Source: Prevotella sp. (GTDB lineage Bacteria > Bacteroidota > Bacteroidia > Bacteroidales > Bacteroidaceae). From it: a stretch of DNA of 33,567 nt. Location: assembly GCA_017934525.1 (NCBI GenBank), contig JAGBJJ010000034.1, positions 1 to 33,567 of the forward strand, read 5' to 3'. Below, one piece after another: positions 1 to 33,567 of the stretch. Under the pieces are notes generated by a model, which ran no database searches, was not told the origin of the DNA, and saw only the letters and a program-made list of their open reading frames with translations. Every line of letters starts with the position of its first letter. Within the stretch, counting starts at the first letter, position 1. Position numbers and translations under genes: made by a program.

Positions 1-1
1 A

Positions 2-115
2 AGACATCTCAAGGACAGGGATATTGATGAAATCACAGCCATAATCAATACAAGACCAAGAAAGAAACTCAATTTTTCAACTCCTATTGAGGAGTTTTTC
101 AATTACTTGTTGTAA
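2..115 (+). CDS. IS30-family transposase, C-terminal fragment (cut by window edge)
   Basis: The second frame is open from the left edge to a TAA at 113-115 and gives 37 residues. The segment INTRPRKKLNFSTPIEEFFNY matches the end of the DDE domain of IS30-type transposases, where an N-x-RPRK-x-L-x-F-x-TP-x-E-x-F pattern is usual. Only the last part of the protein lies in the window, so it cannot be said whether the gene is intact. The 3' end of the element should lie shortly after 115; the stretch near 118-147 is where its terminal inverted repeat would be expected, but the left end is needed to prove it. The element points toward the ribosomal protein operon and ends less than 100 bp from the rplM promoter. 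Confidence 0.75.
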   Translation, partial: RHLKDRDIDEITAIINTRPRKKLNFSTPIEEFFNYLL

Positions 116-210
116 ATTTGCACTTGCTTGTTGAATTCGCAGAGGGTTAAAAAAATATAAAATTTGAAATATAGAGAGCTTCTCATGAGCTCAAAACAAA
201 TTAAAAGTAG

Positions 211-218
211 TACCTTTG
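211..218 (+). promoter_or_regulatory. Promoter -7 element of the rplM-rpsI operon
   Basis: TACCTTTG fits the Bacteroidota -7 consensus TAnnTTTG exactly. No clear TTG is seen at the -33 spacing. If +1 falls four bases after the last G, the transcript starts near 222 and has a leader of about 149 nt before the rplM ATG. Confidence 0.7.
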
Positions 219-232
219 CAGTCCGATTATTA

Positions 233-293
233 GGGGAGAGACTTAGAATCCCCGCGGGCGTCGTGTAAATAGCGACCGTCTTTGGCCGGACGG
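233..293 (+). promoter_or_regulatory. Structured mRNA leader of rplM-rpsI, candidate autoregulatory element
   Basis: This GC-rich stretch sits in an otherwise AT-rich leader. It can form three helices: GGGGA 233-237 with TCCCC 249-253, GTCG 260-263 with CGAC 273-276, and CCGTC 276-280 with GACGG 289-293. The last two share base 276 and may compete or stack. In E. coli the L13-S9 operon is repressed by L13 acting on its own mRNA, so a leader structure is expected in principle. I do not recognise this as a named Rfam family; the regulatory role is inferred. Confidence 0.5.
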
Positions 294-370
294 CGTGGTT
301 TGTGAATCGGCGTTCAAAAACACATATCAAACTTTATAAAGTAAACAAAAAACTGTTTTTTAGTAAAATT

Positions 371-832
371 ATGAACACTTTAAGTTACAAGACCGTCTCG
401 ATTAACAAGGAGACAGCCCAAAAGGAGTGGGTGGTCATCGACGCTACCGATCAGGTGGTGGGCCGTCTCGCTTCGAAGGTCGCAAAGCTGATTCGTGGCA
501 AGTACAAGCCCAGCTTTACCCCGCACGTAGATTGCGGCGACAACGTTATCATCATCAATGCTGCCAAGATTCGCTTCACTGGCAAGAAGGAGACCGACAA
601 GGTCTACACCCGCTACACAGGCTATCCCGGTGGCCAGCGCTTCAACACGCCCGCCGAGCTGCGCAAGAAGCCTTTTGGCTGCGAGCGCATCCTGAAGCAC
701 GCCGTGAAAGGCATGCTGCCCAAAGGCCCCCTCGGTCGTCATCTGCTGAACAACCTCTATGTCTATGACGGCACCGAGCACAAGCACGAGGCTCAGCAGC
801 CCAAGGCTATCGATATCAACCAGTACAAGTAG
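371..832 (+). CDS. rplM: Large ribosomal subunit protein uL13
   Basis: The 153-residue product is ribosomal protein L13, an early-assembly protein of the large subunit that binds 23S rRNA. The family signature is clear: EWVVIDATDQVVGRLASKVA near the N terminus, then KYKPSFTPHVDCGDNVIIINA, the TGYPGGQR segment, and VKGMLPKGPLGR. The end HEAQQPKAIDINQYK is typical of Bacteroidales L13. An upstream in-frame ATG at 302 would add 23 residues with no family counterpart and lies inside the structured leader, so the ATG at 371 is preferred. The gene is followed 28 bp later by rpsI, the usual L13-S9 pair. Confidence 0.97.
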   Translation: MNTLSYKTVSINKETAQKEWVVIDATDQVVGRLASKVAKLIRGKYKPSFTPHVDCGDNVIIINAAKIRFTGKKETDKVYTRYTGYPGGQRFNTPAELRKKPFGCERILKHAVKGMLPKGPLGRHLLNNLYVYDGTEHKHEAQQPKAIDINQYK

Positions 833-860
833 GATTAAGCATTAAGGAATTATTAAGATT

Positions 861-1247
861 ATGGAAGTAATTAACGCATTAGGTCGTCGCAAGAGCTCTG
901 TCGCTCGCGTCTACATGTCGGAAGGTACCGGCAAGATTACGATCAACAAGAAAGACTTAACCGAATATTTCCCCTCTGCCATCCTGCAGTATGTGGTGAA
1001 GCAGCCGCTGAACCTGCTCGAGGTAGCTGAGAAGTATGACATCAAGGCCAACCTCGACGGTGGTGGCTTCACTGGTCAGAGCCAGGCCCTGCGCCTTGCC
1101 ATTGCCCGTGCACTGGTGAAGGTGAACGCCGAAGACAAGAAGGCCCTGAAGGACCAGGGTTTCCTGACCCGCGACAGCCGCGAGGTGGAGCGCAAGAAGC
1201 CCGGACAGCCCAAGGCACGTCGCCGCTTCCAGTTCAGTAAGCGCTAA
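861..1247 (+). CDS. rpsI: Small ribosomal subunit protein uS9
   Basis: This 128-residue protein is ribosomal protein S9, whose C-terminal tail reaches into the decoding centre and touches P-site tRNA. It starts with the normal NALGRRKSSVARVYM motif, carries GGGFTGQSQALRLAIARAL in the middle, and ends in the conserved basic tail RRRFQFSKR. Its length is normal for the family. It lies 28 bp after rplM on the same strand and is almost certainly co-transcribed with it. No classic T-tract terminator follows; two hairpins occur in the next gap. Confidence 0.97.
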   Translation: MEVINALGRRKSSVARVYMSEGTGKITINKKDLTEYFPSAILQYVVKQPLNLLEVAEKYDIKANLDGGGFTGQSQALRLAIARALVKVNAEDKKALKDQGFLTRDSREVERKKPGQPKARRRFQFSKR

Positions 1248-1262
1248 TCCCTGTTATCTGGG

Positions 1263-1306
1263 GATACTGAACATGTTTAGTATCTAAACTCTGTGGACTC
1301 TGAGTT
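1263..1306 (+). promoter_or_regulatory. Two tandem hairpins in the rpsI-rpsB gap
   Basis: GATACTGAA (1263-1271) pairs with TTTAGTATC (1276-1284) around a CATG loop, with a single G-T wobble. Directly after it AACTC (1287-1291) pairs with GAGTT (1302-1306). No run of T follows either hairpin, so they do not look like a simple intrinsic terminator. They lie about 130 nt ahead of rpsB. They could be a weak terminator for rplM-rpsI or a leader structure for rpsB, a gene whose own product S2 represses it in E. coli. The function is not shown by the sequence. Confidence 0.45.
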
Positions 1307-1435
1307 ATGGGATGGCGGTGTGTAATCATCATTACTCATTGGCAAAAAGCTCATTACTAATTGATTACCATAGGGCTGATTCTAACAGAAAGAATTAAAA
1401 AGAAAGTAAACAATTAAAAACAGCATTCAAGCAAA

Positions 1436-2281
1436 ATGGCAAGAACAAATTTTGATATGCTTCTGCAGGCTGGCTGCCACTTTGGCCACCTGAAGCGTAA
1501 GTGGAACCCCGCAATGGCTCCCTACATCTACACTGAGCGCAACGGTATCCACATCATCGACCTTCACAAGACCGTCGTCAAGATCGACGAGGCTGCCGAG
1601 GCCTTGAAGAACATTGCCCGCCAGGGTAAGAAAATCCTGTTCGTAGGAACTAAAAAACAGACTAAAGAGCTGATTGCCGAGAAGGCAACCGGCGTCAATA
1701 TGCCTTACGTCATTGAGCGTTGGCCGGGCGGCATGCTCACCAACTTCCCCACCATCCGCAAGGCAGTGAAGAAAATGGCCAATATCGATAAGCTCATGAG
1801 CGACGGAACGTTCGGTAACCTGTCGAAGCGTGAGCTGCTCCAGGTGACGCGCCAGCGTGCCAAGCTCGAGAAGAACCTTGGTTCTATCGCCGACCTGACC
1901 CGTCTGCCGAGCGCACTCTTCGTAATCGACGTGCTGAAGGAGAGCATTGCCGTGAAGGAAGCCAACCGCCTGGGTATCCCTGTGTTCGGTATCGTTGATA
2001 CCAACAGCGACCCCAAGGGCATCGACTTCGTCATTCCTGCCAACGACGACGCCAAAGACAGCGTTGAGGTGATTCTCAATGCCTGCTGCGCCGCTATCGC
2101 CGAGGGTCTGGAGGAGCGCAAGGCCGAGAAAGCCGACGAGAAGGCTGCCGAGGCTCAGGCTGAGGCCGAAGAGGGCGAGGAGAAGCCCCGCCGCCAGCGC
2201 CGCGCCCGCCGCGACGAGGAGGCTGCCGCTCCCGCTGCTGAGGCTCCCGCCGCTGCAGAAGAGGCTCCCGCTGCTGAGTGA
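1436..2281 (+). CDS. rpsB: Small ribosomal subunit protein uS2
   Basis: The 281-residue product is ribosomal protein S2. Diagnostic segments are LLQAGCHFGHLKRKWNPAM near the start, YIYTERNGIHIIDLHKT, KKILFVGTKKQTKELI, ERWPGGMLTNFPTIRK, and the late VFGIVDTNSDPKGIDFVIPANDDA. After about residue 230 the protein runs into a low-complexity tail rich in Ala, Glu and Arg, an extension often seen on Bacteroidales S2 and likely disordered. The gene follows a 188-bp gap with two hairpins and precedes tsf by 52 bp, the widespread rpsB-tsf arrangement. Confidence 0.97.
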   Translation: MARTNFDMLLQAGCHFGHLKRKWNPAMAPYIYTERNGIHIIDLHKTVVKIDEAAEALKNIARQGKKILFVGTKKQTKELIAEKATGVNMPYVIERWPGGMLTNFPTIRKAVKKMANIDKLMSDGTFGNLSKRELLQVTRQRAKLEKNLGSIADLTRLPSALFVIDVLKESIAVKEANRLGIPVFGIVDTNSDPKGIDFVIPANDDAKDSVEVILNACCAAIAEGLEERKAEKADEKAAEAQAEAEEGEEKPRRQRRARRDEEAAAPAAEAPAAAEEAPAAE

Positions 2282-2333
2282 TAAATGATGTAACAATGTA
2301 ATAATCAAAAAAAAACAAGGAATTAAGAGCATT

Positions 2334-3335
2334 ATGGATTACAAGCCAAATATGGAAGATATCAAGAAGCTCCGCACCATGACGGGTGCCGGCCTGGCCG
2401 ATGTGAAGAAAGCATTGACCGAGGCTGAGGGAGACTTCGACCGTGCTAAGGAGCTGCTCCGCGAGCGCGGACTGGCTATTGCCGCCAAGCGTAGCGACCG
2501 CGAAACCTCTAACGGTTGCGTGCTCGTGAAGAAGGTGGAGGGCTTCGCTGCCATGATTGCCGTGAAGTGCGAGACCGACTTCGTGGCTAATGGCGCCGAC
2601 TTCATCGCCATGACTCAGAGCATCCTCGATGCTGCTGTGGCCAACAAGTGCAAGACGCTCGACGAGGTGAAGGAGCTTGAGGTCAATGGCCAGAAGGCTC
2701 AGGACGTGGTTACGCATCGCAGCGGTATCACCGGTGAGAAGATGGAGCTCGACGGCTACCTGACTCTCGAGGGTGACAATGTGGAGGTGTACGACCACAT
2801 GGGCAAGCACATGCTCTGCACCATGGTGCAGCTCAACAAAGAAAATGTTGAGGTGGGCCACAAGCTGGCCATGCAGGTGGCTGCTATGAAGCCCGTGGCT
2901 CTCGACGCCCAGAGCGTGGAGCAGAAGATTCTCGACGAGGAGTACAAGACCGCTGTTGAGAAGACCAAGCTCGAGCAGGTAGAGAAGTTCGTCGACATGA
3001 AGCTCAAGAAGGCTGGCATCAACCCCAACCTCGTGGACAGCGAAGACCACATCGAGAGCAACATGGCTAAGGGCTGGCTCACGAAGGAGCAGGCCGACGA
3101 GGCTCGCAAGATTATCGTTGATGCCAAAGCCGAGGGTGAGGCTCAGCTGAAGCCCGTGATGATTGAGAACATCGCCAAGGGCCGTGTGCAGAAATTCCTG
3201 AAGGAGAACTGCCTGATTGACCAGGAGTTCCAGTTCGGCGACGGCGACAAAGTGACGGTCACCGAGTGGCTGAAGCAGCAGGACAAAGAGCTGAAGATTG
3301 TGGCTTTCCGCCGCTTTACGCTTGTGGCTGAGTAA
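2334..3335 (+). CDS. tsf: Elongation factor Ts
   Basis: The 333-residue product is EF-Ts, the nucleotide exchange factor that recycles EF-Tu from its GDP to its GTP form. The N-terminal UBA-like domain carries IKKLRTMTGAGLADVKKAL, followed by the EF-Tu contact motif CETDFVAN (about residues 79-86). The length fits the longer EF-Ts of Bacteroidota. A second in-frame ATG at residue 7 is a possible alternative start; the first is kept because it follows an A-rich, G-containing stretch at a suitable distance. The gene ends the translation cluster and is followed by a strong terminator. Confidence 0.97.
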   Translation: MDYKPNMEDIKKLRTMTGAGLADVKKALTEAEGDFDRAKELLRERGLAIAAKRSDRETSNGCVLVKKVEGFAAMIAVKCETDFVANGADFIAMTQSILDAAVANKCKTLDEVKELEVNGQKAQDVVTHRSGITGEKMELDGYLTLEGDNVEVYDHMGKHMLCTMVQLNKENVEVGHKLAMQVAAMKPVALDAQSVEQKILDEEYKTAVEKTKLEQVEKFVDMKLKKAGINPNLVDSEDHIESNMAKGWLTKEQADEARKIIVDAKAEGEAQLKPVMIENIAKGRVQKFLKENCLIDQEFQFGDGDKVTVTEWLKQQDKELKIVAFRRFTLVAE

Positions 3336-3362
3336 AAAAGTCGTTTCTTCCGACTGCATAAC

Positions 3363-3406
3363 AGGAACCAAAGGAGTTGCAGACAGCTCCTTTGGTTCCT
3401 TTTTTT
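3363..3406 (+). terminator. Intrinsic terminator after tsf
   Basis: AGGAACCAAAGGAG (3363-3376) is perfectly complementary to CTCCTTTGGTTCCT (3387-3400), giving a 14-bp stem with a 10-nt loop. A T run continues from the stem to about 3406. This is a textbook rho-independent terminator for the rpsB-tsf unit. Confidence 0.93.
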
Positions 3407-3539
3407 CTTGCATATCTTTTTCTGCGTGGCAGCAGGACGTCGCTCTATGCATTGCCATAGGGTAGAGAGCTGTTGCTGATTTCATGGCTAAATACATTTT
3501 TTTTCATTCCTGTGTGTTAACTCAGACCGGAATATGCCA

Positions 3540-3566
3540 TTGTTACAGAAAAAAAATATAACTTTG
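3540..3566 (+). promoter_or_regulatory. Promoter of the FAH-family gene
   Basis: TTG at 3540-3542 is followed after 16 bases by TAACTTTG at 3559-3566, matching the Bacteroidota -33 and -7 elements with slightly short spacing. The expected start near 3570 would give a leader of about 53 nt. No other clear promoter is seen before the PorU genes, so it may serve them too. Confidence 0.6.
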
Positions 3567-3622
3567 CAGCTGATAAATAAAGGAATCACCTTCAAGTCTA
3601 TCTCCTAACAACAGCTAAGACA

Positions 3623-4261
3623 ATGAAAATATTTGCCGTAGGAATGAACTATGCCGAGCACAACATGGAGTTGCACGGCACACGTGAAAGAACCGCAGAG
3701 CCCGTCATCTTCACCAAGGCCGACTCGGCGCTGCTGAAGGACAATAAACCCTTCTTCGTGCCCGACTGGTCTGAACGTGTCGACTACGAGACCGAGCTTG
3801 TCGTACGCATCTGCCGACTGGGCAAAAGCATCCCAGAGCAATTTGCCCATCGCTACTACGACGCCGTCACCGTGGGTATCGACTTCACGGCCCGCGACAT
3901 GCAGCAGCGTGCCAAGCAGCAGGGCCACCCATGGACCATCTGCAAAGGATTCGACGGCTCGGCCGTCATTGGGAGGTGGGTCATGCTGCACGACCTCACC
4001 GATGCCGAGGGGCAGCCGTTGGCCGTAGACAATATCCACTTCCATCTCGACCTCAACGGCCAGACCGTGCAGTGCGGACATACGGCCGACATGTACTACC
4101 ATGTAGACCAGCTCATCAGCTACATCTCGCGTTTCTTCACCTTGAAGACCGGCGACCTGCTCTACACCGGTACCCCTGTCGGCGTTGGGCCCGTCAAGCC
4201 CGATGACCACCTGCAAGCCTGGCTCGAAGACCGCCAGGTGCTCGATTTCTACTGCCGCTGA
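3623..4261 (+). CDS. Fumarylacetoacetate hydrolase (FAH) domain protein
   Basis: This 212-residue protein belongs to the FAH superfamily, metal-dependent enzymes that cleave or decarboxylate acylpyruvates, oxaloacetate and related diketo acids. Visible features are MKIFAVGMNYAEHN at the start, the metal-binding E-x-E in DYETELVVRI (about residues 52-61), an Asp in TVGIDFTARDMQ, the loop KGFDGSAVIG, and the late GDLLYTGTPVGVGPV. It is short, like single-domain FAHD1/YcgM proteins, and not like full-length fumarylacetoacetase. The exact substrate cannot be read from sequence; acylpyruvate hydrolysis or oxaloacetate decarboxylation are the likeliest options. It lies 72 bp ahead of the first PorU gene. 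Confidence 0.85.
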   Translation: MKIFAVGMNYAEHNMELHGTRERTAEPVIFTKADSALLKDNKPFFVPDWSERVDYETELVVRICRLGKSIPEQFAHRYYDAVTVGIDFTARDMQQRAKQQGHPWTICKGFDGSAVIGRWVMLHDLTDAEGQPLAVDNIHFHLDLNGQTVQCGHTADMYYHVDQLISYISRFFTLKTGDLLYTGTPVGVGPVKPDDHLQAWLEDRQVLDFYCR

Positions 4262-4333
4262 GCAAGTATTGCCACGGCCAAATAATATGCTGACAATACA
4301 ATAAAACGGGAAAGGCGACGTTAATAATACAGT

Positions 4334-7300
4334 ATGCGCATAAGACTATTGTTAGCAATGCTCGTGCTGATGCTTCGTGCGTCGGCGCAGGGCTTTTTCA
4401 ACTTGACGGCCGAGGAGGTGAAGATCGACTCGGTGCTGCCTCGCTTTGGCTATTCGCAACTGCTGGGGCCCGACTATGCCGACTCTGTCTATACCGTCAG
4501 CATTGACTATCCGGAATTTATTGATATGCACCCGGCCGACGTAGACCGCCTGCTGCTTATTACAACCGATTCGCTGCCAGCCATGCCTCATGTCGATGTC
4601 GGCATAGGGCGCTCGCGCCGGCAAGCCACACTCTCTGTCAGTTTTGTGCCGCTGGTGTGGCGCGATGGCAGATACCAGAAACTGGTCAGTTTCAAGCTGA
4701 CGGTGCATGCCGTCCCAGCCTCAAAGTCGCGGCAGGCAAAGGCTCCTGCCGCTGCAGAGCGCTATGCTGCCCATTCGGTGCTGGCCACTGGCCGCTGGGC
4801 TAAAATCAGGGTGCGGGAGACGGGCGTTCACCAGCTCACTGATGCCCTGCTGCGACAGGCAGGCTTCTCTAATCCTGACAAGGTGAAGATATACGGCTAT
4901 GGTGGCGCATTGCAGCCCGAAGTGCTTACGGGCGACTATCTGACGCTCACCGACGACCTGAAAGAGGTACCCACATGCTTCGTTGGCGGTCGTCGCTTCT
5001 TCCATGCCGTCGGCCCTGTGTCGTGGAGCAGCAACAGCGCCATGGTTCGCACGCGCAATCCTTATTCTGACTATGGCTACTATTTCCTGACCGAGAGCGA
5101 CGGTGAGCCGCTCACCGTAGACAGCGCGCAGTTTGTGGGCTCCTTCTATCCCTCGGCCGACGACTATCACTCGCTCTACGAGGTCGATGACTTTGCCTGG
5201 TATCACAGCGGGCGCAACCTCTATATGAGCACGCTGCTGAGCACGGTTGATAACCTGGTGGTGGAGCTGCCTGCTCACGATGTGTCGGGCACGCTCAACA
5301 TTGCCGTCAGCTACGATGGCCCGAGCGAGGCTACCGTGACCCTGAACGACTCGCTGTTGAGCAAAATCACCATGGGCAATCTGGGCAGATATGCGAAGGC
5401 AGGCGCCCAGACGGTGAAGCTGCAGCTTAACGACTGCCTGCAGCCAATCAACCGCATAGCCCTTCGCCAGACATCGGGGACAGAGGTGCGCCTTGACTAT
5501 GTGTCGCTCACCATGTCGACTCCCGCCCCGGCCCCAAATCTGCTGTCGGGCAGCTTCCCTGTGCCGCAATATGTGTATAACATCACCAATCAGGACCACC
5601 ATGCCGACTCACCGGTTGATATGGTCATCATCATCCCCACCACTCAGAAGATGCTGGCTCAGGCTGAGCGGCTGAAACAGCTGCACGAGACCAACGATTC
5701 GCTGCGGGTGCGCATCGTGCCGGCCGACGAGCTCTTCAACGAGTTTTCGAGCGGCACGCCCGATGCAAACGCCTACCGCCGCTATCTGAAGATGCTCTAC
5801 GACCGCGCCGAAACGGAGGCCGACATGACCCGCTATCTGCTGCTTTTCGGCGACGGAGCTTGGGACAACCGTATGCTCACCACCAACTGGCGCAACTACT
5901 CGCCCGACGACTTCCTGCTCTGCTATGAGAGCGAAAACTCGTTCAGCGAAACCGACAGCTACGTCAGCGATGACTACTTTTGTCTGCTCGACGACGGCGA
6001 GGGCGGCAGTCTGCAGACCAAAGACCTCACCGATGTGGCCGTGGGACGCCTGCCTGCCAGTACGGCCGAGCAAGCCAAGATTATGGTCGATAAGATTGTG
6101 GGATACGCCAACAACGAACATGCGGGCGACTGGCAGAACGTGCTTTGCTTCTTGGCCGACGACCTGAACCGGCACCAGCATATGCAGGATGCCGAGAAAG
6201 GCATTGCCACGGTAAATGGCATCAGCAATGCCTTCAACATCAAGAAGATATACTGGGACGTCTATCAGCGCGTCACTACCTCGGCCGGCAACCGCTATCC
6301 CGACGCTGCGCTGCTGGCTAAGCAGCAGATGGCTAACGGCGCGCTGATTATCAACTACACAGGCCACGGGTCGGCCTATCAGATATCGCACGAGAAGGTG
6401 CTGGAGCGGACCGACTTCGCCACGCCTACATCGTTGCGCCTGCCGCTGTGGATTACGGCTTCGTGTGACATCATGCCGTTTGACTCCCATGAAGAGAATA
6501 TCGGCGAGACGGCCATGCTCAATCCCAGGGGCGGCTGTGTGGCATTCTTCGGCACCACACGCACGGTGCTGATGAACGACAATACGCTTATGGACTGTGC
6601 CTTCTTGAAGCATGTGTTCGGCACGCGCAACGGGCGGCGCAATACGATGGGCGACGCTGTACAGCTTTCGAAAAACGAGCTGCGCACACTGAACAGGGAG
6701 AGCTCGCCCATCAACAAGCTGCACTACTCGCTGCTGGGCGACCCGGCCCTGACGCTGGCCATGCCCACCACGCAGATTGTGGTGGACAGCATCAACGGCT
6801 GTGATGCCGGCCAGACGGATGCTACGCTGGCAGCTGGCATGCCGGTCGTGGTGAAAGGGCATGTGAACGGCTGTCCGCAGTTCGATGGCATTGTGTCGCT
6901 CACGGTGAAAGATGTAGAGGAGAAGGTGGTGTGCAGAATGAATGAGAAAGAAGAGGGTGCCGAGACCCCCTTCGAGTTCTACGACCGTCCCGTCACCATC
7001 TACAACGGCAGCGACAGCGTCAGAGGCGGGCAGTTTGAGCTCACTTTTGTCATGCCGCGTGACATCAGCTACAGCGATGCGGCCGGACTGATGACGCTCT
7101 ATGCCCGCAACAACGATAGAAGCCTGACGGCTCATGGCCGCAGTGAGGCCTTCTCCATGGGAGGCGACGCCGATGTGCCCAACGACGGTATCGGACCGTC
7201 AATCTACTGCTATCTGAACAGCAGCGCCTTTGTCAATGGTGGCAAGGTGAACAGCACCCCCTACTTCTATGCCGAGCTGACCGACAAAAACGGCATCAAC

Positions 7301-7849
7301 GTCTCGGGCAGCGGCGTGGGCCATGACCTGGAGCTGATAATCGACGGAAGCATGGACATGACCTATAATTTGAACGATTATTTCCAGTATGACTTCGGCG
7401 ACTACCGCTCCGGCTCGGTGGGCTTCTCCCTGCCAGAGCTGTCAGAGGGCCACCACTTACTGCTGTTCCGTGCCTGGGATGTGCTGAACAATTCGTCGGT
7501 GGCAGAACTGAAGTTCCAGGTGGTCAAGGGTATCGACCCGCAGTATGTCAACGTAGACTGCACCCACAATCCGGCCACCACGCAGACGTCGTTTGTCATC
7601 AGCCACGACCGCGCAGGCTGTAATGTCTCGGCTGAGATAGAGCTCTTCGACACCTCGGGGCGCCAGCTTTGGCATCACAGAGAACAGGGCTTGTCGGCCG
7701 GCGGCAACTATGTCATCGACTGGGACCTTACCGTCGACGGCGGCCGCCGACTATCCACCGGTGTATATCTCTACCGTGCAATAGTGGAGTGTGATGGCAG
7801 CAGGAAAGCATCGAAAGCCAAGAAACTCATCATACTTACCAAGAACTAA
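4334..7849 (+). CDS. porU: Type IX secretion system sortase PorU (C25 peptidase)
   Basis: This 1171-residue exported protein resembles PorU, the outer-surface sortase that removes the C-terminal domain of type IX cargo and joins the cargo to lipopolysaccharide. A signal peptide ends near ASAQG (residues 16-20). An N-terminal region of about 120 residues precedes the core. The C25 gingipain-like catalytic domain carries the His motif NYTGHGSA (His678) and the Cys motif ITASCDIMPF (Cys711). The last 100 residues resemble a FlgD-like Ig fold (LFDTSGRQLW, STGVYLYRA). The length is close to the approximately 1160 residues known for PorU. A shorter paralogue follows 17 bp downstream, then porV. Confidence 0.9.
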   Translation: MRIRLLLAMLVLMLRASAQGFFNLTAEEVKIDSVLPRFGYSQLLGPDYADSVYTVSIDYPEFIDMHPADVDRLLLITTDSLPAMPHVDVGIGRSRRQATLSVSFVPLVWRDGRYQKLVSFKLTVHAVPASKSRQAKAPAAAERYAAHSVLATGRWAKIRVRETGVHQLTDALLRQAGFSNPDKVKIYGYGGALQPEVLTGDYLTLTDDLKEVPTCFVGGRRFFHAVGPVSWSSNSAMVRTRNPYSDYGYYFLTESDGEPLTVDSAQFVGSFYPSADDYHSLYEVDDFAWYHSGRNLYMSTLLSTVDNLVVELPAHDVSGTLNIAVSYDGPSEATVTLNDSLLSKITMGNLGRYAKAGAQTVKLQLNDCLQPINRIALRQTSGTEVRLDYVSLTMSTPAPAPNLLSGSFPVPQYVYNITNQDHHADSPVDMVIIIPTTQKMLAQAERLKQLHETNDSLRVRIVPADELFNEFSSGTPDANAYRRYLKMLYDRAETEADMTRYLLLFGDGAWDNRMLTTNWRNYSPDDFLLCYESENSFSETDSYVSDDYFCLLDDGEGGSLQTKDLTDVAVGRLPASTAEQAKIMVDKIVGYANNEHAGDWQNVLCFLADDLNRHQHMQDAEKGIATVNGISNAFNIKKIYWDVYQRVTTSAGNRYPDAALLAKQQMANGALIINYTGHGSAYQISHEKVLERTDFATPTSLRLPLWITASCDIMPFDSHEENIGETAMLNPRGGCVAFFGTTRTVLMNDNTLMDCAFLKHVFGTRNGRRNTMGDAVQLSKNELRTLNRESSPINKLHYSLLGDPALTLAMPTTQIVVDSINGCDAGQTDATLAAGMPVVVKGHVNGCPQFDGIVSLTVKDVEEKVVCRMNEKEEGAETPFEFYDRPVTIYNGSDSVRGGQFELTFVMPRDISYSDAAGLMTLYARNNDRSLTAHGRSEAFSMGGDADVPNDGIGPSIYCYLNSSAFVNGGKVNSTPYFYAELTDKNGINVSGSGVGHDLELIIDGSMDMTYNLNDYFQYDFGDYRSGSVGFSLPELSEGHHLLLFRAWDVLNNSSVAELKFQVVKGIDPQYVNVDCTHNPATTQTSFVISHDRAGCNVSAEIELFDTSGRQLWHHREQGLSAGGNYVIDWDLTVDGGRRLSTGVYLYRAIVECDGSRKASKAKKLIILTKN

Positions 7850-7866
7850 AAAAACGCAGAAATATA

Positions 7867-10800
7867 ATGAACAGGAGCCGCTATTACCTTCTCTTGCTGT
7901 TTGTACTTGCAGCTTTCATTGGTATTCAAGCAGGAAACCCCGTCAGACAAGACGCCCCGCAGCGCATCGCACCGCGGAGCCGCTATGCGAGCCACTCGGC
8001 TCTGGCCACCGGCCACTGGGTGAAGATAAGCGTGAAGCAGACTGGCTTCACGGTCATCACCGACGAGCTGATACGGCAGGCCGGCTTCGACGACCCCGCC
8101 AAGGTGAAAGTCTTCGGCTATGGCGGAGCACGGCAGCCCGAGCAACTCACTGGCGGCTACCTGTCGGAGACTGACGACCTGCAGGAGGTGCCCACCTGCA
8201 TGGCCGGCGGCCGGCGACTGTTCTATGCCTTCGGACCGGTCAACTGGTCCGACCCTATGGCCGACAAGCGCGAGCGCAACAACTATTCTGACCTGGGCTA
8301 CTACTTCCTGACCGACGACGGCGGCGACGCACCGCTGATGGTAGACTCCGCCCGCTATGTCGATGCGTTCTATCCTGCCCCCGATGATTATCATTCGCTC
8401 TACGAGGTCGACAACTTCTCGTGGTTTCACGGCGGCCGCAACCTCTTCCAGCGCGACCCGCTCATCGCCGGACAGAACAGCCACTACCGGTTGACATCGG
8501 GCGGCGATACAGGCGTGCTGACCGTCTCTATGTCGTATAACTACTACTGCGATGTGGAAGTACTGGTCAACGGTCAGACGGTGGGCCATGTGCTGGTGGA
8601 CTCGAAAACCACCAAAGGGCTTGGCAAGAAAGCCTATATCGACGAAAACGGATACAGCAAGGCCGTGGCCGATACATGGACTTTTGGCGTCGACGGCCTC
8701 TTCACCGACACAACCACCGTCACGCTGCGCAAACTGAGCGGGCAGGATGTGCGACTCGACTATATCTCGCTGCGCAGTCTGAAGCCCCGCCCGCTGCCCG
8801 ACCTGGCCACGGCATCGCTGCCAGAGGCTGCCTTTGCAGGCGAGGTGGCCAACCAAGACCTTCATGGCAGCGGGCCGCTCGACATGGTCATCATCATACC
8901 TGCCAGCCGGAAGCTGCAGGAGGAGGCCGACCGCCTGAAGCAGCTGCACGAAACCTACGATTCGCTTCGGGTGGGTGTCGTGGCAGCCGACGAGCTTTTC
9001 AACGAGTTCTCGAGTGGCACTCCCGATGCCAATGCCTACCGGCGCTACCTGAAAATGCTCTACGACCGTGCCGAGACCGTGGCTGACCGCCCACGCTTCC
9101 TGCTGCTCTTCGGCGACGGGGCATGGGACAACCGCATGCTTACCACCGACTGGCGCAACTATTCGCCCGACGACTTCCTGCTCTGCTATGAGAGCGAAAA
9201 CTCGTTCAGCGAGACTGAGTGCTACACCACCGACGATTATTTCTGTATGCTCGACGATGAAGAGGGAGCCAACCTCGTGGTGGGCGACAAGGCCGACGTG
9301 GCTGTAGGCCGACTGCCAGCCCGCTCGGCTGACGATGCCAAGGTGCTGGCCGACAAGACTATAGCCTACAGACTCAATGAGAACGCAGGCGACTGGCAGA
9401 ATATTGTGTGCTTCATGGCCGACGATGGCAACGACAATCTGCATATGAAAAACGTGGAGTATGTGGTCGACTCTATCGGCATCTTCGACTCGCCCTTCCG
9501 GCTGAAGAAAATCTACTGGGATGCTTATCCGATGACCACCTCGTCGAAAGGTGATGACTACCCCGACGTGACGAAGATGATACGCCAACAGATGCAGGAT
9601 GGCGCGCTGGTGATGAACTACACCGGTCATGGCTCTGCGCGCACCATCTCCCACGAGCTGGTGCTCACCTACGACGACTTTGCCACTCCGGCCAAAGGGC
9701 GCCTGCCGCTGTGGTTCCTTGCGGCGTGCGACATATCGCCCTTCAATGCGCAGGAACCCAATATCGGCGAGACGGCCCTGCTCAACCCCACGGGCGGCGC
9801 CATTGCCGTGTTTACCACCGTCCATACCGTCTATGCTCAGCTGAACTGCATCCTCAATAAGTGCTTCATGCGTCGCCTGCTGGGCAAAGACGCCAAGGGT
9901 AGGCCTTACACCATCGGCGAGGCAGTGCGAATCGCCAAGCAGGCCGTGTTCTACGAGGCTGGCAGCAGCAGCCAGTATCCGCGCAACGACCGCCCCAACC
10001 ATCTGCAGTATGTGTTGCTGGGCGACCCGGCCCTAGCCCTGAACCGTCCTACGGAGCCCATGGTGGTCGACCGCATCAATGGTGAGAACGTGGCCGACGG
10101 CCGACGCCACTTGCTGGCCGGCTCGGTGGTCACGGTGGAAGGCCATCTGCCGGGCAACGACGACTTCTGCGGTCTGGCCACTATCACCGTATGCGATGCC
10201 GACCAGGTCATCGTAGGGCGTGCCAACAACTCCGACACAAAGGCGCAGTTCGAGTGGAAAGACCGGCCCTATACCCTCTTCCACAGCACCGACAGCGTGC
10301 GTAACGGGCGCTTTGCCTTCACCTTTGCCGTGCCGAAAGACATCTCTTTCACTGATCAGCCCGGCACCTTCTTCTTCTATGCCGTCGACGAGTCGAAGAC
10401 GCTGATGGCGCACGGCGCAGACCATAGCTTCGTGATGGATTTCAACCCTGACATGCCCGATAGCGGCGAGGGGCCTCAGGTTAGTTGCTATCTTGACAAT
10501 GTCTTGTTTGAGAATGGTGACATGGTGTCAGAGTCGCCTTACTTCCATGCCGATATCTACGATGCCGACGGCATCAACTCGTCGAACTATGGCGTCGGGC
10601 ACGATCCTGAGCTGATTATCGACGGCAAGCTGCGCACCACTTACAACTTGGCGCATGCCTTTGAGTATGAGTTCGGCGACTACAAACGAGGGCATGTGAG
10701 CTATGCCATACCGTCGCTGACGGCAGGCAGCCACGTGTTGTTGTTCCGGGTGTGGGACGTGTTCAACAACTCATCGACGACCAGTCTCAGTTTTGTCGTA

Positions 10801-10989
10801 GCCGACGGCTCTGGGGCATTACAGGGCGGAGAGGCATCGGGCATCAGCGATACCGGCACGGCGGCTCGGGACGCAGCCGGTGTATATAACCTGAAGGGCC
10901 AGAGCATCGACCGGCGTAATTCAAAGGGAGTCTATCTCTATCGCCATCAGAACGGCACCGTAAAGAAATTGATGGTTGGCGGGCAATAA
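7867..10989 (+). CDS. Second PorU-like C25 peptidase, tandem paralogue
   Basis: The 1040-residue product is clearly homologous to the preceding PorU. From about residue 37 (SRYASHSALATGHWVKI) it aligns with PorU from about residue 142, so it lacks the N-terminal region. Both catalytic motifs are kept: NYTGHGSA with His588 and LAACDISPF with Cys621, 33 residues apart exactly as in PorU. The start MNRSRYYLLLLFVLAAFIGI is a signal peptide. In place of the long Ig-like C-terminal domain it ends in a short tail, YNLKGQSIDRRNSKGVYLYR, like the sorting tails common on Prevotella type IX cargo. It may be a second sortase with different cargo, a maturation protease, or a degenerating copy. Intact catalytic residues argue against decay. 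Confidence 0.85.
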   Translation: MNRSRYYLLLLFVLAAFIGIQAGNPVRQDAPQRIAPRSRYASHSALATGHWVKISVKQTGFTVITDELIRQAGFDDPAKVKVFGYGGARQPEQLTGGYLSETDDLQEVPTCMAGGRRLFYAFGPVNWSDPMADKRERNNYSDLGYYFLTDDGGDAPLMVDSARYVDAFYPAPDDYHSLYEVDNFSWFHGGRNLFQRDPLIAGQNSHYRLTSGGDTGVLTVSMSYNYYCDVEVLVNGQTVGHVLVDSKTTKGLGKKAYIDENGYSKAVADTWTFGVDGLFTDTTTVTLRKLSGQDVRLDYISLRSLKPRPLPDLATASLPEAAFAGEVANQDLHGSGPLDMVIIIPASRKLQEEADRLKQLHETYDSLRVGVVAADELFNEFSSGTPDANAYRRYLKMLYDRAETVADRPRFLLLFGDGAWDNRMLTTDWRNYSPDDFLLCYESENSFSETECYTTDDYFCMLDDEEGANLVVGDKADVAVGRLPARSADDAKVLADKTIAYRLNENAGDWQNIVCFMADDGNDNLHMKNVEYVVDSIGIFDSPFRLKKIYWDAYPMTTSSKGDDYPDVTKMIRQQMQDGALVMNYTGHGSARTISHELVLTYDDFATPAKGRLPLWFLAACDISPFNAQEPNIGETALLNPTGGAIAVFTTVHTVYAQLNCILNKCFMRRLLGKDAKGRPYTIGEAVRIAKQAVFYEAGSSSQYPRNDRPNHLQYVLLGDPALALNRPTEPMVVDRINGENVADGRRHLLAGSVVTVEGHLPGNDDFCGLATITVCDADQVIVGRANNSDTKAQFEWKDRPYTLFHSTDSVRNGRFAFTFAVPKDISFTDQPGTFFFYAVDESKTLMAHGADHSFVMDFNPDMPDSGEGPQVSCYLDNVLFENGDMVSESPYFHADIYDADGINSSNYGVGHDPELIIDGKLRTTYNLAHAFEYEFGDYKRGHVSYAIPSLTAGSHVLLFRVWDVFNNSSTTSLSFVVADGSGALQGGEASGISDTGTAARDAAGVYNLKGQSIDRRNSKGVYLYRHQNGTVKKLMVGGQ

Positions 10990-11020
10990 ACAGCCCACTG
11001 CCAGCGTTAATATAAAACGT

Positions 11021-12193
11021 ATGAAACAGAATCGAAACAGAATCATGTGGGCTATGGCCTTGTGCCTCGTCAGCGCAGGCATGGCCAAGGCCGACGACTA
11101 CAAGACTACGACGTTTAATCCCGTCGACCATGCCGTCATATCGCAGACCATAGCTCCCGATGCCCGTTCGGCGGGTATGGGCGATGTGGGTGTTGCCACC
11201 GACCCCGATGTCAACTCGCAGTACTGGAACCCTGCAAAGTATCCCTTCTGCATCAGCAGGGCAGGTGTGGCGCTGAACTACACGCCATGGCTGCGCCAGT
11301 TGGTCAACGATATTGACCTGGCCTACGTGGCAGGCTATTACCGCGTGGGCGAGTATGGCGCTCTGTCGGGCTCGCTGCGCTATTTCTCGCTCGGTGAGGT
11401 CTTCACCTCAGAGACCAGCGACATGACGGTGAAGCCCTATGAGATGTCGCTCGACGTGGCCTATTCGCGCATGCTGAGCGAGACGTTCTCCATGGCCGTG
11501 GCGCTGCGCTGGCTTTACAGCGACCTGCGCTACGACTACAGCGAAGACTCGAAGCCCGCCTCTGCCTTCGCCGCCGATGTAGCCTTCTATTACAACAACT
11601 ACCTGATGCTCGGCTCGCGTGAGTGCCAGCTCGGACTGGGTCTGAACCTAAGCAATATGGGTAGCAAGATTTCCTTCTATGGCGACGACGAGAGCCAGTT
11701 CATCCCGGCCAACCTGCGTCTGGGTGCTTCACTCATGATTCCTGTCGACGAGTACAATCGCTTCTCCATATCGGCTGATGCCAACAAGCTGCTGGTGCCC
11801 ACCGTGCCCCGTCAGGGTGTCGATGAGTCGAACTCCGACTATCAGGACCGTGTGCGCCGTGAGTACAGCGATGTGAGTTCCATCAAGGGTATGTTCCAGA
11901 GCTTCAGCGATGCCCCTGGCGGTTTTAAGGAAGAGCTGGAGGAGATACAGTGGAGCGTGGGTGCCGAGTACGTCTACCACGACAAGTTCTCGCTGCGTGC
12001 CGGTTATCACCACGAGTCGGAGTCGAAGGGCAACCGTAAGTACTTCACCGTGGGTGGCGGTTTCCGCATGAGTGTATTCTCGCTCGATGTGGGCTATGTC
12101 ATCTCCACGGCTCAGTCGAACCCGCTCGACCAGACGCTGCGCTTCACCCTTGCCTTCGACATGGATGGCATCAAAGACCTTTTCCGTAAGTAA
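11021..12193 (+). CDS. porV: Type IX secretion outer membrane protein PorV
   Basis: The 390-residue product matches PorV (LptO), a FadL-like beta-barrel that shuttles type IX cargo from the translocon to the PorU attachment complex. The signal peptide is MKQNRNRIMWAMALCLVSAG, with likely cleavage near AKADDY. The conserved PorV start is evident: AVISQTIAPDARSAGMGDVG then VATDPDVNSQYWNPAKYPF. The rest alternates short amphipathic strands as in a barrel and ends with a hydrophobic last strand and charged tail. An in-frame ATG 45 bp upstream, inside the end of the previous gene, would add residues before the signal peptide, so the ATG at 11021 is chosen. It lies 31 bp after the second PorU-like gene. 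Confidence 0.93.
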   Translation: MKQNRNRIMWAMALCLVSAGMAKADDYKTTTFNPVDHAVISQTIAPDARSAGMGDVGVATDPDVNSQYWNPAKYPFCISRAGVALNYTPWLRQLVNDIDLAYVAGYYRVGEYGALSGSLRYFSLGEVFTSETSDMTVKPYEMSLDVAYSRMLSETFSMAVALRWLYSDLRYDYSEDSKPASAFAADVAFYYNNYLMLGSRECQLGLGLNLSNMGSKISFYGDDESQFIPANLRLGASLMIPVDEYNRFSISADANKLLVPTVPRQGVDESNSDYQDRVRREYSDVSSIKGMFQSFSDAPGGFKEELEEIQWSVGAEYVYHDKFSLRAGYHHESESKGNRKYFTVGGGFRMSVFSLDVGYVISTAQSNPLDQTLRFTLAFDMDGIKDLFRK

Positions 12194-12232
12194 GCCCGGA
12201 CGCTCTGCCCCTGGCAAAAAACTTTAAAGAAA

Positions 12233-12712
12233 ATGACAATCAGAGTAGGATTCGGATTCGACGTTCACCGCCTCGTAGAGGGGCGGGAGCTATGGATGGG
12301 AGGCATACGCATCCCCTATGAGAAAGGCCTGCTGGGCCATAGCGATGCCGACGTGCTGCTGCATGCAGTGTGCGATGCGCTGCTCGGAGCTGCCAACATG
12401 CGCGACATAGGCTATCACTTCCCCGACACGTCGGCTGAGACAGAAGGCATGGACAGCAAGATTATTCTGCGTAAAACCATCGAGCTGATAGCCACGAAAG
12501 GCTATCGGCTGGGCAATATCGATGCCACCATCTGTGCAGAGAAGCCCAAGATGAACCCCCACATACCTGCCATGCAGCAGACGATGGCCGACGTGATTGG
12601 TTGCGACACTGACCAGATATCCATCAAGGCCACCACCACTGAGCGGCTTGGCTTCACCGGCCGGCAAGAGGGCATAGCTGCCTATGCCACCGTGCTCATC
12701 GAACGCCTATGA
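12233..12712 (+). CDS. ispF: 2-C-methyl-D-erythritol 2,4-cyclodiphosphate synthase
   Basis: This 159-residue enzyme makes the cyclic diphosphate intermediate of the non-mevalonate isoprenoid pathway, releasing CMP. The N terminus GFGFDVHRL supplies zinc ligands Asp10 and His12, and LLHAVCDALLGA supplies His44. GHSDADVLLHA, DIGYHFPDT and the late ATTTERLGFTGR segment are all family hallmarks, and the length is normal. It follows porV by 39 bp on the same strand and is probably co-transcribed. Its biochemical link to secretion is not obvious; the pairing may simply be conserved gene order. Confidence 0.97.
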   Translation: MTIRVGFGFDVHRLVEGRELWMGGIRIPYEKGLLGHSDADVLLHAVCDALLGAANMRDIGYHFPDTSAETEGMDSKIILRKTIELIATKGYRLGNIDATICAEKPKMNPHIPAMQQTMADVIGCDTDQISIKATTTERLGFTGRQEGIAAYATVLIERL

Positions 12713-12742
12713 ACCATCGCGCATGCAGGTGGTTCCTGCCGC

Positions 12743-14143
12743 TTATCGCTCAGGAGCGAGGCTGGCTGCCACACGGCTCACTATGGGCATCGCCACACTG
12801 TCGGTGATGCGGATGCGCAGCTTGTCGGTAGTAATGGCAGGGAATTTCAAGATGCGCTTATAACCTATTGTAGTGGTTTCCTCGTCTGCGGGCAGAGGAA
12901 GCCACTTTTTTTCTGCCCTATACTCTACGCTGAATGTCTTCACGCGCTGTCCCTGACGGATATCCTCTTGCAGGATGAGGCGGTTCATGCTGACGCGACG
13001 TCGCAGGCTCACTTCGAGCGAGCCGTCGGCCTGTCGCCTTATCTTAGCCTGGCTGAGCAGGTCGTGGCCCAACTCGCTGTCGATGAGCTGGCGGAAAGCC
13101 ACGGCGTTGGCCGAGTCGGTGGGATGGACGCGGCCGCGGCGGTCGACGGGGAAGTTGAGCAGCATCAGCGCGTTGCGCCCCACACTCTGATAATAGATGT
13201 CGGCCAGCTGGCGGGGCGACTTCACCAGCGTGTCCTCCTCGGTGTGGTAGAACCATCCCGGACGTATCGACACGTCGCACTCGGCTGCTGTCCATTGGTC
13301 GCCGTCGATGTGGCCCGAAGGCAGCTCTTCAGGTTTGTTGTAGCCGGGGTAGACCTCTTTGCCACGCAGCAGCGACCAGTTGGTGATGGCAGCATGCCCT
13401 TCCTCATTGCCTACCCATCGGCAGCCTGGGCCACCGTCGGAGAAGATGATGGCCTGCGGCTGCAGGCGGTGAATCAGTTCATAGATGCGGTCAAAGTGGT
13501 AGTAGGTGCGGCGGTCAATCTTGCGTTTCTCGTTGGCACCGCCGTAGTAGCCGTCGCCGCCGTTGGCACCGTCAAGCCACACCTCGAATATCTCGCCGTA
13601 GCCCGTCAGCAGCTCTTCCAGCTGCTTGTAGTAATAGTCCACATACTCGGCCGTGCCGTAAGAAGCCTGATGGCGGTCCCACGGCGACAGATAGATGCCG
13701 AACTTCAGGCCGTGGCGCCGGCAGGCGTCGCTCACCTCACGCACCAGGTCGCCCTCGCCGTTGCGGAAGGCCGACCGCCTGATGCTGTAGTCGGTCTGTC
13801 GGGTGGGCCAGAGGCAGAAGCCGTCGTGGTGCTTACAGGTCAGGATGACACCCTTGATGCCTGCCTGCTTGAATGTCTCCATCCACTGGTCTACGTCGAG
13901 CTGTGTGGGGTTGAACACCATCGGGTCTACGTCGCCGTAGCCCCACTCGCGGTTGGTAAACGTGTTCGGGCCGAAGTGAACGAAGGCGTTTGTCTCCATG
14001 GCCTGCCATCTCACCTGTGCTTCCGAGGGCAGCGGGCCGCTGTAGGCTGTGGTCACGTCTCTCTGCGCCTGCATGCCCATGGCCAGGCTGGCGCCTATGC
14101 AAATTGCGAGGATTCTCGTTGTAGTATGTCTGATGGTTTTCAT
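12743..14143 (-). CDS. GH29 alpha-L-fucosidase, secreted
   Basis: The 466-residue protein is a glycoside hydrolase family 29 enzyme that removes terminal alpha-linked L-fucose from glycans such as mucin, milk or plant oligosaccharides. A signal peptide (ILAICIGASLAMGMQAQ) directs export. Family motifs include NAFVHFGPNTFT, the substrate-contact GVILTCKHHDGFCLWPT, FGIYLSPWDRH, and the nucleophile segment EIFEVWLDGANG with Asp191 as predicted nucleophile. The overall pattern resembles the subgroup acting on alpha-1,3/1,4 linkages, but linkage cannot be settled by eye. It is a single gene, convergent with ispF, with a promoter overlapping its start codon and a candidate structured RNA upstream on the same strand. 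Confidence 0.92.
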   Translation of the reverse strand: MKTIRHTTTRILAICIGASLAMGMQAQRDVTTAYSGPLPSEAQVRWQAMETNAFVHFGPNTFTNREWGYGDVDPMVFNPTQLDVDQWMETFKQAGIKGVILTCKHHDGFCLWPTRQTDYSIRRSAFRNGEGDLVREVSDACRRHGLKFGIYLSPWDRHQASYGTAEYVDYYYKQLEELLTGYGEIFEVWLDGANGGDGYYGGANEKRKIDRRTYYHFDRIYELIHRLQPQAIIFSDGGPGCRWVGNEEGHAAITNWSLLRGKEVYPGYNKPEELPSGHIDGDQWTAAECDVSIRPGWFYHTEEDTLVKSPRQLADIYYQSVGRNALMLLNFPVDRRGRVHPTDSANAVAFRQLIDSELGHDLLSQAKIRRQADGSLEVSLRRRVSMNRLILQEDIRQGQRVKTFSVEYRAEKKWLPLPADEETTTIGYKRILKFPAITTDKLRIRITDSVAMPIVSRVAASLAPER

Positions 14144-14147
14144 GCTG

Positions 14148-14178
14148 CAAAATTACTGAAAAGTTCTGACTTGCACAA
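14148..14178 (-). promoter_or_regulatory. Promoter abutting the fucosidase start codon
   Basis: On the minus strand TTG (14178-14176) and TAATTTTG (14155-14148) are 20 bases apart, matching the Bacteroidota -33/-7 pair. If +1 is four bases after the final G it falls at 14144, one base before the fucosidase ATG. The mRNA would then be leaderless. A chance match in AT-rich DNA is possible. Confidence 0.5.
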
Positions 14179-14264
14179 ATGGTAGCTCATGTTTTCACAA
14201 AAAAAGAGTGCTTCGACCCTCACGAGCCGCAGCACTACAAGCCTATGTTTAACTAAAAATCCTT

Positions 14265-14435
14265 TTTCAGAAAAGAAATTTTTAGCCTTGCGGCCAAAAA
14301 TTTTGAAAGTTTAAAGGGAGCTTCACAGCGACCTCTGTTATCCTACAGTTGAAAACTTTCTTCTTTACCAATAACTAAAAACCTAAAACTATAAATATTA
14401 CTACTAACCTAAAACAATCTATTAACCTTTTGACG
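14265..14435 (-). ncRNA. Candidate structured RNA (small RNA or fucosidase leader)
   Basis: No gene fits here, but the minus strand has promoter, fold and stop in order. From about 14435 the predicted RNA has an AU-rich 5' part. It then forms a domain closed by GAAAGTTT (14360-14353) and AAACTTTC (14312-14305), 8 bp and perfect. Inside, ACAG at 14338-14335 can pair either with CTGT at 14348-14345 or with CTGT at 14328-14325, which are mutually exclusive options. A 12-bp hairpin with a GCAA tetraloop (14303-14276) and a U-rich tail follow, like a terminator. One pair of that stem is G-U in the minus-strand RNA but A-C in the other strand, which supports the minus orientation. I do not recognise the family. 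Confidence 0.55.
14276..14303 (-). terminator. GNRA-capped terminator-like hairpin
   Basis: On the minus strand AAATTTTTGGCC (14303-14292) pairs with GGCTAAAAATTT (14287-14276) around GCAA, 12 pairs with one G-U. The next bases read CTTTTCTG, a broken U tract. It can end the candidate RNA or act as an attenuator ahead of the fucosidase gene. Confidence 0.5.
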
Positions 14436-14438
14436 ATG

Positions 14439-14470
14439 CAAAGGTACGCTCTTTTTCGCACTGCACCAAA
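14439..14470 (-). promoter_or_regulatory. Consensus promoter for the candidate RNA
   Basis: On the minus strand TTTG (14470-14467), 20 bases, then TACCTTTG (14446-14439) match both Bacteroidota promoter elements. +1 is expected near 14435. No good ORF starts downstream before the fucosidase gene 290 bp away. Confidence 0.7.
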
Positions 14471-14562
14471 CATTTGATGCTTTTTGTCCTCAAAAAAGCT
14501 CTCTTCTTGACGTAAATCAAGTGTTTGTGTGCGCAAACAATGTAATATTTCATAATTCATAC

Positions 14563-14592
14563 TTTGCGTTTCACTTTTTCTTTGTACCTTTG
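14563..14592 (+). promoter_or_regulatory. Promoter of the glycosyltransferase operon
   Basis: TTTG (14563-14566), 18 bases, then TACCTTTG (14585-14592) match both elements. +1 would be near 14596, five bases before the GT4 ATG at 14601, so the transcript has almost no leader. The bases from 14596 read ATG CAA TGA and overlap the GT4 start. Confidence 0.7.
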
Positions 14593-14600
14593 CCTATGCA

Positions 14601-15875
14601 ATGAAAATACTGATAGTAAACACAAGCGAGAAAACCGGCGGAGCGGCTGTTGCAGCCGGCCGCCTGACAGAAGCGCTCAACAACAACGGCGTGAAGGCCA
14701 AGATGCTGGTGGGCAGCAAGCAGACCGACGATATCAGTGTGGTGGAGCTGCCCTGCCGGTGGCGCCACAAATGGCATTTCCTGTGGGAGCGGCTGCGCCT
14801 CTTCGTCCATCTGCACTTCCGTCGCGACCATCTTTTCGAGATAGACATGGCTTGCAGCGGCACCGACATCACCCGCCTGCGTGAATTCCGCGAGGCTGAT
14901 GTGATACATCTGCACTGGATCAACCAAGGCATGCTCTCGCTGGCTGGCATACGCAAGATTCTGGCGTCGGGCAAGCCTGTGGTGTGGACCATGCACGACC
15001 TCTGGCCTGCCACGGCGCTCTGCCATTATGCGAGGGGGTGCTACCGCTATAAGAGCCACTGTGACCACTGTCCGCTGCTGCCCGGCGGGGGGGCGTCGTC
15101 AGACCTCTCTTCCATTGTGTGGGCGCGCAAGACGCGCATGCTGCAGGCCGGCAACGTGTTCTTCGTGGCCTGCAGTCGCTGGCTCGAGGGCGAAGCACGC
15201 AAGAGTGCCTTGCTGAAGGGCCATCTCATCAGCAGCGTGCCCAATGCCATCGACACCCGTGTGTTCCGCCCCGCTGACAAGGCTGCAGCCCGCCGGCAGG
15301 CGAACCTGCCCGTCGAGGGGCGCATCATTCTCTTTGTGTCGCAGCGCGTCACCGACGAGCGAAAAGGCATTGGCTACCTCATCCAGTCGGTAGAAAGGCT
15401 GGTGGAGATGCATCCAGAGCTGAAAGCCGACACGTCGATAGCCATTCTTGGCGGACATGCCGACGAGGTGGCCAGTCGTCTCGCGCTGCCGGTGCATGCC
15501 CTGGGCTATCTCAGCGACGAGCAGACCATCGTCAGCGTCTACAACTCGGCCGATGTCTTCGTCACGCCGTCGCTTGAAGACAACCTGCCCAATACCATCA
15601 TGGAAGCCATGGCCTGCGGCGTGCCCTGCGTGGGCTTCCGTGTGGGCGGCATTCCCGAGATGATTGACCATCAGAAGAACGGCTATGTGGCTGAGCTGCG
15701 CAACAGCGACGACCTGGCCCGCGGCATGGGCTGGGTGCTCTGCCAGGCCGACCGCAGCGAGCTCTCGCACTCAGCCCTGCGCAAGGTGGTGCAGAGCTAT
15801 TCGCAGACCAGCGTTGCCCTGCGCTATAGCGAAATCTACCAGCAGACCATTGCACAGAAGCATTTCAACCTATAA
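14601..15875 (+). CDS. GT4-family glycosyltransferase
   Basis: The 424-residue cytoplasmic protein is a GT-B fold, family 4 glycosyltransferase. It would transfer a sugar from a nucleotide donor to a growing surface glycan. The N-terminal acceptor domain begins MKILIVNTSEKTGGAAVAAGRL, a common start for this class, and includes DVIHLHWINQGMLSLAGI and KPVVWTMHDLWP. The C-terminal donor domain holds ILFVSQRVTDERKGIGYLI and the retaining E-x7-E motif in SLEDNLPNTIMEAMACGVP. A Cys- and His-containing stretch (LCHYARGCYRYKSHCDHCP), sometimes seen in this subgroup, may bind a metal. Donor and acceptor are not readable. First gene of a three-gene unit. Confidence 0.9.
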   Translation: MKILIVNTSEKTGGAAVAAGRLTEALNNNGVKAKMLVGSKQTDDISVVELPCRWRHKWHFLWERLRLFVHLHFRRDHLFEIDMACSGTDITRLREFREADVIHLHWINQGMLSLAGIRKILASGKPVVWTMHDLWPATALCHYARGCYRYKSHCDHCPLLPGGGASSDLSSIVWARKTRMLQAGNVFFVACSRWLEGEARKSALLKGHLISSVPNAIDTRVFRPADKAAARRQANLPVEGRIILFVSQRVTDERKGIGYLIQSVERLVEMHPELKADTSIAILGGHADEVASRLALPVHALGYLSDEQTIVSVYNSADVFVTPSLEDNLPNTIMEAMACGVPCVGFRVGGIPEMIDHQKNGYVAELRNSDDLARGMGWVLCQADRSELSHSALRKVVQSYSQTSVALRYSEIYQQTIAQKHFNL

Positions 15876-15903
15876 GACTAAACTTACAAGCTGCCATCTG
15901 ACT

Positions 15904-16707
15904 ATGACGAAATTTACTGTTGTGACCATCACCTACAACGCGGCAGCCCTGGTGGGCCGGACGCTCGACAGCGTGCTGCACCAGACGTATGAGGATGTGG
16001 AGCACCTCATTATCGACGGGGCATCAACTGACCAGACGCTGCCGATGGCCGAGGCTTATAAAGAGGCGTCTGACGCGTCGGCCTGTGGCCATAAGGTGAT
16101 TATCCACTCTGAACCCGACAAGGGCATCTATGATGCCATGAACAAAGGGCTGATGCAGGCCTCGGGCGATTATATCGTCTACATGAATGCGGGCGACTTC
16201 TTCCCCTCGGCCGATACCCTCGAGCAGATAGCGCGGCGCTGTCATCTCAACGAGCAGCCCACTGCCGAGCTGCCCGCCGTGCTCTATGGGCTGACCAACA
16301 TCGTCGATGGTGAAGGCCACTTCCTCCGCCCTCGCCGTCTGGCGCCGCCGCCGCGGCTCACGTGGCGCTCCTTCCGCCATGGCATGCTCGTGTGCCATCA
16401 GGCTTTCTATGCCCGCACCGACCTGGCCAAGAATCTGCAATATGACACGCGCTACCGCTATTCGGCCGATGTAGACTGGTGCATCCGCGTCATGCGCGAG
16501 GGTGAGCGCATGGGCTTGCGCCTGTATAATATAGGCATGGTGGTGGCCAACTACACCGAAGAGGGCATGACCACCCTCCATCATCGCGATTCGCTCCGCG
16601 AGCGCTTCCATGTGATGCGCCGCCAGTATGGTCTGGCCAGCACCTTGCTGATGCACTGCTGGTTTGTCATCAGAGCTGCTATTTCGCGTTTTACCAAGAA
16701 TAGATGA
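15904..16707 (+). CDS. GT2-family glycosyltransferase
   Basis: The 267-residue protein is a GT-A fold, family 2 transferase. It opens with MTKFTVVTITYNAAALVGRT and continues with LDSVLHQTYEDVEHLIIDGASTD, SEPDKGIYDAMNKGL and YIVYMNAGDFF, where Asp residues bind the metal and nucleotide sugar. The late YSADVDWCIRVM probably carries the catalytic base. This matches the small WcaA/colanic-type enzymes in polysaccharide clusters. A longer reading upstream would overlap the previous gene and lacks homology, so the ATG at 15904 is used, 28 bp after the GT4 gene. It overlaps the next gene by four bases (ATGA), which suggests translational coupling. Confidence 0.92.
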   Translation: MTKFTVVTITYNAAALVGRTLDSVLHQTYEDVEHLIIDGASTDQTLPMAEAYKEASDASACGHKVIIHSEPDKGIYDAMNKGLMQASGDYIVYMNAGDFFPSADTLEQIARRCHLNEQPTAELPAVLYGLTNIVDGEGHFLRPRRLAPPPRLTWRSFRHGMLVCHQAFYARTDLAKNLQYDTRYRYSADVDWCIRVMREGERMGLRLYNIGMVVANYTEEGMTTLHHRDSLRERFHVMRRQYGLASTLLMHCWFVIRAAISRFTKNR

Positions 16708-17735
16708 TACTGAAACACTTTGTCTTTGCAGCTATCGTAGCGGTAGCAATGCCTTTACTATCATGGTCGGCAGAGAGGCCTGCAGCTGACGCCAAGACCA
16801 GCCTCGGTAATAAATACTGTCAAACGGATAGCCAGGACGACCACCTCGAAGCTGTTCCTAAGTCACCCGACTATTCCGAACCGTCGCAGTGGTACACCTC
16901 TGTGCGCAGCGGCGTGGCCGACGTCTTCTATATCCTCTCTACCGAGACGGGCGACTATCTGCTCGCTGACGGCACCCTGTGTCATTACGCCGATACATAT
17001 GCCGACAGCCTGCGAGCTTCTTTGACGAGCGAGATGGAGGGGGTAGACAACCTGATAGGCGGTAAGCTGAATTTCTATGCGCCTTACTATCGCCAGTGCT
17101 CGATGCAGTCGTTTCTTTCTGACAGTCTGAAGGACGCCCGGCTGCCGTTGCCTGTCGGCGATGTGCGACAGGCCTTCGCCTACTATCTGGCCAATGAGAA
17201 TAACGGCCGTCCGTTCGTCCTTGTGGGCTTCAGCCAGGGGGCAATGATTGCCATAGAGCTGATGCGCGAGATGGACGATGCTACCCGCAGCCGCATGGTG
17301 GCTGCCTATGCCATTGGCATCTCAATCTCGCAGCGGCTGCTCGATGAGTGTCCGGCCATCAGGCCTGCCCGGAGGGCTGATGATACAGGTGTCACCGTCT
17401 GCTACAACTCTGTGCATGCCGACTCTTGCACTATCTGGCCCCGCAGTGCACTCTGCATCAATCCCGTGAACTGGCGCACCGACGGCGAGCCCGCCGTGCT
17501 CGTCACCGAGCCGTCGCCCTTTATCCCTCTTGACCAGCAACAGAAGGACAGCCTCACCGTCACCCTTGACCCCTCGTCGAATCTGCTTCTGGTCGATGGC
17601 TACACGGCCACCGACTACATCGTGCCGCTCATAGGGAGGGAAGGCAACTATCATTCGCGTGAAATCTGGCTCTACCGCGACCAGCTGCGCGAAAACATGC
17701 AGCGCCGCGTCGACAGCTATCTGTCGGGGCGGTGA
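16704..17735 (+). CDS. Exported DUF3089-type alpha/beta hydrolase
   Basis: The 343-residue product has an N-terminal signal segment (FVFAAIVAVAMPLLSWSA) and an alpha/beta hydrolase pattern. It shows GVADVFYILSTETGDYLL, then FYAPYYRQCSMQSF, then the nucleophile elbow FVLVGFSQGAMIAIEL, with Ser in GFSQG. This arrangement resembles the DUF3089 family. It is likely periplasmic or surface-exposed. No lipobox Cys is seen. Its start overlaps the GT2 stop as ATGA, so it is tied to two glycosyltransferases and could remove an ester or acyl group from the glycan they build; that role is inferred from context only. Confidence 0.75.
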   Translation: MILKHFVFAAIVAVAMPLLSWSAERPAADAKTSLGNKYCQTDSQDDHLEAVPKSPDYSEPSQWYTSVRSGVADVFYILSTETGDYLLADGTLCHYADTYADSLRASLTSEMEGVDNLIGGKLNFYAPYYRQCSMQSFLSDSLKDARLPLPVGDVRQAFAYYLANENNGRPFVLVGFSQGAMIAIELMREMDDATRSRMVAAYAIGISISQRLLDECPAIRPARRADDTGVTVCYNSVHADSCTIWPRSALCINPVNWRTDGEPAVLVTEPSPFIPLDQQQKDSLTVTLDPSSNLLLVDGYTATDYIVPLIGREGNYHSREIWLYRDQLRENMQRRVDSYLSGR

Positions 17736-17788
17736 TATACGGTAAGGAGAGCAGACATTGACTGTGTGAGGCCCTGTGAGTTTTTTAT

Positions 17789-17841
17789 AAGCAGCATGAT
17801 GGTTTGCCGAAAGTCATCAACTCACCTTTGCCTGCTTTTTT
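17789..17841 (+). terminator. Possible terminator of the glycosyltransferase operon
   Basis: AAGCAG (17789-17794) pairs with CTGCTT (17832-17837), enclosing a second stem TGATG (17797-17801) with CATCA (17815-17819). A short T run follows to 17841. The internal loop is large, so the call is tentative. Confidence 0.35.
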
Positions 17842-17946
17842 GTTTAGGCTATCGTATGTTTTCTTTTTGGCCATAGCAGATGCGATGGGAATTAGAAGAG
17901 TTTAAATTTGCTGTTGCTTTGTGCTAAAATCTTTTTCAGTCGCAGC

Positions 17947-18006
17947 AAATTTTGGCCGAAATCAATTGAATTCTGGCCAAAATTCAATTGATTTCGGCCA
18001 GAATTT
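17947..18006. repeat. Long intergenic inverted repeat, likely bidirectional terminator
   Basis: A 19-bp perfect arm at 17954-17972 pairs with 17981-17999 across an 8-nt loop. Seven more flanking pairs, one of them G-T, extend the stem to about 26 bp (17947-17972 with 17981-18006). It lies between converging genes, DUF3089 on the + strand and glycerate kinase on the - strand, which fits a shared terminator. The loop carries another GGCCAA word. Similar GGCC/AATT words recur at 32663-32714. Confidence 0.7.
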
Positions 18007-18032
18007 TATTCTGTGGGATAAGCTTTTGGGGA

Positions 18033-19106
18033 TTACTGTGGCCCTGCCACTGCGGAGAATAGTGACGATTGGCTGATGGCAGCCGCAATGTTGGCTGCTG
18101 CAACGTCGGGGCGGATGGCCTCGGCAAGCGGCAGCTGGGGAGGGTTGATGCAGACGACGTCGGCAAAACCGGCTGCAAGGAGCGCATCGCGGTCGGCAAT
18201 GCGGCCTGCCAACAGGAGGGTGGGGACGGCCTGACGGCGGGCCCGCTGCATCACGCGGTAGGGCAGCTTGCCCATCAACGTCTGTGCATCAGACGAGCCT
18301 TCGCCCGTGACGACGAGGCGGGCGTCCGCTATCTGGCGGTCGAAGTCGGTGAGGTCGAACAGCAGCTCGGCTCCGGGTTGCAGCGTGGCTCCGAGATGCT
18401 GCATCAGCGCATAGCCCAGTCCGCCGGCAGCCCCAGCCCCGGGCCGTGAGCTGCAGTCGTGCCCCGTGGCGAGCAGATAGTGGCGGGCCGTGGCAGCAGC
18501 ACGCCGTTCGAGCATTTCCACTTGCGCTGGTGTGGCGCCTTTCTGTGGGGCAAACATGCGTGCGGCGCCTGTGGGGCCCAACAGGGGGCTCTCCACGTCG
18601 GTGGCTCCCGTCACGCGGCAGCGACTCAGCGTCTCGGCCATGCCCGCCTCGCGCAGCGCCGCCATCATGCCTTCACCCAGGTCGGTGGTGGCCGTGCCGC
18701 CCAGCCCGATGACGATGTCGGTGCAGCCGCGCCTGGCGGCGTCGGCCAGCAGCTCGCCCAGCCCGTAGGTGGTGGCTCGCACGGCGTCGCGCTCAGAGGG
18801 GGCAATGAGCGTCAGACCCACAACCTGCGCCACCTCGACGAAAGCCGTCGGACCGCTGACGGCGTAGCTGCAGCGGCGCGGCCGCATCAGCGCGTCGTGG
18901 GCGTCGGCGTATTGCCGCTGCGCTCCGGTGGCCCCGACGACGGCGTCGAGCCAGCCTTCGCCACCGTCGCTCATCGTGGCCTGAACGACAAGGGCTGTCG
19001 CATCGAGGCAGATGATGCCCCGTGCGGCAGCCCTGTTGGCTTCAGCCGACGACAGGCAGCCTTTCAGCGTGTCGAAGGCCGCGACGTATTTTGTATTGCT
19101 GACCAT
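18033..19106 (-). CDS. Glycerate kinase, GlxK/GarK type
   Basis: The 357-residue protein phosphorylates D-glycerate with ATP; this family usually makes 2-phosphoglycerate and feeds lower glycolysis. Motifs seen are FDTLKGCLSSAEANRAAARG at the start, SDGGEGWLDA, the glycine-rich IGLGGTATTDLGEGMMAAL, PGAGAAGGLGYAL, and VTGEGSSDAQTLMGKLP. The open frame extends 22 residues upstream to an ATG at 19172, but that stretch is polar and unlike the family, so the ATG at 19106 is preferred. It is the last gene after the two amylases. Its usual substrate has no direct tie to starch breakdown, so the link may be read-through only. Confidence 0.88.
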   Translation of the reverse strand: MVSNTKYVAAFDTLKGCLSSAEANRAAARGIICLDATALVVQATMSDGGEGWLDAVVGATGAQRQYADAHDALMRPRRCSYAVSGPTAFVEVAQVVGLTLIAPSERDAVRATTYGLGELLADAARRGCTDIVIGLGGTATTDLGEGMMAALREAGMAETLSRCRVTGATDVESPLLGPTGAARMFAPQKGATPAQVEMLERRAAATARHYLLATGHDCSSRPGAGAAGGLGYALMQHLGATLQPGAELLFDLTDFDRQIADARLVVTGEGSSDAQTLMGKLPYRVMQRARRQAVPTLLLAGRIADRDALLAAGFADVVCINPPQLPLAEAIRPDVAAANIAAAISQSSLFSAVAGPQ

Positions 19107-19198
19107 GATTGTCGTTGCTTGTGATGGCTGGCGGTCTGCCCCTGTCCTGCCTGTCCCTGATGCCGGGTTCATGCTTCAGGACCGGGGCAAGGCAGCGC

Positions 19199-21229
19199 TT
19201 AGCGGAACAGCACTTTCTTCTGGTTCACGATGTAGAGGCGGCCGTGCTGGGGATTAGTCACCTTGCGGCCGTCGAGTGTGTAGATGGTGGCGGCGCGGGC
19301 ATGGTCGGCCGAAGGCTGGCTGATGGCGGCGGTGGCGTTGCCGACGAGGCCGTCCTTGGTGTAGTAGCCACCGTTCTCGAAGCTGAGGTCAGCCGTCTGG
19401 GGCGCGCCGTTGTTATTGAAGATGATTTTGGCAGGCTGCGTTGCCGACGTGTTGTTCTGCTTCGTGCCGTCCCACGTCCATTTCCACACATTGTTGCCGT
19501 TGTTGGCGGTGCCCAGCAGGGTGCAGGCAACTCCGGGCCAGCCCTTGGTGGCATAGGTGAAGTTGTCGGCAGGCTGGTCAGTCCATGCCCAGCAGTGTAT
19601 GGTGTTGCCCCACGTGGCGGGTGCTTCGAAGAAGGCGCACACCTCGCCGTCGGCGACTGTGCAGAAGGAAGGAATCTCCACGGGCTTCTCCTCCTCTTGC
19701 TCCTTCACGACCAGCGTGCTGCTGACCACGCCGCTCACCTGTCCTCCGATGAGCAGCCCGGCTTTGAGGATGGTGGTGCCGACGGGGATGTGCAGGCTGT
19801 AGCCGCTCTCTACGGCCGTGCTTTGGGCCGTGGGCGTGGAGCCGTCGGTGGTGTAGACCACGCGGGCGCCCTCAGCATTGGTCACGGCTGAGAGTGTGGC
19901 GGTCTGCTCACCCACGTAGGTGCCTGACGGCAGACTGATGTAGGCCGTCTGCATTGCGGTGGAGAGATAGTAGGCGTAGTGATAGCCCGAGAGCACTCTT
20001 GTCCACTCCTTGGCATCGGGGACGAAGCGGTTGGTGCTGCCCACCACCACCTGCAGTTTGTCGTCGACGCTACAGGCATAGACCCACTGCAGCATGGCCG
20101 TTGTCTGGTAGGTGCTCTCATTGTGGATGCCGGCAGCCTTGCGGGCAGCCACCATGGCCTTGATTTCGGCGGGGTATGCCTGCCAGTGCTTCAGGAAGAC
20201 GCAGGGCGTGCCGGGCATGGCCAGCAGATAGGCGTTGGCAGCCAGCGTGTCCTTCTTCAGCGGGTCCTGCTCGGCGTTCTGGCGTCGCTCGGTGTCGTGG
20301 TTCTCAACGAATGTCACGGCATAGCGTCGATACTTGCCGTCGTCCTGGCTGTTGCTCACCAGCGGCCAGTTGCCGTCGTTCTGCTGTGCGAGTCTGTTCC
20401 ACGAGTTATTGTTCATGGCATTGCGCACGGTGTAGCGGAACTGGAAATCGAAGGCAGCGCTCTGAATTTGGTTGTCTGTCTTCGTGCCTTCAATCCAGTT
20501 TTTGATGGTCGTCGTGCCGTCCCAGCACTCGCCGACGCTGAACTCTGGCTGGGCCGACGCGTTGTATAGGCCCGTGAAGCGAGCGGCGTAGCCCTTCACC
20601 ATGTCGTAGCGGAAACCGGCATAGCCCAGGTCGTTCTTCAGGAAGTCGAGATAGGCCATCACCGTCTGCTGCACGTTCTCGCTCGTGTGGTCGAGGTCGC
20701 GCATGCCGCCCCATCCCTCGCCGGTGTCGTTGGCACCCAGGGTGACGCCCAGACGGTCGGCTTCGGCCTTCGCTTTGCCGTCGTCGTCGTTGGCGCAGAC
20801 GTCAGAGGGCCCCATGGTGTAGGTCTGCCCTTTGTAGGTCTCGGTGGGGAATCCGAACCAGCCGTTCAGACTCTTGCGGTGGTTGATCACCACGTCGGCA
20901 ATGGTCTTGATGTTCTTCTCTTTGAGGGTGCTGATGAGTGTGCGCAGCTGCTGCTCGTTGCCGAAGGAGCTGTTGTAGTCGGAAAACCAGTAGAGGTCGT
21001 CGTAGCCCATGGAGGTGCCGCCACAGTTGCCGCTCTGCGGCAGCCAGACGAGGTCGAATGTGCCGCTCAGCTCGTCGGCCTTCGACTGGAGCACGGCCCA
21101 GTTAGTGTCGTCGAAGGAGTCCCAATAGAATGCCTGCAGCATGACGCCGCCATAGCGTGAGGGCCAGCCCTGTGCGTGCATGGCCGTGAAGGCGGCAGCG
21201 GCTAATAACAGAAAAAACAGTCTTTTCAT
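19199..21229 (-). CDS. Secreted GH13 alpha-amylase with starch-binding module and T9SS-like tail
   Basis: This 676-residue enzyme hydrolyses internal alpha-1,4 bonds of starch. A signal peptide ends at MHAQ (residues 17-20). GH13 regions are complete: DVVINH (112-117), GFRYDMVKG with nucleophile Asp209, VGECWDG with acid/base Glu234, and VENHDTER with Asp312. After the catalytic part come a chitobiase-like Ig segment (VYTTDGSTPTAQS) and a starch-binding-like region with Trp repeats (WAWTDQPADNFTYATKGWPG). The end, IYTLDGRKVTNPQHGRLYIV, looks like a type IX sorting tail, so export may depend on the PorU/PorV system. The ATG at 21229 gives a clean signal peptide 7 bp after the preceding gene; the one at 21253 would overlap that gene. 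Confidence 0.92.
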   Translation of the reverse strand: MKRLFFLLLAAAAFTAMHAQGWPSRYGGVMLQAFYWDSFDDTNWAVLQSKADELSGTFDLVWLPQSGNCGGTSMGYDDLYWFSDYNSSFGNEQQLRTLISTLKEKNIKTIADVVINHRKSLNGWFGFPTETYKGQTYTMGPSDVCANDDDGKAKAEADRLGVTLGANDTGEGWGGMRDLDHTSENVQQTVMAYLDFLKNDLGYAGFRYDMVKGYAARFTGLYNASAQPEFSVGECWDGTTTIKNWIEGTKTDNQIQSAAFDFQFRYTVRNAMNNNSWNRLAQQNDGNWPLVSNSQDDGKYRRYAVTFVENHDTERRQNAEQDPLKKDTLAANAYLLAMPGTPCVFLKHWQAYPAEIKAMVAARKAAGIHNESTYQTTAMLQWVYACSVDDKLQVVVGSTNRFVPDAKEWTRVLSGYHYAYYLSTAMQTAYISLPSGTYVGEQTATLSAVTNAEGARVVYTTDGSTPTAQSTAVESGYSLHIPVGTTILKAGLLIGGQVSGVVSSTLVVKEQEEEKPVEIPSFCTVADGEVCAFFEAPATWGNTIHCWAWTDQPADNFTYATKGWPGVACTLLGTANNGNNVWKWTWDGTKQNNTSATQPAKIIFNNNGAPQTADLSFENGGYYTKDGLVGNATAAISQPSADHARAATIYTLDGRKVTNPQHGRLYIVNQKKVLFR

Positions 21230-21236
21230 GAGGATG

Positions 21237-22577
21237 TCAGTCGTTAGGTTCAAAAATAAGATATTCGTAGGCTGCCAGATTAAGCGTCTGGCCCAGCTTG
21301 AGGTTGCGGCCGGTTATTTCGTCTTCCACCTTCATCCCAGCCCATGTGGAGGGGATGTCGGCCACGACGGGCCGGTTGCGCACGTTGACCACCACGAGGA
21401 AGCGCTCGTCGCCCAGACGCTTCTCGAACACCAGCGCGTCGGCGGCCGGCCAGACCTCGAGTTCGCCCTTGCGCAGGGCGGGATGGTCGTTGTAGAGTTT
21501 GATGAGCTCTTCATACTCCTTGTAGAGTTGCGGGTTGGCCGTCCAGTCGACGGCGACGTAGTGGAAGAAGTTGATGGGGTCGGGGTAGCCCACCTCCTGC
21601 GAACCGTAGATGAGGGCGCCGCCGTGGAGGAAGACCGAGGCTACGTAGGCGGCCATCGAGCCGCGCTCGTTGATGAACTCCTTGACGGGTGTCTTCTCCG
21701 TGGAGTGGTCGTGGTTGGTGGTGAAGCGCAGCTTGACCTTGCCGGCGGGCAGCTGGGCATACTCGGCGCTGTCGGCACGGAGGAGGTCGCTGGCGGGACG
21801 ACTGTTGCAGAAGACGTGTACGAGCGAGTCCTTGAAGTCCCAGCCGTAGTTCATGTCGAAGCCGCCCACGGTGAAGTTATCCACATTCTTACCCTCGGCC
21901 AGCATGACGATGCGGCGGGGCTGCGCAGCCTGGCGCAGCTCTTGGATGGCGTCGCGCCAGAAGTCGGCCGGCACACCGTCGGCCACGTCGCAGCGGAAGC
22001 CGTCGATGCCCACCTCTTTCACCCAGAAGAGCATCGCGTCGGTCATGGCGCGGCGCATGTCGCGGTTGTCATAGTTGAGGTCGGCCACGTCGAGCCAGTC
22101 CCAGGGGCGTGGGTGGATGATGGTGTCGGTCTCCTCGTCGTGGGTATACCAGTCAGGATGCTCCTTCACCCAGGGATGGTCCCACGCCGTGTGGTTGGCC
22201 ACCCAGTCGAGGATGATGCCCATGCCGTGATCATGGCACACCTGCACCAGGTGCTTGAAGTCGTCGATGGTGCCGAACTCGGGCGCCACGGCCGTATAGT
22301 CGCTGATGCAGTAGGGGGAGTTCTTGCCTTTCTCGAGGCCGATGGGGTAGATGGGCATCACCCACACCACGTTGACGCCCAGCTCTTGGATGGAGTCGAT
22401 GCGCTGTGCTACAGCATTCAGGGAGTTGCTGGGTGCAAAGACGCGTGGGTTGACCTGATACATGGCAATGTCGTCGACGGCTGGCAGCAAGAAACCGTCT
22501 GTGCCTTTTTGCTGCTTCGGTTCGCAGCCAGTCAGCATCATCATGATGCATCCTGCAAGGGCTAATAATTTCTTCAT
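21237..22577 (-). CDS. GH13 alpha-amylase lipoprotein, SusG-like
   Basis: The 446-residue protein is a GH13 alpha-glucan hydrolase anchored by lipid: MKKLLALAGCIMMMLTGCEP has a lipobox with Cys18. Conserved regions are DWVANH (124-129), GFRCDVADG with nucleophile Asp197, MLAEGKN with Glu228, and TTNHDHS with Asp290. Its place next to a Sus locus and its lipid anchor suggest the role of SusG, the surface amylase that cuts starch bound by SusD/E/F. It is much shorter than B. thetaiotaomicron SusG (about 690 residues), and no internal starch-binding insert such as CBM58 is apparent. It leads the three-gene unit ending in glycerate kinase. Confidence 0.9.
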   Translation of the reverse strand: MKKLLALAGCIMMMLTGCEPKQQKGTDGFLLPAVDDIAMYQVNPRVFAPSNSLNAVAQRIDSIQELGVNVVWVMPIYPIGLEKGKNSPYCISDYTAVAPEFGTIDDFKHLVQVCHDHGMGIILDWVANHTAWDHPWVKEHPDWYTHDEETDTIIHPRPWDWLDVADLNYDNRDMRRAMTDAMLFWVKEVGIDGFRCDVADGVPADFWRDAIQELRQAAQPRRIVMLAEGKNVDNFTVGGFDMNYGWDFKDSLVHVFCNSRPASDLLRADSAEYAQLPAGKVKLRFTTNHDHSTEKTPVKEFINERGSMAAYVASVFLHGGALIYGSQEVGYPDPINFFHYVAVDWTANPQLYKEYEELIKLYNDHPALRKGELEVWPAADALVFEKRLGDERFLVVVNVRNRPVVADIPSTWAGMKVEDEITGRNLKLGQTLNLAAYEYLIFEPND

Positions 22578-22606
22578 GCTAATTTTTTGTTATTGGTTTC
22601 TGATGG

Positions 22607-22614
22607 CAAAAATA
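22607..22614 (-). promoter_or_regulatory. Promoter -7 element of the amylase operon
   Basis: On the minus strand TATTTTTG fits TAnnTTTG. +1 is expected near 22603, giving a 25-nt leader. No TTG lies at the -33 spacing, consistent with a promoter that needs an activator. A LacI-type operator starts exactly 55 bp upstream. Confidence 0.6.
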
Positions 22615-22669
22615 CAATATTATTCTGAGTCTCTCGTTGTTTGGCACTGCATTAACACCTACTTGACGG

Positions 22670-22683
22670 TGCAATCGGTTGCA
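22670..22683. promoter_or_regulatory. LacI-type operator upstream of the amylase operon
   Basis: TGCAATCGGTTGCA is a near palindrome that matches the TGCAAACGTTTGCA core at 30051-30064 in 12 of 14 bases; all ten outer bases are the same. It lies upstream of, not on, the -7 element, at the same 55-bp gap seen at susC and lacI. Confidence 0.65.
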
Positions 22684-22702
22684 TAGTGACGAATGCTACA
22701 AA

Positions 22703-22742
22703 AAAACGGGGCGGTTTCCTTCTTGAGGAACCGCCCCGTTTT
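22703..22742 (-). terminator. Terminator of the susCDEF operon
   Basis: AAAACGGGGCGGTT (22703-22716) is perfectly complementary to AACCGCCCCGTTTT (22729-22742), with two more G-C pairs after a one-base bulge. On the minus strand the stem runs into a T run (22706-22700). It stops the Sus transcript and separates it from the amylase promoter. It can also work on the + strand. Confidence 0.9.
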
Positions 22743-22771
22743 AGGGTTGTTTTTTCTTATGCCCTACGCGA

Positions 22772-24283
22772 TTATCTTGCTACGATGGTGCAGTAAGAAC
22801 GCGTGTCGCACATGGGATAGAATTTGATGTGGACGTCGCCGGAGATGTTGACGGGGATGTTGTCGTTGGAGCCGTTGATGATGTTGTCCATCGTACCGCC
22901 CCAGTTGCCGTCAAAGGTGTCCCACGTGCCGTTGCCCTTGAACTTGATGACGTCGCCGTTCAGCGTGGCGTCGCATTCCCAGCAGAGCTCGTCGACGTTG
23001 TAGGTCATCTCAATGCCTTTGTCCCAATCGTTGTTGATGGCGCTGCCCACGACGAAGACGCTGTTGATGCGTGTCAGCGTGTAGGTCATCGAAGCCAGAT
23101 CGACATCGGCGCGATAGAAGCCGGGCGTAGCAAAGAGGTTGTCTGCATTCGTATCGGTGAGTGTGCCGCCTTCGTCAGTGTAGGTGCCTGCACCCCAGTT
23201 GCCGTTGTCCCAGTTGTCGACAGCACCGCGGAACTTGAAGGCACCCAAACCGCCGGTCCAGCTGTCTTCCTTGGCATAGAAGAAACCTGTGTAGAGACCA
23301 TTGCCGTCGGCGCAGTAGAGGGGCTGTTGAATGCCACCCCAGCTGTTGTTGACACCAGCCTCGTATATGTACTCGGCAAAGTTGATGGCTTTCACTTCGA
23401 AGGTGTAGTCCATCATGTTGATGGTCACGCGAATCTGCTTGGCGCCAGCTGGCACGCAGAATGAGTTTTCGGCTCCCATGTTGTAGCGGAAGTCGAGCTT
23501 GCCCTCAGTCGACTGGCTGTTGCCACCCACGATGCCGAGCAGCTTCGACCAGTCGCCGTTGCCGATAGCATCGCAAGCCTCGTCGTCGCCGATGGCAAAC
23601 CATGTGTCGCCCTCAGCGGCGTCGAAAGTGACGGTGAAGACGGGATCATCGTAGACGTTGACGTCGCTGTGGTTGAATTTGATACTGCGTTCAGCAGCCG
23701 AGGTAGCCCAGTCGTTGGGGCCGCCCACGATGTAGTAGTTCGGCGAAATCTGCACCTTGTTCAGCGGGGTCAGATTGACAATGTGCGTGTCGAAATACTT
23801 GATGCCATCACTGCCGATGATTGCCACCGATTCGCCGGCCGTCATGGCGTAGAGAATAGTGCGTACATGCATCTGACGAGTGGTCGGATTGTGCGTGATG
23901 CTGTTGAAGTAAGCATCCTGCAGGACGCTGGGGGTGACGTTGATGTCGTAGCTCTCATTGAAGTCCTGGGCACGCACGGTGATGACGTTCTCAAAGTTCT
24001 CATCGGTAGCAAACTGCACGTCGGCCGTCAGGACGGCGTTGGCGGGCAAATTCTCCTTGTTGAGTATGACGGTTCCAATCTTGATGGGGTCTTCGCCGTT
24101 CTCGCCATTGATAAGCTCAGAGATGTTGATGGTTTGCACACCGGTGGTGACAGACACGTCGTTCAGCTGGAGCAAATTCTCCTGAGGGTTAGACTGAGGT
24201 CCCACCTCGGTAGCGTAGTCATCGTCGCAGGCGGCGAATGCCAAGCTTAGCAGGGCCATCATAAATAAACTTATTTTTTTCAT
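22772..24283 (-). CDS. SusF-like outer membrane starch-binding lipoprotein
   Basis: The 503-residue product is a surface lipoprotein (signal MKKISLFMMALLSLAFAAC, Cys19). The N-terminal part resembles the SusE/SusF N-terminal domain. It is followed by repeated beta-sandwich modules, each beginning with a pattern such as NYYIVGGPNDWATSA, EYIYEAGVNNSWGGI and VFVVGSAINNDWDKG, and each holding Trp residues that could stack on glucose. That makes roughly three starch-binding modules, like SusF. It has no enzyme motifs. It would hold starch at the cell surface. It is the last gene of the sus operon, 24 bp after the SusE-like gene, and a terminator follows. Confidence 0.85.
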   Translation of the reverse strand: MKKISLFMMALLSLAFAACDDDYATEVGPQSNPQENLLQLNDVSVTTGVQTINISELINGENGEDPIKIGTVILNKENLPANAVLTADVQFATDENFENVITVRAQDFNESYDINVTPSVLQDAYFNSITHNPTTRQMHVRTILYAMTAGESVAIIGSDGIKYFDTHIVNLTPLNKVQISPNYYIVGGPNDWATSAAERSIKFNHSDVNVYDDPVFTVTFDAAEGDTWFAIGDDEACDAIGNGDWSKLLGIVGGNSQSTEGKLDFRYNMGAENSFCVPAGAKQIRVTINMMDYTFEVKAINFAEYIYEAGVNNSWGGIQQPLYCADGNGLYTGFFYAKEDSWTGGLGAFKFRGAVDNWDNGNWGAGTYTDEGGTLTDTNADNLFATPGFYRADVDLASMTYTLTRINSVFVVGSAINNDWDKGIEMTYNVDELCWECDATLNGDVIKFKGNGTWDTFDGNWGGTMDNIINGSNDNIPVNISGDVHIKFYPMCDTRSYCTIVAR

Positions 24284-24307
24284 CGTTGTTGCAAATTTAA
24301 ATGATAG

Positions 24308-25225
24308 TTATAAAATTACAAACTTCACAGTGCTGGCATTCATGTCGATGGTGATTTCGAGGTCGCCACCGGGGAAGCCGTTGAACTGCCATGAGCCCTT
24401 GCCGCTGACATACTTGTCGGCGAAGCTGCCGTCGGCGCTGAAGGTGCATTCGGTAGCCTCGTCGTTGACTTTGTGGCCAATCGATGCGCCGCCATCCCAG
24501 CCTGTCAGCTTGGTGTAGAAGCGGAAGGTGAGGTCGCCTGCCTCAATCTTGAAGGTGCCTTTGTATATCTTACTGCCTATTTCGGTCTCGTAGATAATCC
24601 AGGGTTCAAGCGCTTCGGCATTGGCTGCACTGGGCTCTTTCCATCCACCGCAGCTGCCGATGAGCCAGATGGTGCCGATGCCTTTCACTGCGTTATAGGC
24701 AGCCATGTGCTTGAAGGTGACGTAGTTAGAAACAATCTCAGTGCCAGGCACCACCTCGTTTGAGGCGTTCCTGATGGTCGAACGAACGCGCATGGCAATC
24801 TCGCGGACGCCCTTGTCGACGTATTCCTCGGGGGTTCCGAAGCCGTCAATCTTGCAGATAGCCTCGGCAATCTCGTCGCCGCTGATGTTGACGTTGCACT
24901 CGTTGAAGTTGGTGTCCAGATAGATGGGCTTGCCGTCCTCGTCGGTGAGCCATTTCACGTTGCCGTTGTCGACCACACCCACCTGAATCTCGTAGGTGGC
25001 AATGGCATTGTAGACATAGTTGGGCTGCGACCATGTGAGGTTGACTTTGTTGTCGGCCGACAGCTGGATGAACTGCTCACTCATGGCCGGCGTGTTCAGC
25101 ACGAACTCCGTGGGAGCATTGTCCGGTCCGATGACGGGGTTGTCGTCGCGGTCGGTGTCGCATGCGTTGAACAGCATGGCAGCCATAGCAAGGAACAATC
25201 CGCTTCTCAAATATTTTGTTTTCAT
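24308..25225 (-). CDS. SusE-like outer membrane starch-binding lipoprotein
   Basis: The 305-residue protein has a lipoprotein signal (LFLAMAAMLFNAC, lipobox Cys22). An N-terminal SusE-type Ig domain follows, with the pattern EFVLNTPAMSEQFIQLSADN and LTWSQPNYVYNAIATYEIQV. The second half holds one beta-sandwich module, starting near GTIWLIGSCGGWKEPS, with aromatic residues suited to glucan binding. This is shorter than SusE of B. thetaiotaomicron (about 390 residues), which carries two binding modules, so one module appears to be missing. The gene sits between the SusD-like and SusF-like genes. Confidence 0.83.
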   Translation of the reverse strand: MKTKYLRSGLFLAMAAMLFNACDTDRDDNPVIGPDNAPTEFVLNTPAMSEQFIQLSADNKVNLTWSQPNYVYNAIATYEIQVGVVDNGNVKWLTDEDGKPIYLDTNFNECNVNISGDEIAEAICKIDGFGTPEEYVDKGVREIAMRVRSTIRNASNEVVPGTEIVSNYVTFKHMAAYNAVKGIGTIWLIGSCGGWKEPSAANAEALEPWIIYETEIGSKIYKGTFKIEAGDLTFRFYTKLTGWDGGASIGHKVNDEATECTFSADGSFADKYVSGKGSWQFNGFPGGDLEITIDMNASTVKFVIL

Positions 25226-25237
25226 AATCAGTATTTT

Positions 25238-25285
25238 TCTAAATAGTTATTCTACACAATTTCTAAATTGTTATTCTATACAATA
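25238..25285. repeat. Tandem 24-bp direct repeat in the susD-susE gap
   Basis: Two adjacent 24-base copies (25238-25261 and 25262-25285) differ at three positions, 21 of 24 identical. They fill most of the 65-bp intercistronic gap, and the second copy reaches the last part of the gap before the susD-like stop. Slippage could change the spacing; any effect on susE translation or mRNA processing is speculation. Confidence 0.75.
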
Positions 25286-25290
25286 TTGAC

Positions 25291-26880
25291 TTAATAACCA
25301 TCGTTCTGCTTGAGGTTCGAGTTGGCCATGATGTCACTTGAAGGAATGGGATAGAGGTTGAACTTGCTGTCTACGGCCTTGGGCGAGCCGTTGTTGCTGT
25401 TCATGCCTTTGTAAGCCCAGATGTACTTCTTGGTGGTCAGCATGCCGAAGCGCACCAGGTCGCTGCGGCGGTGGCACTCCCAGGCCAGCTCGCGGCCACG
25501 CTCGTCGATGACGTCGTTGCTGCTGGCAGCTACCAGCGCATCGATGCCGGCACGAGTGCGAATCTGGTTGAGGAACCACAGACCGTCGTGACCGTTCACG
25601 TTGACATTGACGCCGCCGACAATCTGGCATTCAGCCAGCATCAGGTAGACGTCGGCCAGACGGAACATGGGGAAGTCTGTGTCGGGGAAGGAGTTGGCGC
25701 CGTCAATCATCAGTCCGTTGGCCTTCAGGTTGGTGAACTTCTTGAAGGCGTAGCCGTTCTCGAACGTGCTCAGGTCGGCGATATCCTTGGTCTGTCCGTT
25801 GGTGTAGAACTTGGCGCGCTGATCCTTGGCTGCATCAAACTTGTTGACGAATTCAGGAGTCAGGCGAATACCACCCCAGCCATTGCCGCCCAGACCGAAG
25901 TCGGCTGCAGGGTCGGCCTTGCCGCCGCAGGCAGCGTTGATGATGTAGGTCGTGCCGCCGTAAGCCTGGGTGTAGATGTGGTCCTGATAAACGCTGAAGA
26001 TAATCTCGTGGCCCAGGCCCAGCATCTGGTCGTTGTCGGCACAGAACATCTTGTAGTAGTCATCAGCCGACTCAAGCGTGTAGCCCAGGTTGATGATGTC
26101 CTGACAGTACTCTGCACACTTGGCGTAGTTGGCCGTGCCGGTGTAAACCTCTGCATTCAGATAGAGTTTGGCCAGCAGCATGTAGGCCAGACCCTTGCCG
26201 GCGCGATACTTCTCGGGGTCGGCAGGAAGAATCTTGGTGATGTCTTCCAGTTCGGTAACCAGCCAGTTGAAGAGGTCGGCGCGCTTTATCTGTTCGGGGT
26301 TGGCACCGCCCACCTTCGAGTTTTCGTCGGTGAAGGGCACGTTGCCGAACATGTCGATGGCGTGGTAGTAGCTCAGAGCGCGCAGTGCACGGGCCTCAGC
26401 GCGGTACTGCTGCATCTTGGCGTCGTCAGCAAAGCTGCTCTCGTCGATGCGGCGAATCACTTCGTTGCAGATGGAGATTTGGTAGAACAGGCGGGCATAG
26501 GCAGCCGTGACGAAAACGTCGTTGGTGCTCCAGCACAGGCCGTGCAGGTCCTTGATGGTCTGGTCGTTCCATCCCATCACCACCTCGTCGGTGGGGAGTT
26601 CTTCCAGATTGAACAGTGCGCGAAGGTATTGACCGAATCCGCCGTCGATTGACTTGATGTCAGGATCGCCGCTTTCGCCGTCAGGCGAGCTGACGGACAG
26701 AGCAGAGTAGCATTTGGCCAGAAGTTGATTGAAGGCCTCGGGCGACGTCAGCATATTCTCCGGCAGATCAAGATTCGGATCGATGGGCGTGACGTCCAGG
26801 TCGCCCGTGCATGCCGTAAACGACAGCGTCGTGGCCAGGGCAACCGTGTAAAAACCGTTTTTCAATATATTCTTTTTCAT
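25291..26880 (-). CDS. SusD/RagB-family nutrient-binding lipoprotein
   Basis: The 529-residue product is the SusD-type lid of a SusC channel; it captures glycans and delivers them to the transporter. The lipoprotein signal ends at SFTAC (Cys24). Diagnostic SusD stretches are FNQLLAKCYSALS, YARLFYQISICNEVIRRID, the TPR-like RAEARALRALSYYHAIDMFGNVPF, and the C-terminal LADVYLMLAECQIVGG with RTRAGIDALVA and ELAWECHRRSDLVRFG. Length is normal. Context with SusE/F-like proteins and amylases points to starch or maltodextrin as ligand. It follows susC by 19 bp. Confidence 0.95.
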   Translation of the reverse strand: MKKNILKNGFYTVALATTLSFTACTGDLDVTPIDPNLDLPENMLTSPEAFNQLLAKCYSALSVSSPDGESGDPDIKSIDGGFGQYLRALFNLEELPTDEVVMGWNDQTIKDLHGLCWSTNDVFVTAAYARLFYQISICNEVIRRIDESSFADDAKMQQYRAEARALRALSYYHAIDMFGNVPFTDENSKVGGANPEQIKRADLFNWLVTELEDITKILPADPEKYRAGKGLAYMLLAKLYLNAEVYTGTANYAKCAEYCQDIINLGYTLESADDYYKMFCADNDQMLGLGHEIIFSVYQDHIYTQAYGGTTYIINAACGGKADPAADFGLGGNGWGGIRLTPEFVNKFDAAKDQRAKFYTNGQTKDIADLSTFENGYAFKKFTNLKANGLMIDGANSFPDTDFPMFRLADVYLMLAECQIVGGVNVNVNGHDGLWFLNQIRTRAGIDALVAASSNDVIDERGRELAWECHRRSDLVRFGMLTTKKYIWAYKGMNSNNGSPKAVDSKFNLYPIPSSDIMANSNLKQNDGY

Positions 26881-26899
26881 AATCGTTCTGTTTGCTGTT

Positions 26900-29800
26900 T
26901 TAGAAGTTAAGGCTTACACCGAGCAGGTAAGTGCGCGGCCGGGGATACATGTTATTGTCGATACCGCCGGCAACCTCAGGATCGAGTCCGTCGTAGTCGG
27001 TGATGGTCAGCACGTTCTGAGCTGTGAAGTGCACGCGTGCCCAGTCGCAGAGTTCATAGGCCAGAGTGACTTTGTCAAGCTTGAAGAACGAGGCGTTACG
27101 CACGTAGTAGTCGCTGATGTAGCGAGCCTGCGAGAAGTTAGAGTAGGGAGCCGATGACACGCGGTTCGAAATGAAGTTGTTGGTCCACATGTCGGCAATC
27201 ATCTCGCCGTCGGATGCCACGTTGTTGTAGACGTAGTTGTTCAGGTTGGCGCGGGCCGAGGCCGACAGCGTCCAGCGCTTATAGTTCAGCTCGGTGTTCA
27301 GACCGAAGGTCACGTCGGGATCGGGTTTGGTGTAGATGTAGCGGTCGTAATCGTCAATTTTGCCATCGGCGTTGCGATCCACGAACTGGTTGTCGATAGG
27401 CTTGCCGTTCTGGTCGTACACCTGCTGGTAGACCCAGAACGAGTTGATGGGATGACCGACGCTCTGCAGCTGCACCATGTTGTCCACACCGCCGGAGATG
27501 CCGCCGGTGCGCACACCGATGTAGGAAGGATCGTCGATGGCCGTCAGCTTGGTAATCTCATTCTTGTTATAGGCAAAGTTGACGCCCACTTCCCAACGCC
27601 AGTCTTTGGTCTGCACGGGCACCACATTCAGTGCCACCTCAATACCTTTGTTCTCCATGTTGCCGACGTTTCTGAGCAGCATGTCGACGAGGTTCGTGCC
27701 GTTGACGACGGGGATGGTGTTCAGCAAGTCTTCGGTCTTACGCTTGTAGACGTCGATACTACCGTTGATGCGGTTCTTCAGGAAACCGAAGTCAAGTCCG
27801 ATGTTATAGGTTGTGGTCTCCTCCCACTTCAGGTCAGCGTCGTAACCCTTCGGCGAGATAGGGATGATGAGCTTGTCGCCGAACATGTAGTATGAACCGA
27901 GCTGGTTGATGTGATAGGTTGCAATCGAAGGATAGTCGCCCTGACCGATGTTCTGCTGACCGGTGATACCCCAGCCCAGACGCAGCTTCAGGTTCGACAG
28001 CCAGTCGACGTTCTTCAAGAAGCCTTCCTCATTGATGCGCCATGCCAGAGCCACCGAGGGGAATAGACCCCACTTGTTGTTCTGGAAGCGCGAGGTGCCG
28101 TCGCGACGGATGGTGGCGGTCAGCAGGTAGCGGTCCATCAGGGTGTAGTTCAGTCGGCCGAAGAAGGAGACGAGATAGCTCTCGGTCTTGAACAGCGGCG
28201 TGGTGGCATACGGCGTGTGGTTGCCGTCGTTCGACTCCTTGTAGTCAGTCGTCTTGTTGAAGAAGTGCTGCCATGAGTAGCCAGCCATCAGGTCGAAGCG
28301 GCTGGCGATAGCCTCCAGCTCTTTGGCATAGTCGAGATAGAACTCCAGGGTCTGGTCGCGGCGCAGCTGGGTGTACTTCTCCCACAGGCCGGCTCCGTTT
28401 TGTGTCTTGTCGTGATAGGAAATCTCGCTCTGGTAGTCAGTCACGTTGTAGCCGTTTGACGTCGAGATGTCGAGACCGAGGTTCAGGTTGGCGCGCAGAC
28501 CGGGCACATACTTGAACTTATAGTCGAACTGGGCGTTACCCACGAAGCGGCGCACGTAGGCGTTCTTCTGCTGCTGAGCCAGCTGTGCCAGCGGGTTGAG
28601 CACCGACATGGTGTTGGGTGCGCCGTTGGTCTCCCAGCGGGTGAAGTCGTTCACGGGGCGAGCTGTGTGGTCGAACACCACGTCGCGGTGCTGATAGGGC
28701 GGCAGCATGGGGTTATACTTTACGGCAGCGCCGATGGCGCCGTTGTCAGCAAAGCGGTTGTGAGTGAACACACCCTTGCCATTGAGGCTGATGGTCAGGC
28801 GGTCGTCGAGCAGCGTCGGGGTCAGGTTCAGACCGACGGTTCCGCGCTCCATGTCATTGGTGCGCAGGATGCCCTCCTGGTCCAGCCAACCAGCCGACAG
28901 GCGGTAAGGCATCTTGAAGGTCTTAGCCTTGTTCTGTATGCCACCAGAGACACTGGCGTTGGTCTCCGACGAGAGGGCTGTGCGATAGATGAGGTCCTGC
29001 CAGTCGGTGTTGTAGACGGGGTTGCCGTTGGCATCCACCGGTCCCAGGGCAGCCACGGCGTCGGCCTTGTCGCCATAGTGCTCCATGAAGAATTTCTGCA
29101 GGCCGTAGGCGTCGAGCACGTCGACCGTCTCGCGCACCTGCTGCAGCGAGGTGTTCATGTCGAGCGTCACCTTGGGTTTGCCCGTGGCGCCCTTTTTGGT
29201 GGTGATGACGATCACACCGTTAGAAGCGCGCGAACCGTAGATGGCCGTAGCCGAGGCATCCTTCAGGATGGAGAAGCTCTCAATGTCGTTGGGGTTGATG
29301 GTCGACAGCACGTCGCTCGAGCCCGAGATGCCGGTTCCGCTGATGGGCAGACCGTCGATGACGATCAGAGGGTCGTTGCTGGCTGACAGCGACGAGCCGC
29401 CGCGGATGCGGATGGTTGAACCGGCACCGGGCTGACCGCTGTTGCTGGTGATGGTCACACCGGCCGACTTGCCCTGGAGCAGGTCTGCAGGCGATGTGGC
29501 GAAACCCTTGCCCAGCTGGTCGGCTTCAATCGATTGTACCGAACCGGTGGCATCGCTCTTCTTCACTGTACCGTAGCCGATGACCACGATGTCGTTGAGC
29601 ACCGTCAGGTCGTCCTGCAGCGTCACTTCCACCGTGGGGGCGGCCTTCACTGTGGCAGCCTGATAGCCCATGAAGGTGACTTGGAGGTCGGCTCCGCGAT
29701 TAGCCTGCACGGTGAAGTTACCATTGAAGTCGCTCACCGTGGCCGTCTGGGTGCCCAGCACGCGCACGGTAGCTCCGATGATGTCTTCGCCAGCAGCATC

Positions 29801-29911
29801 TTTCACATGACCTTTCACAGTAATCTGTGCAAAGGCTCCCGCGCTTAGCATCATGCCCACCATGAGGACGAGCATTCTAAGCGGAAACTTAATGTTTACT
29901 TGCTTCATCAT
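26900..29911 (-). CDS. SusC/RagA-family TonB-dependent transporter
   Basis: The 1003-residue protein is an outer membrane TonB-dependent channel for oligosaccharides, paired with the SusD lid. It has a signal peptide (MLVLMVGMMLSAGAFAQ), a carboxypeptidase-regulatory-like domain (TVKGHVKDAAGEDIIGATV), and a TonB-box-like segment at DIVVIGYGTVKKSDATGSV. The plug contains IRIRGGSSLSASNDPLIVIDG and the SusC/RagA signature AIYGSRASNGVIVITTKKG. The rest is a 22-strand-type barrel ending in YPRPRTYLLGVSLNF, with a terminal Phe. Length is typical of SusC. Two ATG codons in a row start the frame. It heads the operon and is divergent from the regulator gene. Confidence 0.95.
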   Translation of the reverse strand: MMKQVNIKFPLRMLVLMVGMMLSAGAFAQITVKGHVKDAAGEDIIGATVRVLGTQTATVSDFNGNFTVQANRGADLQVTFMGYQAATVKAAPTVEVTLQDDLTVLNDIVVIGYGTVKKSDATGSVQSIEADQLGKGFATSPADLLQGKSAGVTITSNSGQPGAGSTIRIRGGSSLSASNDPLIVIDGLPISGTGISGSSDVLSTINPNDIESFSILKDASATAIYGSRASNGVIVITTKKGATGKPKVTLDMNTSLQQVRETVDVLDAYGLQKFFMEHYGDKADAVAALGPVDANGNPVYNTDWQDLIYRTALSSETNASVSGGIQNKAKTFKMPYRLSAGWLDQEGILRTNDMERGTVGLNLTPTLLDDRLTISLNGKGVFTHNRFADNGAIGAAVKYNPMLPPYQHRDVVFDHTARPVNDFTRWETNGAPNTMSVLNPLAQLAQQQKNAYVRRFVGNAQFDYKFKYVPGLRANLNLGLDISTSNGYNVTDYQSEISYHDKTQNGAGLWEKYTQLRRDQTLEFYLDYAKELEAIASRFDLMAGYSWQHFFNKTTDYKESNDGNHTPYATTPLFKTESYLVSFFGRLNYTLMDRYLLTATIRRDGTSRFQNNKWGLFPSVALAWRINEEGFLKNVDWLSNLKLRLGWGITGQQNIGQGDYPSIATYHINQLGSYYMFGDKLIIPISPKGYDADLKWEETTTYNIGLDFGFLKNRINGSIDVYKRKTEDLLNTIPVVNGTNLVDMLLRNVGNMENKGIEVALNVVPVQTKDWRWEVGVNFAYNKNEITKLTAIDDPSYIGVRTGGISGGVDNMVQLQSVGHPINSFWVYQQVYDQNGKPIDNQFVDRNADGKIDDYDRYIYTKPDPDVTFGLNTELNYKRWTLSASARANLNNYVYNNVASDGEMIADMWTNNFISNRVSSAPYSNFSQARYISDYYVRNASFFKLDKVTLAYELCDWARVHFTAQNVLTITDYDGLDPEVAGGIDNNMYPRPRTYLLGVSLNF

Positions 29912-29987
29912 TACATTTAATTAGAGTTAATTTATTAGTATAATATTTTCTATATTCTCGTCTTTAGCTGATTTGGCAATTTCGGTG

Positions 29988-29995
29988 CAAAGATA
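29988..29995 (-). promoter_or_regulatory. Promoter -7 element of the susCDEF operon
   Basis: On the minus strand TATCTTTG fits the -7 consensus. +1 is expected near 29984, a leader of about 73 nt. No TTG is seen at the -33 spacing. The LacI-type palindrome core starts exactly 55 bp upstream. Confidence 0.7.
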
Positions 29996-30049
29996 TGTTT
30001 ATTTTAATGATGTTGTACTTTTTTTCGTTTAAATTCGTTATATAGGTAT

Positions 30050-30065
30050 ATGCAAACGTTTGCAT
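30050..30065. promoter_or_regulatory. LacI-type operator between susC and the regulator gene
   Basis: ATGCAAACGTTTGCAT is a perfect 16-bp palindrome with the central CG and the GCAAACGTTTGC core typical of LacI/GalR-family binding sites. It sits between divergent promoters, with 55 bp on each side to the susC -7 element (29995) and the lacI-type gene -7 element (30120). Confidence 0.85.
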
Positions 30066-30098
30066 CATCGCGCGCGAAGAAATAAAATAATGTGCGGC

Positions 30099-30127
30099 TT
30101 TGCGTTGCGAAGTTTTCCTTATCTTTG
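30099..30127 (+). promoter_or_regulatory. Promoter of the LacI-family regulator gene
   Basis: TTTG (30099-30102), 17 bases, then TATCTTTG (30120-30127) match both elements. +1 near 30131 leaves only about six bases before the first usable ATG at 30137. The palindrome lies 55 bp upstream of the -7 element, so the gene is probably autoregulated. Confidence 0.7.
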
Positions 30128-30136
30128 CACAGGCAA

Positions 30137-31177
30137 ATGGAGAATGAAGAGATGAAAGAAAATACCGTCATGACAATGAAAGACATCGCCCGCGAGCTCC
30201 ACGTCTCGGTGGCCACGGTATCGCGTGCGCTGAAAAACTCGCCGCGCATCTCGCAGGAGCAGCGCGAGCGCATTCAGCAGTATGCGCGCCAGCACAACTT
30301 CACGCCGAACGTGCTGGCCGAGTCGCTGCGTTTGTCAAGAGTGCAGCCGGTGAAGATTATCGGCGTCATCATGCCCGAGCTGGTTCACTACTATTTCTCC
30401 ACCATCCTGAAGGGCATTGAGGAAGAGGCCGAGGCCCGCGGCTACCGCATCATGGTGGCCCAGAGCGGCGAGCGGTACGAGCGCGAGGTGCGCCTGTGCC
30501 AGTTGTTCTATGAGAACAAGGTGTGCGGCATCATCGTGTCGCAGGCCAAGGACACTCACCGCTACGAGCACTTCCAGCGACTGATGGATGCCGGCGTCCC
30601 TCTGGTGTTCTACGACCGCATCTGCACCGGCGTGAATGCCAGTCGTGTGGTGGTCGACGACTACACGGGAGCCTTCAACGCTGTGAGCCACCTCATCGAG
30701 ACGGGCTGCCGCCACATTGCCTTCTTTGGGTCGCAGATGAACCTGGAGATATCGAAGAACCGTTTCAATGGCTACAAGGATGCACTCCTGAAACATGGCC
30801 TTCGCTTCGACGAGCGTCTGGCGCAGGTGTGCGACAATCGGTCGGATGCCGAGTTGCTCACGCCGTCGCTCTTCGACGAGGAGCCCTATCCCGACGGTTT
30901 CTTCGCCGTCAACGACGACACGGCCATAGGCATACTCTACACAGTGAAGCGCATGGGGCTGCGTGTGCCTGAAGACGTGAGCATCTGCGGTTTCACCAAC
31001 GGCGAGCGCGCCACGGCCTGCGACCCGATGCTCACCACGGTAGAGCAGCGTGGCGTCAGGGTGGGTGAGGAGGCCGCCAACATCCTCATCGGCCACGTAG
31101 AGGGCACCATCCCCGAGGGCCACATTGAGCGCCGTATTGTCCGCACGAGGCTCATAGTCCGCGGGACGACGCGGTGA
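30137..31177 (+). CDS. LacI-family transcriptional regulator, probable starch-system regulator
   Basis: The product is a LacI/GalR-type regulator of about 346 residues. The helix-turn-helix MKDIARELHVSVATVSRAL starts about 14 residues in, with the hinge region LAESLRLSRVQPVKIIGVI after it. The effector domain is of periplasmic-binding type, with PLVFYDRICTGVNASRVVVDD, HIAFFGSQMNLEISKNRFNG, PDGFFAVNDDTAIGIL and VSICGFTNGERATACDPMLTTV. The start is uncertain: ATGs at 30137, 30152, 30170 and 30176 all keep the HTH, and the first fits the promoter best. Its likely targets are susC, its own gene and the amylase operon, given the shared operators. The effector may be a maltodextrin or glucose derivative; this is inferred. 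Regulator and MFS genes are 72 bp apart. Confidence 0.9.
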   Translation: MENEEMKENTVMTMKDIARELHVSVATVSRALKNSPRISQEQRERIQQYARQHNFTPNVLAESLRLSRVQPVKIIGVIMPELVHYYFSTILKGIEEEAEARGYRIMVAQSGERYEREVRLCQLFYENKVCGIIVSQAKDTHRYEHFQRLMDAGVPLVFYDRICTGVNASRVVVDDYTGAFNAVSHLIETGCRHIAFFGSQMNLEISKNRFNGYKDALLKHGLRFDERLAQVCDNRSDAELLTPSLFDEEPYPDGFFAVNDDTAIGILYTVKRMGLRVPEDVSICGFTNGERATACDPMLTTVEQRGVRVGEEAANILIGHVEGTIPEGHIERRIVRTRLIVRGTTR

Positions 31178-31249
31178 GGTCGGAAAAGGGCGTGGCAACA
31201 TTATAACGCAGTTACGAAAATAACGAAACACCGAAATAACAAGAGAAAA

Positions 31250-32623
31250 ATGAAACAAAAACCTGACTTGTCGTTTTGGAAGCTCTGGAACCTGAGCTTC
31301 GGATTCTTCGGAGTGCAGATAGCCTATGCACTCCAGAGTGGAAACGTGTCGCGCATCTTCCGCACGCTCGGTGCCGACCCGCATAACCTCAGCTATTTCT
31401 GGATTCTGCCCCCGCTGATGGGCATGATAGTGCAACCCGTCGTGGGCACCCTCAGCGACCGCACCTGGACCCGCTTCGGCCGCCGCATACCCTATCTCTT
31501 CGTCGGCGCCGCCGTGGCCGTAGCAGTGATGTGCCTGCTGCCCAACAGCGGTTCGCTCGGTCTGTCGGTGTCGGCCGTGATGATGTTCGGTCTCGTCATG
31601 CTCATGCTCCTCGACACCAGCATCAACATGGCCATGCAGCCCTTCAAGATGCTCGTGGGCGATATGGTCAACGAGCGGCAGAAGGCCAAGGCCTACAGCA
31701 TCCAGTCGTTCCTGTGCAACGCTGGCTCGGTAGTGGGCTTCCTCTTCCCCTTCATCTTCACCGCCATCGGCCTGAGCAATGTGGCGCCCGAGGGCATCGT
31801 GCCCGACTCGGTCATCTGGTCGTTCTACATCGGCGCGCTGATTCTAATCCTTTGCGTCGTCTACACCGTCGTCAAGGTACGTGAGTGGCCCCCGAAGGAG
31901 TATGAAGAATATAATGGGAAGACCACCCATTCGTCATCCTCTTCCGCCAGTAAGACTATAGAAGCCCCCTCTGAGGCCGCAGGAGATACCACCTCCAACT
32001 GGTTCACCCTCCTTCGCAAGGCCCCTGTCACCTTTTGGAAAGTAGGTCTGGTGCAGTTCTTCTGCTGGGCCGGCATGCTCTACATGTGGACCTATGTCGT
32101 CGACGCCGTGTCGCTCACCGTCTGGGGCACAGCCGACGCCGCCACCGAAGACTATCAGGCAGCCGGCAACTGGACGGGCGTGCTCTATGCCATCCAGGCC
32201 ATGGGCTCCGTGGTGTGGGCCACGCTGCTGCCGCGCTTCAAGAATGTAAAGATGGCCTATAGCGTCAGTCTGGTGCTGGGTGGCCTGGGCTTCCTGCTCA
32301 TCCCCTTCTGTCCCGACAAGTATCTGCAGATACTGCCCTTCCTGCTCATCGGTTGCGGCTGGGCCGCCATGCTCGCCATGCCCTTCACCATCGTCACCAA
32401 CGCCCTGCAGGGCTACGGTCACATGGGTACCTATCTGGGACTCTTCAACTGCACCATCTGCCTGCCGCAAATCATCGCCGCCGTGCTGGGCAAGCCCATC
32501 ATGCACCTCGTCGGCGGTTCGCAGACGTCGATGATGCTCGTTGCCGGCGTGCTCTTCGTCATCGGTTCGCTCTGCGTCTTCACTATCCAGGAGCGACGCA
32601 GCACTGCCGCTGCAGCGCAGTAG
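31250..32623 (+). CDS. MFS sugar permease, SLC45/maltose type
   Basis: The 457-residue integral membrane protein has about twelve hydrophobic segments in two halves, separated by a Ser-rich polar loop near residues 220-245 (THSSSSSASKTIEAP). The N-terminal half has the MFS signature PVVGTLSDRTWTRFGRRIPY between helices 2 and 3. The opening LSFWKLWNLSFGFFGVQIAYALQ and the motif NMAMQPFKMLVGDMV are typical of the proton-linked sucrose/maltose SLC45-like permeases found near Bacteroidota starch loci. It would carry maltose or a short maltodextrin from the periplasm into the cell. It follows the regulator gene on the same strand with no obvious own promoter. Confidence 0.88.
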   Translation: MKQKPDLSFWKLWNLSFGFFGVQIAYALQSGNVSRIFRTLGADPHNLSYFWILPPLMGMIVQPVVGTLSDRTWTRFGRRIPYLFVGAAVAVAVMCLLPNSGSLGLSVSAVMMFGLVMLMLLDTSINMAMQPFKMLVGDMVNERQKAKAYSIQSFLCNAGSVVGFLFPFIFTAIGLSNVAPEGIVPDSVIWSFYIGALILILCVVYTVVKVREWPPKEYEEYNGKTTHSSSSSASKTIEAPSEAAGDTTSNWFTLLRKAPVTFWKVGLVQFFCWAGMLYMWTYVVDAVSLTVWGTADAATEDYQAAGNWTGVLYAIQAMGSVVWATLLPRFKNVKMAYSVSLVLGGLGFLLIPFCPDKYLQILPFLLIGCGWAAMLAMPFTIVTNALQGYGHMGTYLGLFNCTICLPQIIAAVLGKPIMHLVGGSQTSMMLVAGVLFVIGSLCVFTIQERRSTAAAAQ

Positions 32624-32662
32624 GAGGCCAACGGCAGCCCCGACTCCCGCTTCTTTGCAACG

Positions 32663-32699
32663 GATAATGGCCGGAATTCATTAAATTCCGGCCATTATC
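32663..32699 (+). terminator. Palindromic terminator-like repeat after the permease
   Basis: GATAATGGCCGGAATT (32663-32678) pairs perfectly with AATTCCGGCCATTATC (32684-32699) across a 5-nt loop, a 16-bp stem. It lies 40 bp after the permease stop and is followed by AT-rich DNA without a pure T tract. It shares GGCC and AATT words with the repeat at 17947-18006. Confidence 0.65.
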
Positions 32700-33026
32700 T
32701 GTTAAATTTTGGCCATTATTTTTCGTTGCCGTGTCACATTTGCGGCACAAAATGCCTATAGTGTCAGACAAACTTTATAACTTTGGAAGAAAAAGCAATC
32801 TTTTTGATAAATAAAGGCAGTTCGGGGAGATTGGGAAATGTGGCGGTTTACGATTTTGAGAGCGTTCTCAATTCCACGTTCTGCTTTGGATTGCTTTCAC
32901 AGAGCCCCGACTCAGGGCCATCAGCCATTTCTATGGATTCTTCATCGGGTGCAAAAGTTTTGAAGCTGTCAAAAAAAATTATTACTACGTTTTATGCTCT
33001 ATACCGGCTTAATAAACGTGAAATCG

Positions 33027-33057
33027 TTGTCAGAATCGGATTGTTTTTGTACCTTTA
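33027..33057 (+). promoter_or_regulatory. Probable promoter of the TPR-like lipoprotein gene
   Basis: TTG (33027-33029), 20 bases, then TACCTTTA (33050-33057), which differs from TAnnTTTG in the last base only. +1 near 33061 would give a leader of about 55 nt. Confidence 0.45.
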
Positions 33058-33115
33058 TCCCCCAAAATAACACCGAGGCTTATATTTGCCTCACGCAATA
33101 AAGAATGAACGAAAT

Positions 33116-33567
33116 ATGAAGAGACTTGCCTGCACGTATATAAGTATGGTTGTCGTAGCCTTATTAGGTTGCAACAACAGGAATATGACATCTCAGTTAG
33201 AGGCTGTCAGTAAAATAGCTGATGCCAACGCAGATTCTGCACTTGTCGTATTGGCAGGGTTAGAAAAAAACAAGAAAGATTGGGGCAGAAGTGAAAGAAT
33301 GTACTATGAACTTGTTAAAATGAAAGCAGAAAACAAGGCTGACGTACAATTTACTTCTGACTCAATTATAAAGGATGTTGTGAATTACTACAAGGAGGGA
33401 GATTCAAATGACCGAATGCTCGCTTACTATCTCTTAGGGAGAGTACATAGCGATATGGGTGAAGCACCCGAGGCCTTGCAGGCTTATTACGATGCTATAG
33501 AATCGGCTGACACGGCAAGAGACGATTTCGACTATAACACGCTGATTGCCGTATATGGCCAAATGTC
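33116..33567 (+). CDS. TPR-like lipoprotein, N-terminal part (cut by window edge)
   Basis: The frame is open from the ATG at 33116 to the right edge, giving 150 residues. The start MKRLACTYISMVVVALLGCN is a lipoprotein signal with lipobox Cys20. Then comes ADANADSALVVLAGLEKNK, the form DSAL-x-x-L often found at the N terminus of Bacteroidales TPR sensor-like lipoproteins. Later RMLAYYLLGRVHSDMGEAPEALQAYYDAIESAD is a good TPR helix pair. The C-terminal half is missing, so whether it ends in a membrane helix and a DNA-binding domain, as some relatives do, is unknown. Its codons are clearly more AT-rich than those of the other genes here, which may mean a separate origin. Confidence 0.75.
   Translation, partial: MKRLACTYISMVVVALLGCNNRNMTSQLEAVSKIADANADSALVVLAGLEKNKKDWGRSERMYYELVKMKAENKADVQFTSDSIIKDVVNYYKEGDSNDRMLAYYLLGRVHSDMGEAPEALQAYYDAIESADTARDDFDYNTLIAVYGQM

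Follow-up and report, generated by a model that had tools for sequence, protein, structure and literature searches.

Most characterised LacI-family proteins repress transcription, and starch is a main food of rumen and gut Prevotella. Among the closest described regulators, CcpA belongs to the LacI/GalR family and shares with the system considered here a palindromic site upstream of the -35 region, and from such upstream cre sites at ackA, pta and ilvB of Bacillus subtilis it activates in a helix-face-dependent manner (PMC3463425), although it is a global regulator that mostly represses and works with HPr-Ser-P. The enterobacterial Cra/FruR is likewise a LacI-family protein and is described as both repressing and activating (PMC4052901), but it is a central carbon regulator. 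SusR of Bacteroides thetaiotaomicron activates susC-type starch genes on maltose; however, it is a membrane protein of another family, and its motifs are direct repeats with a long spacer (PMC3878776). KdgR, UxaR, UxuR and UxmR of Bacteroides are LacI-family proteins of the same order, but they serve uronate pathways, and in the main text of the study describing them the word activator is absent, and no spacing rule for the four came to light (PMC3878776). Searches of the open-licence literature yielded no account of starch genes being activated by a LacI-family protein, whether in Prevotella or in Bacteroidota at large, and no paper on how starch use is switched on in Prevotella, the model in Bacteroides being SusR.

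Here we analyse a window of 33,567 nucleotides of Prevotella sp. DNA, in which a gene for a LacI-family regulator (lacI) and a susC gene are divergently arranged around one palindrome. Compared with CcpA, the Prevotella regulator looks local and devoted to starch, with single sites, near-uniform spacing and TAnnTTTG promoters, and it fails the CcpA model; compared with SusR, the locus has a LacI-type protein and a palindrome adjoining susC. To our knowledge, no such uniform spacing is known for Cra/FruR. Comparison across genomes makes it likely that this LacI-family protein switches on its own gene along with a starch regulon from a fixed upstream site, probably via the alpha C-terminal domain of RNA polymerase.

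The regulator and its divergent promoters

The regulator carries an N-terminal LacI helix-turn-helix domain (PF00356, E 9e-16, residues 13-58) and a sugar-sensing periplasmic-binding-protein-like domain (PF13377, E 2e-32; PF00532, E 4.6e-25), and the presence of both a DNA-binding and a sugar-binding domain places it in the LacI/GalR family. As these domains cover the protein, it is not of the SusR type. It passes no curated NCBIfam cut-off, reaching 145 bits under the CcpA model TIGR01481 with its cut-off of 442, while its best solved-structure match is CcpA (1rzr, 3e-38), with Cra weaker (7doa, 3e-22). With most orthologs the alignment begins around residue 4-6 of the longest reading, which favours the start at 30152 over that at 30137 (Table 1), and the closest named loci, from Prevotella and Prevotellaceae MAGs, encode regulators 83-85% identical. 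The MFS transporter gene 3' of lacI is probably co-transcribed with it.

Table 1. Genes and predicted regulatory elements in the window
Feature	Position	Strand	Details
GH13 alpha-amylase gene with CBM26	19199..21253	-	overlaps the GH13 gene at 21237..22577
GH13 alpha-amylase family gene, first of its operon	21237..22577	-	Pfam
Amylase operon -7 box TATTTTTG	22607..22614	-	exactly 55 bp from second operator; predicted start about 22602
Second operator TGCAATCGGTTGCA (predicted), upstream of amylase operon	22670..22683		2 mismatches; absent from the sequence-only reading
susE-like gene	24308..25225	-	Pfam SusE 6.6e-6
susD gene	25291..26880	-	Pfam SusD_RagB; NCBIfam SusD 8e-114, under cut-off
susC TonB-dependent transporter gene	26900..29911	-	TIGR04056 5e-234
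susC -7 box TATCTTTG	29988..29995	-	55 bp from operator; predicted start about 29983
susC spacer elements	30014..30025	-	A-tract 30019-30025; CA 30014-30015 at -20/-19 from box; no -33 TTG
LacI-type operator TGCAAACGTTTGCA (predicted), common to susC and lacI promoters	30051..30064		centre about -74.5 of each
lacI -7 box TATCTTTG	30120..30127	+	55 bp from operator; predicted start about 30132
LacI-family regulator gene	30152..31177	+	Pfam LacI 9e-16, Peripla_BP_3 2e-32; alternative start at in-frame ATG 30137
MFS sugar transporter gene, 3' of lacI	31250..32623	+	GPH_sucrose match under cut-off

The sequence-only reading had set the palindrome at precisely 55 bp from each of the two divergent -7 boxes and had found the susC promoter devoid of a -33 TTG; the coordinates were confirmed, and neither TTTG nor TTG stands 17-22 bp upstream of the susC box. 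The 55 bp run from operator edge to box, the palindrome centre being 62 bp away. On the lacI side a TTTG is present at 30099-30102 with a 17-bp spacer, and therefore, within the window, the missing -33 element concerns the susC promoter only. The motif TAnnTTTG is scarce in the window (16 on both strands together), and at this rate equal distances on either side of one palindrome, at any value from 40 to 70, have a chance of about 2e-6. In a profile over 111 loci, the predicted operator upstream of lacI is a palindrome with a central CG.

The -7 consensus TAnnTTTG and a -33 TTTG were deduced in B. fragilis, and the account that reports them did not find the -33 motif in Flavobacterium johnsoniae (PMC7366714). 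In Flavobacterium the TAnnTTTG box has been placed at -12 to -5 (PMC9723704), which together with the 55-bp gap puts the operator at -81 to -68, centred at -74.5.

Spacing at orthologous, unlinked and distant promoters

The lacI-upstream regions of 114 loci were compared, namely 30 ortholog loci (own included), four named MAG contigs and the next 80 listed loci, with one locus at a contig start skipped and weaker listed matches left out. In 105 of the 114 (own included), each side of the palindrome had a TAnnTTTG box at 54-56 bp, and when one side is counted the figures are 107 for lacI and 108 for susC; the variability of spacing among orthologs that the sequence-only reading had named as a refutation of its view, and had proposed to look for by comparing such loci, was thus not seen. 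The spacers themselves have a median pairwise identity of 0.35 on the lacI side and 0.44 on the susC side, which is near-random, and therefore their length is conserved and their sequence is not. From the lacI box to the projected gene start, the distance varies from -23 to 164 across loci. Nine loci break the two-sided rule: one is a short contig (L075), in two the core lies next to where the gene is projected to start (L069 and L091), two are without the lacI-side box (L099 and L133) and two without the susC-side box (L137 and L143), and in the last two (L140 and L142) the core was not found within 400 bp. Because orthologous promoters share descent and are not independent, the P-values given in this work are too small.

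The palindrome with its box also follows the regulator gene. By counts read by eye from the search tables, the combination is present in 123 of the 157 genus genomes that have a strong regulator ortholog (E 1e-115 or better), in 1 of the 14 whose match is weak and in 2 of the 29 lacking any match, so that strong-ortholog genomes stand against 3/43 for all others (P 4e-18); a reversed-pattern control gave 0 in the genus genomes searched for palindrome plus box. The 12-mer core alone is present in 145/200 genus genomes.

Within the own genome, five sites serve six starch promoters, those of susC, lacI, the amylase operon, a GH97 gene, a pullulanase-like GH13 gene and a GH77 gene, all at exactly 55 bp. 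None of 20 other near-palindromes of this genome (the six remaining with 2 mismatches and fourteen with 3, picked by eye among the matches listed) has a box at 54-56 bp. Places within 3 mismatches of the palindrome number 102, against 78 for the reversed pattern, and therefore most near-matches are fortuitous. With the genome at 77% completeness, some targets may also be missing from the assembly. The short core AAACGTTT was rejected as a general order-wide search, being too noisy outside the family among the matches listed; 5/6 of its own-genome matches lay at the 55-bp equivalent, and the GH97 and pullulanase-like sites were found in this way.

From the genus-wide 12-mer search, 54 unique palindromes among the matches listed (own included) were picked without regard to spacing, most lacI-upstream sites, already counted, and one contig-end place being left out. 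Within 200 bp to the left or right of them there are 55 boxes, of which 40 sit at 54-56, where a uniform spread would put about one; when the five lacI/susC sites are removed, the figure is 31 of 45. The binomial P of 1e-60 is too strong, because the genomes are related. An exact box at 54-56 accompanies 36 of the 54 palindromes and a 5-of-6 box 7 more, and of the 11 without box or near-box, 8 are without full T/C...A/G flanks. Leaving lacI and susC aside, 38 promoters have a box or near-box at that distance, and 30 of them lead genes of GH77 (15), GH13 (14) and GH97 (1), the GH77 gene behind L001 having been examined through locus L234; among the other eight, one leads a beta-lactamase-like gene, one a DUF3575 gene and one a gene without Pfam match, and five yielded no reading frame.

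Some individual sites deserve a word of their own. Real exceptions among the 54 palindromes are L160, L162 and L197. At L160:1501 and L162:1501, the palindrome is exact, a -7 box was not found at 54-56 bp, and the adjoining open frame, judged by its first residues, presumably resembles a sugar-nucleotide epimerase. In three genus genomes (L152:1501, with the same string in L159 and L177), the palindrome TGCAAACGTTTGCT and a -7 box at a distance of 56 bp precede a beta-lactamase-like gene; the palindrome is probably a chance match and perhaps, as a guess, lies on a mobile element.

Beyond the genus, core plus box was found in 18/201 genomes in the search of the family's other genera, 6 of these 18 belonging to the own genus, and in 41/344 genomes in the search of other Bacteroidales families, 2 of these 41 from the own genus. 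Spacings in the other families cluster near 44, 55 and 66 bp. Of the spacings outside 50-60, with repeats of a value within one family counted a single time, 16/21 belong to the intervals 43-45 and 64-67 (P 1.4e-4), and 19/28 when the own family's other genera are added (P 4e-4), the registers being those given by 55 plus or minus 10.5, the clustering noticed before the test and the spacings transcribed by hand. At the level of the order, a scan over periods has its maximum at 11-11.5 bp (R 0.64-0.65), not at 10.5 (0.62). Among 208 order genomes, 28 other-family matches lie at 40-70 bp, and the flanking spacings hold 12 scattered matches at 9-39 bp and 11 at 71-101 bp, with no clear register near 76 bp in the scan of 71-101 bp. 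A LacI relative of 38-61% identity accompanies 18 of 47 non-genus loci, some of which are the same site. Seven loci of other families (L242, L243, L253, L255, L256, L257 and L259) have the same operator beside susC-like genes at a spacing of 65-67 bp, one helical turn longer, with a LacI relative in each of them save L259. The phylum-wide search matched 6/233 genomes, own included, with six other matches at 41, 44, 45, 57, 63 and 67 bp; this search was uninformative, and the spacing rule is limited so far to the order Bacteroidales.

Promoter strength and mode of regulation

The palindrome promoters were compared with 138 control promoters, for which 40 segments of 20 kb were taken from nine genus genomes. 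A TTG 17-22 bp upstream of the box is present in 21/247 palindrome promoters versus 61/138 controls (P 8e-16), and a full TTTG in 8/247 versus 29/138 (P 6e-8); for the off-lacI targets alone, TTG is again depleted (6/32 versus 61/138, P 0.009), and the full TTTG does not differ (3/32 versus 29/138, P 0.21). Because the -33 TTG is seldom present, the target promoters look weak. An earlier set of 21 control promoters pointed in the same direction as the 138 for TTTG and CA.

Two features of the spacers were also recorded. The dinucleotide CA at -20/-19 from the box, found in the own susC spacer, occurs in 110/247 palindrome promoters (14/32 off-lacI) versus 6/138 controls and, sitting where TTG would otherwise be, is possibly an alternative -33 element; both it and the A-tract are frequent in orthologous susC promoters. 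Spacer A/T phasing beat the circular-shift null in all three promoter sets (0/1000 each). Relative to controls it was stronger in susC-side spacers (P 5e-5) and off-lacI targets (P 0.002), and lacI-side spacers showed no such excess (P 0.99), but it was rejected as specific evidence of an alpha C-terminal domain site, since the 138 controls share the register.

In class I activation, the activator contacts the alpha C-terminal domain from a site lying farther upstream than the core promoter (PMC4495994). The sites described here lie 54-56 bp from the -7 box, centred at about -74.5 and clear of the core promoter; they keep one register in the genus and cluster at about 44, 55 and 66 elsewhere, with the scan peak at 11-11.5, and their promoters are weak as judged by TTG, the difference in full TTTG not being significant when the 32 off-lacI targets are taken alone. 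An activator in contact with RNA polymerase needs its distance to be constant even where promoters are unlinked, or to change by steps of a helical turn, and a repressor does not; the spacings thus point to class I activation. The alpha C-terminal domain, PF03118, was not found in the own genome, which is 77% complete, and was found in a Bacteroides control.

Based on these findings, we propose that a LacI-family dimer would bind the palindrome centred at about -74.5 of both divergent promoters, and that the bound regulator would activate susC, and hence starch uptake, together with its own operon (lacI and probably the MFS transporter gene) in positive autocontrol. Single, identically spaced sites would confer activation on the amylase, GH97, GH77 and pullulanase-like genes. 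Activation would probably come about through recruitment or placement of the alpha C-terminal domain of RNA polymerase, and the ligand may be a malto-oligosaccharide. The sequence-only reading had suggested an activator, or a dual regulator, working from a fixed upstream distance, and this suggestion gains comparative support from the recurrence of 54-56 bp in orthologous loci and at unlinked starch promoters, and is also consistent with the scarce -33 element and the spacings of about 44, 55 and 66 in other families; its further view that the regulator controls its own gene would be in keeping with a lacI-side spacing equal to that of susC.

The same palindrome could be read in the manner most familiar for the family, as the seat of a classical repressor that would silence susC and lacI and be freed from the DNA by a malto-oligosaccharide, most characterised members being repressors. 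The maltose regulator of Firmicutes, MalR, is indeed named a repressor (PMC4052901). However, 55 bp separate the site from each -7 box, the distance holds to 54-56 bp on both sides in 105 of the 114 loci, a lone site offers no obvious loop, a fixed spacing at unlinked promoters would be unneeded, and the promoters to be silenced look weak already, with -33 TTG seldom present, all of which makes classical repression very unlikely.

A LacI-family protein may also act on another regulator, as CytR acts on CRP, and here it could block or aid a separate activator bound between site and promoter. Such repression from an upstream LacI-family site is on record, as CcpA blocks LevR at the lev operon of B. 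subtilis (PMC3463425), and therefore sequence alone does not fix the sign of regulation. The susC spacers, with their conserved A-tract and frequent CA at -20/-19, would offer room for such a partner, but the position profiles contain no second strong motif common to lacI, susC and the other targets, save CA at -20/-19 and generic A/T phasing, and we hold this arrangement to be slightly less likely again. That the palindrome is bound by another protein altogether, lacI being a mere neighbour, could draw on the bare 12-mer core, which is still present in 8/29 genus genomes without a regulator match; yet the operator has the central CG of the LacI type, and palindrome plus box follows the regulator gene (123/157, 1/14 and 2/29), which leaves this the least credible of the alternatives. 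Activation by the LacI-family protein from its fixed site is the reading that we retain.

More broadly, a Bacteroidales clade of LacI-family proteins, often divergent to susC, could be class I activators working from helically phased upstream sites (centres about -64, -74.5 and -85) that replace -33 recognition and perhaps SusR, with targets readable by spacing alone, a generalisation to which we give an even chance. If activation by a LacI-type protein from a constant distance holds true, a local activator would come from a family whose fame rests on repression; the rule of palindrome, 54-56 bp and TAnnTTTG would then find starch promoters from sequence, a natural inducible promoter for Prevotella would be suggested, and the contact of an activator with the RNA polymerase of this phylum would become directly testable.
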